From assembly GCA_023150915.1 (NCBI GenBank), contig JAKLKA010000059.1, positions 1 to 62,326 on the forward strand: a DNA stretch of 62,326 nt, in the 5' to 3' direction. Below the pieces are notes generated by a model. The model was not told the DNA's origin. It was given only the letters and a program-made list of their open reading frames with translations, and ran no database searches. This DNA comes from Polyangiaceae bacterium (lineage in GTDB: Bacteria > Myxococcota_A > Polyangia > Polyangiales > Polyangiaceae). Below, in pieces: positions 1 to 62,326 of this stretch (within the stretch, counting starts at the first letter, position 1; each line of letters begins with the position of its first letter). A program made the translations under genes and the position numbers.

Positions 1-199
1 CGCTGCCCGCCACGCCGCCGGCGCCGCCCAGCGCTCCACCGCTGCCGCCCACGTTGCCGCTGCCGCCCACGTTGCCGCCGCCGCTGCCGCCGCCGCCGCC
101 CCCCGAGTCGCCGCAGCCTGCGGCAGAGGCCAGCGAGAGCGCGCTGATCGAGAGCGCGGTGAACCAGAAACGAGGAGCCTTGCGCGTGGTCGTATTCAT
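1..199 (-). CDS. Secreted lipoprotein with Gly/Ser linker (N-terminal part only)
   Basis: Only the first 66 codons lie in the window; the gene runs off the left edge. It begins with ATG at 199 and encodes a positively charged start, a hydrophobic stretch and a lipobox-like LASAAGC, so the mature protein should be a lipid-anchored envelope protein. After the cysteine comes a low-complexity run built of Gly, Ser and Asn-Val-Gly-Gly-Ser units, the flexible spacer seen on many myxobacterial surface lipoproteins. The functional domain is outside the window, so no function can be given. It is divergent from uppP. Confidence 0.75.
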   Translation of the reverse strand, partial: MNTTTRKAPRFWFTALSISALSLASAAGCGDSGGGGGGSGGGNVGGSGNVGGSGGALGGAGGVAGS

Positions 200-318
200 C
201 TCAGCACCCGGAATTCGAAGGCGCCCACCATAGCGCAGACCGCGGCGGTTTCCACGTGGCCCAAGCCGTGACGAATTGGCGGTGCGCAGCATGCGAAAAC
301 GGGTGTAGAAGACCGCCC

Positions 319-1200
319 ATGGACGCACCTGTGTCCAGCTCGATCGTGCTCGGTGTGATCCAAGGCATCACCGAGTTTCTCCCCATTTCCAGCGACGGAC
401 ACCTGGCGCTGGCCGAGCTCGTGCTGTCCATCGACCAAGCCGGGCTGACGTTGAACGTGATGCTGCACGCCGGCACGCTGCTCGCGACGTTGATCGTGCT
501 GCGCCGCCGGGTGATGCCCGCGGTGGTCGACGGAACGTCGGCGCTGATCCGGCCGTCGCGCTTCGCGGCCAGCTCGGGCGGGCGCGACGCATTGGTGGTG
601 ATCGTCGCATCCCTTCCCACGGCGATCATCGGGCTTGCCCTGCGCGACGCGGTCGAGCGCTGGACGCACTCGCCCGCGGTGATTGGCCTGGGCTTCCTCG
701 GCACCGCAGCGGTGGTGCTGTCCACGCGCTTCGTGCGCGCCGGCGAGCGCGAGGTCCCGACCCTGCTCGGTGCTCTGGTGATCGGCCTGTGTCAGGGGCT
801 CGCGGTTCTCCCCGGCCTCTCGCGCAGCGGCTCGACCATCGCCGCCGCGCTGTGGTTGAAGGTGCGGCCTGATCGGGCGTTCGAGCTGTCGATGCTGATG
901 TCACTTCCAGCGGTGACGGGGGCCATCGTGCTCGAGGCACGCCACCTCGGAAAGGGGGCCGACGCGCTCTTGCCGGCGGTGGTCGGGGCCTCGGTGGCGC
1001 TCGCGGTCGGCGTGGTCGCGCTGATGGCGTTGCGCCGCATCGTGATGCGGGGGCACTTCGCCTGGTTTGCCGCGTGGGTCGCCCCCCTCGGCCTGGTCAG
1101 CCTGCTGTGGGTCCGCCCCCCGGCGCCGCCGCCGCCGCCCGCAGCGCCCGTGGTTGGATCGGCGACGCTGCCAAACCGTGATAGTTCAGCGCGGCCATGA
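319..1200 (+). CDS. uppP: Undecaprenyl-diphosphatase UppP (BacA family)
   Basis: Integral membrane enzyme that removes one phosphate from undecaprenyl diphosphate to recycle the lipid carrier for peptidoglycan and other envelope polymers. The product is 293 residues, normal for the family. The Q-x3-E motif is at residues 15-19, followed by the LPISS-x-GH segment with Ser25 and His28, and the second family signature PGLSRSGST appears in the middle; the rest is hydrophobic helices. I chose the ATG at 319 because the family motif then starts near residue 10; an in-frame ATG at 256 would add 21 non-conserved residues. The C-terminus is extended by a Pro-rich tail. Its stop overlaps the manC start by ATGA, so the two are translationally coupled. 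Confidence 0.93.
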   Translation: MDAPVSSSIVLGVIQGITEFLPISSDGHLALAELVLSIDQAGLTLNVMLHAGTLLATLIVLRRRVMPAVVDGTSALIRPSRFAASSGGRDALVVIVASLPTAIIGLALRDAVERWTHSPAVIGLGFLGTAAVVLSTRFVRAGEREVPTLLGALVIGLCQGLAVLPGLSRSGSTIAAALWLKVRPDRAFELSMLMSLPAVTGAIVLEARHLGKGADALLPAVVGASVALAVGVVALMALRRIVMRGHFAWFAAWVAPLGLVSLLWVRPPAPPPPPAAPVVGSATLPNRDSSARP

Positions 1201-2279
1201 TTCCCCACTTGTATTGCGTGGTGCTGGCCGGCGGCAGTGGAACGCGCTTCTGGCCGGCGTCGCGCAAGTCGATGCCCAAGCAGTTGCTCGCCATTGGTCC
1301 CGAGCCCGAGTGCCTGATCGCGGCCACGGTTCGCCGGATCGAGGCGCTGTGTCCGCCCGAGCGCACGTTGATTGCCACCGGTGTGCACTTGCTCGACGCG
1401 ACCGAGCGCGCGCTCGACTGGCTTCCCCGAAGCTCGTTCTTGGGTGAGCCCGTGGCAAAGAACACCGCCCCGTGCATCGCCTGGGCAACGTGGGCGGTGC
1501 TGGCGCGCGACCCCCAGGCGGTGGTCATGGTGCTCCCCAGCGATCAGCACGTGGCGGATCCCGAGGCGTTCCGCCGGGCGCTCAGCGCCGCGGTGGACAC
1601 GGCCCGCGGCGGAGTGATCACCACCATCGGCCTCGAGCCCACCCGAGCCGAAACCGGCTACGGCTACATCGAAGCCGGCGCCGAGCTCGGTCCGGAGGTG
1701 CGCCGCGTCGCGCGCTTCGTCGAGAAGCCGGACCGGGCGCGGGCGGAGCAATACCTGGCGAGCGGTCGCCACTTCTGGAACAGCGGGATGTTCTTCTTCC
1801 GCGCAGACGTCATGGAAAGCGCCGTCCGCCGGCACCTGCCCGAGGTTGCCGCCGCGCTGGACGGCATCGCCCGGCTGCCCGAGCGCGAGCGCACCGAGGC
1901 CACGGCCAGGGCCTTCGAGGCGTTCCCGTCGGTCAGCATCGACTACGCGGTGATGGAGAAGGCGGACGAGCTGGCGGTGGTGGTGGCAAGCTTCGGGTGG
2001 AGCGATCTCGGGAGCTGGCAAACGGCCTGGGAGCTTGCCGAGAAGGACGAGCAGGACAACGCCGCCCCGCCCGACGCGGTGCTGGTCGAGGCCCGCGGCA
2101 ACCTGGTGCGCGATCTGCGCAGCGACGGCCGGTCGCGGGTGATCGCGCTGGTCGGTGTGGAAGGCTTGTGCGTGATCGAGACCGACGACGCGCTGTTGGT
2201 GCTGCCGCGCGAGCAGGCGCAAGACGTGCGAAAAGTGGTCGAACGGCTGCAGGCGCGCGGGTCGAGCGAGCGGGTCTAA
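1197..2279 (+). CDS. manC: Mannose-1-phosphate guanylyltransferase
   Basis: Makes GDP-mannose from mannose-1-phosphate and GTP in the cytoplasm, feeding polysaccharide, glycan or O-antigen synthesis. The protein is 360 residues: the nucleotidyltransferase signature LAGGSGTRFWPASR with a following PKQLL is at residues 9-30, the substrate-binding FVEKPD is near residue 172 and the SFGWSDLGSW segment near 265. It ends after the left-handed helix region, so the C-terminal phosphomannose isomerase half of bifunctional AlgA/ManC proteins is absent. It is coupled to uppP by an ATGA overlap; both supply envelope polymer precursors. Strong family match; preference for mannose over other hexoses is inferred from family resemblance. 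Confidence 0.9.
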   Translation: MIPHLYCVVLAGGSGTRFWPASRKSMPKQLLAIGPEPECLIAATVRRIEALCPPERTLIATGVHLLDATERALDWLPRSSFLGEPVAKNTAPCIAWATWAVLARDPQAVVMVLPSDQHVADPEAFRRALSAAVDTARGGVITTIGLEPTRAETGYGYIEAGAELGPEVRRVARFVEKPDRARAEQYLASGRHFWNSGMFFFRADVMESAVRRHLPEVAAALDGIARLPERERTEATARAFEAFPSVSIDYAVMEKADELAVVVASFGWSDLGSWQTAWELAEKDEQDNAAPPDAVLVEARGNLVRDLRSDGRSRVIALVGVEGLCVIETDDALLVLPREQAQDVRKVVERLQARGSSERV

Positions 2280-2374
2280 GGGGCGTTCGGCTCGGAAAAA
2301 CCCCAGGTCGCGAAAAACGACCCTAGCCCGGGCAACCACCGCCAAGGTATGACGGGGGCGTGGAAGGAGAGCCC

Positions 2375-2827
2375 ATGCGCCAGCGTTTCGTCCTCGCGTC
2401 CGCGTTCGCGTTTGCCGTTTCGGCCGCGCTCGTGTTGCCAGGTTGCGGCAAGTTCAAGAAGACGAAGGAGTGCAACGCCTTCATCGACAAGGTGAACACC
2501 GCGATCAAAGAGATCGAGCAGCACTCGGGCTCCAAAGGCAGCGATGACGCCCAGGTGATCGCGTCGATGAAGAAGCTGGGGGATCTGTACGACCAGCTGG
2601 CGAAAGACGTGACGGCGCTCGAGGTCACCACACCCGAGCTCAAGTCTCACGCCGCGAACTACAAGGAAATGTGCACCAAGGCCGCCTCGACGGCGCGGCA
2701 GGTTGCCACCGCGATCGAGACCAAGAACCCCGAGCAGGCCGAGACGGCGCAGAAAGAGTTCGACAAGATCGTGAAGCAGGAGGACGACCTGGTGAACCAG
2801 ATCAACACCTTCTGCCAGGCGCCCTGA
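2375..2827 (+). CDS. Small helical lipoprotein, unknown function
   Basis: 150-residue protein with a type II signal sequence ending LVLPGC, so it should be lipidated and held in the envelope. The mature part is Lys/Glu/Ala-rich and predicted mostly alpha-helical, consistent with a small helical bundle. The ATG at 2375 is preceded by a good Shine-Dalgarno (GGAAGGAG, 2362-2369), which decides the start over an upstream in-frame GTG at 2360. It stands alone between manC and the convergent uvrB. I do not recognise a characterised family. Confidence 0.8.
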   Translation: MRQRFVLASAFAFAVSAALVLPGCGKFKKTKECNAFIDKVNTAIKEIEQHSGSKGSDDAQVIASMKKLGDLYDQLAKDVTALEVTTPELKSHAANYKEMCTKAASTARQVATAIETKNPEQAETAQKEFDKIVKQEDDLVNQINTFCQAP

Positions 2828-2839
2828 AGCCGGCTCGGG

Positions 2840-4969
2840 TCAGCGCCGCCGCCGGCCAGGCGGCGCGCTGGGGCGGGTCGACTTGCGACCGCGTCCGGGC
2901 GGCACGGACTTGGTTCCTGCGCGGGGCGGCGGGGGCGTGAGCGACTCGCGCACCTCGACCGGCAGCCCGGCCTGCAGACGGTGCAGGTCGTCGCGCAGGC
3001 GCGCTGCGGTTTCGAACTCCAGGTTCTCGGCGGCGGCGAACATCTGCTGACGCATTGCCTCGATGCGCTCGGCCAGCTCCTCGAGCTCGTCCTTCGGGCG
3101 GGCGGGTCGGACCCGCCCCGCACCCGAGGCGCTCGGGGTGCGCGGCACGGCGTAGTAGTCGGTGGTGCCGCTGGCGGGGTTGAAGTCGAGGATGGCGCGC
3201 CGAATGGTCTCGGGGGTGATCCCGTGCTCTTGGTTGTACTTCGCCTGGATGCCGCGGCGGCGCGCCGTCTCGTCCATCGCGAAGCGCATCGCGTCGGTGA
3301 CGCGATCGGCGTACATCAGCACCTGCCCGCCCGCGTTGCGCGCGGCTCGACCAATGGTCTGGATCAGCGAGCGCGGGCTGCGAAGAAAGCCCTCTTTGTC
3401 CGCGTCGAGAATGGCGACCAGGCTCACTTCGGGCAGGTCGAGCCCCTCGCGCAAGAGATTGATGCCCACCAGCACGTCGAACTCGCCGGCCCGCAGATCG
3501 CGCAAGATGTCCATGCGCTCGAGGGTGTCGACGTCCGAGTGTAGGTAGCGCACCCGGATGCCGAGCTCGGCGTAATACTCGGTCAGGTCTTCGGCCATGC
3601 GCTTGGTGAGCGTGGTCACCAGCACGCGCTCGTCGCGCTCGACGCGCAGCTTGATCTCGCCCAAGAGGTCGTCCACCTGACCCGAGACGGGGCGGATCGA
3701 GATCTCGGGGTCGAGGAGCCCGGTGGGGCGGATCAGCTGTTCGACCAGGTGCGACCCGCTCTTCTCGATCTCGAAGTCGCCGGGTGTGGCAGAGACGAAG
3801 ATCACCCGGCGCATGTACTTCTCGAACTCGTCGAACTTCAGCGGGCGGTTGTCCAGGGCGCTGGGCAAGCGGAAGCCGTACTCGACCAGCGTCTCTTTGC
3901 GCGAGCGATCGCCGCGATACATCGCGCCGATCTGCGGCACGGTCTGGTGCGACTCGTCCAAGATCAGCAGGAAGTCTTCCGGGAAGTAGTCGATCAGCGT
4001 GGGAGGCGGCTCGCCCGGTGCGCGGTTCGAGAGGTGACGCGAGTAGTTCTCGATGCCCTGCACGAAGCCCATCTGCTCGAGCATCTCCAGGTCGTACATG
4101 GTGCGCTGCTCGACGCGCTGCTTCTCCAGGAACCGGCCCTGTTTGTCGTAGTAGTCGAGCCGCTCGCGCAGCTCGATGCGGATCGCTTCGATCGCGCGTT
4201 GCAGCTGCTGCCGCGGCGTGACGTAGTGCGAGCCGGGGAACACGGAGTAGCGGTCGAGCTCGGCCAGCACGCGCCCGCGCACCGGATCGACCTCGGAGAT
4301 GCCGTCCACCTCGTCACCGAAGAACTCGACCCGGATCGCGACCTTTTCCTCGTAAGCTGGGAAGATCTCGACCACGTCGCCCCGCACCCGGAACGTGCCG
4401 CGGTGAAAGTCGACGTCGTTGCGCTCGTACTGGATGTCGACCAGGCGCCGCAGCAGGTGATCCCGAAGCAGCTCTTCGCCCTTGACGATCTCGATCAGCA
4501 GCCCCTCGTACGATTCGGCAGAGCCGATGCCGTAGATGCAGCTGACGGATGCGACGATGATCACGTCGGGCCGCGAGAGCAGCGCGTGCGTGGCAGCGTG
4601 TCGCATGCGATCGATCTGGTCGTTGATGATCGCGTCTTTTTCGATGAACGTGTCGGTGGTGGGGATGTACGCTTCCGGCTGATAGTAGTCGTAGTAGCTG
4701 ACGAAGTAGTGGACCGCGTTGTTCGGAAAGAGGTCGCGCATCTCGCCGTACAGCTGGGCGGCCAACGTCTTGTTCGGCGCCATGATCAGCGTCGGCCGCT
4801 GGAGATGCTGAATGACGTTCGCGACGGTGAAGGTCTTGCCGCTGCCGGTGATCCCCAGCAGGGTCTGGTAGCGGTCGCCCGCGTCGAGCCCGTGCGTCAG
4901 GGTGGAGATCGCAGCGGGCTGGTCCCCTTTGGGAGAGAACTCGCTGCGCAGCTCGAATCGGCGCGTCAT
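2840..4969 (-). CDS. uvrB: UvrABC excinuclease subunit B
   Basis: Damage-verification helicase of nucleotide excision repair, loaded by UvrA and partner of UvrC. The 709-residue product is full length. Walker A GITGSGKT has its Lys at residue 45; the beta-hairpin that clamps DNA shows YDYYQPEAY at about 93-101; helicase motifs such as DESHQT and the QTIGRAARN motif VI follow. A C-terminal UVR motif that contacts UvrA/UvrC is present near residues 635-670 and is followed by an Arg/Pro-rich tail. ATG start at 4969. The gene stands alone on the minus strand, downstream of an outer-membrane protein gene. Confidence 0.97.
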
Positions 4970-5020
4970 GGAGAGCCCAGCATCTTCAATCGGCGACGCG
5001 GCGGTTTCAATCGCCGAATT

Positions 5021-5815
5021 TCAGTGGAGCGTCGCGGTGAGCGACAGTGAAAACGCAGTGGTTTTGTGCCGCGTGGCCACGCCGTCGGCCTCGTGTTTCA
5101 CCGCTGCCCAGCTCAATCGGGCCGCGGGCCCGAGGCTCCACTGTTCGCCGATCCAGAAATCGTAGCCGACGCCGAGCCCGATGCCGAAGCCCGAGAGCTC
5201 GGACTCGCGCTTTTCGCCCGCCACGGGGTAGCGGTAAGTCTCCTCGGCGGCCGCCACCAGCGCCTGGACGTAGGCGCCACCTTCAGCGTCGAAGTACAGC
5301 TGCCCGAAGAGCGCCAGGTAGGTCAGACCCAGCTCGGTGTCGGTGAGGCGCGTGGTGCTGCCGCCGGATTCGTAGCTCGGCTCGCGGAAGGTGTGGCCGA
5401 TCAGCCCGCCGCCGAGCACGAACCCGCGAGCGGGCGTGCCGCCCAGCAAGAGCTCGAGGGTGCCGCCGCCTCCGGTCAGATCGCCGCCTGCGGTGCTCTG
5501 CCCCAGCGTCGACTCGGTCTTGGTCACCATCGAGGCAAACCCCAGGCCCATGCGCAGGAAGAAACCGTCGTGCTCGTGTGCGCCGCGGCTCGGCGTGTCG
5601 GCGGGTGGCACCGGGGGGGGCAGCGCGGGCACGTAGTACTGGGGAGGCGGCGCCGGCGCAGCGGGCGGCGCCGCAGGGCTGGGGGGCGGGGGCGGCTGCC
5701 CCGGGGGTGCCGCGGGCGGGGGTGGCGGTGGGGGCGGCGGTGCCGGTGCTTGGCCCTGCGCGCTCGCCGAAACGAGGGTCGCGAACAGGCCAGCGAGCAC
5801 TCGGGATCTCGGCAT
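5021..5815 (-). CDS. Outer-membrane beta-barrel protein with Pro-rich linker
   Basis: 264-residue exported protein. A signal peptide (residues 1-21, ending ASAQGQA) is followed by a long run of Pro and Ala (about residues 22-75) and then a domain with alternating hydrophobic residues and Gly/aromatic-rich strands typical of small outer-membrane barrels of the OmpW/OmpA-like size class (about 170 residues), ending in a hydrophobic beta strand. The Pro-rich part may act as a periplasmic spacer. The ATG start at 5815 is 72 bp from the divergent lipoprotein gene. The specific function is unknown. Confidence 0.8.
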   Translation of the reverse strand: MPRSRVLAGLFATLVSASAQGQAPAPPPPPPPPPAAPPGQPPPPPSPAAPPAAPAPPPQYYVPALPPPVPPADTPSRGAHEHDGFFLRMGLGFASMVTKTESTLGQSTAGGDLTGGGGTLELLLGGTPARGFVLGGGLIGHTFREPSYESGGSTTRLTDTELGLTYLALFGQLYFDAEGGAYVQALVAAAEETYRYPVAGEKRESELSGFGIGLGVGYDFWIGEQWSLGPAARLSWAAVKHEADGVATRHKTTAFSLSLTATLH

Positions 5816-5887
5816 GCAGGCAGCGGGCAGCAGAGCGCGCTTGCCGTCAGCGCGTCAATCAACTTCGAAGTGAGGTACCCTGGGCCG

Positions 5888-6739
5888 ATGGCCGGCGCTC
5901 TTCGATGCGGTGTGATCGCAATGCTGATGCTCGTGGCGTGTGGCTCCGAGGACACCTCGGCGTCGGGCGGCGGAGGGAGCACGGCCACCGGTGGCGCCAC
6001 GAGCGGCGGCGCAGCAGGCAGCGCGTCCGGTGGGAGCGCGGGCGCCGCCGGCACGGCTTCAGGAGGCGCGAGCGGCAGTGGCGGGGGCAGTGGCGGCGCC
6101 GGAGCCGGCGGGGGCGCCACCGGCGGAGGCGCGGGCAGCGGCGGCGGCCCCAGCGATGCAGGTGCCGACGCGTCCAAGCCGTCGCCCGGGCCGTCGCTCG
6201 GCTCGTTCCAGCTCACGTACTACTGGGTCACCACCGAAGCAGAGTTCACCGGCGCCAAGGACACGAACCTGTACGACAAGAGCTGCAAGCTGCTGGCGAC
6301 GGTGGCTGCCAAGTTCGCCGCGGCGCTGAAGGTCGAGGGCACCGGCCGGCTCGCCGATGGGCGCCTGCTGAACTATTCGGGCAGCTGCAGCTGCCCCACT
6401 TCGCCGTGCTACCTGGTGGCCGACACGCAGCACCCCTGGGGCTACGGCGTCCAGAACAAGGCGCTGGTCCCGCTCCGATCGTTTGCGGTGGACAAAGCGG
6501 TGATCCCCTATGGCAGCAAGGTCTACGTGCCCGAGCTCGACGGCGTGGCCGTCCCGGGTGACTCACCTTGGGGCGGCTTCGTCCACGACGGCTGTTTCAG
6601 CGCCGACGACACCGGCGGCGCGATCATCGGCAAGCACGTGGACTGGTTCGTCGCGCTGAAGACGCACTACGTGGCCCTCGACGCGAAGCTCAGCCTGGCG
6701 AAGATCACGATTCATCAGGGCGGCGCCCGCTGCCCGTGA
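5888..6739 (+). CDS. 3D-domain lipoprotein with Gly/Ser/Ala linker
   Basis: 283-residue lipoprotein. The signal sequence ends in MLMLVAC, so Cys18 should be lipidated. Residues about 20-100 are an almost pure Gly/Ser/Ala/Thr spacer. The C-terminal 180 residues contain a 3D domain: VIPYGSKVYVPEL leading to a CFSADDTGGAIIGKHVDWF block that carries the three Asp residues for which the domain is named, as in MltA-type lytic transglycosylases and YabE/Rpf-like cell-wall proteins. Several Cys pairs probably form disulfides. A role in peptidoglycan cleavage or remodelling is inferred from the domain; no other catalytic domain is present. Confidence 0.82.
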   Translation: MAGALRCGVIAMLMLVACGSEDTSASGGGGSTATGGATSGGAAGSASGGSAGAAGTASGGASGSGGGSGGAGAGGGATGGGAGSGGGPSDAGADASKPSPGPSLGSFQLTYYWVTTEAEFTGAKDTNLYDKSCKLLATVAAKFAAALKVEGTGRLADGRLLNYSGSCSCPTSPCYLVADTQHPWGYGVQNKALVPLRSFAVDKAVIPYGSKVYVPELDGVAVPGDSPWGGFVHDGCFSADDTGGAIIGKHVDWFVALKTHYVALDAKLSLAKITIHQGGARCP

Positions 6740-6757
6740 CGTGTTAGCCTCGGCCAC

Positions 6758-7456
6758 GTGGTGCGTTGGCTGGGCCTCGTGGCGCCAATCGTCGTCGCGT
6801 GCGCGGCGGCGTGCGCGCACGTCGACGAGACGCGCGTCCGCCGGGTGGTCGACGAGGACAGCCTGAGGCTCTCGGAGACTTCGCTTCCCGATCGGGCGCG
6901 AGCACGGGTGAGCGCCAAGCTCTCGGGCTCGGTGCTCGAGCTCACGGTGCGCACCGAGCCGCGCTGCCTGGTGCAGTTCGCCGAGCGCGTCACCGTCCGC
7001 GAGCGGGTGCGGCGCACGCCCCGCGCGGCCACGCTGGCAGCCGAGGCCTCGCTCTTGGCACTGGGGCTGGCGGTCGGCGCGGGCCTCCGGCAGAGCTCGA
7101 CCGACGACGAGGTCGGCGCCCGGGACCTGTTCGGGGTGGCGGCGCTGGCCGGTGGGCTCGGCGCGGGGGTCGCGCTCGGGGTCGACGCGAGCCGCTGGTC
7201 CGACACCGAAGTCGAGACCAGCGAGACGGTGCCCGACCCCGAGCCCCGGGTGGCGCCCTGCCGCGTGCCGGTGGCAGCCGCCCGCCGGGCGCTGTTGGTG
7301 ACCCGAACCGGACGCCAGCTGGCGGTGGCTCTGGATGGCCTTGGGCGCGGTCGCGCGCGCGTGCCCGACGACCTCTGGGTCGACGACCAGCTGGACCTGG
7401 ACGTGCAGGTCGACGGGGTGGTCGTAGAGCGGCTGGTCGTGGAGAGGTCGCCGTGA
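6758..7456 (+). CDS. Exported protein, first of two tandem paralogues
   Basis: 232-residue protein starting with GTG at 6758. The N-terminus is a hydrophobic signal ending in a Cys/Ala-rich stretch (VACAAACAH) that could be a lipobox. The mature part has an Arg/Val-rich strand region, then two hydrophobic segments separated by a short acidic loop (about residues 88-107 and 122-142), then a C-terminal beta-rich domain. The same order of elements, including the LV-x-ERV-type segment before the hairpin, occurs in the next gene, which it overlaps by GTGA. The pair look like a duplication. No known function. Confidence 0.7.
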   Translation: MVRWLGLVAPIVVACAAACAHVDETRVRRVVDEDSLRLSETSLPDRARARVSAKLSGSVLELTVRTEPRCLVQFAERVTVRERVRRTPRAATLAAEASLLALGLAVGAGLRQSSTDDEVGARDLFGVAALAGGLGAGVALGVDASRWSDTEVETSETVPDPEPRVAPCRVPVAAARRALLVTRTGRQLAVALDGLGRGRARVPDDLWVDDQLDLDVQVDGVVVERLVVERSP

Positions 7457-8142
7457 CGCTGCGCCGGCTCGCGCTGGCCGCCCTCGTGACCTCGACCGGG
7501 GGCTGCATGGCCCACGAGCGGCACGTGGAAAGCACGCCCGGCACGCTGCGTCTGCTCCGCAGCCCGCCGCTCACGGGCTCGGAACGCATCTACGCGCGGG
7601 TCCTGCCTCGCGCCGACCTGCTCGAGATCAGTGCTCGAAGCGAGTCGCTGTGCCTGGTGCGGCGGCTGCGCCGCGTCCGGCGCGTAGAGGTGCTGGAGCG
7701 CCGGCCGGCGCCCGCGCGGTTCGTCGGCGCGGTCGCAGCGGTGGTCGGCGGCTCGATCCTGGTCGGCGGCAGCGGCTCGGACGAGCTGGGCGGGCTGCTG
7801 ATCGGCAGCGGCGCGGCCATTGGCGTGGTGCCCCTGCTGGTGCAGGGCGACGATCGGCGCGACCTTCCGGACGTGGAGCAGAGCGAGCCGGGGTCGCGGC
7901 TGGTTCCGTGCGGCGACCGCCCGCTGCGCGAGCCGCGCGTGGCGGTGCGGGCGGGGGGTCAGACCTTCGAGGCGCGCGCCGACGTGGCAGGGCGGGTGCG
8001 CTTCCGCGACGTGGTCGATCGCTCTGCGCTGGTCGTGTTCGTGAACGACGTGGCGGTGCCGGTCAGCGGCGGCACGCCGCTCACGGGAACGCGCCCACCT
8101 GCGGAAGCCCCAGCCCATCCGGATGGCCCAGGCACACGTTGA
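7453..8142 (+). CDS. Lipoprotein, second of two tandem paralogues
   Basis: 229-residue product. The GTG at 7453 overlaps the preceding TGA (GTGA). The signal peptide ends TSTGGC, giving a lipidated Cys. It repeats the plan of the upstream gene: an LVRRL-type basic strand region, two Gly/Ala/Val-rich hydrophobic segments at about residues 92-108 and 116-136, and a C-terminal beta domain. The last 20 residues are Pro-rich and lie antisense to the 3' end of argC (62 bp convergent overlap), so the original stop may have been lost. Function unknown. Confidence 0.68.
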   Translation: MTLRRLALAALVTSTGGCMAHERHVESTPGTLRLLRSPPLTGSERIYARVLPRADLLEISARSESLCLVRRLRRVRRVEVLERRPAPARFVGAVAAVVGGSILVGGSGSDELGGLLIGSGAAIGVVPLLVQGDDRRDLPDVEQSEPGSRLVPCGDRPLREPRVAVRAGGQTFEARADVAGRVRFRDVVDRSALVVFVNDVAVPVSGGTPLTGTRPPAEAPAHPDGPGTR

Positions 8143-9139
8143 GCGCCTGGATCGCCTGCGCCGAAGCCCCCTTGGCCAGGTTGTCGATGGCGCACATCGC
8201 AACCACGACGCCCGCGCGCTCGTCGAGCGCGTAGGCCACGTGAGCGCGCGCCGAGCCCCTCACCCAGAGCGTGTCGGGAACGCGCCCTTCGCCCAGCACC
8301 GTCACCAGGCCTTCGCGGTATTGCTCCCGGGCCGCCTCGCGGCACTGCTCGGCCGTTGTGCCGCGCATGGCCCGGGCATACGCCGTGGTCAGAATGCCGC
8401 GCGAGAATGGCGCGAGGTGCGGCGTGAAGACCACCGTGACGGGGAGCTTCGCCGCGCGCGACAGCTCTTGTTCGATCTCGGGCAGGTGGCGGTGCGTGCC
8501 GGCGACCTTGTAGGCGCGCATGCCCTCGGAGGTCTCGGGGAAGTGGGTGTTCGGGGCGGCGCTGCGCCCGGCGCCACTCACCCCGCTCTTGCTGTCGATG
8601 ACCAGCCCGCTCGGCTCGACGAGCCCGGCAGAGAGCAAGGGCGCCAACGGCAAGATGCTGCTGGTCGGATAGCAGCCCGGGGCTGCGATCAACCGCGCGT
8701 CGTGGAGCTCGGCGCGATGCAACTCGGGAAGGCCATACACCGCTCGACCCAGCAGCGCCTTCGCGGGGTGCTCGCCGTACCACTTCTCGTACACGGCGGC
8801 GCTGGTCAGCCGGAAGTCCGCGGACAGGTCCACCACGCGGATCCCGGCCTCGAGCAGCGCCTGCCCGGCGCGCGCGCTGGCGGCGTGGGGCAGCGCCGTG
8901 AACACCACCTCGACCCGCGCCGCGAGCTCGCCGGCGCTCTGGGGCTCGAAAGCCTCGAGCCGCCGATCGCACAAGCTCGCGATGCCCTCGGTCGCGGGGA
9001 GCACGTCCCCCAGGCGTTGCCCGGCCTTCTCTCTGGCCCCGACGTACTCCAGCTGAAGCTCGGGGTGGCCCACCACCAGCCGCACGAGCTCGGCGCCGGT
9101 GTAGCCGCTGGCCCCGACGATGCCGACCCGAACGGTCAA
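8081..9139 (-). CDS. argC: N-acetyl-gamma-glutamyl-phosphate reductase
   Basis: Third step of arginine synthesis: NADPH reduction of N-acetylglutamyl phosphate to the semialdehyde. The 352-residue protein has the N-terminal nucleotide-binding [10 protein letters not shown] (residues 9-18) and the active-site Cys156 in APGCYPTS. The start is a rare TTG at 9139 that overlaps the rpsI stop as TTGA; no ATG or GTG lies close enough to include the Rossmann strand, so the TTG is well supported. It is the third gene of rplM-rpsI-argC, an order also seen in other deltaproteobacterial lineages, and is presumably expressed with the ribosomal proteins. Confidence 0.96.
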
Positions 9140-9531
9140 CGCTTGCTGTACTGGAAGCGCTTGCGGGCGCCGGCCTGGCCGTACTTCTTGCGCTCCTTCT
9201 TGCGGGAGTCGCGAGTCAAAAAGCCGGCGCGCTTGAGCGACTTCCGCCGCTCGGGATCTTCCGCGATGAGCGCCCGAGCGATGCCGTGGCGCATGGCCTC
9301 GGCCTGGGCGCTGTGGCCGCCACCGGCCACCGTCGCATCGACGTCGTACTTGTCGATCAGCTCGAGCAGCTCGAGGCTTTGCCGCATGATCATGCGGCTG
9401 GTCTCGCGCTCGAAGTATTGATCACCGGTGCCGCCGTTGATGCTGATCTGCCCGGTGCCGGGCTTGACCCAAACGCGCGCGACCGCGGTCTTGCGCTTGC
9501 CAGTGGCGTAGATGGAAGTCGTTTCGGCCAT
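9136..9531 (-). CDS. rpsI: 30S ribosomal protein S9 (uS9)
   Basis: 131-residue small-subunit ribosomal protein whose C-terminal tail reaches the P-site tRNA. Recognised by the [17 protein letters not shown] start, the [10 protein letters not shown] segment and the basic C-terminus ending in KR, which is invariant in the family. It lies 14 bp after rplM, the usual partner, and its stop overlaps the argC start. Confidence 0.98.
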
Positions 9532-9545
9532 GTTCGAAATCTCTG

Positions 9546-9992
9546 TCAGACGGCCAGCGTCTCGGGCTGCTGCGCTTTGTGGGGGTGCTCGGCACCCGCG
9601 TAGACCTTGAGCTTGGCCAGCATCTCGCGGCCGAGCACGTTCTTGGGAAGCATGCCCTTGACCGCCTTGGTGATCGGCAGCTCAGGGTGGGTTTCTTTCA
9701 CGATGTCGAACGTGCGGCTGCGGAGCCCGCCCGGATGACCGCTGTAGCGGTGGTAGAGCTTGGTGGTCGCCTTCGTGCCACTGAGCTTCACGTCGCCCGC
9801 GTTGACCACGATCACGAAGTCGCCCGTGTCGATGTGCCGCGTGTAGGTCGGCTTGTGCTTGCCCGAGAGCAGCGTCGCAACTCGGCTCGCCAAGCGTCCG
9901 AGGGGCTGTCCTTTGGCATCGATGACCCACCACTTGCGGGTGGCTTGCGCTTCGGCAGGTTTTGCCGAATACGTCCGCTTCGTCTGGCGCAT
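9546..9992 (-). CDS. rplM: 50S ribosomal protein L13 (uL13)
   Basis: 148-residue large-subunit protein involved in early assembly. It shows the typical [16 protein letters not shown] block, GDFVIVVNA and the [10 protein letters not shown]-x-LGR motif. First gene of the rplM-rpsI-argC operon, with a well-formed promoter 53-81 bp upstream. ATG start at 9992. Confidence 0.98.
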
Positions 9993-10044
9993 GACCGAGA
10001 GTTCCTGTGAAGGCGAGCGGATGCCCGCCGAGAAAGGGGCGGCA

Positions 10045-10073
10045 CTTCTAGCTTCGGCCGCCTAGTCAGTCAA
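10045..10073 (-). promoter_or_regulatory. Predicted sigma-70-type promoter for rplM-rpsI-argC
   Basis: On the minus strand TTGACT (10068-10073) and TAGAAG (10045-10050) are separated by 17 bp, close to the housekeeping consensus and unusual in such GC-rich DNA. Transcription would begin near 10038, leaving a leader of about 45 nt before the rplM ATG. Confidence 0.6.
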
Positions 10074-10219
10074 GCATGGGCTCGGCCGGGCGTTCCCCCG
10101 AGGCGAACCCCCGCAGGATCGTCGGGCTTTTGTCGCCCTGAGGCCGCCGCGCGCCGGGCCCCGGGGGCGGGCGCCGTCCGCTATACTCCTCGGGTCCCTC
10201 CCTTCACCCAGCGCGCTTC

Positions 10220-12151
10220 ATGAACCCCGCCGCAAGCCTGCGACTCGTCGAGCGGATGGTGGCCGACGGCCTCATCACGCGCGAGCAGCAAGAGGCGTCC
10301 ATCTCGTTCGTCCAGCGCACCGGCGAGCGGGTCGAAGAGTGTCTGCTCGAGCTGCGCGCGCTCGACGAGGTCTCGCTCCTCAAGTACCTGGCCGGCCTCC
10401 ACCGGACGCGGTTCGTGTCGACCGAGAAGCTGTCGAAGGCAGAGGTCGATCGCTTCGCCGTCGAGAAGGTGCCAAAGCGGCTGGCCGAGCAACACCAGCT
10501 CTTCCCGGTGCTGTACGACGCGCAGTCGGGAACCCTTTCGGTGGTCACCGCCGACCCGGACAACGCCGAGGCGCTGCACGAGGCGCAGATCGCCTCGGGC
10601 GTGAAGGCGGTGCGTGCCTTCGTCGGCCGGCCTCGGGCGGTCAAGGCCGCCATCGCCAAGGCCTACGGCGGTGACATTCACGCGTTCGCGGTCCTCGACC
10701 GGCAGGCCCAGGCCCAGTTCTCGAGCATGCTCGACGTCTACGAGCGCAATCTGATCAATCCCGAGACGCTGGCGGCCGCACTGTCGGCCGAACGCCCGGG
10801 GCGCGAGCGCATTCTGTCGGGGCACGACCTGACCGGGGGCACCTTCGGCGTGAGCGCCGAGTCGGTGTCCACCCAGTCGTACCTCGAGACGCTGAACGTG
10901 CTCATCTCGCTGCTCGAGAGCACCCGCGCCGACATGCGCGGTCATTCGGCCTATGTGGCCCGGCTGATGCGAAAGATCACCGAACGCATCGGCCTGCCGG
11001 AGGCCGAACGGGTGAGCGCCGTGATCGTCGGGTACCTGCACGATCTCGGCAAGTTCACCGAATACCACCTCACCGCGTTCAACGTGGCGCAATACGATCA
11101 GCACCGGGCCGTGGCGGCGAAGTTGTTCCGCGCGCCTTCCAGCTTGATGGAGGCGGTGCGGCTTCCGCGCGAAGTGACCACTGCCGTCGAGACGATGTAC
11201 GAGCGCTACGACGGCGACGGACTGCCCGGGTCGCTGCACGGCAAAGAAATCCCGCTGCTCGCCCGGCTCTTGGCCGTGGCCGACACCTACGCCGACCTGA
11301 CCCAGAATCCGAAGAACCCCTTCCGGCAGCTGCTCGACCCCGCGGCCGCCTGCGACGTGCTGGCGCGTTACCGGGGTACGGTGTTCGACCCGAACATCGT
11401 CGACCTCTTCCGGCTGATCATCACCGGGGACGACCTTCGCGCTCGGCTGCTCGCCACGCGGCACGTGGCCATGATCGTCGATCCCGACCCGGAAGAGACG
11501 ACCGTGCTCGAGCTCCGCATGCTCGAGCAAGGCTTCGACGTTCGGCCCGCGCGCAACACCGACCAGGCGATGGAGCTGCTCGAGCGTGGCGACATTCAGA
11601 TCGTGATCGCCGAGATGGATCTGTTGCCGATGGACGGCGTTTCACTGCTGGGTTGGGCGCGCCGCCGCCAGTGGGGCATGAAGCTGCCCTGGGTCTTCCT
11701 CACCGCACGCACCGCCGGCTCCGACGCGCAGAAGGCGTTCGAGGCGGGCGCCAGCGACTATCTGACCAAACCCGTGAGCCCAGACCTCTTGGTCGCGAAG
11801 ATCAAGACCATCCTCGAGCGGTCGGCGACGGCGAGCGCTGGCGGCGTGTCCGGCTCGCTCGCCGAGATGGGGCTGCCCGAGCTGGTGCAGGTGCTCTGGC
11901 AGGGGCGGAAGACCGGCTCGCTGAAGCTTCGGACCTCGAGCGAAGCCGGAGAGCTGCACTTCGTGAGCGGGAACGTCTATAACGCGCTGTTCGGCGGGAT
12001 GCGCGGCGCCGATGCGGTGTACGCGATGCTGCGCCTGCGCGAGGGGAACTTCAGCTTCGACCCCAGCTTCGAGGCGCCGCAGCGCATGATCGCCGAGAGC
12101 CCGGAAGCGCTCTTGCTCGAAGGCATGCGCCGCATGGACGAAGGCGTCTGA
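10220..12151 (+). CDS. MshEN / HD-GYP-like / receiver / DUF4388 regulatory protein
   Basis: 643-residue cytoplasmic regulator. Residues 1-150 resemble the MshEN/GspE-N domain that binds c-di-GMP or pairs with secretion ATPases. Residues 230-400 are HD-GYP-like with His242, the HD pair 274-275, His295 and Asp355, but the His-His of the HHE motif is replaced by Met326-Tyr327 and GYP reads GLP, so phosphodiesterase activity is doubtful. Residues 415-535 are a receiver domain with the acidic DPDPEE pocket and Lys517, but Glu465 stands where the phospho-acceptor Asp is expected. Residues 540-640 match the DUF4388 (PATAN) domain of myxobacterial regulators. A role as a c-di-GMP-linked effector or scaffold is inferred. 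ATG at 10220; TATACT at 10190 may be part of its promoter. Confidence 0.85.
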   Translation: MNPAASLRLVERMVADGLITREQQEASISFVQRTGERVEECLLELRALDEVSLLKYLAGLHRTRFVSTEKLSKAEVDRFAVEKVPKRLAEQHQLFPVLYDAQSGTLSVVTADPDNAEALHEAQIASGVKAVRAFVGRPRAVKAAIAKAYGGDIHAFAVLDRQAQAQFSSMLDVYERNLINPETLAAALSAERPGRERILSGHDLTGGTFGVSAESVSTQSYLETLNVLISLLESTRADMRGHSAYVARLMRKITERIGLPEAERVSAVIVGYLHDLGKFTEYHLTAFNVAQYDQHRAVAAKLFRAPSSLMEAVRLPREVTTAVETMYERYDGDGLPGSLHGKEIPLLARLLAVADTYADLTQNPKNPFRQLLDPAAACDVLARYRGTVFDPNIVDLFRLIITGDDLRARLLATRHVAMIVDPDPEETTVLELRMLEQGFDVRPARNTDQAMELLERGDIQIVIAEMDLLPMDGVSLLGWARRRQWGMKLPWVFLTARTAGSDAQKAFEAGASDYLTKPVSPDLLVAKIKTILERSATASAGGVSGSLAEMGLPELVQVLWQGRKTGSLKLRTSSEAGELHFVSGNVYNALFGGMRGADAVYAMLRLREGNFSFDPSFEAPQRMIAESPEALLLEGMRRMDEGV

Positions 12152-12236
12152 GCCCCGCTCCGAGCACGCCTCGGCGAATGAGTGTGCCGACCGGCAGGCC
12201 GTGATACCCTCGTCGCTGACTCGGTCGGAGCTCCGC

Positions 12237-13061
12237 GTGCCCAAGACCCCGCCCCCCATGCTCGGGTTCAACAACAACGTGCGGCACCACGGGCGCGTGT
12301 TTCACATCCAGACCGAAGACAGCGGCATCAAGCGACCGCACATCATCACCCACCTGTTTGGCGACGGCGGCCGCATCTTGAAGAGCATCCGCACCGACTA
12401 TTCGGAGCACGTCGGCACACCCGACATGCCCGCCACGGTGAAGCGGATGATGAAGGAGCAGCACAAGGGGATGTTCGTCGCGTTGCGAGCGGGTGAGCTC
12501 GACGCCGCGATCGAAGCCGCCTTCGGTCCGCCGCCACCGGCCGCGGCGCCAGCGCCGGTCGAGCCCGCCCAGCCGCCGGCCGAGCCCGCGCCCGAGCCCG
12601 CGCCCACTCCGGAAGAGCTGGCCGCGCGCATCGCCACACCCATGCCCGCCGAGTGGCGTGCGCCGGTCGGCCCCGCCCTGGCTCCGCTCGCCCCGGCCGA
12701 GCCGGTCGCCGTGGCGCCGGGGCCACCGCGCCTGCCCACGCCGCCGCCGGCCTCGCATTCGATCGGTTCCGCGGTCGAGGCCATGGCGGCGAAGGTTGCC
12801 GGCGCCCCCGTCCCGCGCTCGGCAACTCCGCTCGGCACGCCGCTCAGTCAACCCTCGCCCCTGACGCGCCGGCGCTCGGCGCTGGGCGCCGAGGCACCGC
12901 CGGGCAGGTACTCGATCTCGCGCCCGCCTTCGATCTTCGGGGATGCGCCCGCGGCAGAGAACCGCAGCATCTTCGGCGACTCGCTGATCGGCGAGAAGTC
13001 CCTGGACGAGGTGATCTTGTCCTACCTGGCCGAAGATCTGGACGGCTCGTCGCAGAAGTGA
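12237..13061 (+). CDS. Conserved hypothetical protein with Pro/Ala-rich middle
   Basis: 274 residues. The first 95 form a compact conserved domain (LGFNNNVRHHGRVFHIQTED, then HIITHLFGDGGRIL) of a type I have seen in other myxobacterial hypotheticals; its function is unknown. It is followed by about 100 residues rich in Pro, Ala and Glu, then a Ser/Arg-rich segment with two SIFGD repeats and a short acidic helix at the end. There is no signal peptide or membrane segment. I place the start at GTG 12237, which has GGAG at 12227-12230; ATG 12258 is the alternative and keeps the whole domain. Confidence 0.7.
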   Translation: MPKTPPPMLGFNNNVRHHGRVFHIQTEDSGIKRPHIITHLFGDGGRILKSIRTDYSEHVGTPDMPATVKRMMKEQHKGMFVALRAGELDAAIEAAFGPPPPAAAPAPVEPAQPPAEPAPEPAPTPEELAARIATPMPAEWRAPVGPALAPLAPAEPVAVAPGPPRLPTPPPASHSIGSAVEAMAAKVAGAPVPRSATPLGTPLSQPSPLTRRRSALGAEAPPGRYSISRPPSIFGDAPAAENRSIFGDSLIGEKSLDEVILSYLAEDLDGSSQK

Positions 13062-13065
13062 GCGG

Positions 13066-13569
13066 TCACTTCAGCTTGGCCGAAGCCGCCAGCGCCAGTG
13101 CCTTGACGTCGTCCACGCGCGTCGTGGCGTCGGGCACGTCGCCCACGGTGAAGTACGAGAGGTCGTAGACCCGGCCTGCTTGCAGCCACTGGATGTCCAC
13201 GCCCACCAAACCGCCGCCCACCTCGATCACGCCCTTGTCGCCGATCACGAACGGGGTCGCCTTGGCGCTGGGCTGGTAATAGCTCTCGCCCTGCCACGCC
13301 AAGAACTGCAGAAGGTGGCTGTTGGCCTCGGCGTCTTGCCACTCCCAGACGCACTCGCCGAGCAGCGCCGGGTCGACCGAACCGCTGCCCTTGCCTTGCC
13401 CTGCCGGCTTGCCGAACAGCTTCTCGGCGTCGCTCTGGCTGACGATTGCGCAAGCGTCCACCTTTGGGCCGTTGCCGCCGCCGCCGCCGCCGTCGTCGCC
13501 GCCGCCGCACGCGGTGGCGAGCGCGAAGAGCCCCCCGACGAATGCTCGGCGCAGGATCGTGTCGCTCAT
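13066..13569 (-). CDS. Lipoprotein, unknown function
   Basis: 167-residue protein with a signal sequence ending LFALATAC, a Gly/Asp spacer and a globular C-terminal domain of about 130 residues that begins DACAIVSQSDAEKLFGKP. This resembles the DUF3558-like class of small secreted lipoproteins (a Cys near the start, Asp-Ala-Glu-x-Leu motif, a later ECVWEW). The ATG at 13569 is preceded by an A/G-rich stretch; longer in-frame extension upstream is only read-through of the tRNA gene. It lies just downstream of tRNA-Cys on the same strand. Confidence 0.78.
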   Translation of the reverse strand: MSDTILRRAFVGGLFALATACGGGDDGGGGGGNGPKVDACAIVSQSDAEKLFGKPAGQGKGSGSVDPALLGECVWEWQDAEANSHLLQFLAWQGESYYQPSAKATPFVIGDKGVIEVGGGLVGVDIQWLQAGRVYDLSYFTVGDVPDATTRVDDVKALALAASAKLK

Positions 13570-13599
13570 TTTCTTACTCCACCCTCTTTTGGAGCTCGG

Positions 13600-13671
13600 A
13601 GGCGAGGACCGGATTCGAACCGGCGTGTGACGGTTTTGCAAACCGTTGCCTAACCACTTGGCTACCTCGCC
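13600..13671 (-). tRNA. tRNA-Cys (GCA)
   Basis: The minus strand folds as a tRNA: acceptor GGCGAGG/CCTCGCC (7 bp), D arm with AGTGGTTA loop, anticodon stem ACGGT/ACCGT with loop TTGCAAA, five-base variable loop and a T arm with loop TTCGAAT. The anticodon GCA reads UGC/UGU (Cys), and the discriminator base is U, as expected for tRNA-Cys. CCA is not encoded. Confidence 0.95.
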
Positions 13672-13683
13672 GCGGGGCCAGGG

Positions 13684-13712
13684 TGGATACCGCCTGACCG
13701 GAGGGCGGTCAA
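13684..13712 (-). promoter_or_regulatory. Predicted promoter for tRNA-Cys
   Basis: On the minus strand TTGACC (13707-13712) and TATCCA (13684-13689) are separated by 17 bp; the predicted start lies about 6 nt before the mature tRNA 5' end at 13671. Confidence 0.6.
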
Positions 13713-13773
13713 CTGCCCTTTGCACGAGGAGGTTTCTCCGAGGCCCGGGAGCGTGTTAGCTCGGCGCATCCCC

Positions 13774-15651
13774 ATGTCCGGGTCCTCGGCCACGGCCGCC
13801 GCACCGTTTCTGAAGCACACCGACGCCTTCCGGCGCCGGCGCTTCTTCAACTGGTTCCCGCTCGGCGTGACCTACGCGCTCTTGTACATGGCCCGGTACA
13901 ACCTCACGGTCGCCAAGAACTCGCTGGGCGAGCTGATGACCAAAGAGGACTTCGGGATCATCTTCGGCGCCGGCACCGCGGTGTACGCCGTGGCGTTCTT
14001 GCTCAACGGGCCGCTGATCGACCGGCTGGGCGGAAGGAAGGGGATGTTGGCGGCCGCCGCCGGCGCGCTGGTGGCCAATCTGGCCATGGGCGCGTACCTC
14101 TACCACGTGGTGTCGTCGGGCCAGGCCACGTCTGCGCCCCTGCGCCTGGTGTTCGGCGTGCTCTACGCCGTGAACATGTACTTCCAGAGCTTCGGCGCCG
14201 TCTCGATCGTGAAGGTGAACGCGCACTGGTTCCACGTGACCGAGCGCGGGGGGTTCTCGGGCATCTTCGGCACGATGATCTCGAGCGGGATCTTCCTCGC
14301 GTTCACCGTGAACGAGCTGCTGCTCAAGGCGGCGCAGCGCATCTGGCCCGACGCTCAGGGGCCCAACGTGGCCTGGGTGGTGTTCGTGATCCCGGCGGCC
14401 CTGCTCGGTCTGTTCTTCGTGATCGAGCTGTCGGTGCTGCGCGACAAGCCCAGCCTGGCTGGCCACCAAGACTTCGACACCGGCGATGCATCGTCGGGCG
14501 ACACCAGCGACACACCCACGCCGGTCTTGACGCTCTACAAGCGCATCCTGACCCATCCGGTGATCATCACCGTGGCGCTGATCGAGTTTTGCACCGGGGT
14601 TCTGCGCAACGGCGTGATGCACTGGTTCCCGATCTATGCGAACGAGATCTGGTCGCTGCAGTCCGAGCACGCGCTGCGCGGCGGGGCGCTGCTCTTGGCC
14701 ATGCGCGACGGCGCCTGGGGGCCGCTGTGGCCGGCGCTGCCTTGCTTCGGCGTGGCGGTGATCTCGGCCTATCTGGCCAAGAACGCCTCGGGCAGGCGGC
14801 GCGGCGCGTACGCGGTGGGGGCGGCCCTGGCGCTCTTGGCGCCGTTCATGCAAGGCGGCTGGGGCGGGCTCTTGATGGTGGCCGGGGTGATCGGCGGCAA
14901 CCTTGCGGGTTGGGTCAGCGACCTCTTCTTCCAGAGTCGCCGCGGCCCTGCTGCCGGCTTCCTGTACGGGTTCTTGGCGCTGTGCGTGCTGGGAATGGGG
15001 TTCTCGCTGGCGAGCCCGACCAACGTCGTGGCCTGGGCCGACGCCAAGAGCGGGCTCGTGCCCGGCGACGCGATCGTGGCCATCGGCGGCGACCGCGAGG
15101 TCAGCGGCTGGGCCGAGGTGCGCAACGCCGTGGCGTGCGTGCCCGCGCACTGCAAAGACTCGGGCTGGGACGCCGCGAAGTGCATGTGCGTCTCGGCGCG
15201 GGCGGCCGCCCCTGCCGAGAAGCGTGAGCCGGTGATCGCGGCTCGTATCGAACGTGCCGGCCAGCAAACGGACGTCGCGCTGCCGGATCCGAAGCCCACT
15301 CAGCGCGCGGGCGACATGCGCTTCCTCAAAGCCCGACCGGTGCTGCCGCTCTCACCCTATGTCTTGGGCCTGCTCGTGTTCATCGTCAGCCTGTGCGTGA
15401 TCGGCACCCACGGGCTGCTCAGCGGGACGGCGACCATGGATTTCGGCGGGCGCAAGGGCGCGGCCACGGCGGTCGGCGTGATCGACGGCTTCGTCTACCT
15501 GGGCACGGCGCTGCAGTCCGTGGCGCTGGGCTTTCTGACCACCAAGAGCTGGGCCTATTGGCCGTGGTTCTTGTTGCCCTTCGCGGTGATCGGCTTCCTG
15601 CTCACGCTGCGGATCTGGAACGCGAAGCCCAAGGGCGGCGGCGGGCACTGA
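13774..15651 (+). CDS. Organophosphate-type MFS transporter with periplasmic PDZ-like insert
   Basis: 625-residue inner-membrane transporter. The ARYNLTVAKN segment after TM1, the D-x-LGGRKG loop and GWVSDLFFQSRRGP resemble the OPA family (GlpT/UhpT), which exchanges phosphorylated sugars or glycerol-3-phosphate with phosphate. Two features are unusual: two additional hydrophobic helices between the canonical TM7 and TM8, and an insert at about residues 415-505 in the external loop before TM10. The insert contains a PDZ-like core (SGLVPGDAIVAIGGDREVSG), then a Cys-rich segment (C-x4-HC ... C-x-C). The ATG at 13774 is chosen because the conserved cytoplasmic start follows directly; an ATG at 13720 would add 18 non-conserved residues. 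The substrate is not predictable. Confidence 0.85.
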   Translation: MSGSSATAAAPFLKHTDAFRRRRFFNWFPLGVTYALLYMARYNLTVAKNSLGELMTKEDFGIIFGAGTAVYAVAFLLNGPLIDRLGGRKGMLAAAAGALVANLAMGAYLYHVVSSGQATSAPLRLVFGVLYAVNMYFQSFGAVSIVKVNAHWFHVTERGGFSGIFGTMISSGIFLAFTVNELLLKAAQRIWPDAQGPNVAWVVFVIPAALLGLFFVIELSVLRDKPSLAGHQDFDTGDASSGDTSDTPTPVLTLYKRILTHPVIITVALIEFCTGVLRNGVMHWFPIYANEIWSLQSEHALRGGALLLAMRDGAWGPLWPALPCFGVAVISAYLAKNASGRRRGAYAVGAALALLAPFMQGGWGGLLMVAGVIGGNLAGWVSDLFFQSRRGPAAGFLYGFLALCVLGMGFSLASPTNVVAWADAKSGLVPGDAIVAIGGDREVSGWAEVRNAVACVPAHCKDSGWDAAKCMCVSARAAAPAEKREPVIAARIERAGQQTDVALPDPKPTQRAGDMRFLKARPVLPLSPYVLGLLVFIVSLCVIGTHGLLSGTATMDFGGRKGAATAVGVIDGFVYLGTALQSVALGFLTTKSWAYWPWFLLPFAVIGFLLTLRIWNAKPKGGGGH

Positions 15652-15655
15652 CCCG

Positions 15656-17227
15656 TCACACGATCCGCTCGATGCGCCGGATGCCCTTGCGCGACACGAC
15701 CACGCGCAGACGGTGCCATGACGAATTGGGGTCGTCGGCGCGGCGCAAGCGAAACACCACCGCCAGGTTGTAGACCCGCGGCGCCTTTGCCGCGCCGATC
15801 TGGTTCGCCACCGGGTCGGCGAACACGATGTCGCGCTTGGGGTCGTCGGTGTGGGCCAGCCACCGGCTCACGTCCAGGCGGAAAATCTCGGTCAGGGCCG
15901 AGAAGCGCGGATCGGCCAGCGCCACCCGCTGCGCCTGCACCTGGACCTCTTTCTTGTGGAACAGAACGGTCTCGGGTCGGGCCTGCTCTTCGAGCTCGTG
16001 GCCGCGCGTCAGCCGCCGTGCCGCCAAGACCGGAGCGGGCAGGTCGGCCATGGGCACGAAGCCGCTCTGCTCGTTCATCTCGCCCAGCACCACCGCGCGC
16101 TCCCGGTCGCGGATTCGCCAGCGCCGGTCGGGGAAATGGCGGTCGACCACGCTCGACAACTTCGACTGCAGCAACGCCTTGATCCGGTCCTTCACCGCAT
16201 AAGCCACCACGCCGACCAGCACCCAGGTGATGACCCCTTGGGAGCCGACCGCGAAGCCGTTCCAGATCGCCGCGCCGATGGCGAAGGCCATGGCGATGGA
16301 TGCCGCTGCGGCGTACGAGATCTCGCGGACCCAGGTGGCGGCCGGGCGCACCTCGGGGCTGAGCCAGAGCACCGACGACGTGAAGCGCTTGAGCAGGTGG
16401 CGGCGGAACTCGAGCGCCTCGATCTCGCGCCCCGTCATCGCCAGCCGCCCGGTACGACCGATGCCAATGTCGTCGCGATAGTGCGCCTCGGCAATCGCCG
16501 CCTGGGCGACCAGATCGATCAGCGAGCGCGGCGCGCCCGCGGTGTCGAGATGTCGTGACACGGTGGCGAGCAAGGTCTCGATCAGTCGAGAGACGTCTTC
16601 GTCCACCCACTTGGCAGCGGTCTCGAGCAGGTCGCCGCGCCCGGCGGCTTGAGCCAAGGCGTCGCGCAGCTTCTGCCCGATGCGCTGGCAGTCACTGACC
16701 ATGCGCGCGGCTGCCTGCTCGGCCCGATGCCGCTCGCGCTCGCTCTTGCCGAGCGCGTCGATGATCCGCGCGCGAAGCTCGACCCCGGCTGCCCGCACCT
16801 GGCACGCGAACAAGCGCATCTCGCGCACGGCCGCCTCGTCGCTCCCCTCGAGGGCGGTGCGCAGCTTGTCGATGGGCTCACCGGCCAGATCGGCGAACTC
16901 GACGTCCGGCACCTCGAAGCGCACGTAGGTCTGCAGGTCGGTGTAGATGTCCGTCTTGTCGTAGGTGCGGCTGTCGAGCCGCAGGCTCTCGGGGGCGAAG
17001 AAATAGGCCTCCCAGACGAACGACTCGACGGCGCGGCCCGGTCGCAGCCGGTAGTCGATGGCCAGCTCGAGGTGCGTCTTGTCGTGGACGTGGACCGTGG
17101 GCTCGTCGCGGCCGCGGGACAGGTCGGCGACCAGCGAGCCCCAATCGCTCGGGCGGTCGGGCGCGCGCAGCGAGGGGCGAGGCTCGGAAGTCGGGGACTC
17201 GCCAGAACGGTGGGCAGAGGTCACCAA
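15656..17227 (-). CDS. Conserved hypothetical protein with two central TM segments
   Basis: 523 residues. The N-terminal 300 residues are soluble and charged, with long helices. Two adjacent hydrophobic segments at about 303-350 form a membrane hairpin, which puts the N- and C-terminal domains on the same (probably cytoplasmic) side. The C-terminal 170 residues contain VVDRHFPDRRWRIRDRERAVVLGE and end in a beta-rich section. I do not recognise a characterised family and see no catalytic motif. It follows the four-gene operon at 17.3-22.2 kb after 46 bp on the same strand and could be its last gene; it is convergent with the transporter with 4 bp between stops. Confidence 0.75.
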   Translation of the reverse strand: MVTSAHRSGESPTSEPRPSLRAPDRPSDWGSLVADLSRGRDEPTVHVHDKTHLELAIDYRLRPGRAVESFVWEAYFFAPESLRLDSRTYDKTDIYTDLQTYVRFEVPDVEFADLAGEPIDKLRTALEGSDEAAVREMRLFACQVRAAGVELRARIIDALGKSERERHRAEQAAARMVSDCQRIGQKLRDALAQAAGRGDLLETAAKWVDEDVSRLIETLLATVSRHLDTAGAPRSLIDLVAQAAIAEAHYRDDIGIGRTGRLAMTGREIEALEFRRHLLKRFTSSVLWLSPEVRPAATWVREISYAAAASIAMAFAIGAAIWNGFAVGSQGVITWVLVGVVAYAVKDRIKALLQSKLSSVVDRHFPDRRWRIRDRERAVVLGEMNEQSGFVPMADLPAPVLAARRLTRGHELEEQARPETVLFHKKEVQVQAQRVALADPRFSALTEIFRLDVSRWLAHTDDPKRDIVFADPVANQIGAAKAPRVYNLAVVFRLRRADDPNSSWHRLRVVVSRKGIRRIERIV

Positions 17228-17272
17228 GTCGTCATCGAATTGTCACACACGGCTTCGGCGCCGTCCAGTGAG

Positions 17273-17743
17273 TCACGGCGCGGCAGACAGCCATTCCATG
17301 GTGCAACGGCCGCTGTGACACGCGGCCCGGGTGAAGCACCCCCGCTCGGTGCACGCCACGCCGTTGCAGCTCTTCGGGTACTTTGCCGCCGCATCTTGGG
17401 CGTGAGCGCCATTGACCGCCACGGCCTTGCCACCGTTACACTGATCGCAGCAGGTGGTGACGACCAACGTGCAGTCAGTCGACACCGAGCAGGCCTGCCA
17501 CGCTTCCGGAACCGACACGCCCAGGTCCCGCGGCGCCCACTTCGAGCCCGGGAAGCCCGGTTCGGCAGGCTCGGCCGGCGGCGTGTCGGCGGGCTCGGCG
17601 GGGCCGGGGCTGCCGGCCACGGCGCCCGGCTCGCCGGGAGCGGGCTCGGCGATCGCCGGTGGGGCAGGGGACGCGACCGGGGGGGCGCCTGCAGCGCACG
17701 CGACGCCGGAGACGAGCAAGAGAAGCCAGAGTTTCGAGGTCAT
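17273..17743 (-). CDS. Cys-rich secreted lipoprotein-like protein
   Basis: 156 residues. The N-terminal signal ends SGVACAAG, so Cys16 may be lipidated. Residues 20-75 are a Pro/Ala/Glu spacer. The C-terminal 80 residues contain a pattern of Cys residues: CSVSTDC, TCCDQC, SCNGVAC, GCF and AC-x3-RC, about ten in all, consistent with a small disulfide-stabilised domain often found as the tail of myxobacterial surface proteins. It is joined to the upstream transporter gene by an ATGA overlap at 17740-17743, and is the fourth gene of that operon. Confidence 0.75.
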   Translation of the reverse strand: MTSKLWLLLLVSGVACAAGAPPVASPAPPAIAEPAPGEPGAVAGSPGPAEPADTPPAEPAEPGFPGSKWAPRDLGVSVPEAWQACSVSTDCTLVVTTCCDQCNGGKAVAVNGAHAQDAAAKYPKSCNGVACTERGCFTRAACHSGRCTMEWLSAAP

Positions 17744-19170
17744 GGGCTGCCTGGGGAACGCCGCTCGGGGGCGAAGCTTTCACCTACCGAGAGGCGCCGG
17801 TAGCCCGCCACGATTCTCCGCGCCAAGACCAGCCACAGGGCCACCAGCCCCACGTTGACCAGCGCGAAGGCGCGCACGCCCAGGTGAAGCTGGCTGCCGA
17901 GCAAGAACACCACCAGCGCCGAGCTCACGTCGCCCATGCGCACGAAGAACGTGTCCACGGCCTGCTTGGCCTTGTACTTCATCTCGCGCGTGGTGGGCAG
18001 CCAGAGCATGTTGCGGAGTGTGTTGTTCAGAGAATAGTCCGTGGCGTTCTCTGCGACCTTGCCGGGCAGCACCACCGCCAAGAGCGGCAGCGCAGCGGCG
18101 CCCAGCGCGTCGACCAGCGCGATGACCGGCAGCACGAAGAACGCGCGCTCGAGCCCCCAGACGCGGACCAAGCGCGAGACCACCAGCGCCTGCAGCGCGA
18201 TCGTGGCGACGTTGGTGTACAGATAGAATCGGCTGTAGGCGTCGCCGACCCACTCTTTCACCGCGCCCGGGCTTAGCGTACCGGCGAGCACCGCCTGGTC
18301 GGCGGAGGCCTTGACCAGCCTGCCGAGCACGTATTCACCGTTGGTGTTCACGAACGTGAAGAGCAGCGCGAACCCCGCGACGTAGCGCAGGTACTCGCTC
18401 TGCCGGACCAGCTCGAACGCGCCACCGTGGTCGCCCGGCGCGCTCGCGAGGCGCGGAACGGGCGCGCGACCCTCGCGCACGTGCACGATCTGCGTGAGCA
18501 CGGCCGTGACCCCGAGCAGGGCCGCCCCCACCAAGAGCATGTTGAACACCCCCACCCGCGCCAGCAGCCACACCGAGAGCCCGGCGCCCAGGACCGCCCC
18601 CAGCGTCTGCCCGACCCCCAAGAGCGGGAACAGTCGCTTGCCCTGTTCTTCGCGATACAGATCGTTGGCGAAGGCCCAGAACTGAGCCACCACCATCATG
18701 TTGAAGACGCCGAGCCACAGGTAATAGACGAGCCCGAGGCGCGAGCGCACGCTCTCGACGGAGCTGCCGGCCCAGAACAGCACCAGGTTCGCGGCGAAGA
18801 ACGCCGTGACGCCGACCACCAAGCGGTTACGCGGCTGCCGATCGGCGAAGCGTGCGTAGGCCGGCACGGCGAAGAGCAACGCCACCGCGATGGCGGCGCC
18901 CATGTACGCCTTGTATTCGGCGCCGGAAGCCATGGCCAGAATCAGGCCTTCGCGCACGGGCTTGATGGCCGAGTACGCGGTCATCAAGGTGAGCACGTTG
19001 AGCGTCATCAGCAGCGCCGAGACGCCCTCGCCGGGCTCGACGCGTGTGACCACCCCGAGTAGTCGCTCGAGCGCCGTGCGTTCGCGGGGCGATGAGGGCG
19101 CGGTCAAGTCAGCTCGGTGGGTCGTGGGAGTCGGGGCGTTCGAGGCCGACCACACGATAGCGGCCCTCAC
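17740..19170 (-). CDS. ATP/ADP-translocase-like (NTT/Npt) nucleotide transporter homologue
   Basis: 476-residue inner-membrane protein with about 12 hydrophobic segments. It matches the ATP:ADP antiporter superfamily (Tlc/Npt): the early TAYSAIKPVREGLILA segment, the FANDLYREEQGKRLFP loop, and the late LRNMLWLPTTREMKYKAKQAVDTFF motif. Characterised members import host ATP or exchange nucleotides in Rickettsia, Chlamydia and plastids; many free-living bacteria carry uncharacterised homologues. The GTG start at 19170 overlaps the upstream gene by 62 bp; TTG at 19107, just after that gene's stop, is a shorter alternative, and conserved sequence begins after both. ATGA coupling to the downstream lipoprotein. 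Transport substrate and direction are unknown. Confidence 0.85.
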   Translation of the reverse strand: MRAAIVWSASNAPTPTTHRADLTAPSSPRERTALERLLGVVTRVEPGEGVSALLMTLNVLTLMTAYSAIKPVREGLILAMASGAEYKAYMGAAIAVALLFAVPAYARFADRQPRNRLVVGVTAFFAANLVLFWAGSSVESVRSRLGLVYYLWLGVFNMMVVAQFWAFANDLYREEQGKRLFPLLGVGQTLGAVLGAGLSVWLLARVGVFNMLLVGAALLGVTAVLTQIVHVREGRAPVPRLASAPGDHGGAFELVRQSEYLRYVAGFALLFTFVNTNGEYVLGRLVKASADQAVLAGTLSPGAVKEWVGDAYSRFYLYTNVATIALQALVVSRLVRVWGLERAFFVLPVIALVDALGAAALPLLAVVLPGKVAENATDYSLNNTLRNMLWLPTTREMKYKAKQAVDTFFVRMGDVSSALVVFLLGSQLHLGVRAFALVNVGLVALWLVLARRIVAGYRRLSVGESFAPERRSPGSP

Positions 19171-20773
19171 CGAGGGAGTGGAGATGAACCCGCGCCGGGA
19201 ACGTCGAGCGGCCGTCGCTGGTGGCGGCGGTCACGTCCACCAAGAGCGGTGACCCGGCCGGCGCTGCCGGCAAGCGGGTGCAGATGGAGTGGCGGTCTGC
19301 CCAGCGCGTGGGGCCGAGCGGTGCCGGCGTGAGCGCCGTCCCCGCCCAGGCCCGGCCGGCGTAGCGTCGGGCCCCGCGCGGGGTGAGGCCCGCGCCGAGG
19401 GCCAGGTCCTCCAGGCACAGCTCGGGCCCGCGAGCCTCGGGCCAGCCCAGCGGCGACAGGCGCTCGAGGTAGCGACGCAGAACCTTGTCGCGGCGGCCGA
19501 TCAGCACCTCGAGCAAACGAGACTCGTGCTCGGGCAAGAGCAGGCCGGTCTTCACGATGGCGCGCAGATGGGCGTCCGAAAGGCGGGCGACGATCCGGGC
19601 CATCCACGCCGCGTCGCGCTCGCTCTTCCTGACGAACGCCGGGTTCGGGTAACCGGGCCGGAACGCATCGGGGTCGAAGTCGTCTACCCGGTAGTACGAG
19701 AACACCTTGCCGGTGCGCCCGAAGCGCGCTCGGTCCCACGGGCGCTCGATCGCGCCCAGGGTCAAGAAGTCCTCGAGCACGTGAGGGAAGTCGAGGTAGT
19801 AGCTGTGACCGATGCGTCGCCCCATCATCGGCGGCTCCCAGATGCTGCCGTAGGCGTTGCCCACGTCCAGAAGGTAGTGGCGGACGTGGCCCGATTTGCC
19901 GTCGTTCACCCAGGTTGCCATGGTGTTCTGCTCGCGGGTGTCGAACCACGCGAGCCATGCCGCCATCACTTCCAGCCCGCGCAGCTCGCGCCGATCTTCG
20001 TGTGCGACCACGTCGTTCGGGTCGTCTGCGCGGCGCCCTTCGTACGTCCACGGGCCCAGGGGCTTGCCTTCGACGAACAGGCTCATGCTGGCGCGGTATC
20101 GGCCGTCGGCCAGGCGCAGCGCCTTGGAGAACACCTGGTCCAGCGCGGCTTCTTCGAGCTTCACCTTCTCGCCGCGCTCGTTCTCGCTCTTGGCGTCGGG
20201 GTCGATCTTCAAGATCGAGCGGTCGAAATAGGCGATGCGATTGCACGGAACGAAGTACCCGGCGGCGTGGAACAGGCGCGTGCCGATGACGTCCGCCGCA
20301 GTGGGGCGCATGCCCTCGACCACGCCGTCGAACTTCACCAGGTAGCGCTTGCCGTCGTTCGCCTTGATGAAGAACCCCGGGTTGAAGCCGTTGGGCTTGG
20401 CGCCCTTGATCACCCAGGGGCCCTTGCGATCGGGCAGGGGCGAGGTGCACGGCCCCTGGGCGGCGGCCTCGGGGGTCATGCCGAACCGCCCGATGCGGTT
20501 TTGAAACCAGCTCGAGTCGGGCACTTCGTCCAGGGCGTTGACGTTCACCGCCTCGCCTGCCGGGTCGACCGCGAAGAACCGCGACACCGGTCGGAACACG
20601 GTCTGGTTGGCCGCGTCCCACGCGAACGGCGATTCGTACTCTTCGGGCTGCCGCTCGAACGGCCGCTGGTCCGGGTCGCGCCAGAGTGGATCGGCGTTGG
20701 GGAAGAACCGCGTGCTCGAGCCGCAGCCCACGGTAGCCCAGAGCAGGCAAGCGTGCAGCAGCCTAAAAGCCAC
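19109..20773 (-). CDS. Exported lipoprotein with kinase-like signature
   Basis: 554 residues starting at GTG 20773, which overlaps the upstream stop by 11 bp. The N-terminal signal ends WATVGC (Cys17), so the bulk of the protein should lie outside the cytoplasm. Residues about 125-315 carry an atypical kinase-like pattern: a hairpin ending RYLVKFDG with Lys147, a helix RPTAADVIGTRLFHAAGY, then WFDTREQNTM (Asp278 and Asn283, like a D-x4-N catalytic loop) and HYLLDVGNAYG (Asp303 in a DVG, like DFG). HipA- and PI4K-type kinases have the same spacing order. The C-terminal 240 residues include an SPLGWPEARG segment and a beta-rich end. Kinase activity is inference; the protein lies between an Omp85-like barrel gene and a nucleotide-transporter homologue. 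Confidence 0.8.
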   Translation of the reverse strand: MAFRLLHACLLWATVGCGSSTRFFPNADPLWRDPDQRPFERQPEEYESPFAWDAANQTVFRPVSRFFAVDPAGEAVNVNALDEVPDSSWFQNRIGRFGMTPEAAAQGPCTSPLPDRKGPWVIKGAKPNGFNPGFFIKANDGKRYLVKFDGVVEGMRPTAADVIGTRLFHAAGYFVPCNRIAYFDRSILKIDPDAKSENERGEKVKLEEAALDQVFSKALRLADGRYRASMSLFVEGKPLGPWTYEGRRADDPNDVVAHEDRRELRGLEVMAAWLAWFDTREQNTMATWVNDGKSGHVRHYLLDVGNAYGSIWEPPMMGRRIGHSYYLDFPHVLEDFLTLGAIERPWDRARFGRTGKVFSYYRVDDFDPDAFRPGYPNPAFVRKSERDAAWMARIVARLSDAHLRAIVKTGLLLPEHESRLLEVLIGRRDKVLRRYLERLSPLGWPEARGPELCLEDLALGAGLTPRGARRYAGRAWAGTALTPAPLGPTRWADRHSICTRLPAAPAGSPLLVDVTAATSDGRSTFPARVHLHSLGEGRYRVVGLERPDSHDPPS

Positions 20774-22196
20774 TGGTCGCCCCCACCACGAAGCGCACGC
20801 TCTCGATCTCGGCACCGCCGCGGAAGGTCTCCGTGCCGAAGGCCACCAGCAGCTCGAAGGCGTGGTCGCGGTTGCCGGTAGAGCGAATGCCCATACCGAA
20901 CGACTGCCGGCACAGCGCCAGATCGAAGCCATTCAAGTGCTCACCGAACACGTTGCCCACCGCATAGTGCATCGCGCCGTCGAGCCACACCCAGATCGGA
21001 TACTGGTAGTCGACCTGAGCCACCGCCGCGCTTCGCCCCACCAGGCGACCCTCGAGAAAACCACGGAGCGGCCGAGGCCCCCCGAGTGACGCTTGCTCGG
21101 TGAACGGGATCTCGCCCCCAGCCTGCACCGGATCGGAAAAATCGGTGATCAGCGACAGGCCCAGCACGCGCTGGGTCCCGGTCAGATCGACGAAGCCGCC
21201 GAGCGTGCCGCCATATTCGACCCAGTGATGGCGCTCGGGCGTTCCCGCGTCGACACGCGGCAGGTCACGCAGCCCGGCCGCGTGCTCGCCGCGCAGCTGC
21301 AGGCGAAGGCCACCCCCGGGGGGGGACACGTAGTCGCTGGCTTCCGGCAGATCGTCCGGAACCCTGCGTGGACGCGTGTCGAGCTCGAGCACCAGGCTCT
21401 GCACCACCACGCTGTAGCCGTCGGCCATCCCGGGTGGCGACGGGTAGCGCCCGCGAGCGATCTCTTGGGCCACGGTCGGGTCGTCGTCCCAGGTGCCGAT
21501 CGTGGGGTCGAAGCTCACGTCTCGCACCCCCACGAAGCTGGATACCGCGCTCGATCGCCACAGCCCGGCGTCGTAGCGTACGCCGGCCTCGGCCTTGCGC
21601 ATCTTGAAGCGTGCGGCCTGGGCGCCGGACTCGGGCCCGAGCCCGTGGAACACCCAATCTGGGCGCGTGCCCCACTCGGCCCGTGCCCCCAGCTCTTGGT
21701 CTTTCGCCACCGTCAGCCGATCGCCGAGGTTGAAGAGCCACCAGTCGGTGCCGCCGGTGGCCGCCCGCGCCCGCAGCTTGTTGTCGTCTGCCAGAAACTG
21801 GTTGTAGCGGAAGTAGGCGCCCACGCTGGCGCGGAAGCCGAAGTCGACCAGGCCCGTCGGAACGATCGCGATGTTGCCGTCGGGGCCGAAGGTGAACACG
21901 TCCACCAGCTTCTGCGGGATGTCGTTCTTCTCGGCTTCGGACACCACCCAGCCCAGCGGCCGCCGCACCACGTATTCGCTGAGCAAGTACAGCGGCGACA
22001 GGGCCACCCGGGGGATCCAGAGCAGCACCTCGCCCGGGGTGGTCGGGTCGTCGCCGCGCCGGTCGTAGTCCGGCACCGCGCGCTTCTGGTCGCTGGCGAT
22101 GGGCGGATCCGACGCCGGCTTGGGCGCTGGCGCCGCTGAGGCGTTCGCCGCGACGGTCAGCAGTGCTGCGATCGCCTGGGCCCTCACGACCGGCAC
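20763..22196 (-). CDS. Omp85/D15-type outer-membrane barrel protein
   Basis: 477 residues with an N-terminal signal peptide (ends ANASAAPA) and no recognisable POTRA repeats. From residue about 100 the sequence is a run of amphipathic strands; near the end GGPRPLRGFLEGR gives the (V/L)RGF loop-6 motif diagnostic of the Omp85/BamA/TpsB barrel, followed by YQYPIWVWLDGAMHYAVGNVF and a last strand ending in Phe. It probably assembles in the outer membrane as a patatin-associated or surface-antigen-like single barrel. GTG start at 22196, divergent from the nucleotidase gene with 44 bp between. It is the first gene of the four-gene operon. Confidence 0.82.
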   Translation of the reverse strand: MPVVRAQAIAALLTVAANASAAPAPKPASDPPIASDQKRAVPDYDRRGDDPTTPGEVLLWIPRVALSPLYLLSEYVVRRPLGWVVSEAEKNDIPQKLVDVFTFGPDGNIAIVPTGLVDFGFRASVGAYFRYNQFLADDNKLRARAATGGTDWWLFNLGDRLTVAKDQELGARAEWGTRPDWVFHGLGPESGAQAARFKMRKAEAGVRYDAGLWRSSAVSSFVGVRDVSFDPTIGTWDDDPTVAQEIARGRYPSPPGMADGYSVVVQSLVLELDTRPRRVPDDLPEASDYVSPPGGGLRLQLRGEHAAGLRDLPRVDAGTPERHHWVEYGGTLGGFVDLTGTQRVLGLSLITDFSDPVQAGGEIPFTEQASLGGPRPLRGFLEGRLVGRSAAVAQVDYQYPIWVWLDGAMHYAVGNVFGEHLNGFDLALCRQSFGMGIRSTGNRDHAFELLVAFGTETFRGGAEIESVRFVVGATSGF

Positions 22197-22240
22197 GCTA
22201 GCCCGAGTCGGAGAGCGAAATCCAGGCTAAGCTCGTCGCG

Positions 22241-22810
22241 ATGAGCGCCGAGGATCGCATCATCGACACCGTGCTCGCTCTCGATCCGCTCGCCGACCTG
22301 CCGCGCACCGGTTGGCTGCTCCGCGGCGTGCGCCCCTGCGAGTCGATCGCCGACCACAGCTTCGGCGTCGCGCTGGTGGCCATGCTGCTCACCGATGCGC
22401 TCCGCGCCGAGGGGCAGAGCGTGGACGGCGAGCGCGTGCTGCGCATGGCCCTGGTCCACGACGCGCCCGAGGCGCGCACCGGTGACGTGCCGATGCCGGT
22501 GAAGACGGCCGAGGCCGCGCGCGCCCTCGACGCCGTCGACGAGGGTCTGGCGCACGCTCTCTTGCCGGCCGAGTTGCTCTCTGCCTGGCGAGAAGCCGAA
22601 GCTGCCGAGAGCCTGGAAGCACGCATCGTGAAGGCTGCCGACAAGCTGCAGATGATGATCAAGGCGCATGCTTACGGCGGCCAGAAGCGTGGCCAGCTGG
22701 ACGAGTTCTGGCAGAGCCCCAGGAACTTCCGAGACATGGGCCTGCCCCTGGCTCGGCGCGTGTACGATCGGTTGTGCGAACGCGCCGGGCGAGCGCGACC
22801 CGGCGGGTAG
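22241..22810 (+). CDS. HD-domain phosphohydrolase (YfbR-like 5'-nucleotidase)
   Basis: 189-residue cytoplasmic enzyme of the HD_3/YfbR class, which dephosphorylates (deoxy)nucleoside 5'-monophosphates. Metal ligands are visible as SIADHSFG (first His), LVHDAPEAR (His-Asp) and KAADKLQMM (final Asp). The length is typical. ATG at 22241. The stop at 22810 is 8 bp before the next start, so the two genes are likely co-transcribed. Substrate range cannot be read from sequence. Confidence 0.88.
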   Translation: MSAEDRIIDTVLALDPLADLPRTGWLLRGVRPCESIADHSFGVALVAMLLTDALRAEGQSVDGERVLRMALVHDAPEARTGDVPMPVKTAEAARALDAVDEGLAHALLPAELLSAWREAEAAESLEARIVKAADKLQMMIKAHAYGGQKRGQLDEFWQSPRNFRDMGLPLARRVYDRLCERAGRARPGG

Positions 22811-22818
22811 GGAACGGC

Positions 22819-23307
22819 GTGGCGACGGAATACCCCGTGACCCTGGCGGTGCGCGCGCTGCGTGCAGCCAACGTGACCTTCGAGCCCCACGTCTTCGCCT
22901 ACCAGGCTCACGGTGGCACGCGTCACTCGGCCGAGGTGCTGGGCGTGGACGAGCACAGGGTGATCAAGACGCTGATCTTCGAGGACGAGACCCGCGCGCC
23001 GCTGTGCGTGCTGATGCACGGCGATTGCGAGGTCTCGACCAAGAACCTCGCGCGTCAGATCGGCCACAAAAGGGTGGCGCCCTGCGATCCGAAGGTCGCC
23101 GAGAAGCACTCTGGCTACCTGGTGGGTGGCACGAGCCCCTTCGGCTTGAAGAAGCGCATGCCGATCTACGCCGAACGGACCATCGGCGCGCTCGATCGCC
23201 TCTTCATCAACGGTGGCGCTCGTGGCTTTCTGGTGGCGATTTCTCCGGCGGACTTGGCCCGCGTTCTGGCCCCGGTGTGGGTGGACGCTACGACCGAGGG
23301 CGCGTAA
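22819..23307 (+). CDS. ybaK: Cys-tRNA(Pro) deacylase, YbaK/EbsC type
   Basis: 162-residue editing-domain protein that hydrolyses Cys mischarged on tRNA-Pro. It shows the family elements: an N-terminal helix, VIKTLIFED, the catalytic-region Lys in STKNLARQIGHKRV, the YLVGGTSPFG motif (the conserved GG-x-SPFG) and a C-terminal INGGARGFLVAISP. GTG at 22819 with GGAA just upstream is chosen; an upstream ATG (22774) would lie inside the preceding gene. Part of a small cluster with the nucleotidase and, 52 bp on, a Ser/Thr kinase. Confidence 0.92.
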   Translation: MATEYPVTLAVRALRAANVTFEPHVFAYQAHGGTRHSAEVLGVDEHRVIKTLIFEDETRAPLCVLMHGDCEVSTKNLARQIGHKRVAPCDPKVAEKHSGYLVGGTSPFGLKKRMPIYAERTIGALDRLFINGGARGFLVAISPADLARVLAPVWVDATTEGA

Positions 23308-23359
23308 GCTAGTTCACTGTCCGATTCGCGGGGCGGCTGGTCGCCGCCTCGGGGCCACC

Positions 23360-24880
23360 ATGAGCACCGCCGCGGCTACCAAGAAGCCCTTCCCTCCCGG
23401 CATGCCGGTCGGGGAGGGCGACGTCATCGCCGGCAAGTACCGCGTCGAAGAGCTGATCGCCGTCGGCGGCATGGGCGTGGTGGTCTCGGCTCGGCACCTG
23501 TCGCTCGGCCAGACGGTGGCCATCAAGGTGCTTCTGCCGCTCGAGGTCAGCGACGACTCGACCTCGGCGATTCCGCGCTTCTTGCGCGAGGCGCGCGCTG
23601 CCGCCGGGCTGAAGAGCGAGCACGTGGTGCGCATCTTCGACGTGGACACCCTGCCCAGCGGCTTGCCCTACATGGTGATGGAGCGGCTCAGTGGGCAAGA
23701 CCTTCGCCGAGTGGTCAAGCTCGGCGGGCCGCTGCCGGTGGAGCAGGCGGTCGACTTCGTGCTGCAGGCGGCCGACGCCATCGGCGAGGCCCACTCGACC
23801 GGGATCGTGCACCGCGATCTGAAGCCTTCCAACCTGTTCTTGACCCACCACACCGACGGCCGCCCCTGGGTGAAGGTCCTCGACTTCGGCATCTCGAAGG
23901 CCTCTCACGATCCGACCACCGACACCGCGCTCACGGTGTCGCGGGCGATGATCGGCTCGCCGATGTACATGTCACCCGAGCAGGTGCGTGACGCCAAGAG
24001 CGTGGACGGCCGCTCGGACATCTGGTCGCTGGGCGTGATCTTGCACGAGCTCTTGACCGGCAAGCCGGCGTTTCGTGGCGAGTCGTTGCCGGCGATCTGC
24101 GCGGCCATCGCCGCGGATCAACCGCAGTCGATCGCAGCCGAGCGGCAAGACGTTCCGCCCGAGCTGGTGGCGATCGTCGAGCGCTGCCTGGAGAAAGATC
24201 CCGCGCGGCGCTTCCGGACGGTGGACGAGCTCCGCGCTGCTCTGCAGCCGTTCCTGGGGCGATTCGCGCCGACCCTGCCGGTGCCCCCGCCGTCGGTGCG
24301 CACCGGCCCGATTTCGGGCCGCGTGCCCCTTGGCTCGAGCGGTAGCATCGACGTGGCCGTTGGCCTGGTCAGCTCGGGCGCGTCGTCGTCTCCGACCTCG
24401 ATCCGGATCGACGGCAACTTCGATCGCGCGTCCGATCCCGACGCCCCCACGCTGCACCGTGACGCGGCCCCCGCCGCCTACGCGCCCTCGGACGCGCCCT
24501 TCTCGGCCACCGGCGTGGCGCCCGCGCGCCGCTCTCGCCTGCCGCTGGTGCTCGGGCTCACGGCCGTGGCGCTCGGGGTCGCGCTGGCGTTCGGTCTCAG
24601 CACGCTTCTCTCGTCGCGCACCAACGCCGCGGCGAACCCATCGCCGGCGGTGGGCGACGGGTCGCGCACCGCACCGAGCGCGGCTCGCGCCGAGCCCCCG
24701 CCGGCCCTGCCCGCGCCGACCGCCCAGGCTGCGCCGCCGGTGCCCTCCACCGTCGAGCCCGTGCCGTCGGCCACGGCCGCCCGGCCCACCGAGAAGAGCC
24801 GCGCTCGGCCGGCCGAGCCCAAGCCGTCGGGGAAGAAGCCCGACGCGACCAAGCCCGGCGACATTCGCCTCAGCCGCTGA
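23360..24880 (+). CDS. Membrane-anchored Ser/Thr protein kinase
   Basis: 506-residue Hanks-type kinase. Kinase domain residues 24-290: glycine loop AVGGMGVVV, Lys56, HRDLKPSN with catalytic Asp153, DFGISK (175-180), and the SPMYMSPEQ activation segment. A low-complexity linker leads to one TM helix at about 391-416, followed by a Pro/Ala/Lys tail, so the kinase faces the cytoplasm and a short basic tail is outside. There are no PASTA or other sensor domains. The ATG at 23360 is used because the conserved domain begins shortly after; upstream extension overlaps ybaK. Such kinases are abundant in myxobacteria; targets are unknown. Confidence 0.94.
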   Translation: MSTAAATKKPFPPGMPVGEGDVIAGKYRVEELIAVGGMGVVVSARHLSLGQTVAIKVLLPLEVSDDSTSAIPRFLREARAAAGLKSEHVVRIFDVDTLPSGLPYMVMERLSGQDLRRVVKLGGPLPVEQAVDFVLQAADAIGEAHSTGIVHRDLKPSNLFLTHHTDGRPWVKVLDFGISKASHDPTTDTALTVSRAMIGSPMYMSPEQVRDAKSVDGRSDIWSLGVILHELLTGKPAFRGESLPAICAAIAADQPQSIAAERQDVPPELVAIVERCLEKDPARRFRTVDELRAALQPFLGRFAPTLPVPPPSVRTGPISGRVPLGSSGSIDVAVGLVSSGASSSPTSIRIDGNFDRASDPDAPTLHRDAAPAAYAPSDAPFSATGVAPARRSRLPLVLGLTAVALGVALAFGLSTLLSSRTNAAANPSPAVGDGSRTAPSAARAEPPPALPAPTAQAAPPVPSTVEPVPSATAARPTEKSRARPAEPKPSGKKPDATKPGDIRLSR

Positions 24881-24883
24881 CGG

Positions 24884-25723
24884 TCACAGCTCGAGGGTCT
24901 GCCCCTCGATCGCCACGCACAGCTTGGCCTCCGGGGCGCGCTCGCAGAGCCAGGCCGCCGAGCGCGCCTGGATGGCGTCGAGATCGTCGTCGGTGCGGTT
25001 CGGATCGTGGTGAAACAGCGCCAGGCCTCGCACTTCGGCGCGGACCCCCAGCGTGAGCACGTCGTCGATCACCGAGTGACCCCAGCCGTATTTGGCGGGC
25101 ATGTCCGAGTCCAGGTACTGCGAGTCGTGGATTAGCAGGCTGGCGCTCTCCGAGAAGCGCGCCAGCGCATCCAGCGCTGGCTCGCCCGCCTCGCCCCGCA
25201 CCAGCTCGTTGTCCGTCAGATAGACCAGCGACGCGCCGCTGGCGTCGTCGATCCGGAAGCCCTGGGAGCTGCCCGGGTGGTTGAGCGCGATCCGCCGCAC
25301 GGTGGCCGAGCCGATGCGCCACGGTTCCGCGCTGGGCTTCGCGAACTCGACCTTGGCGGGGATGTCGTTGACGCTCACCGGGAAGTGAATGTCGTCGAAG
25401 ATGGTCCGCTGGAACCGCTCTTGGGCGTCGGTGGGCAGGGGGTAGACCAAGAGCTCCGAGTCCCTGCGCCAGAGCGGCCCGAAGAACGGCAGGCCCAGCA
25501 CGTGGTCCCAGTGGGTGTGGGACAAGAGCAAGTGCACCTTCTCGTGGCGGCCGCTGTCGAGCAGCGTCTGGCCCAGCGCACGCATTCCGGTCCCGGCGTC
25601 CAAGATCAACGTGGTGCCGTCCTCGAGCACGACCTCGACGCACGACGTGTTCCCGCCGTAGCGCGCCGTGGTCGGCCCCGGGGCGGGGACCGAGCCCCGA
25701 ACACCGTAGAAGGTCACCCGCAT
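24884..25723 (-). CDS. Metallo-beta-lactamase-fold hydrolase
   Basis: 279-residue cytoplasmic protein of the MBL superfamily. The metal motif SHTHWDH lies near residues 88-94, with a GVRGS start and DAGTG before it, and later HDSQY, GWGHS and FHHDP supply further ligands. The GVRGSVP start and the order of motifs place it near the RNase Z/PhnP/cAMP-phosphodiesterase-like branch; such proteins are often annotated only as MBL-fold hydrolases. ATG at 25723. It is convergent with the kinase gene (3 bp apart) and divergent from the Memo gene. Substrate unknown. Confidence 0.87.
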   Translation of the reverse strand: MRVTFYGVRGSVPAPGPTTARYGGNTSCVEVVLEDGTTLILDAGTGMRALGQTLLDSGRHEKVHLLLSHTHWDHVLGLPFFGPLWRRDSELLVYPLPTDAQERFQRTIFDDIHFPVSVNDIPAKVEFAKPSAEPWRIGSATVRRIALNHPGSSQGFRIDDASGASLVYLTDNELVRGEAGEPALDALARFSESASLLIHDSQYLDSDMPAKYGWGHSVIDDVLTLGVRAEVRGLALFHHDPNRTDDDLDAIQARSAAWLCERAPEAKLCVAIEGQTLEL

Positions 25724-25831
25724 CGAGAGGCACTCTATCGCAACGATCGCCGACCGGCGATAGCACAGCGATCGTGCCGCTTTGGCGGCCGGGTCTCGCC
25801 GCCCGCCCGTCCCGCGCTATCCTGCGCCGGC

Positions 25832-26656
25832 ATGCTCGAGCCTGCCCGCCCGCCCGCCGTTGCGGGGCGCTTCTACCCCGGCGAAGCGCATCGCCTGGCG
25901 GCCGAGATCCGTCGGTGCCTGCCGGTCGCCCCGACCGAGCCGGTCGCCGCGCGGCTGCTCATGGTCCCGCATGCGGGCTACGTGTACAGCGGGGCCATCG
26001 CCGGCGAGACCTACGCCTGCGCGAAGGTGCCTGCTTCGGCGCTGGTGCTCTGCCCCAACCACACCGGCCTGGGTGATCGGCGGTCGCTCTGGGGCGGCGG
26101 TGACTGGCGCTTCCCCGGGTTCACGCTGGGCGTGGATCGTGACCTCACCCGACGGCTGGCAGCGACCGGGCTCTTGCACGCCGACGAGCGCGCCCACGTG
26201 ATCGAGCACGCCGCCGAGGTGCAGATGCCGTTCTTGCATGCGCGGCGCAGCGATGTGAAAGTGGTGCCCATCTGCCTCGGGCGCCTCGGGCTCGAAGAGT
26301 GCCAGGAGCTCGGCGCCGCCCTGGCCCGCGTGATCCGGGAAAGCGAGCACGAGCGCGAGCCGAGCGTCCTCTTGGTGGCCAGCTCGGACATGTCGCACTA
26401 CGAGCCCGCCGATCTGGCGCGCCAGCACGACAGCCTGGCCCTGGCGCGGGTGCTGGCGCTGGACCCGGCCGGGCTCCTCGAGGTCTGCGAACGCGAACGG
26501 ATCTCGATGTGTGGCTGCGTGCCCACCGTGGTCGGCCTGTTTGCCGCTCGCGAGCTCGCGGCCTCGCGGGCCGAGCTGGTACGCTACGGTAACTCGGGCG
26601 AGGTCTCAGGTGATTTCGACCAAGTGGTGGGCTACGCCGGCGTGATCGTGAGCTGA
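25832..26656 (+). CDS. Memo-family protein (AmmeMemoRadiSam system protein B)
   Basis: 274-residue member of the Memo family, structurally related to class III ring-opening dioxygenases and known to bind metal (copper or iron). Family signatures are PAVAGRFYPG at the N-terminus, VPHAGYVYSG with the first metal His, CPNHTGLG, the HAAEVQMPFL segment and SSDMSHY. In many prokaryotes this protein sits beside an AMMECR1 protein and a radical-SAM enzyme; neither is next to it here. ATG at 25832; a 16 bp gap separates it from the yqgE-like gene. Confidence 0.9.
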   Translation: MLEPARPPAVAGRFYPGEAHRLAAEIRRCLPVAPTEPVAARLLMVPHAGYVYSGAIAGETYACAKVPASALVLCPNHTGLGDRRSLWGGGDWRFPGFTLGVDRDLTRRLAATGLLHADERAHVIEHAAEVQMPFLHARRSDVKVVPICLGRLGLEECQELGAALARVIRESEHEREPSVLLVASSDMSHYEPADLARQHDSLALARVLALDPAGLLEVCERERISMCGCVPTVVGLFAARELAASRAELVRYGNSGEVSGDFDQVVGYAGVIVS

Positions 26657-26672
26657 AGGGAGGCCGTCTCCG

Positions 26673-27236
26673 ATGTCCGTACTCGCACCTGGAATGCTGG
26701 TCGCTGCGCCGCCCCTGGGCGATCCGAATTTCGACCGATCGGTGGTGCTGCTGGCGGCGCACGGTCCCGACGGCGCCTTCGGCTGGGTGGTGAACGGTCG
26801 CGAGGTGATGAGCATGCCCGAGCTCTTGGTGCGGGCCGACGTGACCGAGAGCGCCATCACCGTGCCGGGCCTGGTGCGGGTGGGCGGCCCCGTGGCGCAA
26901 GAGCAGGTCTGGCTCATCTACCGCAGCGAAGAGCGCTTCACCGACGTCGAGGGTCAGTTCGACGTCGGCTCGGGGATCACCGCGTGCGCGTCGCGCAAGG
27001 CGCTGGAAGCGGTTGCCAACGGGCACGCCCCGGGCAGCTTGATGGGGCTGATCGGTTACGCCGGCTGGGCGCCGGATCAGCTCGAGAACGAGATCCGCGC
27101 CGGCGCGTGGCTGCCGGTCGACCTCGACCCCGCCGTGGTGTTCGACGTGGAGAGCGCCGACGTCTGGACCCAGGCGTACCGCCGCGCGGGCACGAGCCCC
27201 ATCGCATTCACCACCCGAACGGTGGGCAGCGCCTGA
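26673..27236 (+). CDS. YqgE/AlgH family protein
   Basis: 187 residues, the usual size. It shows the family features: LAPGMLVAAPPLGDPNFDRSVVLL at the start (18-residue block shortened here to its hallmark DPNFDRSVV), GWVVNG, RVGGPV and MGLIGYAGWAPDQLENE. The molecular function of this widespread cytoplasmic family is not established; links to transcription and redox signalling have been proposed. ATG at 26673 with GGGAGG 8-13 bases upstream. Probably co-transcribed with the Memo gene. Confidence 0.92.
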   Translation: MSVLAPGMLVAAPPLGDPNFDRSVVLLAAHGPDGAFGWVVNGREVMSMPELLVRADVTESAITVPGLVRVGGPVAQEQVWLIYRSEERFTDVEGQFDVGSGITACASRKALEAVANGHAPGSLMGLIGYAGWAPDQLENEIRAGAWLPVDLDPAVVFDVESADVWTQAYRRAGTSPIAFTTRTVGSA

Positions 27237-27240
27237 GAGC

Positions 27241-27882
27241 TCAGCGCTCGACCAGCGGCACGAACACGCAAGGCACATCGCGCCGCATCCGCAGCTGGCC
27301 ATCGGCCGCGCGCTCGCCGATCATCAGCACCTGCCGGTGAGCGTCCCCGACCGGGATCGCGATCCGGCCGCCGGGGCCCAGCTGATCGAGCAGCGCTTCC
27401 GGTACCTGGTGGGGAGCTGCCGAGACCAGGATCCGGTCGAAGGGGGCGTGCTCGGGCAGCCCCTTGCTGCCGTCGCCCAGGTGGATGAACGCGTTGTCGA
27501 TGCCCAGGGCAGCCAGCGTGGCGCGAGCCCGCGCCGCCAGCGCCGGCCGGATCTCGATGGCGTCGACCCGCGCCGCCAGGCACGCGAGCAGCGCCGCCGC
27601 GTAGCCCGACCCCGCCCCGACCTCGAGCACCCGTGAGCTGGGCTCGCACTCCAGCGCGTCGAGCATCATGGCGATCATCGAGGGCTGGCTGATGGTCTGA
27701 TCGTCACCGATCGGCAGTGCGCGGTCCTCGTAGGCGGCGATGCGCTCTCGCTCGGGCACGAACACGTGGCGGGGGACGCGCCGGAACGCCTCGAGCACCC
27801 GCGGGTCGCGCGGGGCGGCGCCGAGCTCGACCGCGCGGACCATCCGCTCGCGCTCCACGCTCCATTCGTCGCTGCGGCCCAC
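27241..27882 (-). CDS. pcm: Protein-L-isoaspartate O-methyltransferase
   Basis: 213-residue repair enzyme that uses SAM to methylate isoaspartyl residues in aged proteins. Conserved regions: RVPRHVFVP and the isoAsp-specific QTISQPSMIAMM, the SAM-binding VLEVGAGSGYAAALLA, and FDRILVSAAPHQVPEAL. Length and order match the family. It is convergent with yqgE (4 bp between stops) and divergent from the FGE-fold gene. Confidence 0.96.
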   Translation of the reverse strand: MGRSDEWSVERERMVRAVELGAAPRDPRVLEAFRRVPRHVFVPERERIAAYEDRALPIGDDQTISQPSMIAMMLDALECEPSSRVLEVGAGSGYAAALLACLAARVDAIEIRPALAARARATLAALGIDNAFIHLGDGSKGLPEHAPFDRILVSAAPHQVPEALLDQLGPGGRIAIPVGDAHRQVLMIGERAADGQLRMRRDVPCVFVPLVER

Positions 27883-27957
27883 GGCCGGACCCTGCCCCGG
27901 GTCCGACCTCGGGGCAAACGGTTGCCCGAAGCCAGGGGCGCGTGTCAGGGTCGGGGA

Positions 27958-28818
27958 GTGTTCGCGAGAGCTCGCTCGGTTGCCGTGCTCTTGGCCGCGC
28001 TCGGGTCGATCTCGCTGGCCATGGCCCAGCCCGCAGCGCGCCGCGCGGTGCGCGCGGGCGGGGCACGCGGCTGCCCCGCCGGCATGGCGAAGCTCCCGGG
28101 CTTCTGCGTCGATCGCTGGGAAGCGTCGCTGGTCGACAAGCAGAGCGGGCGCGCGCTTTCACCCTATTTCCCCCCGCAACCCGCGGCCCTGACCCGCGTG
28201 CGCGAAGTGTGGCTGGTCGAGCGCACCCGGACCGGTGACGCCGGCGCGCGGGCCTGGCCGCTGCCCGAGCCGCCGCTGTTCCAGTTGACCGCACGCTACG
28301 AACCGATGGCCGTGTCGCGCCCCGGCGTGGTGCCCCACGGCTACCTGACCTACCACGCCGCCAAGGGCGCCTGTCAGGCGGCGGGCAAGCGGCTGTGCAG
28401 CGAAGAGGAATGGACCGTCGCCTGTCGGGGCAAAGCCGGCACCAAGTTCCCGTACGGCGCGCACTACCTTCCGGGCCGCTGCAACGTCCACCGCGCGGTC
28501 CATCCGGCGGCCGTGCTCCACGACAACGCCTCGATGGGCCTGATCGACCCCCGACTGAACCTGGTGGTCGAGTCCGGCAAAGATCCGCTCTTGCGGCTGA
28601 CGGGGGCCACCGCCGGCTGCGCCAGCAGCTGGGACGACGGCAGCCTGTTCGACATGGTCGGCAACCTGGACGAGTGGATCGACGATCCGAGCGGGGTGTT
28701 CGTCGGCGGGTTCTACGCCCGCATGACGACCAAGGGCTGCGAAGCCAAGATCACCGGGCACGCGCCCAGCTATTACGATTACTCGACCGGAACCCGGTGT
28801 TGCGCCGATCTGCGGTGA
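27958..28818 (+). CDS. Secreted FGE-fold (sulfatase-modifying-factor-like) protein
   Basis: 286 residues from GTG 27958 (GGGGA just upstream). The signal peptide ends SLAMAQ. The rest is a formylglycine-generating-enzyme/SUMF1 fold: a start MAKLPGFCVDRWEAS, GKRLCSEEEWTVACRG, DMVGNLDEWIDD and the C-terminal GTRCC. In catalytic FGE two Cys lie in the GGSW-x-C-x4-C segment; here that segment reads GGFYAR with Arg instead of the first Cys, so formylglycine synthesis is unlikely. A structural or ligand-binding role in the envelope is inferred. A similar protein is encoded at 54944-55837. Confidence 0.82.
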   Translation: MFARARSVAVLLAALGSISLAMAQPAARRAVRAGGARGCPAGMAKLPGFCVDRWEASLVDKQSGRALSPYFPPQPAALTRVREVWLVERTRTGDAGARAWPLPEPPLFQLTARYEPMAVSRPGVVPHGYLTYHAAKGACQAAGKRLCSEEEWTVACRGKAGTKFPYGAHYLPGRCNVHRAVHPAAVLHDNASMGLIDPRLNLVVESGKDPLLRLTGATAGCASSWDDGSLFDMVGNLDEWIDDPSGVFVGGFYARMTTKGCEAKITGHAPSYYDYSTGTRCCADLR

Positions 28819-28843
28819 CTCGAGGTCGCCCCGCGACCCTGCT

Positions 28844-29620
28844 TCACGCGCTGCGCTCGCCGTCGAGCACCCGAATCAAGCGGTGGTGCGCGGCTTCGAG
28901 CAGGCCCAGGCGGGCCTCGGTGGCGGGCCTTTCACCCCAGCGCGAGTACGACAACACCACCAGACGCACCCCCGGCTCGAAGGGCTGCGGCAGCGTGCGC
29001 AGCACCACCGCCGACTGGTCGTCCTCGTCCCAGCTGAGGGCCAGGTCACGGCCCGGCGCGTGAGAGAGCACTCGCCCGCTCATGGTCTCGCCGGCGCCCA
29101 GATCGAGGCGGAAGCGCGAGCCGGCCGCGCCCAATCCGTTGCCCCGCCCCAGCCAGGTGGCCAGCGCGTCCGGGTCGGTGAAGAACACGTGCGCGGTGTC
29201 GGTGTTGGTTCGCGCGGGGCGCATCAGCCAGCGCACGTTGCGAGCGCTGTCGGCGTGGGTCTCGCAGTGGTGCATCAGCAGGCCCAGGCTGAGCTGCCAC
29301 GACGAGCTCACGCCCTCGCGCTCGTCGCCGTCGCCCACCCCGGTGTGGGTGAGCGAGACGCCGTGGTCGTCGAGCTCGAGCACCACGCGGGTCGCCCCCT
29401 TGGCCAGCACCACCCGGCGCTCGGGCACGACCTCGAGCACCCCCAGAGAAAGCTCCACGCCCAGCGCGGGCCAGCGCAGCTCGAGCATCGAGCCCGCTGC
29501 GACTTCGCCGCTGGCCTCGTCGGCCTGCCACCCGGTCATCCCCTGCGCGCTGCTGCACGCTCGCCAGATGCGCGAACGCGGGGCGGCGATGGATTGCGTC
29601 AAGCGAATTTCGGAGGACAC
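28844..29620 (-). CDS. Two-domain SRPBCC/AHSA1-like protein
   Basis: 258 residues with two START-like halves. Residues 1-115 begin EIRLTQSIAAPRSRIWRACS, the typical first strand and helix of AHSA1/polyketide-cyclase-like folds; residues 135-258 restart with TAHVFFTDPDALATWLG and contain ALSWDEDDQSAVV and a final long helix. Such folds bind hydrophobic ligands or act as Hsp90-activator-like proteins. There is no signal peptide. ATG at 29620. Ligand and role cannot be told. Confidence 0.78.
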   Translation of the reverse strand: MSSEIRLTQSIAAPRSRIWRACSSAQGMTGWQADEASGEVAAGSMLELRWPALGVELSLGVLEVVPERRVVLAKGATRVVLELDDHGVSLTHTGVGDGDEREGVSSSWQLSLGLLMHHCETHADSARNVRWLMRPARTNTDTAHVFFTDPDALATWLGRGNGLGAAGSRFRLDLGAGETMSGRVLSHAPGRDLALSWDEDDQSAVVLRTLPQPFEPGVRLVVLSYSRWGERPATEARLGLLEAAHHRLIRVLDGERSA

Positions 29621-29811
29621 GCGGGCACCGGCTTTCTAGCGTCGCTGCTACTTTCCACCGCTGGCGCACGAGATCCAGCTGAAAACGCAGACTTCACGCT
29701 GGCGGAGGCCAGCGCCCCACCGTAAGAACGAGAGGTCCCCCAGCGGCGCTCGGCCCGCGCGTGATCGGCGCGCGAGCCGACGTGGGCCACGTTCTACCCG
29801 GAAGGATCGAC

Positions 29812-31002
29812 ATGAAGCGCACTCTCCTCGTGTCCTGTCTCGTCTCGCTCTCGGCTGTCGGTTGCGGCGCCTCACCGGCCCCCGAGCCCCCGGTCGAACA
29901 GCAGGCGAACGCCATCAAGGGCGGGCAACAAGACTTCGAGGACGTGAACGTGGTCGGCATGTTCGCCATGAGCGGCGGGATGTGTACCGGCTCGCTGATT
30001 GCTCCCAACCTGGTGCTCACGGCGCGGCACTGCGTGTCGCCCATCGTGCCGGACAACGGCGGCACGGTTCAGTGCGGGGTCTCGAAGTTCGGCACGCCCT
30101 ACGCGGGGGGCGGGTTCTTCGTCTCGACCGACCAGCAGCTCTCCCAGCAAGGGAAGTGGTTCAAGAGCGCCGAGGTGCGCGTGCCCACCGACGGCGACGA
30201 TGCGTGTGGCTACGACGTTGCGCTGATCATCTTGGCCGAGAACGTGGACGTGCCCCCGCGGGTGCCGCGGATCGACGTGCCGGTGGCCGCCGGCGAGCCC
30301 TACTCGGCGGTCGGGTACGGCCAACAGGGCACCTCGGGGTGGAGCGGCGGCGAGCGGATGGCGCTGGGCGGGCTCACGGTGAAGTGCGGCGCGGGCGAGT
30401 GCGGGCACCCGAGCATTGCCGGCAGCGAGTTTCTGGGCGACACCGGCATCTGTCAGGGCGATTCGGGGGGGCCGGCGCTCGATGCCAAGGGCAAGGTCGT
30501 CGGCGTGGTGTCGCGCGGCGGCGAAGGCTGCACCACGCCGATCTATGGCGCGGTGACCTCGTGGAGCGCGTTCATCACCGAGACGGCGAAAGACGCCGCG
30601 CAGAAGGCCGGTGCCGCGCCCCCGTTCTGGGCGCTGAGCGGCAAGAGCGACCCCGAAGAGCCGCCGCCGCCTCCCCCCGACGCCGGCAGCGCCCAAGGCC
30701 AGAGCTGCGGACAAGGCCAGGGCTGCCCGAACGGGTACCAGTGCTACGCCGCGGGCAGCCCCGAAACGGCGACCTGTGCCGCGGTCTGCAACGCATCGCT
30801 CCCGTGCGGGCCGGGCCTCGAGTGCTCATCGCTGGGCGTGTGCACCGCGCTGCCGGCGGGCAACGCCGCGGACTCGAACAGCAGCGGCGGTTGCTCTCTG
30901 GGTGGCGAGCGCGGCCCGGCCAAGCCGGTGCCCTGGGTGTTTGCCACCCTGGGCCTGTGCGTCGGATTGGCGCGCCGCCGACGGGCGCGGAGATTCTCGT
31001 GA
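29812..31002 (+). CDS. S1-family serine protease with lipobox and MYXO-CTERM-like tail
   Basis: 396-residue exported protease. The signal peptide ends SLSAVGC, giving a possible lipid anchor. The chymotrypsin-fold domain (about residues 35-260) has the triad in TARHC, GYDVALI and GDSGGP. The residue six before the catalytic Ser is Gly, so the S1 pocket is not the Asp type of trypsin. A Pro-rich hinge leads to a Cys-rich module (SCGQGQGCPNGYQC ... CGPGLECSSLGVC), then GGCSLGG, a hydrophobic helix and RRRRARR, resembling the MYXO-CTERM sorting tail. Start ATG at 29812 with GAAGGA at 29801-29806. Carrying both an N-terminal lipobox and a C-terminal anchor is unusual. Confidence 0.88.
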   Translation: MKRTLLVSCLVSLSAVGCGASPAPEPPVEQQANAIKGGQQDFEDVNVVGMFAMSGGMCTGSLIAPNLVLTARHCVSPIVPDNGGTVQCGVSKFGTPYAGGGFFVSTDQQLSQQGKWFKSAEVRVPTDGDDACGYDVALIILAENVDVPPRVPRIDVPVAAGEPYSAVGYGQQGTSGWSGGERMALGGLTVKCGAGECGHPSIAGSEFLGDTGICQGDSGGPALDAKGKVVGVVSRGGEGCTTPIYGAVTSWSAFITETAKDAAQKAGAAPPFWALSGKSDPEEPPPPPPDAGSAQGQSCGQGQGCPNGYQCYAAGSPETATCAAVCNASLPCGPGLECSSLGVCTALPAGNAADSNSSGGCSLGGERGPAKPVPWVFATLGLCVGLARRRRARRFS

Positions 31003-31011
31003 CGATGTCGG

Positions 31012-31084
<73 letters not shown>

Positions 31085-31098
31085 GGGAAGGGACCGCG

Positions 31099-31126
31099 AG
31101 GGTATCCGCGGAACTCGATCTGTCAA
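31099..31126 (-). promoter_or_regulatory. Predicted promoter for tRNA-Ala
   Basis: On the minus strand a consensus TTGACA (31121-31126) is followed after 16 bp by TACCCT (31099-31104), placing a start near 31092, 8 nt before the tRNA. Confidence 0.55.
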
Positions 31127-31159
31127 CCAAATCCTTCGCGGGTGGGCCCTCCTCCACCG

Positions 31160-31187
31160 TTGACCCCCGTAGCCTGGTGGTTATCTT
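31160..31187 (+). promoter_or_regulatory. Predicted promoter for dnaK
   Basis: TTGACC (31160-31165) and TATCTT (31182-31187) with a 16-bp spacer, facing dnaK and back to back with the tRNA-Ala promoter 33 bp away. The leader would be about 110 nt. I see no CIRCE inverted repeat and no clear heat-shock sigma-32 type element in the interval. Confidence 0.45.
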
Positions 31188-31304
31188 CCGACCCATCCCG
31201 CGGCCGAAAACTCGGAACGCCGCGGGTCGCGAGGGCTCGCGAGCTGCGGTCATACTCAGGGCCGCTCGGCGGGCCCTGCCGAAGCATGAGGAGAACAGAG
31301 CGTC

Positions 31305-33215
31305 ATGGGCAAGATCATCGGTATCGATCTCGGAACGACGAACAGCGTCGTCGCGGTGATGGAGGGCAAAGAGCCCAAGGTCATCGTCAACGAAGAGGGG
31401 TCGCGCCTCACCCCGTCGGTCGTCGCATGGGACGAAAAGGGTGAGATCCTCGTGGGCACCATCGCGAAGCGCCAAGCGGTGACCAATCCCGAGAACACCG
31501 TCTACTCGTCCAAGCGCTTCATTGGCCGTCGCTTCGACGAGGTCGAGCAAGAGCGCAAGCGCGTGCCCTTCAAGGTGGTGAGCGGCAAGAACGGCGACGT
31601 CGCGATCGAGGCTCGGGGCAAGGCCATGGCGCCCCCCGAGGTCGCCGCCAAAGTGCTGATGAAGCTGAAGAAGGCCGCGGAAGACTACCTGGGCGAGAAG
31701 GTGACCGAAGCGGTCATCACCGTGCCGGCATACTTCAACGACTCGCAGCGCCAGGCTACCAAAGACGCGGGCAAGATCGCCGGTCTCGAGGTGCGCCGCA
31801 TCATCAACGAGCCGACGGCCGCAGCACTGGCCTACGGCCTGGACAGCAAGAGCAACGAAGTCATCGCCGTCTACGATTTCGGCGGCGGCACCTTCGACAT
31901 CTCGATCCTCGAGGTGGGTGACAACGTCGTGCAGGTCATCGCGACCAACGGCGACACGCACCTGGGTGGCGACGACGTCGACCACCTGATCATGGAGTGG
32001 CTGATCGCCGAGTTCAAGAAGGACACCGGCATCGACATCTCGAACGACAAGATGGTGATTCAGCGCCTGAAAGACGCTGCCGAGCAGGCCAAGATCGAGC
32101 TCTCGAGCAAGATGGAGACCACCATCAACCTGCCCTTCCTCACGGCGGACGCCGGCGGGCCGAAGCACTTGCAGAAGCAGCTCACGCGGGCCCGCCTCGA
32201 GCAGATGATCACGCCTTTGGTCGAGCGCAGCATGACGCCAGTCAAGAAGGCGCTGGAAGACTCGAAGAAGAAGGCGAGCGAGATCGACGAGGTGGTGCTG
32301 GTCGGCGGGTCGACGCGCATTCCGCTGGTGCAAGAGACGGTCAAGAAGTTCTTCGGCAAAGAGCCCCACAAGGGCGTGAACCCGGACGAGGTCGTCGCCG
32401 TCGGCGCCGCGGTGCAGGGCGGTGTGCTGGGTGGCGAAGTGCAAGACGTGGTGCTGCTCGACGTCACCCCGCTCAGCCTGGGTGTCGAGACGCTGGGCGG
32501 TGTGATGACGGTGATGATTCCGCGCAACACCACCATCCCGACGCAGAAGAAAGAGATCTACTCGACGGCCGCCGACGGGCAGACCAGCGTCGAGATCCAC
32601 GTGCTGCAGGGCGAGCGCGCCGAGGCGCGTTACAACCGCACGCTGGGCAAGTTCCACCTCGAAGGGCTGCCGCCCGCTCCGCGCGGCATTCCGAAGGTCG
32701 AGGTCACCTTCGACATCGACGCCAACGGCATCTTGGCCGTCACCGCCAAGGACATGGCCACCGGCAAGGACCAGCGCATCACCATCACCGCCAACAGCGG
32801 CATCAGCGAGGACGAGATCAGCCGCATGGTCACCGAGGCCGGTCAGCACGAGGCCGAAGACAAGCGCCGGCGCGAAGAGATCGAGCGCCGAAACAAGCTC
32901 GACAACCTGTGCTACACGCTGGAAAAGCAGATCTCCGAGAACAAGGAGAAGCTGCAGGGCGCCGACGTCTCGAGCCTGGAGGCGCTGATCAAGGAAGGGC
33001 GTTCTGCCATCGAGAAGCAGGACGACGCGCAGGTGCAAGACGTGCTGGGCCGCCTCGAGAAAGAGGCCTATGCCATGGCCAGCAAGCTGTACGAGTCGGC
33101 GGGCGCGGGCGCGGGCGCCGGCGCTGCGCCGGGCGCCGGGGCGGGTGCCCCCCCACCCGGCAGCGACAAGAAGAAGGGTGACGTGATCGACGCCGAGTTC
33201 GAGGAAACGAACTAG
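31305..33215 (+). CDS. dnaK: Hsp70 chaperone DnaK
   Basis: 636-residue ATP-dependent chaperone, full length. Phosphate-binding [14 protein letters not shown] at residues 5-18, [11 protein letters not shown] in the ATPase domain, the conserved linker [12 protein letters not shown], a beta-sandwich substrate domain ([13 protein letters not shown]), a helical lid, then a Gly/Ala/Pro-rich tail ending in the DVIDAEFEE-type motif that contacts co-chaperones. ATG 31305, with GAGGAG at 31288-31293. No grpE or dnaJ is adjacent. Six bp downstream starts an FAD oxidoreductase gene, possibly co-transcribed. Confidence 0.98.
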
Positions 33216-33220
33216 CGTCC

Positions 33221-34444
33221 GTGGTTTCGACTCCCCGAAACGTCGAGGTCCTGATCGTCGGCGGTGGGCCGGCTGGCATGACGACTGCGCTGTTTCTGGC
33301 GCACGCCATGCCGGCGCTCACCGACCGCATGCTCGTGGTCGACGCCGAGCACTTCCCCCGCGAGAAGTTCTGTGCGGGCGGTGTGGGTGCGCGCGCGGAC
33401 AAGCTGCTCGGGTCCATCGGCGTCAGCGTCGATGTACCCGGCGTGCCGGTGAACGCCATCGCGTTTCGTGCCATGGGTCGCACCACGGTGGTGCGCGAAG
33501 ACGCCATCGGCCGGGTCGTGCGCCGCGTCGAGTTCGACCACGAGCTGGTTCGGGTCGGGCAGCGGCGTGGCATCCCGTTCGCTGGCGGCACGCGGGTGGT
33601 GGGGCTGAACCGCACCGCCCGCGGCTACGTTGCGGACACCACCGCGGGGCCGATTCACGCACGCGTGGTCATCGGCGCCGACGGCGTGCGCAGCGTGGTG
33701 CGTCGCGCCTTGGGGTTTCAGGCCGCAAAGTACCGCGCCCAGGCCATCGAGGTGGACACCGACCCGGTGGACTCGGACCTCGAGCGCGACGTGCTTCTGT
33801 TCGATGCCACCCGCCGGGAGCTGCCCGGGTACTACTGGGACTTTCCCACGCTGGTGGACGGCCAAGAGAAGGTCGTGCGCGGGGTCTACATTCTGCGGCC
33901 GACCGACGGCCCGGCGGTGGTCGAGATCCAGGCCGTGCTCGAGGCCGAGCTTGCCAGCCGCGGCATCGACCTCGGCAAGCTGAAGAAGAAGCGCTACGCC
34001 GAGCTGGTGTTCGACCCTCACATCCCGGTGTCGACCCCCCACGCGCTCTTGGTGGGCGAGGCCGCGGGCATCGACCCGGTCACCGGCGAGGGGATAGCGC
34101 AGGCGATCTATTACGGAGCGGCGGCAGCCAAGTACCTCGCGCAGAAGCTGCCCGCGCGCGAGCTCGATTTCCAGGACTGGCCCTCCGCCATTCGACACAG
34201 CTCCATCGGGCGCGATCTGATCGTACGCACCCTGGGGGTGGGTCTGTTCTACGGTCGGCCACGCGCCAACATCGAAGCCTTCTTGCACGCTTCGCCCGAG
34301 TTCATCCGAGTGGGTTGCCAGCACTTCGGCGGGAAGCCCTGGTCGACGGCGGCCCTGCTCCGAGCGGGTGGGCGCGCCCTCTGGCACACCGGCTACTTCC
34401 TCGCCGGGCGGGTGCCTGCCCTGCGCGAGCCGGGCGCGGGCTGA
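33221..34444 (+). CDS. FAD-dependent oxidoreductase, geranylgeranyl-reductase-like
   Basis: 407 residues. Dinucleotide-binding VEVLIVGGGPAGMTTALFLA at the N-terminus, a REKFCAGGVG segment, GADGVRSVVRR (the DG motif) near residue 155 and a second FAD motif GEAAGIDPVTGEGIAQAI near 285, an order typical of geranylgeranyl reductase and related PHBH-fold enzymes that reduce isoprenoid chains or hydroxylate aromatics. The C-terminus adds a helical part. GTG start at 33221, 5 bp after dnaK. Substrate not predictable; lipid or quinone metabolism is a reasonable guess. Confidence 0.87.
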   Translation: MVSTPRNVEVLIVGGGPAGMTTALFLAHAMPALTDRMLVVDAEHFPREKFCAGGVGARADKLLGSIGVSVDVPGVPVNAIAFRAMGRTTVVREDAIGRVVRRVEFDHELVRVGQRRGIPFAGGTRVVGLNRTARGYVADTTAGPIHARVVIGADGVRSVVRRALGFQAAKYRAQAIEVDTDPVDSDLERDVLLFDATRRELPGYYWDFPTLVDGQEKVVRGVYILRPTDGPAVVEIQAVLEAELASRGIDLGKLKKKRYAELVFDPHIPVSTPHALLVGEAAGIDPVTGEGIAQAIYYGAAAAKYLAQKLPARELDFQDWPSAIRHSSIGRDLIVRTLGVGLFYGRPRANIEAFLHASPEFIRVGCQHFGGKPWSTAALLRAGGRALWHTGYFLAGRVPALREPGAG

Positions 34445-34523
34445 GCCGGCCCGCCAGCCCGTGCGCGGCCCACCGATCCGGCAGTTCCCGCGCATCCGGG
34501 ATCGTGTATGGATCCCGGCCGTC

Positions 34524-36503
34524 ATGACCATCCGGACCCCATTGCTGTTGGTTGGCGCTTGCGCTCTCTTGGCCTGCGGGCCCCAGGCTCCGGCGAATCG
34601 ACCCGGCGCGACCCCCGGGTCGAAGGAGCCGGGTGGGATCGCCACCGGGCCGGCGCCCGATCTGAGCACGGTGCCGGCGCCGCCCAGCCTGGTGGGCGTG
34701 GGGCGCCTGGGCAACCCCGCGAGCGCCGTGGACACCATCGCCAGCTGGGCAAAGTACCCGATCGACGTTCGCGCGCTGATCAAGAAGACCGAGCCCGAGA
34801 TGGCTCAGCTCTTGGTGTTCGACGCCCCGGTCGAGGTCGCCGTGTCGCTCGACGACAAGGGGCTCGGGAACTTTCCTCAGCCATTCGCGGTGGTCTCGGT
34901 GGGGGTGAGCTCGGTCGAGGGCATCGTCAACTTCGCCAAGCGCCAGGGTCAGTCGGCGCGCATGTTGCGCCCCGGCACGTACGTGATCGCCAAGGGTGAA
35001 GGCGGCCCGGTCTGTGCCGTGGCGCCGTCGGTCGGCAAGTCGCCGGCCCGCCTGGTCTGCGGCGACCGGCAAGAGGACATCGACGCGCTCTTGCCCTATG
35101 CCACGCGCGGGCTGCCCAGCGAGGCCCTCGGCAAGTCCGAGCTGTACATCGAGATCCAAGCCGAGCCCCTCCGCCGTCGATACGCCAAAGAGCTGCGGCA
35201 GCTGCGCACCATGGCCATGCCTTTCGTGATGAGCGAGCTGTCGATGGACAGCCCGCGCTTCGATCGTGCGCTGGCCGATGCCGCGCACGGGTTGGCCGAC
35301 GAGGTGCTCGCGGTCGCGGAAGACGTCGACAAGATCCGCATCGAGGGCGGCATCGACCGTGCCGGCGGGCTGATCAACGGCACCGTGAGCCTCAAATTCA
35401 AGGGGCAGAGCTCGTGGACCGTGCAGACCATGGTCGACGCAGCCAAACGCAGCAAAGGCGTGCCCGAGAAGTTCTGGAAGCTGCCGAAAGACGCCGAGAT
35501 GGCGACCTTCGGGGTGGGGGCCAATGCCAAGCGCTACGAGGCGATCCGCAAGACGATGGGCGAGCTCATCGACGGCGCGCTCGAGAAAGAGAAGGTGCCG
35601 CGCAAGGTGCGGGACCAGATTTCGGAGCTGATGCTCGAGACGTGGACCACCGAGGGTGACGTGGTCTATGCCCACGGCGAGATCGCGGCCGGGCCCTCCG
35701 CGGCGCCCACCACCAGCGGCGCCCAGGCGCGCGAGCGCATTCGTTCGTACCTGGGGTGGTACGTGATCGGGGTCGACGAGAAACCCGCGAAGTACAAGGG
35801 GTACTTCGACAAGCTCGTGAAGCTCTACAACGACGCGCAGCTTCGCCAGCTGGTGGACAAGCGTCTCAAGGTGAAGCCGGCGGACCTGCCGAAGCTCTCG
35901 TCGCGGGCGTCGCGCGTGCCCGGCATGCCGCCCGGGACCACGGTGTACGAGCTGAACCTGCCCAGCGCCTTCTTCGCGAAGATGGACGAAGGCATGCCCG
36001 GCGCCAAGAAGCCGGTGCCGGCGCTGGCCGTGGTGATCGCGCTGGTGCCCGACGGTGACAGCACGTGGATCGGGCTCTCGGCGGACGAGAAGGCGCTGAA
36101 CGCGAAGCTGATCGACATGCGCAAGGGCGGTTCGTCCCTCGCCGCGCGGGACGGCATCGCGCCGCTGAAGGCCTCGAAGAGCGTCTCGGGCGGGTACTTC
36201 ACCGTCGGCAACCTGGTGAAGAGCCTGGTCAGCGGCATGCAAGACTCGGGGCTGGGCGATCTGACCAAGGCGCTCACCCTGATGCCTCACCACGGCGAGA
36301 CGCCGATGTTGATGTGGACCAACGTCACCGGCGAGGGTGGCCCGGGGATGGTGTGGACCATCCAGGTGCCGAAGGCGGTGGTCGAGGACATCGGCGCCGT
36401 GGCCCCCAGCCTGGCGGCGGCGGGCGGGGCCAGCGGCGTGGCCGGCCCGGCAGCGGTGATGCCGGCGCCGCCGCCGCCTCCGTTGCCCGCTCGGAAGCCC
36501 TGA
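34524..36503 (+). CDS. Large lipoprotein, unknown function
   Basis: 659-residue exported protein. The signal ends CALLACG, so Cys17 or Cys18 region supplies the lipid anchor. After a Pro/Gly spacer the protein is a long alternation of helices and strands with no recognised motif; it contains repeated Asp/Lys-rich turns and ends in a Pro/Ala-rich tail. It may be made of two similar halves (both contain a V-x-LPS/LPK-type strand and an FFAK/FAKR helix), but this is weak. ATG at 34524 follows the oxidoreductase gene by 79 bp and precedes a membrane protein gene by 75 bp. Function unknown. Confidence 0.78.
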   Translation: MTIRTPLLLVGACALLACGPQAPANRPGATPGSKEPGGIATGPAPDLSTVPAPPSLVGVGRLGNPASAVDTIASWAKYPIDVRALIKKTEPEMAQLLVFDAPVEVAVSLDDKGLGNFPQPFAVVSVGVSSVEGIVNFAKRQGQSARMLRPGTYVIAKGEGGPVCAVAPSVGKSPARLVCGDRQEDIDALLPYATRGLPSEALGKSELYIEIQAEPLRRRYAKELRQLRTMAMPFVMSELSMDSPRFDRALADAAHGLADEVLAVAEDVDKIRIEGGIDRAGGLINGTVSLKFKGQSSWTVQTMVDAAKRSKGVPEKFWKLPKDAEMATFGVGANAKRYEAIRKTMGELIDGALEKEKVPRKVRDQISELMLETWTTEGDVVYAHGEIAAGPSAAPTTSGAQARERIRSYLGWYVIGVDEKPAKYKGYFDKLVKLYNDAQLRQLVDKRLKVKPADLPKLSSRASRVPGMPPGTTVYELNLPSAFFAKMDEGMPGAKKPVPALAVVIALVPDGDSTWIGLSADEKALNAKLIDMRKGGSSLAARDGIAPLKASKSVSGGYFTVGNLVKSLVSGMQDSGLGDLTKALTLMPHHGETPMLMWTNVTGEGGPGMVWTIQVPKAVVEDIGAVAPSLAAAGGASGVAGPAAVMPAPPPPPLPARKP

Positions 36504-36578
36504 AACAGGCGGCTTCCGCGGGGGCCTGCCCGGGAAACTTGGCAGGTCGGCCCCGTTCGTGTGAGCAGAGGTCGTACC

Positions 36579-38363
36579 ATGTACGCCTTTCGCCGACATG
36601 TGTGTGCCGCGGCCGGATTCCTGGTCGCCCTGCTTTTGCCGGCCTGGGCGCTGGCCTGGGTCGAGACCGCTACCCAGTCCCACGTCGTGACCCTCGACGT
36701 CGAGCGTGACGGCAGCGCCACCGTCTCGCACGAGATCGTGATCCGGGTGAAGGGCGGGCCGCTCGCGGCCATCGAGCTCGACGGTGTGGACGGTGACGCC
36801 ACGGTGCTGCCGGACGCCACGGTCTCGGCCGCCGAAGGCCCGCAGGTCACGCTGCCCCTCTTGCTCGAGAAGCGCGACGACGGTGTGCTTCGAGCCGAGA
36901 TCGACCACGCGAAGGGCGTGAGCCGGGGGAAGTTCGTGTTCAAGCTCGCGTACCGCACGCGGCTCGGAGACCGCGGCCTGATCCGGCAACAGGGCTCGAT
37001 GGCAGAGGTGCGGTGGGTCGCGCCGCGCGCCAGTGACGGCGTGGACTCGGCGCGCGTCTTGTTCCGACTGCCGCCCGGCGCCACCGAGCCGCGCTTGCCG
37101 GACGGCGACGACGAGTCGGGTGGGACGTTCCTTTCGAATCTGAGGCGCACGGGCGACAAGGACGAGCTCGACATCGTGCGGCCCCACGTCGCCAAGGGCG
37201 AGCCGGTGGTGTGGCGTGTGCTGGCGAGCCCCCGTGCCTTCGACGCCTTCGGTCACGACGAGGCCGCTCCGGCTGCCGCCGCGCTTCGCCCCGCCCCGAG
37301 TGACCGCCCCGAGCGGCGACTGATCGCCCTGGGGGTGTTGGTCGGCGTGGCGCTGCTCTTCGCGCTGGTCGTCTTCGCGAAATGGCGGCTGATGACCCGC
37401 GGCTGCCGACAGCGCAATGCCGAGCCGCGCGCGCTGATCCCGATCCCCGCTGCGCCGCGCGCGGTGGCGGCGGGCGGCTGTCTGGCGGGCGCCGTGGCCC
37501 TGGTGCTCTCTACCGATCACGCCACCTGGGCCGGAGTGCTCTTGGCGTGTGCCATTGCGCTCGCGGCGCACGTCACGCCACGGGCCATCTCGGCGCCGCG
37601 GCGCCCCGGGCGCTGGCTGCCGCTGGGCGACGACGAAGCGTTCCGCCCGAACGAGCCGGCGTTGCCCGGGCGCTGGCTCGACGCCGGCACCCTGCCGGGG
37701 TTCGCGCTGTTCTTGCTGCTGGTCACCGGGTTCGGCGTGGCCGCGGTGTACTGCTTCTTGCGCTCGCCCTACCACGGGATCTGCGTTGCGCTGGGTTCGG
37801 CGGTGCTGCTGCCCATCTTCTGCACCGGCCGTGCCGGCGAGCTGCCGCCGCTGGGCGCGAGTCGCCCCGTACCGCTGCTCGCGTGGCTTGCCGAACGCCT
37901 TCGCCAGAGCTCCGAGCTGAAGGTCGTGGCCTGGGCGCGCATCCCGGAAGGGGACTCGGCCCCCGACGAGCTGCGGCTTCTGGTGATGCCCCGGCGACCC
38001 AAGCCAGGCCTGTCGGCCATCGAGTTCGGGATCGAGTACCAGAGCGCGCTCGGCGGAAGCGTGGCGCTGCCCTGGGTGATGGTGCGAGCCACCGACGGCT
38101 CGGACGCCCACGCGGCGCTGCCGCGCACCGTGACCTGGACGCGTGGGCGCAAGCCCGAAGAGCGCAGCGCCGTGCTGCGCCCCAAGTTGCCGACGCGGGC
38201 GTTGTGCCTTTCACTGATCCGAGCGGTCGCGGCCACGCTGGCCGACCGCGGGGCGCCGCGTGCCAGGCCGAATCAGCCGGCGATCAAGCTCGCCATGTCG
38301 CCGGGCAGGGGCTCTTCGAGCGCGAAGCCGGCCACGGTGTCGTCGCCGGCCCAGGCGATGTAG
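36579..38363 (+). CDS. Membrane protein with periplasmic N-terminal domain
   Basis: 594 residues. Signal-like segment 1-28, then a periplasmic beta-rich domain to about residue 245 that begins VETATQSHVVTLDVERDGSATV, reminiscent of the DUF2207-type layout. Hydrophobic segments follow at about 247-270, 298-333 (two) and 373-415 (two), and a cytoplasmic C-terminal domain of about 175 residues. I chose ATG 36579 (AGAGG upstream); GTG 36561 is an alternative. The last 30 codons are antisense to the rluA-like gene (91 bp convergent overlap) and look like read-through beyond the original stop. Function unknown. Confidence 0.72.
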   Translation: MYAFRRHVCAAAGFLVALLLPAWALAWVETATQSHVVTLDVERDGSATVSHEIVIRVKGGPLAAIELDGVDGDATVLPDATVSAAEGPQVTLPLLLEKRDDGVLRAEIDHAKGVSRGKFVFKLAYRTRLGDRGLIRQQGSMAEVRWVAPRASDGVDSARVLFRLPPGATEPRLPDGDDESGGTFLSNLRRTGDKDELDIVRPHVAKGEPVVWRVLASPRAFDAFGHDEAAPAAAALRPAPSDRPERRLIALGVLVGVALLFALVVFAKWRLMTRGCRQRNAEPRALIPIPAAPRAVAAGGCLAGAVALVLSTDHATWAGVLLACAIALAAHVTPRAISAPRRPGRWLPLGDDEAFRPNEPALPGRWLDAGTLPGFALFLLLVTGFGVAAVYCFLRSPYHGICVALGSAVLLPIFCTGRAGELPPLGASRPVPLLAWLAERLRQSSELKVVAWARIPEGDSAPDELRLLVMPRRPKPGLSAIEFGIEYQSALGGSVALPWVMVRATDGSDAHAALPRTVTWTRGRKPEERSAVLRPKLPTRALCLSLIRAVAATLADRGAPRARPNQPAIKLAMSPGRGSSSAKPATVSSPAQAM

Positions 38364-39193
38364 CTGGCGTGCAGCGCGTGGCGTTCGCCCAGCGCTTCGC
38401 TCGGCGGCCCGCCGTAGACGACGTCGCCCACCAGCGGGTGACCGATGGACGCCAGATGCGCGCGGATCTGGTGGCGCAGGGCCCGCGACACGGTGACCTC
38501 GACCAGCGCCAGGTCGCCGACGATCTTCACCACCCGATAGCGCGTCTCGGCCGACCGCGCGCGGTTCTTGCCCGTGCGGGGCGCCACGCCGTCGACGATC
38601 AAGACACGCTTCGGGTTCTTGCGGTCCGGCGCGATGGGGGTGTCGATCACGCCGGCGTCCGGCAGGCCCTCGGCCTGGACCACGGCCAGGTAGCGCTTGG
38701 TCATCGAGCCCTGCCGCAGCGCCGCATGCAGGCGATTGAATGCCTCGACGCTCCGTGCCGCGATCAAGAGCCCCGAGGTCTGCGTGTCCAGGCGATGCAA
38801 GATCCCGGGCTCGCGCGGTGAGTGACCCACGGACGCCATCTCGGGGTAGTGCCCGAGCAGGGCGCCGGCCAGCGTTCCGCCCTCGCCCCGCAGGGGGGCG
38901 CTGGGCTGCCCGGCAGGCTTGGCCACAATCACCAGGTGCGGCGTCTCGAGCCGGATCACCAGGCGCGCCTCGGGCTCGGGTGACGGCCGATCGTCGCCCT
39001 CGAGGCTGACGACGATCTCGTCGCCTTCACGCGCGAGCTCGCCCTTGGGAATACGTCGGCCCGCCACCACGACGTGCCCCTGCTGAAACAGCTCGGCGAC
39101 CCGGCGGCGGCCCAGCTCGGCCCGCGCCACCACCAGCTTGTCGAGGCGCTGCCCTGCCTCGCTTGCCGACACCGTGAATGTGAGCGTTCTCAC
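38273..39193 (-). CDS. RluA-family pseudouridine synthase
   Basis: 306 residues. N-terminal S4 RNA-binding domain (residues 10-70, GQRLDKLVVARAELGRRRVAEL), then the catalytic domain with GILHRLDTQTSGLL, where the HRLDT Asp is the catalytic residue, and RALRHQIRAHLASIGHPLVGD near the C-terminus. It modifies uridines in rRNA or tRNA; which site cannot be told (RluA, RluC and RluD classes share these motifs). GTG at 39193 overlaps the upstream stop as GTGA; a TTG one codon earlier is less likely. Confidence 0.93.
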   Translation of the reverse strand: MRTLTFTVSASEAGQRLDKLVVARAELGRRRVAELFQQGHVVVAGRRIPKGELAREGDEIVVSLEGDDRPSPEPEARLVIRLETPHLVIVAKPAGQPSAPLRGEGGTLAGALLGHYPEMASVGHSPREPGILHRLDTQTSGLLIAARSVEAFNRLHAALRQGSMTKRYLAVVQAEGLPDAGVIDTPIAPDRKNPKRVLIVDGVAPRTGKNRARSAETRYRVVKIVGDLALVEVTVSRALRHQIRAHLASIGHPLVGDVVYGGPPSEALGERHALHASYIAWAGDDTVAGFALEEPLPGDMASLIAG

Positions 39194-40531
39194 CAAAGGC
39201 CCTGAACGCCACCACCGTAGACCGGTTCGCGACGGCCGTCACGGGCCACGCTTTCGCCGACGACGCCGCCGTACGGAACCACCCGCAGGTTCGGATCGTC
39301 GCTCGCGCTGCGCTCGCCGGGCTCGGTCATGAAGTAGGCGACGACGCCGCCCGCGACGAAGCCGGCCGTCACACTGCCCACCCATGCGCGATCTTTGCCC
39401 TCGGTCTGCTCGTCGCCGAAGACCAAGGGGCTGGCCGCTGCCGCGCCGGCCAGGCCGCCGAGCACCACGCCCAGATCGATCAGCAGCACGCGGTAAGACG
39501 ACGCCGACACCTGGGTGGCGATGGCGCCCGCGAGCAAGACGCCGCCGCCGGCGCCGTAGCCCATGCCCCGCGTCGGGGTCTTGTCGGTGCGGCCTTCGAA
39601 CGCCAGCTGCGCCATACCACCCAGCGCCATGCCGAAGGCGCCGCCGGAATGCGTCAAGGTCGCGCCGCCCTCGCCCATGCCGCGGAAGGTGAGCGCCGTG
39701 GCCGCCAAGGTCATGCCCGCGCCGGCGCCGACCAACCCGTAGACGAAGCGGTCGTCCGGCGGATCGACGGCGTAGCCGTCGGCGAGCAAGAACCCCGAGC
39801 TGAGCGGCCACCAAGCGCCGGCCGAAAGGAACCAGGCGTCGCCCAGGCCCACGTCCCACTCGTCGGCGACGATCATCGAAGCGCCCAGGCCGACGCCGGC
39901 GCCGAGGGCGATGAGCGGGTAGGTGAGGCGGTCGTCGCTCGAGCCGCTGGCCTTCTGCAGCGACAGGCCCACATAACCGCCGAACGCCGCCGAGTTCAGC
40001 GCCAGCACCGCGCGGCCGGCGGAACGCGCCGGCATGACCAGCTTCTCGGCCGGCGCGGGCGCGAGGGTGGCGCCCGGGTCGGCCTTCGGGTCGTCGGCGC
40101 CGCGCCCGGCCTGAACCACGTCACGCGTCATGACCAGGGCGCGCACCGCCACTTCCCGGGGCGCCACCTCTTGAGTACGCACCAAGAGCACGCGCGAGCC
40201 GGGCGCCACGGCGATGATGTGCAGGCGAAGCTTGTCGCCCTCGAGGGCGAGCCGCGGCGAAATGACCCAGCTCGACGCTGCCCGGGCCACCAGCGCGTCG
40301 TCAGTGAGCGTGCGCGCGCTGGGCGCCGCCCGGTCCGAGACGTCGAGCCTGAGCCCCAGATCCTGCACGGCTTCGGTCACGACCGCGTCGAGCTGAGTTG
40401 GGCGACGCCGCCACGGGAATGACCGTGGGAAGCAGCACCACTTCGTCTTGATCGGCGCCCGCAGAGCCAGCCCAGCTCGCCAGCGCAAGTCCGAGCGCCA
40501 CGGAGCCGAGGGCGTGTCGAGCACGGGCCAT
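39190..40531 (-). pseudogene. Exported protein gene with an internal frameshift
   Basis: The coding sense is split between two frames. From ATG 40531 one frame gives a clear signal peptide (ASWAGSAGADQDEVVLLPT). At about 40398 the sense continues in the +1 frame as PTQLDAVVTEAVQDLGLRLDVSD and runs to the stop at 39190. Removing one A from the AA at 40398-40399 joins both parts into one protein of about 446 residues: a signal, an N-terminal ASPTQ-type domain, and four to six Gly/Ala-rich hydrophobic segments in the second half. This is either a real mutation or a base-calling error. It lies 8 bp after an outer-membrane protein gene and overlaps rluA-like by GTGA. Function unknown. Confidence 0.72.
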
Positions 40532-40539
40532 GGGGGCCC

Positions 40540-42108
40540 TCAGAACATGACCGTCGCGTTGAGCCAGGCGTCGAAGGCGTGAGAGTCGTCGACCTTGAAG
40601 CGTCGGCCCGGAGCGTTGATGGTGGGTCGGTAGTTCGGGTTCGGGATGCCGGTAGCCGAGTACCCCGACTGGGTGGTGCTCTTGCACGGGCCCGACTTGC
40701 TGATGTCGTCGGAGAAGTCGGGGTTGCAGGCCTGGTCGAAGGTGAGCAGGTGGCTCTGCACCAGGGTGTACCCGCCGCCGAGGCTGAACTTCACGTACTC
40801 GCCCGCCTGCCAGGTCAGCTCGGTGCTGAGCGTGTAGGTGCCGTGCTGCTGCACGTCGGTCAGGCCGGTGGTGTAGACCCGCTGCGAGTTGGCATCGACC
40901 ACCGAGCGCGGGTTGCTCGGGCCGTCGGCCGAGTTCGGGTTGTAGGCCGGGTTCGCCTTGTACGAGGCGTAGGTCGGCATGCGCAGGCTGGGCGCGTCGC
41001 TGGAGCCGAGGGCGTCGTACAGCTCGGAGTAGTCCCGGCCCTCGGAGCGGTAGGTGCCGGTGAAGCGGAAATCGATGGTGACCCGCTGGAACTGATCCCG
41101 GATTTCCCACGGGATCACGTTGAGCCCCATGATGATGCTGCCGGCCAGCGGCGGGTGATTCACCAGCGAGCCCTTGAGGTCGGTCGTGCCGTAGTCGCTG
41201 TTCTCGTTCTGGAACTCGAACAGGGCTTTGAAGCCGCCGTAGGGTTCGATGTACTTGATGCGCTTCGACAAATAAGTGTGGAACTCGAGCCCGGTGGTGC
41301 CGCGGCTGACGCCGGGGTCGCGCGCGCCCAGGTCGCGCCCCTCGAGATTGTCGCCGGTGTCCGGGTCGATCACGTCGCGCACCCCGTTGCGGTTGATGTC
41401 CGACGGGCTGGCGCACTTTTTCTGGGGGCCCGGCTGGTTCAGCCCTGCGGTGCTGTTGCTGCAGGCGTGCATGGGCTCAGAGACGTTGAACCGCCCCTCG
41501 ACCCCGATGACCCAGGTGGGCTTGGTCAGGTCGCGGAACTGATTCATCAGCGCGAAGTCGAGGCCCACCGCCAGATACTCGAGCCCGCTGCGCGTGGGCG
41601 ACTCGAAGGGCAAGCGGAACAGCTGCTCGCCCGGGCCGCCCGCCAGCACCACGGATTGTTGCTTGTCGCTGCCGTCGAGCCCCGACAGCTTGCGCTTGTT
41701 GGACAGGATGATCGGCAGCCTGAAGACCAGCTGGATGTCTTTGTACACGCCGATGGCGGCGCGCGTGTTCAGTCGGCTGGTGGTCTCGGAGTACTCCGCG
41801 ACGTTCATGTCGTCCGACGCATAGCCACCGGTGGTGAGGCCGTCCTGGCGCACCGAGCTCTCGCGCCGGATCTTGGCGCCCTTCCAGGTGTGCTGGTACC
41901 CGAGCGAGAGGTGCAGGTCGAACGGGTCGTCCTCGTCGAAGGCGTCGACCACTTGCGTGACCTCCGCCGGCTCGCGCAAGACCGACGGCTCGGTGACCTT
42001 GCGAGGCTCGTCCGCCCAGGCCGGACCGGTCGCGCTGAACACGATGACTGCAGTGGCGACCCCAGAGTGAAGCCGCACCGCGTCGAGACTGACCCTTCGA
42101 AGACTCAT
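40540..42108 (-). CDS. Outer-membrane protein, porin-like barrel
   Basis: 522 residues. A signal peptide (ends SATGPAWA) is followed by a short acidic region and then many amphipathic strands with aromatic girdles (DLHLSLGYQHTW, LEYLAVGLDFALMNQF, AIGVYKDIQLVFRLP), ending in WLNATVMF with the terminal Phe required for barrel assembly. Loops include a Cys pair (HACSNS ... KKCAS) and a SDINRNGVRDVIDPDTGDN stretch like a calcium-binding turn. ATG 42108. It is in the same direction as the frameshifted gene downstream. Transport substrate unknown. Confidence 0.8.
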   Translation of the reverse strand: MSLRRVSLDAVRLHSGVATAVIVFSATGPAWADEPRKVTEPSVLREPAEVTQVVDAFDEDDPFDLHLSLGYQHTWKGAKIRRESSVRQDGLTTGGYASDDMNVAEYSETTSRLNTRAAIGVYKDIQLVFRLPIILSNKRKLSGLDGSDKQQSVVLAGGPGEQLFRLPFESPTRSGLEYLAVGLDFALMNQFRDLTKPTWVIGVEGRFNVSEPMHACSNSTAGLNQPGPQKKCASPSDINRNGVRDVIDPDTGDNLEGRDLGARDPGVSRGTTGLEFHTYLSKRIKYIEPYGGFKALFEFQNENSDYGTTDLKGSLVNHPPLAGSIIMGLNVIPWEIRDQFQRVTIDFRFTGTYRSEGRDYSELYDALGSSDAPSLRMPTYASYKANPAYNPNSADGPSNPRSVVDANSQRVYTTGLTDVQQHGTYTLSTELTWQAGEYVKFSLGGGYTLVQSHLLTFDQACNPDFSDDISKSGPCKSTTQSGYSATGIPNPNYRPTINAPGRRFKVDDSHAFDAWLNATVMF

Positions 42109-42163
42109 CGACGTCGCCCGTAGCGGACGCTAGCGGTGCGGGGCCGAAACTGTCAACGACGCA

Positions 42164-43087
42164 TCAAGGCGCCGAGCTTTTTGCTGCCGGCGAGCCCGGG
42201 GGCCCGACCGCCTGCCACTGCTGATTGGCCTTTGCCAAGCGGTCTTCCAAGCCTTTGCGCTTCTCGGCGTCGGCCTCGCCGGCGATTCCGACCCGCGCCG
42301 AGCCGCACGCGGCCCGAGCCGTCTTGCGCGCAACCAGGTGCGCCGCCGCACGGTCACCCAGCGTGCCCCCGTCGGCCGGGGCCGGGGAGAAGACCGCGCG
42401 GCCCAGCGACTCTGCCTCGCCGGCGGCGCGCTCGCAGTCCTGGAGCGCGGCTTCCGGGCGGACGGCGGCGGTCAGGGTGGCCTTGTCGTTGCCGCCGACC
42501 AGCTTCTCGGGACCCTTGCGGGTCACGCCGCGCGTCGGGCGGATCCAGGCCTCGCCCTTGGACGAGGCGATCTCGATCCGGCCTTTGGACGCACGGATAG
42601 CAATCTGAGCGTCACCATAGCTGACCGTCCCGAAGCTGGTGTAGATCACCACCTCGGCCCCCGGCCGGGCGCCCGCCCCCGCGCCCGTCTCGAGCGTCCC
42701 TTCGACGAGCAGCACCTCTTCGTCGCCATCCAGGCAGGGCAGCGCCTTGCCGGGGCCCTTCACGGTGAGCTCGCGCGTGCTCACCGTGTGGCGCAGCGAC
42801 AGCTCGGAGCCCTTGCCCAGCTCGAGCCACTCGGTGCCGTACAGCACCCCACCGTTCGGAACCGGACCGCTCGGGCCCTTCACCTCGCCCTTCAGCGACA
42901 GCACCCGGCACCCTGGCTGGGTGGCGGGGGCGACCCGCGGACGCACCGGCGCGGTGCTGGCCGAGGGAGCGGGCACGGCGGCAGCGGACACGCTGGCGCT
43001 GGCCGAGGCGGTCGCCGCGGTGGGCTGGGGAGCCTGCTCGCACGCGACCGCTACGACCATGGCGAGCAGAGCGGAGACGCGCGTCAC
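42164..43087 (-). CDS. FecR-like lipoprotein
   Basis: 307 residues from GTG 43087, which overlaps the PP2C gene stop as GTGA. Signal ends AMVVAVAC, a Ser/Ala spacer follows, then a beta-helical FecR-type domain: GTEWLELGKGSELSLRHTVSTRELTVKGPG and later VVIYTSFGTVSYGDAQIAIRASKGRIEI. In FecR itself this domain senses a TonB-dependent receptor and signals to an ECF sigma factor; stand-alone versions in Myxococcota are uncharacterised. The C-terminal 100 residues are helical with a Cys pair. Coupling to a phosphatase/cNMP sensor suggests a shared pathway. Confidence 0.78.
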   Translation of the reverse strand: MTRVSALLAMVVAVACEQAPQPTAATASASASVSAAAVPAPSASTAPVRPRVAPATQPGCRVLSLKGEVKGPSGPVPNGGVLYGTEWLELGKGSELSLRHTVSTRELTVKGPGKALPCLDGDEEVLLVEGTLETGAGAGARPGAEVVIYTSFGTVSYGDAQIAIRASKGRIEIASSKGEAWIRPTRGVTRKGPEKLVGGNDKATLTAAVRPEAALQDCERAAGEAESLGRAVFSPAPADGGTLGDRAAAHLVARKTARAACGSARVGIAGEADAEKRKGLEDRLAKANQQWQAVGPPGSPAAKSSAP

Positions 43088-44469
43088 GAGTCGCTGCCCG
43101 GGGTTCGGAGCGACCGCGGCGGGGGAGGCATGATCAAGGTCTTCCGGTTCTCGTCCTCGTCGTCGTCGAAGATCTCGGAGGTGATGTCTTCGGCCAGCTC
43201 TTCGCGAGCGTGATCGAGCTCACGGTTCGTGTCGGCCAATCGATCGGCGAGGACGCCCAAGAACTGCCACAGCAGCTTGACTGCCAGCTGGTGTTCTTTT
43301 CGCAAGATGTCGAAGAAGTCCACCCGGCGGATCATCATCAGCTCGCTGTCGCCCTCGCTGATGACGGTGGCCGAGCGCGGCTGGGCGCGGATCAGCGCCA
43401 TTTCGCCGAAGTGCTCCCCCTGCTTCAACGTGGCGAGCTGGGTGCCCCCGCGCTGCACCTTGACCTGGCCGCCCAGCACGATGAACAGCTCTTCCCCCCG
43501 GTCACCCTCTTTGATCACGCGATCGCCGTTCTTGAACGTCACGACGTCGGTCACCTCTTGAACGCGCAACAGCTCGCGCTCGCCCAGCATGCGGAACAGC
43601 GGCATTCTGGCCAAGATGTCGCGCTTGAGCTGAAGCTTCTGGGCGCGGGTTTCGTCGCGCACCTCGACGTCGCCCACGGTGACGATGATGGCCGTGATGT
43701 TGTCGCCGCCGCCGCGGGTGTTCGCCGCGTCGATCAGGGACTTGACCGAGGCTTCGGCGTCGCGGTTGCTGAGCAGCGTGCCCAGCTCGGCGACCTCGTC
43801 CCCCTCGAAATACATGCTCAGCCCGTCGGTGCAGAGCAAGAAGCGGTCGCCGGCGACCACGTCGACCACCAGCGTGTCGGGCTCGCAATGCTCGTACACG
43901 CCCACCGCGCGGGTGACCGCGTTCTTCTGGGCCAGAAGCTTCTCGGCCTTCTCTTTCGGCAGCTTCTTCTTCTTGATCAGCTCGTTGTAGACGTTGTGAT
44001 CTTCGGTGATCTGCTGAATGCTCCCGTTGCGCAGCAGGTAGCAACGGCTGTCGCCCACATAGGTGACGAACGCCTGGTTGCCGGCCATCAAGAGCGACAC
44101 CAGCGTGGTCCCCATGCCGCGCTTGCTCGAATCTTTCACGGCCTCGCCGTGGACGCGATTCGACGCCCGGTTCACCGCGAACTCGAGCATGTTGATCACG
44201 TCGCGCTTGCTCACGCGATCGGCGCCCGTCTTGCCGGCGATGTAGTCCGAGAGCAGCTCGCCCTCGCGCTTCACCTCTTCGTGGACGGTGCGCACCGCGA
44301 TGGCGCTGGCCACCTCGCCGGCGGCATGGCCGCCCATGCCGTCGCACACCACGTAGAGCGCCAGCTTCTTGTCGACGAGGAAGTTGTCCTCGTTGTGGTC
44401 GCGCTGCCGGCCGACGTCGGTCAACGCTGCGAATTGGGCGACGCCGCTTTCGGTCACGGCGGGCAACAT
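43084..44469 (-). CDS. PP2C-type protein phosphatase fused to a cyclic-nucleotide-binding domain
   Basis: 461 residues. Residues 10-245 are a PP2C phosphatase: DVGRQRDHNEDNF, CDGMGGHAAGE with Asp43, GDSRCYLLR and GGGDNITAIIV, the metal-binding Asp set of the family, acting on phospho-Ser/Thr. Residues about 275-400 are a cAMP/cGMP-binding domain (FKNGDRVIKEGDRGEELFIV, GEHFGEMALI, RSATV), followed by a helical segment and an acidic stretch. The domains suggest dephosphorylation gated by a cyclic nucleotide, or membrane-independent targeting. ATG 44469 is chosen because the upstream 18 codons overlap radC. The Arg of the cAMP pocket is present (PRSATV). Confidence 0.92.
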   Translation of the reverse strand: MLPAVTESGVAQFAALTDVGRQRDHNEDNFLVDKKLALYVVCDGMGGHAAGEVASAIAVRTVHEEVKREGELLSDYIAGKTGADRVSKRDVINMLEFAVNRASNRVHGEAVKDSSKRGMGTTLVSLLMAGNQAFVTYVGDSRCYLLRNGSIQQITEDHNVYNELIKKKKLPKEKAEKLLAQKNAVTRAVGVYEHCEPDTLVVDVVAGDRFLLCTDGLSMYFEGDEVAELGTLLSNRDAEASVKSLIDAANTRGGGDNITAIIVTVGDVEVRDETRAQKLQLKRDILARMPLFRMLGERELLRVQEVTDVVTFKNGDRVIKEGDRGEELFIVLGGQVKVQRGGTQLATLKQGEHFGEMALIRAQPRSATVISEGDSELMMIRRVDFFDILRKEHQLAVKLLWQFLGVLADRLADTNRELDHAREELAEDITSEIFDDDEDENRKTLIMPPPPRSLRTPGSDS

Positions 44470-44479
44470 AGAGCGTCTT

Positions 44480-45151
44480 TCATTCCGATGGAACAGGCGA
44501 GGGTTCGGAGCCTTCGAAAACACTGGCCGCGCCGCCCCGGGCGACGACCACGTGGTCGAGCAGCGGGACCCCCACCACCTCGCAGGCGGCGGAAACGGCC
44601 CGTGTCATCTGCACGTCTTCGGCGCTGGGCGTGGGATCCCCGCTCGGGTGGTTGTGCACCAGCACCACGGCGCTGGCAGCTTCGCGCAGCGCGGGCGAGA
44701 GCAGATCTTTGGGGGTCAGCGCGCAACCATGCGCACCGCCACGGGCCACCCGCAGGGCGGTCTTGAGCGCGTTCCTGCCGTCGAGACAGAGCAGCCAGAC
44801 CTCTTCGTGCTCGAGGTGAGCCAAGCGGGGCGCAGCCCAGCGCTCGACGGCGGCGAAGCTGTCGACCGTCTCGCGCGGCGCGAACGCGCGCGCGGCCTGG
44901 ACGCGCCGGCCGAGCTCGAGGGCAGCGACCAGGCGCAGCGCCCGATCGGTGCGGATCTTGGCGACCGCCGCGATGTCGTGGGCGGACATGCTCGCCAGCC
45001 GATCGAGCGAGCCGGCGTGGTCGAAAAGCCGGGCCGCCGACGTCAGCGTGCCCTCGGTCTTCACGGGGCCGATGAGCAGCGACACCAGCTCGACGTCGCC
45101 GCTCTCGGCGGGCGCCCGGGTCGAGAAGGCCAGGTCGATGGCGAGGTGCAT
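44480..45151 (-). CDS. radC: RadC/UPF0758 family JAMM-domain protein
   Basis: 223 residues. The C-terminal JAB1/MPN-like domain has the metal motif HNHPSGDPTPSAED; before it is the VWLLCLDGRNAL strand. The N-terminal half contains a helix-hairpin-helix-like segment. The family is named for an old DNA-repair assignment that was later disproved; the biochemical activity is unknown. ATG 45151 is preferred over the upstream start at 45238 because the extra residues have no conservation. Eleven bp of spacing precede the phosphatase gene, so they probably share a transcript. Confidence 0.87.
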   Translation of the reverse strand: MHLAIDLAFSTRAPAESGDVELVSLLIGPVKTEGTLTSAARLFDHAGSLDRLASMSAHDIAAVAKIRTDRALRLVAALELGRRVQAARAFAPRETVDSFAAVERWAAPRLAHLEHEEVWLLCLDGRNALKTALRVARGGAHGCALTPKDLLSPALREAASAVVLVHNHPSGDPTPSAEDVQMTRAVSAACEVVGVPLLDHVVVARGGAASVFEGSEPSPVPSE

Positions 45152-45283
45152 GGCGCTTGCCCGAGCACGCTTCGTGCCAGCAGAAAGTCGCGACAATCGC
45201 CGGCACCGGCCCGCACCCGCCAGGGGGTTCGCCAGCACCGGGCCGCGCCGCTCGAAAGAACGCCCGTGGCGAAGCGCCGGCGA

Positions 45284-46036
45284 TCACTCCACGCTGGCCA
45301 CGTCGCCGGGGTCGAGCAGCGCCACGAAAGCGCTCAGGGCGGCATCCACGGCGCTCGCGTCGCGTGAATCGAACGTGACCTTGGTCTTGTAGGTGGCGTC
45401 GAACCACTTGGGGTACGAGCCGACGTCCACACCGGGGTGGGCTTCGACCACCTGGTCGAGCAGCGGCTTGAGCTTGCCTTCGTCCAGGCGCGTCGCGACC
45501 GCCCGGGAGTGGAACGCTGCCGGGCCCTGAAGCCAGGCCCGTACCACGCTCAGCTTCATGCGGAAGATCTGCGGCACCCCCGGCAGCACCCACACGTTCT
45601 TCATCACCACGATCGGCCACTTGTCGTCGGCCGTGGTGGCCAGCTCGGCGCCGTCCGGCACCAGCGCCATGCGCAGGTGGTGCTCGGTGCAACGATCCCC
45701 ATAGGCGGCGCGCAGCATGCCGGCCAGCGAGTCGTCGATCCGCGCTCGCACGCCGAACGCCCGTGCCACACCCTCGATCGTGATGTCGTCGTGGGTGGGC
45801 CCCACGCCGCCGCTGGTGAAGACCACGTCGTGGGCGGCGCTCTCGAGGGCGACCTCGCGCGCGATGGCCTCGAGCTCGTCGGGAATCATCACCACGCGGC
45901 GCAGCGCGATGCCCAGCGCCCGCAGGGTCTTGGCCAGATCCACCAGGTTGGCTTCGTGCACCTTGCCGCTCAAGAGCTCGTTGCCGATGAGCACGGCTGC
46001 GGCGCTCTCGGCGATGCGCGGGGCAGGGGGCTTCAC
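45284..46036 (-). CDS. CinA N-terminal (MoaB-like) domain protein
   Basis: 250 residues with the molybdopterin-binding/MogA-like domain of competence-damage protein CinA: GNELLSGKVHEAN near the start and FTSGGVGPTHDD. The second, NMN-deamidase-like half of full-length CinA is missing; instead there is a C-terminal alpha/beta part. Enzymes of this stand-alone form have been linked to nucleotide or pyridine-ring pyrophosphate hydrolysis (COG1058). GTG 46036 lies 8 bp after xseB. No molybdenum-cofactor genes are near. Confidence 0.85.
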   Translation of the reverse strand: MKPPAPRIAESAAAVLIGNELLSGKVHEANLVDLAKTLRALGIALRRVVMIPDELEAIAREVALESAAHDVVFTSGGVGPTHDDITIEGVARAFGVRARIDDSLAGMLRAAYGDRCTEHHLRMALVPDGAELATTADDKWPIVVMKNVWVLPGVPQIFRMKLSVVRAWLQGPAAFHSRAVATRLDEGKLKPLLDQVVEAHPGVDVGSYPKWFDATYKTKVTFDSRDASAVDAALSAFVALLDPGDVASVE

Positions 46037-46043
46037 GGATCGC

Positions 46044-46313
46044 TCACTCCGTGGGGCGCTCTTGCACCACCGGGTTGCCTTGGTCATCCACGGACAGAAG
46101 CTCTTCTACCCGGCGTTCGGCGTGGTCGAGGCGCGCTTGCGAAGTGCGGGCCAAGCGCACACCTTCCTCGAACAACTCGAGCGAGCGCTCGAGGGCCAGC
46201 TCGCCCGACTCGAGCTGCTCGACGATTTCGCCCAGCCGCCCCAGGGACGTCTCGAAGCTGGGCTCGCCAGCATCGGTGCTCGGGCCGCGTCGCTTCTTGG
46301 GTTCGGGGCTCAT
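46044..46313 (-). CDS. xseB: Exodeoxyribonuclease VII small subunit
   Basis: 89 residues, the family size. It shows SFETSLGRLGEIVEQLESGELALERSLELFEEG with characteristic Leu spacing of a coiled coil that binds the XseA catalytic subunit. No xseA or isoprenoid gene is adjacent, so it is separated from its usual partners. ATG 46313 gives the normal start; an upstream ATG would overlap the HEAT-repeat gene by 40 bp. Confidence 0.9.
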   Translation of the reverse strand: MSPEPKKRRGPSTDAGEPSFETSLGRLGEIVEQLESGELALERSLELFEEGVRLARTSQARLDHAERRVEELLSVDDQGNPVVQERPTE

Positions 46314-46323
46314 GCCGGATCTC

Positions 46324-48417
46324 CTAACGCGCCCCAGCCTGGCGCTCGAGCGCGTCGGCGGCAAGGCGCAGCGAAAGCGGCCCCTCGGGCAGCCCGGTCA
46401 CCAGCACGTGCCCGTCGGGATCGGCCACCACCGGCAGGGCCACGCCGCTCTGCGTGCCGATGCGCGCCTGGGGTGGGTGCCGCTCCGAGCCCCCGCTCTC
46501 GGTCAGGGTGAGCCACAGCGTGGCGCGCCCGTGCGGCAGCGCTGCCAGGCGCACCCCAGCCAGGGCCAGGCGCGCGGCGCTGCGCACGCGCTCGTCTCCG
46601 TCGAGGTCGGCGGCCAGCTTCAGCGTCTCGAGTCGCGAGCGGTCGCGACGGGCGCTGAGCGCGGTGACGACGGCGTGACGGACGTCGGCGTCTTGCTCGA
46701 AGCGATACATCTCGCGCATCAGCCCCACGGCCGAGGGCTCACGGCTGTCGGCCAACCCGAGGGCGATGTGCGCTCGGATCAGCGGATCGCCGCTCTTCGC
46801 GAAGCGCTCGATCTGGGGCCGCTCGGCCTCGGCGTCGCGCGCCGCGAGGGCCTTGGCCGCCACGGCCGCGGCGCCGCCCCCCGACTCGACGAGCCCGAGC
46901 ACGACCGCCGTGGGGACGTGGGAGGCGCTCGACTCGTGCGCAAGGCTCACCGCCAGCGCCGTCTGGGTGAGGGGGTCTTTCTCGGTCGCCAGCCGCTCGG
47001 CAGCCACCACGCCGGTGCGCGGGTCGCGGACCGCGCGGGCGGCGGCCCGCACCACCACCGGATCGGCGCGACCGAGCAGGGTGCGCGCCAGGCTGGGGTC
47101 GCGGCTGGCGATGCCCCACGCGCCCGCGGCGCGATCGGCGGCATCGCCCGAGACGATCAGCGTGCGCAGGGTGGCGTCGAGGTCCGGCACGCGATCACCG
47201 AGCAGCGCCTCGCGGATCACGCTGGCCCGCGCGGCCTGCCGCCGCGTGCCCGGCGCGAGCAGCGCGCGCCCGAGCGCGTCGCGAGCGTCGTCGCCAGGGC
47301 AGGTACCCAGGGCATACGCAGCGGCGCTCGCGTGTCGCGGCGCCTTCAGCTGCTTCTCCAGAAGGGCAATGGCGGCTGGGGTGCCGATCCGACCGATCAC
47401 GCCCAGAAGGCTGGGGGCGCTGCTGGCGTCGGCCTTGGCCAGGCGCTTCTCGAGCACGGGCAGAAGCTCGGGCGTGCGCGCGGTGGGTAGCAGCTCGAGC
47501 GCGGCCTCGGCAGCGTCGGGGTTTTCGAGCAGCGCCGCCAGGGCCCGCCCTGCTTCGGGCGCGCGGGCCACCACCAAGATGTGCGTCGCGGCGACGACCA
47601 GCGGCGTGTCTTTCTTGTGCTTCGAGAGCCACAGCCGAGCAAGCTCCACGGTTTCGAAGTCGCCCAGGCGGGTGAGCGCCAGCGCCGCTCTGCCTTTCAG
47701 GTCGGAAGAGCCGTGCTTGACCCAGCTGCGCAGCGTGGTGAACGCACGCTGATCACCCAGCGCTTCCAGCGCGTCGACCAACGTGCGGGTGGGCGCCCCG
47801 CGGGCCGAGACGAGCGGCTCCAGACTGCGCGGGGGGTGGGCCACGACGGCGCGCGCCGCCGACGCGGCGATGGGGCCTTCTTGACGCAGCGCCTTGCCCA
47901 GGATCTCGAGCGCGTCTTTGTGGCCCGATCGCGCCAGGGCCAACGCGGCCGTGTCGCGGACCAAGGTCTCGCCGGCGTCGTCGGCGCGGCCCGACGTGGC
48001 GCTGGCCATGGCGCGCGCCAGCGCCTGGCGCGGCCCTGGCTCGCTGGCGAACCGAGCCAGCGCGCGGACCACCGTCAGACGATCTTCGAAGCCCTTGGCG
48101 GCCCCGCCCGGCTCGAGGCTCTTCGCCAAGAGCTCGGTGGCTGCGGCGGTGCCGACCGCGCCCAGCCGCTCGAAGCCGCGCACGCGCTCGGCGACTTCCG
48201 CCGACTTGATGGCGCGTGAGGCGCTGGCAATGCCGAGCCGCGCCTTGAATCCGGTGGGCGCGCTGGGGGCTGCCGCCGCGGGCTTCACCGGCTTCGGTGG
48301 CGGGCGCCGCGAAGCCGGACGGCGCACCGGCGTGGCCTTGGGCGGCGCGGCAGCGACCCGCGGCGCGCCGGAGAGCACGGCAGTGGCGATGAGCGCGGCG
48401 GCGAGCCGGAGCTTCAC
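46324..48417 (-). CDS. Secreted HEAT-repeat protein
   Basis: 697 residues. GTG 48417 overlaps the stop of the TSP3 gene as GTGA. Signal peptide (ends PRVAAA), a short Pro/Lys-rich spacer, then a solenoid of HEAT-like helices running from about residue 60 to 620; repeats show the typical ALA-x-LG or ALARSG turns and Asp/Pro breaks every 30-35 residues. The C-terminal 80 residues form a beta-rich Ig-like end. HEAT solenoids are protein-interaction scaffolds; here it should act in the periplasm beside the TSP3 outer-membrane protein encoded upstream. Confidence 0.82.
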   Translation of the reverse strand: MKLRLAAALIATAVLSGAPRVAAAPPKATPVRRPASRRPPPKPVKPAAAAPSAPTGFKARLGIASASRAIKSAEVAERVRGFERLGAVGTAAATELLAKSLEPGGAAKGFEDRLTVVRALARFASEPGPRQALARAMASATSGRADDAGETLVRDTAALALARSGHKDALEILGKALRQEGPIAASAARAVVAHPPRSLEPLVSARGAPTRTLVDALEALGDQRAFTTLRSWVKHGSSDLKGRAALALTRLGDFETVELARLWLSKHKKDTPLVVAATHILVVARAPEAGRALAALLENPDAAEAALELLPTARTPELLPVLEKRLAKADASSAPSLLGVIGRIGTPAAIALLEKQLKAPRHASAAAYALGTCPGDDARDALGRALLAPGTRRQAARASVIREALLGDRVPDLDATLRTLIVSGDAADRAAGAWGIASRDPSLARTLLGRADPVVVRAAARAVRDPRTGVVAAERLATEKDPLTQTALAVSLAHESSASHVPTAVVLGLVESGGGAAAVAAKALAARDAEAERPQIERFAKSGDPLIRAHIALGLADSREPSAVGLMREMYRFEQDADVRHAVVTALSARRDRSRLETLKLAADLDGDERVRSAARLALAGVRLAALPHGRATLWLTLTESGGSERHPPQARIGTQSGVALPVVADPDGHVLVTGLPEGPLSLRLAADALERQAGAR

Positions 48418-50570
48418 GGGGCTTTCTTCGGCGCGGGGGGCGCCTTCGGCGCAGGCGGTTTGGGCGCGGGCGCGGCCTTCGGCGTGGGCGCGGCCTTGGG
48501 CGCGGGCGCGGCCTTGGGTGCGGGCGCGGCCTTCGGCGCGGGCGCGGCCTTGGGCGCGGGCGCGGCCTTGGGAGTGGCCGGTGCCTTCGGCGGCGGCGCG
48601 GTGGTCGGACCCGGCTTCGGGGGAACCAGCGGTTGCATCTTCCGGGCCGGCGCGGCCAGCTCGAGCTTGCCGCTCGTTCCGGCGCCCAACACCAGCACGC
48701 CGTATCCGTTCGCGGCGGCACCCGGCTCGGCCTTGACCGCGCTCCAACCGATGCTTTCGGCCACGTCGTCACGATGGGTGAGCGAGCGCAGCGAGTTCAC
48801 CAGCGCGAAGGACTTGTTCAGCGCCTCTTGCTCGGCCGCCGGGTTCGCGCCGCCGGCGCGGAAGCCGACCAGCGCCACCCAGCTCGGGTTCTTGTTCAGC
48901 TCGCTGGCCAGCGCGCGAATACTGGGCAGCGTCTTGGGATCGATGTCCACGGCATCGGCCTTGCCGGTGAGCTTGGGTGGCACTCGCCAGTTCACCGACT
49001 GGCGATCCCCCTTGGGCTTGAGCTCGAGCAGGGGCTTGCCGGGCTTCGCCGCGTCCACGTCGGGGCAGCCGTCTTCGTCGTCCACGCCGTCGAAGTCCTC
49101 GGCCTGATCCGGGCATTTGTCGGCCGCGTCGTCGTAGGTGTCGCCGTCTTTGTCAGGGCTGGGGCAGCCGTTCAGCTTCGGATCCGAGCGCGACTCGCCC
49201 TTGACCGTCGGGCAGGCGTCCTCTTCGTCTGCCACGCCGTCGCGGTCGTTGTCCGGGTCGGCGCAGCCGTCGTCGTCGGCGAAACCGTCCTTGTCCTCGG
49301 CCTCGTCGGGGCACTTGTCGAGGTTGTCGTCCACGCCGTCGCCGTCCGCGTCTTTCGAAGGACAGCCCACGCCACGCTTGCTCCCGGTCGCCGTGCCGGC
49401 CTCGTTCGGGCAGGCGTCTTGCACATCGACCACCCCGTCGCCGTCGTTGTCGGGCTCGGCGCAGCCGTCGTCGTCCTGGAACTCGTCTTCGTCTTCGCGC
49501 TCGACGGGGCACTTGTCCTCCTCGTCGGGCACGCCGTCGTCGTCGTTGTCGAAGTCCGGGCAGCCGTCCCGATCATCGAAGCCGTCTTTGTCTTCGGCCA
49601 GCTCGGGGCACTCGTCCCGTTCGTCGGCCACACCGTCGCCGTCTTCGTCGTAGAAGCGCGGTGCCCACGACACGCCCAGCACCCCGCGCACGCGCGGGCT
49701 GCCCACGGCCTGGTTGAGCGGCAGCTCGGCGCCGCCGATCAGCGAGACGTCGCCCAGCGCGTAGCGGGCCGACAGCCCCGCCAACGCCGGCGATGCGGGC
49801 GCGCTGCCGAACTCTGGCGACATCGCGATCTGGCCCCGGGCTTCCGCAGTCCAGGTCCAGCGACCGTCTTTGTCGATGCCCAGCGCTTGCGGCCGCAGGC
49901 CCAGGGCCACGCCCCACGGCAGCTCGTGCCCGAAATCTTCCCCCACGTAGGTGCGCTGCTCGCCTCGGACCTTGGCGCCACCGGTGGCCTGCACCGTGAG
50001 CGCAATCAACTTGAGCTCGGCGAGCAGACGCAGCTCTCCGGTCACGGCGCCGTCGGACACGAACGCACGGCTGTCGCCGGTCGGAGCGGTGACCCGTGCC
50101 AGCGCCGCCAGGCCGAACCCGCCCAGGCTGCTGGTCGGAACCAGCGTGGCCTTGAGCCCGAACGCGGCGTCGCCCAGTGCCGTCTGCGGCAGCCGCCCGT
50201 CGCCCAGCTGGGCGCTCACGTCGTCGCCGTTCTGATAGAGCACCGTCGGCAACGTCAGGCTGAGGGCCAGCCGGTCGAGCACGCCGACGGCGGCGACGTA
50301 GTCCAGCGAGAGCTGGTTCTGGAGCGGAACGGCCACCCGGGACCCCGAGGCGTCTTCCAGCCACACGCCGCGGTTGGCGTACGACAGCCAGGCGCCGACG
50401 TTCCAGTCACCCGCGGCGGGCGTCGAGCTCGGCTCGAGGTAGAGCGACCCGGCCGGATCGGCCGGCGGATGGAAGTTGCGCAGGTCGAGCGAAGGCTGCG
50501 GCTCGGCGACGGCCGCGCTTTCGATGACGAGAACACTCGCGAGGAGGGCGAGCCTCTGGCTCGTTCGCAT
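48414..50570 (-). CDS. Outer-membrane protein with thrombospondin type-3 repeats and AP-rich tail
   Basis: 718 residues. Signal peptide 1-22, a barrel-like domain to about residue 270 (strands, WTWTAEARGQIAM), then a calcium-binding thrombospondin type-3 region (about 290-480) with many D-x-D-x-D-G-x-x-D turns such as YDEDGDGVADERDECP, DNDDDGVPDEEDKCP and DADGDGVDDNLDKCP. An OmpA-like PG-binding part with LASELNKNPSWVALVGFRAGG follows, then a tail of about eight AP-x-PKA repeats. This is the architecture of myxobacterial OmpA/TSP3 surface proteins such as gliding or fibril factors. ATG 50570; it lies 46 bp downstream of a Ser/Thr kinase gene. Confidence 0.88.
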   Translation of the reverse strand: MRTSQRLALLASVLVIESAAVAEPQPSLDLRNFHPPADPAGSLYLEPSSTPAAGDWNVGAWLSYANRGVWLEDASGSRVAVPLQNQLSLDYVAAVGVLDRLALSLTLPTVLYQNGDDVSAQLGDGRLPQTALGDAAFGLKATLVPTSSLGGFGLAALARVTAPTGDSRAFVSDGAVTGELRLLAELKLIALTVQATGGAKVRGEQRTYVGEDFGHELPWGVALGLRPQALGIDKDGRWTWTAEARGQIAMSPEFGSAPASPALAGLSARYALGDVSLIGGAELPLNQAVGSPRVRGVLGVSWAPRFYDEDGDGVADERDECPELAEDKDGFDDRDGCPDFDNDDDGVPDEEDKCPVEREDEDEFQDDDGCAEPDNDGDGVVDVQDACPNEAGTATGSKRGVGCPSKDADGDGVDDNLDKCPDEAEDKDGFADDDGCADPDNDRDGVADEEDACPTVKGESRSDPKLNGCPSPDKDGDTYDDAADKCPDQAEDFDGVDDEDGCPDVDAAKPGKPLLELKPKGDRQSVNWRVPPKLTGKADAVDIDPKTLPSIRALASELNKNPSWVALVGFRAGGANPAAEQEALNKSFALVNSLRSLTHRDDVAESIGWSAVKAEPGAAANGYGVLVLGAGTSGKLELAAPARKMQPLVPPKPGPTTAPPPKAPATPKAAPAPKAAPAPKAAPAPKAAPAPKAAPTPKAAPAPKPPAPKAPPAPKKAP

Positions 50571-50616
50571 GGTCGGCAAGACTAGTCTCGGCCCCTGCCG
50601 GAGGCCGAAGAAAAAA

Positions 50617-52968
50617 TCAGCCGGCGCGCACCCGTGCGGCCCGCTCGCGCACAACGGCCGAAAGGCGCTCGAATTCGGCCAGCCCGGCGAGGGGGCCGAG
50701 GACCGGGCAGCGCTCGACCCAATTCTGGTCAGAGAGCCCCGCGCTCACCGCCGACTCGAGCTGGCGCACCGCGCCCGGCAAGTCGCCCACGAACGCATTC
50801 AGCTCGGTGGCCAGCATGTGCTTGAAGGTCGCCAGGCGTGGCGCCTGGTCGCGTTGCGCAAACTGGGCGTCCATGAACGCGCGCACGTCGTCCGACACTT
50901 TGCCGGTGGCGATCACCGACAGCCCCGCTCGCGCGTACTTCACCGGGAGCAAGTCTTCCGCCGATTCGGGCACGGTGACGTCGCGGATGCGCTGCTGGGC
51001 GTCCGGAGACCAGAGCGCGAGCCGCACCCGCGACGCGATCTGCAGGGTCTTGGTCTGCTCGTCCTCGGCGGGGGCGCCCTCGAGCGCGTCGACCTCGGCC
51101 CAGCGCCCCGCGTAAGCGTGCAGGCGCGCCATGTGGTAGCGGCAGCGCAGCTCGGGATCGAGGGCCAGCGCCACGCGATAGCGGGCCAGCGCTTCCGCCG
51201 GGTCGTGGGCCTCGAGGGCAATCTCGGCCCACAGCTCGTGCGCTTCGGCCAGCTGGGGCGAGCGGCGCAGCGCTTGCGCCAAGAGCTGCACGGCGGCCGT
51301 GACGTCTTGCTCGACCAGGCGCACGGAGGCGAGCGCAAGCCAGCTCTCGCCGCGCTCGGGCGCCAGCGCCAGCGCACGCTCGGCCAGCGAGCGTGCTTCC
51401 CGCGCTTCCGCCGCGCCGCCGTCGTAATACCAGAGGCGGGCACGCGCTCGGGCGTAGGCGGCCAGCAGGGTGGCGTCGCCGGGCGCCCGGCGGTGGGCCT
51501 GCTCGAACAGCTCCACGGCGCGTCGCACCGGCTCGCGCCAGATCAATCGCAGCTCGTGCTTGCCGCGGAGGTAGAGGTCCACCGCGCTGGCGTCGCTGGG
51601 CGCTTCGCGCAGGGGCGCGGCGGCGTCCACGCCGAGCGCGGCAGTGATGGCATGGGCCGCCTCGTCGCTGACCACCAGCGCGTCGGCTTCGGGGCGGTCG
51701 AAGCGCCGGGCCCACAGCTGAAAGCCGTCCGAGACTCCGATCAGGCGGGTCGCGACGCGCAGCGACCCGCCGGCGCGCCGAACCGACCCGTCGACCACGA
51801 CCTGCACCCCCAGGCTGCTCCCCACCTCGCGCGGGTCTTTGCCGCCCAGGCCCAGCACGCTGGCCCGCGGACGCACCTTCAGCCCCGGAGACATGCTGAG
51901 CGTGTCGATCAGATCTTCAGTCAGGCCGTCGGCCAGGTAGTCGTCGCCCGGCGGGCCAGCGTTGCGAAACGGCAGCACCGCCAAGGTCTTCTCACCGGGC
52001 CGGGTGGCTGCTGCCGGGCTCTGGGGCTGCCATGCGCCGGAGGGATGCGACACGTGGAGCTCGTCGTACTGCGTGGGTGCGCCGGCGCTGAGCTCGGCCG
52101 AGACCCGCTCGACGCTCGGGTACCGGTCGTGCCGGTCCCGCGCCATGCAGCGCATCACCACTCGGCACAGGGCCTCGGGCAGATCGGGTCGGTCGCGGCG
52201 CGGATCGGGCGCGTCCAGCGTGAGCCGCGCCGACGCGATGGCGTAGGGCGACGTGCCCGTGAAGGGCATCGCGCCGGTGAGCATCTCGTAGATCAAGATC
52301 CCGAGGGCGTAGATGTCGGCACGGGCGTCGATGTCCGGCTGCGCCTCGACCTGTTCCGGTGCCATGTAGGCGGGCGTGCCCACCACCACGCCCGCCGTGG
52401 CGCGGCTGTCGGCGGCGTCGGCCCGGGCGCACGCGATTCCGAAGTCGGTGATCACCACCCGGCCCGTCTTCTCGATCAGCACGTTTTCGGGCTTCAGGTC
52501 CCGATGCACCACCCCCACGCCGTGGGCGGCCGCGAGCCCCGAGCACAGCGCAATCGCGATGGCGGTGGCTCGCGCCGGCGAGAGCCGCCCTTCGCGGCCA
52601 ATCAGCGCCGCCAGCGACTCGCCGTCCACGTACTCCATCGTCAAAAATCTCTCGCTTCCGTCCTCGCCGATGTCGAACGTCCGGGCCACGTTGGGGTGCG
52701 TGACCCGGCGCGCGAGCTTCACCTCGCGCCGGAAGCGCTCGAGCGTGCGCGGCGACGCGACCGAATCGGAGCGCAGCGTCTTGAGCGCCACCAGCTCTTC
52801 CAGCTCGCGATCGAACGCGCGGTACACGCTGCCCATGCCGCCGGAGCCCAGCAGGCCGAGAATCTCGTAGCGACCGTTCAAGATCACGTGCTCGCCCGAG
52901 ACCGAAGGCGCCGACCAAGGGGTCATGCCCATCGTAGAGTCGAGGTCGCGCGGTTCGTCTTGGCTCAT
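50617..52968 (-). CDS. Ser/Thr protein kinase with TolB-like and TPR domains
   Basis: 783 residues. Kinase domain about 34-295: glycine loop LLGSGGMGSVY, Lys63, HRDLKPEN with Asp157, DFGIA (175), GTPAYMAPEQ. Residues 325-445 resemble the TolB/FlgO-type domain found in adenylate-cyclase and transcription-factor fusions (LAVLPFRNAG, YLADGLTEDLIDTLS). About 480-760 are TPR helices (ALALDPE, LAYARARARLW). There is no TM helix, so it is cytoplasmic. ATG 52968 is chosen; upstream in-frame ATGs (53067 and beyond) would overlap the divergent murA. Signal and targets unknown. Confidence 0.93.
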   Translation of the reverse strand: MSQDEPRDLDSTMGMTPWSAPSVSGEHVILNGRYEILGLLGSGGMGSVYRAFDRELEELVALKTLRSDSVASPRTLERFRREVKLARRVTHPNVARTFDIGEDGSERFLTMEYVDGESLAALIGREGRLSPARATAIAIALCSGLAAAHGVGVVHRDLKPENVLIEKTGRVVITDFGIACARADAADSRATAGVVVGTPAYMAPEQVEAQPDIDARADIYALGILIYEMLTGAMPFTGTSPYAIASARLTLDAPDPRRDRPDLPEALCRVVMRCMARDRHDRYPSVERVSAELSAGAPTQYDELHVSHPSGAWQPQSPAAATRPGEKTLAVLPFRNAGPPGDDYLADGLTEDLIDTLSMSPGLKVRPRASVLGLGGKDPREVGSSLGVQVVVDGSVRRAGGSLRVATRLIGVSDGFQLWARRFDRPEADALVVSDEAAHAITAALGVDAAAPLREAPSDASAVDLYLRGKHELRLIWREPVRRAVELFEQAHRRAPGDATLLAAYARARARLWYYDGGAAEAREARSLAERALALAPERGESWLALASVRLVEQDVTAAVQLLAQALRRSPQLAEAHELWAEIALEAHDPAEALARYRVALALDPELRCRYHMARLHAYAGRWAEVDALEGAPAEDEQTKTLQIASRVRLALWSPDAQQRIRDVTVPESAEDLLPVKYARAGLSVIATGKVSDDVRAFMDAQFAQRDQAPRLATFKHMLATELNAFVGDLPGAVRQLESAVSAGLSDQNWVERCPVLGPLAGLAEFERLSAVVRERAARVRAG

Positions 52969-53065
52969 GGCCAGCGGCGAGCCAGCGTAGCGCGGATCGG
53001 GGGCGGTGACCCGCGGGCTTTTTCCTTGCCCTTTCGGCCTGCCGAGCGTAGGCGACGACGCAGTC

Positions 53066-54330
<1,265 letters not shown>

Positions 54331-54334
<4 letters not shown>

Positions 54335-54990
54335 GGCCGCTCACCGTCGCGATCCCGAAGGGTCGCGTCACCAAGCAGCTGGCGGCGCTGTTCGCCCGGG
54401 CCTCGCTCGACGCAGCCTGCATCTTGGCCGACGATCGCCGCCTGGTGCGTGACAGCGCCGACGGCCGCCTGCGCTTCTTGATGCTCAAGCCCGACGACGT
54501 TCCCACCTACGTCGAGTTCGGCGCCGCCGACCTGGGCGTCAGCGGGCGCGACGTGCTCTCGGAGCGGCGCTACGACCTCTACCAGCCGCTGGATCTGGGC
54601 ATTGGCCGCTGCCGCATGGTGGTGGCTGCACCCCGGGGCGCCCAGATCCCGGCGGTGCCTCGGGTGGCCACGAAGTACGCGCACATCGCGGCCGCGCACT
54701 TCGCCAAGCAGGGCGTCCAGGCCGAGATCATCTACGTGCAGGGCTCGGTCGAGCTGGCCCCGCTGGTCGGCCTGGCCCACCTGATCGTCGACCTGGTCGA
54801 GACCGGAACCACACTGGTCGAGAACGATCTGGAAGAGCGCGAGGTGGTGGCGGAGGTCTCCAGCGTGCTGGTGGCGAACCGCGCGCAGTTCAAGCTGCGT
54901 CGCGCCGAGATCGAGCCGCTGGTGCGGGCGCTGCGCGCAGCGGTCAGCCCGGGTCTCGACAGCAGCGAAAGCTCACGAAGTAGTAGGTGA
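54331..54990 (+). CDS. hisG: ATP phosphoribosyltransferase, short form
   Basis: First enzyme of histidine synthesis: joins ATP and PRPP. 219 residues: the short HisG_S type, which lacks the C-terminal regulatory domain and normally needs a HisZ partner that is not in the window. Motifs: [10 protein letters not shown]-x-[25 protein letters not shown] and the PRPP-loop [17 protein letters not shown] 54331 overlaps murA. The last 16 residues, rich in Ser/Arg, lie over the 3' end of the convergent FGE-like gene (47 bp), suggesting a lost original stop. No other his gene follows. Confidence 0.95.
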
Positions 54991-55837
54991 ACTCGGGCTC
55001 GTGGCTGGTCGTCACCGGGCGGCAGGCGTTGCGCACGTGGCCCCAGGCGCCGCCCTTGAGCGCCGAGAAGCGTCCCTTCTCTTCGGGGCGGTCGCGATCG
55101 GCCAGCACCCATTCGTCCACGTTGCCGGTCAGGTCGTGCACGCCGTATCCGCTGACACACCCGGGCTTGTGCCCGCTCGGCACGCTGCGATCGAGCCGCG
55201 CCAGCTCGGCGTCGCGCACGCCGGGGTCGTCCGAGTAGATCTTCTTCAAGCTCGGGTCGACCCAGGCGTTGTCGAAGTTGCACTTCTCGGCCGAGCGCTC
55301 CCAGCCATAGGGGAAGGGCAGCTCGCCGGGGCCTTCACAGGCGGCCGTCCACTCGCTCTCGTAGCAGAGGCGCTTGCCCTTCGCCGCGCACAGCCCGCTG
55401 GCGTCGTAGAAGCTGACCATCACCGGCGGGTGCGCGCCCTTCTCGTTCGGGTACTCGTAGCGATCGATGCAGAAGTCCAGGGGCAGACGCGGCCCCGTGC
55501 ACCGCGTGCTGCCGGGCTCGAAGCGATGACAGATGGTGATGTGGTTCGCCTTGTCGTACTCGCTCTTGCGGCACTGTCGATCGACCTTGGTGCAGAAGTC
55601 GCGGGCCACGTGCAGCATGTCGGCGGGGCAGCGCGCGCTCGCCGAAGCGTCGGCGGGTGCAGCGACGCCGCCATCGGCCAAGGGGGGCGTGGCCGCATCG
55701 ACGCCCGTCGCGGGCGGCGGCGCCGGCGGGCCCGCCAGGGCGGGGTCGGGGCCTTCGGCCGGCGGCGGCCGAACGGCACACGCCCCGCCCACCAGCGCGG
55801 CGAGCGCAATCGGGCGAGCAAAGCGAGGGCGGCGCAC
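54944..55837 (-). CDS. FGE-fold lipoprotein
   Basis: 297 residues from GTG 55837. Signal ends LVGGACA (lipid Cys), a Pro/Ala spacer, a small Cys-containing region (CPADMLHVARDFC, RQCRKSE), then an FGE/SUMF1 fold: LDFCIDRYEYPNEKG, GKRLCYESEWTAACEG, DLTGNVDEWVLAD, KGGAWGHVRNACRP and a final SFRCC. Compared with catalytic FGE, the first active-site Cys is replaced by His (GGAWGH) while the second (NAC) is kept, so a non-catalytic or altered activity is expected. It ends the operon that starts with the small protein at 56634 and overlaps hisG by 47 bp. Confidence 0.8.
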   Translation of the reverse strand: MRRPRFARPIALAALVGGACAVRPPPAEGPDPALAGPPAPPPATGVDAATPPLADGGVAAPADASASARCPADMLHVARDFCTKVDRQCRKSEYDKANHITICHRFEPGSTRCTGPRLPLDFCIDRYEYPNEKGAHPPVMVSFYDASGLCAAKGKRLCYESEWTAACEGPGELPFPYGWERSAEKCNFDNAWVDPSLKKIYSDDPGVRDAELARLDRSVPSGHKPGCVSGYGVHDLTGNVDEWVLADRDRPEEKGRFSALKGGAWGHVRNACRPVTTSHEPEFTYYFVSFRCCRDPG

Positions 55838-55873
55838 GGTGGGGCTCGCCCGGGTCTCTATTCCAGCTGACGA

Positions 55874-56392
55874 CTACCGTCCACCGCCGGCGTCCGCGCT
55901 TCCGTCCACGCCGGCGTCGGCGGCGCTGGGTGGTGGATCGAGCACCACCAGCGGGGTGAGGCGGCGCACGGCGCGCACACCCAGGCCGCGCACACGCAGC
56001 AGATCCGACACGCGCCGGAAGCGCTTGAGCCGAGCGCGCAGCTCGAGGATGGCTTCGGCTCGACGCTTGCCGATGCCGGGCAGGCGACGAAGGTCGTCCA
56101 CCTCGGCCAGGTTCAAGATCACCTTGCCGTCGGCGGTCAGGGCGGCGCTGGGGGTGCGGGGGCGCTCCACACCGGCGCGCGCCGGAGGCGGCGGTTCGGG
56201 TTCGGGCTCCGCGCTGGGCGCGCTCGGGGCGGCACCCCGGGCGACGGCCACGCCGCCGTCGCCCAGGATCATCGACGCCGCGCCGATGCCTGCGAGCCCG
56301 GTCATGAGCGCCGCGATGCCGGCGACCTTCAGCGCCACCGGGAACCACGGGCTCCGGGCGCTGGCAGCTGTCTCGTGCTCCGGGGTCGCCAT
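55874..56392 (-). CDS. ComEA-like membrane-anchored helix-hairpin-helix protein
   Basis: 172 residues. A TM/signal-anchor at about 17-42, a Pro/Glu-rich linker, then two helix-hairpin-helix motifs: LNLAEVDDLRRLPGIGKRRA and DLLRVRGLGVRAVRRL, the arrangement of ComEA, which binds incoming DNA in the periplasm. The C-terminal 20 residues are Asp/Ala/Gly-rich. ATG 56392 is used; GTG 56401 (in a GTGA overlap with the small gene upstream) is the other candidate. No ComEC, pilin or other uptake genes are adjacent. Confidence 0.85.
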   Translation of the reverse strand: MATPEHETAASARSPWFPVALKVAGIAALMTGLAGIGAASMILGDGGVAVARGAAPSAPSAEPEPEPPPPARAGVERPRTPSAALTADGKVILNLAEVDDLRRLPGIGKRRAEAILELRARLKRFRRVSDLLRVRGLGVRAVRRLTPLVVLDPPPSAADAGVDGSADAGGGR

Positions 56393-56397
56393 GACGC

Positions 56398-56634
56398 TCA
56401 CCCCAGCTCGGCCACGGCCTGGCCGCTCTTGTTGCTGTCGCGGCCCACCAGCGTGAGGTTGCTCTCGCGCGGGACCTGATCCCGAATCTGCAGCTCGCCC
56501 GAGACCGGCACCGCCTCCAGCTTGACGTTGATCGACCCGTCGCGGTTCACGAACCCGACGCCGATGCGCGTCCAGTGGTTCTTGCCGTTGCGCTGGGTGA
56601 TGACATAGGCAACCTTCAGTTTTCCGTCCTGCAT
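56398..56634 (-). CDS. Small conserved protein, unknown function
   Basis: 78 residues, no signal or TM. The sequence KVAYVITQRNGKNHWTRIGV, then FVNRDGSINVKLEAVPVSGE and ELQIRD, resembles a short beta-rich protein I have seen in other Myxococcota and Planctomycetes, always uncharacterised. ATG 56634 has the strongest Shine-Dalgarno in the window (GGAGGAC, minus strand, 56643-56649). First gene of an operon with the ComEA-like and FGE-fold genes. The many beta strands and basic patches could allow nucleic-acid binding, but this is a guess. Confidence 0.8.
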   Translation of the reverse strand: MQDGKLKVAYVITQRNGKNHWTRIGVGFVNRDGSINVKLEAVPVSGELQIRDQVPRESNLTLVGRDSNKSGQAVAELG

Positions 56635-56806
56635 GTTCGTGTCCTCCGTGGCCAGGGCGACGTGCCGCGGCCCTGTGCGCGAGGTTTGCGAAGGCCGTGC
56701 CAGGGCAAGGGCGGGCAAAAACCGGCTCGAACGCCGGCGCGGCGGCTGGCGAACCCCCGCTTCGCCATGGCGATCGCCACCGGACCTCGGCCATGATGCC
56801 AGCGTC

Positions 56807-58288
56807 ATGGTCACCGCGCGCGGACGGCGAGAGCTCGCGCGCACCGCGAGCTGGTCGTCGGTGCGCTCGGGGCTTTCGTGGCTGATCGGCGCGTGGCTGG
56901 TCCTGACGCTCGGCAGCGTGGGCGTGCAGCTGCAGAACATGCAGCTCGCCCCGGGGATCGCGGCGAAGGATCCGGGCGCGCTGATCGTGATGACGGTCGT
57001 GTCCGCGGGCTACCAGGCGTTCTACGTGCTGGTGTCGGTGGCGCTGGTGGTGGCGCTGGTGCGCCTGACGCGCGTGCCGCCGTCCTCGCGGGCGGTGACC
57101 CCGGCGGTGGTGGCCACGTTTTCGTTCGTGCTGGTCGGCCTTGCCAGCCTGGTGCTGCTCCTGGGCATGGGCAGTCGCAGCTCGGAGGCGATCTCGGAGC
57201 GCGAGCTGTGGCTGCTCGCCGCCGTGGCACGCACCGCGGGCCTGCTGGCGCTGGGGCTGGCGCTCACGCGCATGGCCGCGGCGCTCCGGGTTCGCCTGCC
57301 GCCCGCCGCGGTGGGCGCCACCTTCGCCTTCGTGCTGATCGACACCGCCTTCCCGCTGCATCGTCTGCTCACCTCGGCGACGGGGCCGCAGCCCGTGAGC
57401 CTGCGCACCGGGCTCATGGTGATCCAGATCGCGCTGGCGGCGCTGTTGATCGATCTCGCGCGCCGCGTGCGTCGGGCGGCTGCCAGCGCGCCCGACGAGC
57501 CGGCGCTGCCCCCCGCGCCCGAGGCCCCCGAGCCCGAGCTGCTGGCTCCAGACCCCGATTCCGCGCCCGAGGCCCCCGGGTCCGTGAGGCGGAACCTGGC
57601 GGCGCTCTTGGTGTTCGTGATGGTCGCGCTCTTTCCCGCCTGGGACGCGCTCATTGCTTCGACCTCGGTGGGCGCGCTGTCGGCGGCGCTGCGCGGCGCC
57701 ACCGGCACGGAAGCACCGACCAGCGCCCTCTTGTTCGGCGCCGGCGCCTTGGGGGCTGCGCTGATCGTGCGCCAGCTGATGGCGTCGTCGCCCTACGGTG
57801 CACGCGCCGTCTTCGTGCTCGCGGCGCTGGCGACGCTGGCCTACGCCGTGCCGCGCACCTACGAGCAGGCGCGCTATCGATCGTCGCTGGTCGACGCCTG
57901 GCCGGTGTGCGAAACCGGCGTCGATCACGACGGCAACCTGCCGAGCGCCGACGACATCTACCGCGGTGACTACGACGGACCGCGCCTGCCCGGGGGCGAG
58001 CCCTGCACCCGGGCGGCCGAGCGACGCGACCAGCACGAGGCGCTGGCACCGCGAGGTGAGTTCAGCGACGGCATCGTGCAGATCGGATCGCGCTTCCCCG
58101 ACGATCGCCGGCGCGTGCTCTGGGGCTGGCTCGCGCTCTTGCTGATCGTGGCGGGGGCCGGGGTGCAAGTGTTCCGCGCCGCGGGCGTGCGTGATGAGCC
58201 CCCGTCCCGGACGACCGCCGAGAAGGAAGACGATCCCGCCGCCGCCGGTTTGCCCGAGGAAAGCCCGCGTGATACCCGAGAGCCATGA
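56807..58288 (+). CDS. Polytopic membrane protein, unknown function
   Basis: 493 residues with about ten hydrophobic helices in two groups (residues 20-215 and 265-355, plus one near 445) separated by a Pro/Glu-rich linker. A soluble loop of about 80 residues before the last helix contains a Cys pair and an acidic stretch (VCETGVDHDGNLPSADDIYRGD), presumably periplasmic. There is a charged C-terminal tail. ATG 56807; the stop overlaps the DUF362 gene start (ATGA), so the two are coupled. No family recognised. Confidence 0.75.
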   Translation: MVTARGRRELARTASWSSVRSGLSWLIGAWLVLTLGSVGVQLQNMQLAPGIAAKDPGALIVMTVVSAGYQAFYVLVSVALVVALVRLTRVPPSSRAVTPAVVATFSFVLVGLASLVLLLGMGSRSSEAISERELWLLAAVARTAGLLALGLALTRMAAALRVRLPPAAVGATFAFVLIDTAFPLHRLLTSATGPQPVSLRTGLMVIQIALAALLIDLARRVRRAAASAPDEPALPPAPEAPEPELLAPDPDSAPEAPGSVRRNLAALLVFVMVALFPAWDALIASTSVGALSAALRGATGTEAPTSALLFGAGALGAALIVRQLMASSPYGARAVFVLAALATLAYAVPRTYEQARYRSSLVDAWPVCETGVDHDGNLPSADDIYRGDYDGPRLPGGEPCTRAAERRDQHEALAPRGEFSDGIVQIGSRFPDDRRRVLWGWLALLLIVAGAGVQVFRAAGVRDEPPSRTTAEKEDDPAAAGLPEESPRDTREP

Positions 58289-59346
58289 GCCTGACTCGCC
58301 GTGCGCTCCTCGCGGGTGCCTCTGCTCTCGCCGGCGCCGCCACCCTCGATGGTGACGCCCACGCCCAGGCCGCCGGCCCGCCCCTGGTCGCCACGCGCCC
58401 TGGCGGCTTCTTGCCGATGGATGCGCCCGGTCGCGTGGTGAAGGTCGCAGCCAAGGGGGGCGCCGAGTCCACCATGCAGCCCAACCTGCTCTGGCCCAAG
58501 GCCGACGTGGCCAAGCGCCTGCTCGAGAAGGCGATGATGGAGCTGACCGGCGCGTCCAACCTGGTCGAAGCGATGAAGCGGTTCATCAGCAAAGACGACG
58601 TGGTCGCCATCAAGCCCAACGGCATCGCCGGTCAGAAGGGCGCCACCATGGCGGTGAACTTCGAGCTCATCTTGCCGGTGGTCGAGGCGGTGATTGCCCT
58701 GGGCGTGCCGCCCGCCAAGATCATGGTCTACGAGCAGTACCCCTCTTACCTCTCGGGCTGCCGGGTGAACGTCAAGAACTTCAAGCTGCCGGCGGGTGTG
58801 CGGTCGACGACACACAACAACAACGACCACCCGATGAGCGAGATCAAGGTCTATCAGGGCGTGGGCACCAAGTATTGCCGGCAGCTGCTCGAGGCCACCG
58901 CGGTGATCGACATGACGCAGATCAAAGATCACTCGATCTGCGGCTACACCGGCACGCTCAAGAACATCACCCACGGCAACATCAACAATCCCGAAGACCA
59001 CCACGCGCACCTGGCGAGCCCGCAGATCGCCATGCTCTACAACCACCCGGCCGTCACCAGCCGTGTGCGCCTGCACATCAGCGACGCGTTCAAGGTGATG
59101 TACGACAAGGGCCCCCTCGACAAAGATCCGAAGACGCGCCTCGTGTACGGCGCGGTCTACGTCGCCACCGATCCGGTGGCGATGGACACGGTGGGGTGGC
59201 AATTGGTCGATCAGCTGCGCAAGGACAAGGGTCTGAAGAGCCTGAAAGACAGCAAGCGCGAGCCCCGCTACATCCGCACCGCCGGCGAGCTGGGCCTGGG
59301 CGTCGCCGACCCGGGCGCCATCCGGCTCAAGACCTTCGAAGTCTGA
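58285..59346 (+). CDS. Tat-exported DUF362-family protein
   Basis: 353 residues. The start MSLTRRALLAGASALAGAA is a twin-arginine-type signal (TRR followed by a hydrophobic run), so the protein is folded before export. The body is a DUF362 domain: VVAIKPNG, the LGVPPAKIMVYEQ segment, DMTQIKDHSICGYTGTLKN, and the late VATDPVAMDTVGWQ. Some DUF362 proteins carry ferredoxin-like Fe-S domains; none is visible here, though single Cys residues occur at SGC, YCRQ and SICG. ATGA overlap with the upstream membrane protein suggests a functional pair. Function unknown. Confidence 0.86.
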   Translation: MSLTRRALLAGASALAGAATLDGDAHAQAAGPPLVATRPGGFLPMDAPGRVVKVAAKGGAESTMQPNLLWPKADVAKRLLEKAMMELTGASNLVEAMKRFISKDDVVAIKPNGIAGQKGATMAVNFELILPVVEAVIALGVPPAKIMVYEQYPSYLSGCRVNVKNFKLPAGVRSTTHNNNDHPMSEIKVYQGVGTKYCRQLLEATAVIDMTQIKDHSICGYTGTLKNITHGNINNPEDHHAHLASPQIAMLYNHPAVTSRVRLHISDAFKVMYDKGPLDKDPKTRLVYGAVYVATDPVAMDTVGWQLVDQLRKDKGLKSLKDSKREPRYIRTAGELGLGVADPGAIRLKTFEV

Positions 59347-59430
59347 ACGGATTCCACGGGGCTCCGCGCCCTCCGTTGGCGCCCGCCGCGGCCCAGTCCA
59401 TCATTGGGGCAGGTGGTCCGTCCAACCGTC

Positions 59431-60123
59431 ATGTCCCGGCCGTGGTTGCCCTTCGCCGCAGCGCTGTGCGCCGCCTGCGGCTCGAGCGGGGTGCCGCCGC
59501 AGCCCCCTGGCACGCCGCCGCGGGCCGAGACGGTGACCGTGGCCGAGCCCGGCGGCAACGCGCACGACCCGCACTTTGCCGCGCTGGACCGGCAGTCGAA
59601 AGAGCCCTGGGGCGAGCGCAACGACAAGGACAACCAGCTGCTGGTGCCGCTGCCCGACGCACCCAAGTGGAAGCGCGTGCGTTACTGGGGCGTCGAGCAC
59701 TTCTTGGGCTTTCGCTACGGCGACGATCACCATGTGCTGGCGCTGGCGTTCGTGCACGATGTCGAGCCGGGCACCCCGGTCGACAGCCGCACCTGCATTC
59801 GCCGCTTCGAGACCTGGGCGCGCGGGCAGTCCAAGGCGTTCGAGCCCAAGCTCGAGGCCATCGGGGAGCGCACCGCCAAGTGGCGCGACAAGCCCCTCAG
59901 CGTTCACTTCGTCGACGGCTATGCCGACGTCGGCTTCTCGCGCCGCGAGTTCTCCGCCGCCTGGGCCGCGTATCCGGCCTACCCCGACGCCTGCCTGATC
60001 TTCGCCGTGGCGGTGCCCTGGCGCGACCAGCCCGAGGCCGCGCGCAAGGTTCGCGACCGGTTCTTGACCGAGGCCTTCGAGCGCGTGAACCCGCTCACGC
60101 CGGTCAAGGCCGTGCGAAAGTAG
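59431..60123 (+). CDS. Lipoprotein, unknown function
   Basis: 230 residues. Signal ends ALCAACG with a lipidated Cys, a short Pro spacer, then one globular domain: RVRYWGVEHFLGFRYGDDHHVLALAFVHD, CIRRFETWARGQ, and HFVDGYADVGFSRREFSAAWAAY. A Cys at CIRRF and one at ACLIF could bond. ATG 59431 gives the signal directly; an ATG 27 bp earlier is less apt. It lies 84 bp after the DUF362 gene. No family recognised. Confidence 0.78.
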   Translation: MSRPWLPFAAALCAACGSSGVPPQPPGTPPRAETVTVAEPGGNAHDPHFAALDRQSKEPWGERNDKDNQLLVPLPDAPKWKRVRYWGVEHFLGFRYGDDHHVLALAFVHDVEPGTPVDSRTCIRRFETWARGQSKAFEPKLEAIGERTAKWRDKPLSVHFVDGYADVGFSRREFSAAWAAYPAYPDACLIFAVAVPWRDQPEAARKVRDRFLTEAFERVNPLTPVKAVRK

Positions 60124-60127
60124 CGGG

Positions 60128-60958
60128 GTGAGCGACTACCGCGACGATCGCCCCGTGCTGCGCGCTCGGGTGGCCGAGCTCGAGGCCGCGGTCGAGCAGC
60201 AGCGGCAGCGCGCCCAGGGCCTCGAGCAAGCCGCGGCGCGCACCGCCGCCCTCGAGATCGAAGCGCAGCAGCTTCGGGATCGCGTCGAGCGGCTGACCGC
60301 GCCCCGGCGTCAGCAGCGGAAGGCCTGGGTCGTGCTGGGCGCCGTCGCTGCCGTGTTCGTGGTGGCGCTCGCGATCATCGGAGCGCTGCTCGGAGCCAGC
60401 GTGCGGTCGCCGCCGCCGCCGCCGCCCGTTGCGGTGCGCCCGTCGCCCCTGCCCCCAGAGCCGGCGAAGCCCCGCCCATGGCAACCCCGGTACGAGTTGT
60501 CGGCGACGTGTCGCTGCGCGAAGTCCGGCGACTCGCTCGAGACCGCGCTGGGCTTCACCACCGGGGCCAGCGTGAGCATGGGCGGCGCCACGACCTATTC
60601 GGTGCTCGCCGTCCTGAGCCCATACCCGGCCGAGGGCGAGCGTCGCGAGCTGCCGCTGGGGCTTGGACCAACCACCGCGCCCCCGGCGAAGCTCGACGGC
60701 GGCGCGGCCGAGCTGCTGATGGCGTGCCTGCCCGATCGCGTGGTGTTCGCGCACGCCCACCGCGTGACAGCCTGGTCCCGGGCCGACGGCTCTGCGCTCT
60801 GGAACGCCACGTTGCCGGCGCCGGTGGGCGACGTGCAGCGCGGCGCGCTCAGCCTTTCGTGCAAGCCGATCGAGCCCGGGCCCAAGGGCAAGGTGGTGAT
60901 CCCCACCGCGGCCGGCCGCACCGTGCTGGACGCCGCCACGGGTCGCCCGGGGCCATGA
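60128..60958 (+). CDS. Single-pass membrane protein with N-terminal coiled coil
   Basis: 276 residues from GTG 60128. Residues 10-60 are a coiled coil (LRARVAELEAAVEQQRQRA), then a TM helix at about 66-92, a Pro-rich linker and an outside domain of 160 residues that ends in a beta-propeller-like strand (AWSRADGSALWNATLP, TVLDAATG) similar to one blade of a PQQ-type propeller. It could be a truncated form of such a protein. The start is 4 bp after the lipoprotein stop, so the two are likely co-transcribed. Confidence 0.72.
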   Translation: MSDYRDDRPVLRARVAELEAAVEQQRQRAQGLEQAAARTAALEIEAQQLRDRVERLTAPRRQQRKAWVVLGAVAAVFVVALAIIGALLGASVRSPPPPPPVAVRPSPLPPEPAKPRPWQPRYELSATCRCAKSGDSLETALGFTTGASVSMGGATTYSVLAVLSPYPAEGERRELPLGLGPTTAPPAKLDGGAAELLMACLPDRVVFAHAHRVTAWSRADGSALWNATLPAPVGDVQRGALSLSCKPIEPGPKGKVVIPTAAGRTVLDAATGRPGP

Positions 60959-60992
60959 TACGGTCGCGCCGCTCGGTCACGGGCAGGGCGCG

Positions 60993-61433
60993 ATGAGTCA
61001 GAAGAGCTTCACGGCGGGTGCGGTCGGGCGGGTGTTCTTCGTGCGCTGGCTCGCGCCTCCCGGCTGGTCCGACGCCCAGGCCATGCTGGGCGAGCTGGCC
61101 ACGGCGCGCTCGCGCGCCGGCGAGCCGCTGATCTTCTGCGCCGTTCTCTCGAACGCCGCCGGGCCCCCCGCCAAAGAGCTGCGCTCGCGCATGAAAGAGG
61201 TGGTCGGCGAGATCCGACGCCACTGCGATCACGTGCACGTGGCGCTCGAAGGCGAGGGCGTGGTGGTCTCGCTGATGCGCACCGTGATCCGTGGCGCGCT
61301 GGTGGCCTCGCGCCTGTCTGCCGTGGTGTCGATCCACGACAGCGTCTCGAGCGTGTGCGAGTTGCACGCCGAGCGGCTGGGGCAGAGCCCCGCCGCGCTG
61401 ATCGCGGCCGCGCGCAAGGCGGGGGTGCTCTGA
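60993..61433 (+). CDS. Small conserved cytoplasmic protein, unknown function
   Basis: 146 residues with no signal. An alpha/beta fold is suggested by alternating strands and helices: VGRVFFVRWL, LIFCAVLS, HVHVALEGEGVVVSLM and a final helical Leu/Ala-rich end. The pattern is like the STAS-like or SpoIIAA-like small domains found in other myxobacteria, without known function. ATG 60993. It is the last intact gene before the degenerate right edge. Confidence 0.72.
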   Translation: MSQKSFTAGAVGRVFFVRWLAPPGWSDAQAMLGELATARSRAGEPLIFCAVLSNAAGPPAKELRSRMKEVVGEIRRHCDHVHVALEGEGVVVSLMRTVIRGALVASRLSAVVSIHDSVSSVCELHAERLGQSPAALIAAARKAGVL

Positions 61434-61660
61434 CCCGGTTCGGTCACGGCGTGCGCTGCGCTGGCGCGGGTGCGGGACGCGCGTCCGCTGCCAGCGTTCT
61501 CCCGAAGGCCGTATATTTGTACCCGCCGAGATCTCTTCCTGCCTCCCCCGGGGCGGTGCTCGCGGCGCTTCGCGCCGCTGCGCTCCGTCCTGCCCCCTCC
61601 AAGCCCGTGCTCGCGCCGGCGTTCCAGGAAGGAACTACAGGATGGAGCGGCTGCGAGCAC

Positions 61661-61705
61661 GGTGAAAGAAACCCCTCGGGCCGGCGCTGCGCGCGGCCGG
61701 AGGGG
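61661..61705 (-). terminator. Predicted intrinsic terminator (minus strand)
   Basis: CCCCTC (61672-61677) pairs with GAGGGG (61700-61705) and an inner GGCCG/CGGCC pair extends the stem. Read on the minus strand the hairpin is followed by TTTCTTT (61671-61665), the layout of a Rho-independent terminator. It would stop transcripts arriving from the right edge. Confidence 0.4.
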
Positions 61706-61913
61706 GCGCGTCGTGGCGAGCCTGCAAGCGCCGCGCGTGGAGAGGGCCGTGCGAGGACTGCTAGGTTCTCGCGCGCGGGGAGGGTGCGATTCACCGTTGA
61801 CGTCCCGGCAGCGAGGCCGGGCTCAGCCCCGGGCGCACTCCTCCGAGTACCGCGAAGCGCGTCGCACGAGCCGCGCCACGCGCCTGGTGACGCGGGCGGT
61901 GAGCGAGGACTCG

Positions 61914-62048
61914 GTGGAGCGCGAGCACGACGAGGCGCTCGGCTCGCTCGCGCGGCTCGGCTGGCGCGTGCTTCGGCTGGATGCGGAGCTCGTGCTCGGC
62001 GCGCCGGAGGAAGCGCTGGCGCGGGTGCGCGACGCGCTGGCGGGGTGA
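61914..62048 (+). pseudogene. C-terminal remnant of a DUF559/Vsr-like nuclease
   Basis: The last 44 codons before the TGA at 62048 read EREHDEALGSLARLGW, then RVLRLDAELVLG and ALARVRDALAG, the ending typical of small DUF559 (very-short-patch-repair-related) endonucleases: helix, G-(W/Y)-RVLR strand, final helix. No matching N-terminal part with the catalytic residues precedes it in any frame, so this is a fragment. DUF559 remnants are frequent in myxobacterial intergenic DNA. Confidence 0.4.
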
Positions 62049-62108
62049 ATCCGGCGACAAGAACGCCCCGAGCTCCGGCGACCACTGCCTAGTGCTATGG
62101 TGGACCCG

Positions 62109-62278
62109 GACGCCTTCTCCACGCCCGCGTGCAGACTTTCCCGACGCGTTCCGCGCGGATGAGAGCTCGAAGCCAGACGCGATTTCCGCTGGCCCGAGCT
62201 CGAAACCCCGGACGCGTGTTTTCGCGTTCCGCGCGGCGAGCGCCGACGCGTTCTCGACCACGCTCGCGCGCGTGAGGG
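62109..62278. repeat. Imperfect tandem repeat, about 34-bp period
   Basis: GACGC(G/C) recurs at 62109, 62143, 62176, 62211 and 62245, spacing 33-35 bp. Parts of the unit are shared pairwise: CGCGTTCCGCGCGG at 62145-62158 and 62223-62236, and GAGCTCGAA at 62163 and 62196. The units are degenerate and no spacer/repeat split is visible, so it is not a CRISPR. Confidence 0.4.
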
Positions 62279-62326
62279 CGAGCGCGGAGGTCGGCAGCAG
62301 CAACACCGAGAGCGCGATCGCGAGCT

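Follow-up and report, generated by a model that had tools for sequence, protein, structure and literature searches.

Gene content of the minus-strand run

The window, that is, the whole stretch of 62,326 nucleotides analysed here, carries a run of four minus-strand genes at 17273-22196, delimited from its open reading frames and their translations. The run begins with an Omp85-superfamily barrel (20763-22196; GTG start; 477 aa; no POTRA domain), which overlaps by 11 bp the gene for an exported kinase-like lipoprotein (19109-20773; GTG start). These are followed by a membrane transporter of the NTT/TLC family (PF03219), whose subfamily is named TLC-A here (17740-19170, counted from the first GTG), and by a small Cys-rich lipoprotein (17273-17743; ATG start) that overlaps the transporter by 4 bp. 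The 62 bp overlap between the transporter and the kinase-like lipoprotein depends on the start and is lost if a later transporter start is used; the transporter's relatives in the alignment begin at about residue 38 of the window protein. The four-gene layout of the first-pass annotation, with overlaps of 11, 62 (or none) and 4 bp, is confirmed from the ORFs. The arrangement is more than chance, since other genera and families again have the barrel next to the lipoprotein and transporters close by.

The Cys-rich lipoprotein had been counted as part of the same unit. It has no Pfam match at E ≤ 10 and no NCBIfam match at E ≤ 1, and among 76 loci (window included) it was seen only in the window and in the same-genus loci L004 (identical to L049) and L052. 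As a gene restricted to the genus among the loci scanned, it is rejected as a core part of the module.

Export, predicted folds and conserved residues

The kinase-like lipoprotein has a signal peptide followed by a lipobox (ATVGC) with its cysteine at C17 (20723-20725, minus strand) and Gly at position +2. All 16 rows of the family alignment have a cysteine at about this place, none with K or D following it (judged by eye). A +2 Lys is described as the inner-membrane rule for M. xanthus lipoproteins (PMC3222651). Because the +2 residue is Gly, neither Lys nor Asp, the lipoprotein is predicted to be an outer-membrane protein.

An AF2 model of the lipoprotein (pLDDT 77.5, pTM 0.83) contains a bilobal kinase fold at about residues 106-438, of the Fam20/HipA/PI4K/CotH branch of the protein-kinase-like superfamily, and a C-terminal, Ig-like beta-sandwich at about 440-545; pLDDT falls below 50 at 128-130, 247-255, 279-281 and 312-326, some of which lie at or near the active site. 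Foldseek matched the model to the Golgi casein kinase 4kqa (E 4.9e-5, probability 0.99), and VIA returned CtkA (Z 13.8; 235 residues, rmsd 4.9), DrFam20C1 (Z 13.5), PI4KIIalpha (12.1), CotH (11.4-11.5) and HipA/HipT (9-11). The earlier proposal of a kinase-like fold, to be given up if structure prediction did not produce one, is supported by the predicted structure.

Four residues mark the predicted active site, all on the minus strand: K147, a putative nucleotide-binding Lys in the strand YLVKFD (20333-20335); D278 and N283 of the predicted catalytic loop DTREQN (19925-19942); and D303, a putative metal-binding Asp in the DFG-like LLDVGNA (19865-19867). The first three are invariant in the 16-row alignment and D303 nearly so. 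Of 79 full-length relatives, 61 have all four, including copies with identity as low as about 35%; identical loci (L049, L050, L051, L055, L056) and fragments of fewer than 440 aligned residues had been removed from this set, and near-identical sister-species copies retained. The kinase-like residues noted in the single sequence are conserved in most of its relatives. At least one is missing from the other 18 copies, which we call degenerate. Further features of the family are the conserved segment DEVPDSSWF and the motif DPND..H..RR, the latter exactly retained in 14 of the 18 degenerate copies.

Sequence profiles link the lipoprotein to known kinases at a distance. The only Pfam match was HipA_2 (PF20613; E 0.18, 11.5 bits against a cut-off of 27), which reached E ≤ 1 in two of the 16 alignment rows. 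In profile alignment with HipA_2 proteins (E 2.1e-4 for one target, probability 45%), K147 pairs with VVK, the D278/N283 loop with NVDRRAKNPN and the D303 stretch with LIDHG. Fam20C (PF06702) gave no Pfam match at E ≤ 10, with filters that drop most weak matches, and its profile alignment (E 0.021 over 23 columns) fell short of significance; CotH (PF08757) likewise gave no Pfam match and a non-significant alignment (E 0.36). Local HipA_2, Fam20C and CotH profiles run against the kinase loci recovered no family member at E ≤ 1e-3. Neither the lipoprotein sequence nor its alignment retrieved a solved structure in sequence searches; plasmid records and NCBIfam also gave no match, and the best PHROGs hit reached only E 0.084.

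The barrel has a signal-peptide-like N-terminus, helices at about residues 54-100 and 16 strands between 109 and 474; only helices and disorder precede the first strand, so that the POTRA domains of BamA and TamA are absent. The RGF motif, a hallmark of Omp85 proteins, lies in GGPRPLRGFLEGRLVG. The AF2 model (pLDDT 72.2, pTM 0.68, 16 strands) matched BamA in Foldseek (E 1e-8) and in VIA (Z 22.7; 311 aligned, rmsd 4.0). Pfam Omp85 matched the window barrel below its cut-off (E 0.0021) and was found at E ≤ 0.1 in 9 of 12 rows of the barrel alignment, at best with 1.2e-14. The predicted fold upholds the Omp85-like assignment made at first reading.

The transporter matches Pfam TLC (PF03219) at E 4.6e-13 (49.2 bits against a cut-off of 21), and a 20-row TLC-A profile aligned over nearly its full length with the solved NTTs 9j3n (E 2.6e-23) and 9j3j (E 4.5e-16). 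The key charged residues of NTT ATP/ADP translocases are given as K155, E245, E385 and K527 in AtNTT1 numbering (PMC10654386, PMC4256464), of which K527 is considered important in transporting NTPs (PMC4256464). The window transporter has G, G, E and D at these positions and retains only E385; a plain ATP/ADP translocase identity is rejected on these residues. The initial description as ATP/ADP-translocase-like stands as to family membership. Invariant or nearly invariant in TLC-A are K70, R73, E74, K87, E279, R411 and D414. In three kinase loci of two lineages, a transporter lying 2 to 6 kb away from the kinase has canonical-type charges (Lys/Arg, Asp, Asp, Lys), and longer ORFs near the kinase, termed TLC-B, also belong to the NTT/TLC family.

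TLC-A also occurs without the kinase. Of 35 such genomes, 20 were inspected, and 20 neighbouring proteins, picked by eye, were scanned. Among ten of these neighbours, eight were PF13354 beta-lactamase-like genes adjoining TLC-A; the ten further neighbours had no family in common. The PF13354-linked loci form a separate clade inside TLC-A and may on that account differ in substrate. Two of the 20 kinase-negative loci carry a Fam20-family gene at 1.5 or 5 kb from TLC-A (one of them, G027, was picked knowing this). With three of four charged residues replaced and one clade beside beta-lactamase-like genes, a nucleotide substrate of TLC-A is not established.

Recurrence and co-occurrence in Myxococcota

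The barrel, kinase-like lipoprotein and transporter genes form a recurrent Myxococcota module. The distribution data concern Myxococcota, beyond which a contig scan with six short exact-peptide patterns can reach close relatives only; the locus set leaves out the places G214:C143, G317:C562 and G317:C258 and C-terminal-only matches. A barrel relative lies within 600 bp of the lipoprotein in 53 of 61 intact copies and in 17 of 18 degenerate ones, so that the pairing persists where the active site has been lost; the lipoprotein's paralogue in its own genome belongs to another such pair. Among the 41 intact loci flanked by 5 kb or more on each side, 24 have an NTT/TLC-family transporter within 8.5 kb and 17 do not, and five have no barrel within 600 bp. 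Two transporters are nearby in 15 of the 61 intact loci, and the order and strand of nearby transporters vary. Other neighbours are less regular than the barrel: the largest other cluster occurs in 24 loci (its window member, 23150-24877, is a Ser/Thr kinase ORF, by eye), and smaller ones comprise histidine kinases, short-chain dehydrogenases and cNMP-binding proteins, the last near the kinase in 10 loci (two members Pfam-checked).

In two same-genus genomes, of one and two contigs, four of the five transporter genes found are no more than 10 kb away from one of the three kinase genes. Assuming independent gene placement, P is about 7e-9 in each, an overstatement because two of the four transporter genes per genome stand close together.

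Co-occurrence also holds at genome level. Of 37 genomes whose kinase is intact or nearly so, 32 have TLC-A (E ≤ 1e-90, a cut chosen after the list was seen), against 35 of 333 without the kinase (Fisher 2e-22, a test that ignores relatedness). In the window's own family the counts are 10 of 11 and 0 of 24; four of its kinase-less genomes match at 1e-71 to 1e-74. The 37 include G355 (D303 lost), G217 (K147 to Q), G316 (K147 uncovered) and G214 (residues unexamined), C-terminal-only matches (G005, G032, G079, G288, G297, G300, G303) were scored as kinase-negative, and at most four TLC-A candidates per genome were scored; G081, with a TLC-A fragment at a contig end, was scored as lacking TLC-A. 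Seven genomes, in essence a single clade, have no kinase copies other than degenerate ones, and none of them has TLC-A; the contrast between intact and degenerate copies comes from one clade of 13, outside which only L087 lacks more than one residue. Of 377 genomes, 138 contain a PF03219 member, far above the number bearing the kinase. Failure of the two genes to co-occur in related genomes had been named as grounds for dropping the idea; the survey instead found them clustered and co-occurring.

A candidate envelope module and its alternatives

Our preferred reading, held tentatively and a little short of an even chance, is an envelope enzyme module in which an exported kinase-fold lipoprotein, a dedicated barrel and a transporter serve an envelope reaction. 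The lipoprotein would leave the cytoplasm, be fixed in the outer membrane by its lipid anchor and act as an enzyme, with K147 and D303 binding nucleotide and metal and D278/N283 catalysing transfer onto an envelope substrate. The POTRA-less barrel would be its dedicated membrane partner and most likely serve to anchor the lipoprotein or to thread it through to the surface. For the reaction, many species would have an NTT-family carrier in the inner membrane that moves a small charged metabolite between the cytoplasm and the periplasm, the leading candidate being a nucleotide swapped for its spent form. The data show gene linkage, predicted folds, conserved residues and co-occurrence; we infer the location, the enzyme activity, the partnership with the barrel, the carrier's substrate, the direction and the target. 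The cluster's transporter may plausibly supply ATP. The nucleotide-dependent envelope reaction envisaged in the first-pass annotation thus keeps its kinase fold and clustering, but not an established nucleotide substrate for the transporter. A fuller version is doubtful: a Golgi/ER-like arrangement in which an NTT carrier loads the periplasm with nucleotide and a barrel-held or barrel-displayed lipoprotein kinase phosphorylates the envelope or surface, perhaps of prey or kin.

TLC-A may instead be a distinct NTT-like subfamily that carries an envelope metabolite, such as a cell-wall or lipid intermediate, rather than nucleotides; the exported enzyme would act on or recycle it, and ATP would come from elsewhere (leakage, lysed prey) or not be needed. 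We regard this as unlikely, if appreciable. The replaced translocase residues, the almost invariant set in their stead (K70, R73, E74, K87, R411, D414) and the PF13354 neighbours in eight kinase-negative loci speak for it. However, ThNTT1 and ThNTT3 are reported to carry ATP and GTP without three of the four residues (PMC4256464), and the PF13354-linked loci are a clade of their own; TLC-A also co-occurs strongly with the kinase, lies near Fam20-family genes in two kinase-negative loci and has canonical-type counterparts at three kinase loci.

Kinase folds are capable of AMPylation or glutamylation, and the lipoprotein could perform another such nucleotide-dependent reaction, or phosphorylate a lipid or glycan rather than protein. 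The lipid kinase PI4KIIalpha is among its structural neighbours beside the Fam20 kinases, and no result here favours one particular substrate, but K147, D278, N283 and D303 resemble ordinary phosphotransfer residues, and we consider this improbable. It appears distinctly improbable that the lipoprotein partners the barrel structurally, with a kinase fold that is a pseudokinase-like scaffold and a transporter linkage that is regulatory or historical. Such a role would suit the degenerate copies, which mostly keep the barrel and DPND..H..RR, but retention of all four positions in 61 of 79 copies is hard to explain otherwise than by catalysis or nucleotide binding.

Returning to the preferred enzyme module, its parts resemble several known systems. 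Fam20 kinases are exported, act in a compartment to which nucleotide must be supplied separately and include pseudokinase relatives. The predicted fold is like that of the secretory-pathway members Fam20C and Fam20A, but the lipoprotein is bacterial, paired with an Omp85 barrel, extended by the C-terminal beta-sandwich and without significant Fam20C matches. Among HipA, HipA_2, HipT and CtkA kinases, HipA_2 is the best profile-level link and CtkA a link by fold. HipA and HipT are cytoplasmic toxins, whereas the lipoprotein has a lipobox, DEVPDSSWF and DPND..H..RR and scores far under the HipA_2 cut-off. TLC-A and TLC-B are NTT members, although only one of the four key charged residues survives in TLC-A. 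The cNMP-binding proteins near some kinase loci recall the NTT-HEAT proteins described with cNMP-binding neighbours in free-living bacteria, in an account whose consulted portions mention no link to an exported kinase (PMC5381601). The noNterm Omp85 proteins, as described, are likewise barrels without POTRA (PMC4104836), but the barrel here is regularly paired with a kinase-like lipoprotein. Among the matches listed in a search of open-access titles and abstract beginnings, none joined an exported kinase, an Omp85 protein and an NTT.

The periplasm is held to lack ATP, so exported bacterial kinases face a supply problem. The cluster of kinase-fold lipoprotein, barrel and nucleotide-transporter homologue offers a concrete case open to genetic tests. 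It could also hint at why some free-living bacteria retain NTT-family genes, of which a small fraction only is described as studied by experiment (PMC5381601).

The Operon and the Fold of the Lipoprotein

ORF calls and translations agree with the first-pass annotation on the four minus-strand genes, which encode an Omp85-like barrel (20763-22196), a kinase-like lipoprotein (19109-20773), a nucleotide transporter (NTT) homologue (17740-19170) and a Cys-rich lipoprotein (17273-17743), and on their overlaps. The 62-bp overlap of the transporter gene rests on the first GTG as start and disappears with a later one. The group is bordered upstream by a divergent HD-domain gene (22241; Pfam HD_3, E 1.9e-29), and 45 bp downstream lies a minus-strand ORF (15656-17227) whose top Pfam match, PhoU (E 0.022), falls under the cut-off. 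A plus-strand MFS-type transporter ORF (13720-15651) has an apparent PDZ-like insert between its transmembrane parts, as read by eye. The Cys-rich lipoprotein, initially counted as part of the module, should be dropped from its core.

Direct searches said very little about the kinase-like lipoprotein: it matched Pfam HipA_2 at E 0.18, with two of the 16 rows of the family alignment (A1) matching at E<=1, and a direct sequence search of structures returned no solved relatives. A1 comprises the window protein and 15 relative rows from 13 loci (L004-L016, two rows each for L007 and L013; fragment L017 excluded). Its invariant columns include K126, G129, G133, F134, K147, D251-P-N-D254, H258, R261, R262, D278, N283 and H299, and D303 is nearly invariant. 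An AlphaFold2 model built from A1 (pLDDT 77.5, pTM 0.83) has low-confidence stretches (128-130, 247-255, 279-281 and 312-326), some of them at or near the active site. The top Foldseek matches of the model were Golgi casein kinase (E 4.9e-5) and Fam20A/C, and VIA-align gave Z-scores of 13.8 for CtkA, 13.5 for Fam20C1, 12.1 for PI4KIIalpha, 11.4-11.5 for CotH and 9-11 for HipT/HipA; the predicted fold supports the kinase-like character first suggested by residues. The C-terminal domain has Ig-like matches (VIA-align Z 7.3-7.7) that may reflect just a common arrangement.

Profile comparison with HipA_2 proteins covered residues 134-319 (one target at E 2.1e-4, probability 45%), with K147 as the kinase lysine, D278 and N283 in the catalytic loop and D303 as the metal aspartate. 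The lipoprotein profile gave no significant alignment to Fam20C-like or CotH sets, and local HipA_2, Fam20C and CotH profiles found no member of the lipoprotein family at E<=1e-3. Because the predicted fold and the HipA_2 alignment stand beside these negative tests, the lipoprotein is placed at the level of the kinase superfamily only, not in the HipA_2, Fam20C or CotH families. A member of the Fam20C family (PF06702) whose N-terminus resembles a lipobox region is also encoded in the window's genome (L139; G000:C83:76472-76861).

Distribution of the Lipoprotein and Its Barrel

A1 matched at E<=1e-3 in 51 of 377 Myxococcota genomes, in seven of the 51 through the C-terminal part only. We took 61 places (L018 and 60 others) plus nine more, all nine degenerate, and left out three matched places (G214:C143, G317:C562 and G317:C258); with the window and the loci from the exact-peptide contig scan added, and five duplicates and fragments removed, the full-length set numbered 79. 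All four active-site residues (K147, D278, N283, D303) are kept in 61/79 copies, here called intact, and at least one is lost in the 18/79 called degenerate. Thirteen of these 18 form one clade, which includes a paralogue in the window's own genome (G000:C207), where a barrel and lipoprotein pair has lost the kinase residues (L018, 1702-4496). Weak matches to positions 369-442 of the family profile also lie inside open frames of ~860-2000 aa (G005, G079, G288, G297, G300, G303).

The barrel is the lipoprotein's most constant partner, with a relative within 600 bp of 53/61 intact and 17/18 degenerate copies; of the eight intact copies lacking one, at least three (L066, L101, L102) have little contig left on one side. 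The window barrel is modeled with 16 strands and no POTRA, and resembles the BamA, TamA and Sam50 barrels (Z 22.7, 311 residues, rmsd 4.0).

Linkage, Residues and Other Partners of the Transporter

PF03219-type genes (E<=1e-3) are present in 138/377 genomes, which makes the family as a whole more widespread than the kinase. Those near the lipoprotein gene are of three kinds: TLC-A, the window's own; TLC-B, with long ORFs; and the rare TLC-C, found at L064 and L065 (one genus) and L103. TLC-B has cNMP-binding neighbors in some loci and recalls the NTT-HEAT/cNBD sets described in PMC5381601.

Of the intact copies, 30/61 have some transporter gene no more than 8.5 kb away, or 24/41 where both flanks reach at least 5 kb; for degenerate copies the figures are 2/18, each of the two lacking a single residue, and 0/9 with 5-kb flanks (Fisher 0.002). 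This statistic, like those for co-occurrence, ignores kinship, and the degenerate contrast amounts to roughly a single evolutionary event. Gene order and strand vary among these loci, a pattern that favors selection over inertia as the source of the linkage. In two genomes of one genus (G172 and G353; one and two contigs), the distance from a transporter gene to one of three kinase genes is at most 10 kb in 4/5 cases. The genes also co-occur in related genomes: at E<=1e-90, a cut chosen after inspection of the list at a gap between 2e-94 and 4e-78, TLC-A is present in 32/37 genomes whose kinase is intact or nearly so, 0/7 with degenerate copies only and 35/333 others (10/11, 0/7 and 0/17 within the window's own family). 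Absence of a kinase-like fold or of co-occurrence would have refuted the first-pass annotation; both were examined, and neither check refuted it.

Some features of the transporter speak against its simply supplying ATP to the periplasm. When it is aligned with two carriers of solved structure, AtNTT1 (9j3j) and another ADP,ATP carrier (9j3n), its residues G91, G154, E279 and D414 correspond to K155, E245, E385 and K527, reported as important in NTTs (PMC10654386 and PMC4256464). TLC-A has instead a near-invariant charged set (K70, R73, E74, K87, R411, D414), and in TLC-C the four positions are occupied by Lys or Arg, Asp, Asp and Lys. The TLC-A residues would weigh against simple ATP supply; the changes are not decisive against nucleotide transport, because ATP and GTP are still transported by two T. 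hominis NTTs that differ at three of the four positions (PMC4256464).

TLC-A also has partners of several kinds, as its surroundings in 20 of the 35 kinase-negative genomes that carry it indicate. A Fam20-family gene lies within ~5 kb in 2/20 of these loci, one of them picked because already noticed (~5 kb at L164, G027; ~1.5 kb at L182, G357; neither genome has the kinase-like lipoprotein). Among 20 neighbor proteins chosen by eye, eight are PF13354 beta-lactamase-like and adjoin TLC-A, and no common family was found among the other 12. These conserved PF13354 genes (L172-L178 and L180), several overlapping TLC-A or nearly so, carry the motifs SLPK, SxN and K[SA]G (alignment A4). In the TLC-A tree, the PF13354-linked loci form their own clade, and the other kinase-negative genes are mixed among kinase-linked ones.

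A Candidate Outer-Membrane Module

Among the open-access matches listed, we saw no paper on the combination of exported kinase, barrel and NTT, which does not prove its absence from the literature. From the observed linkage, co-occurrence and residue conservation, and from the predicted folds, we infer the location, activity and substrate of the enzyme, the role of the barrel, and the transported molecule and its direction. We read the module as a kinase-fold enzyme at the outer membrane that has a barrel of its own and, in many species, the help of an NTT-type carrier.
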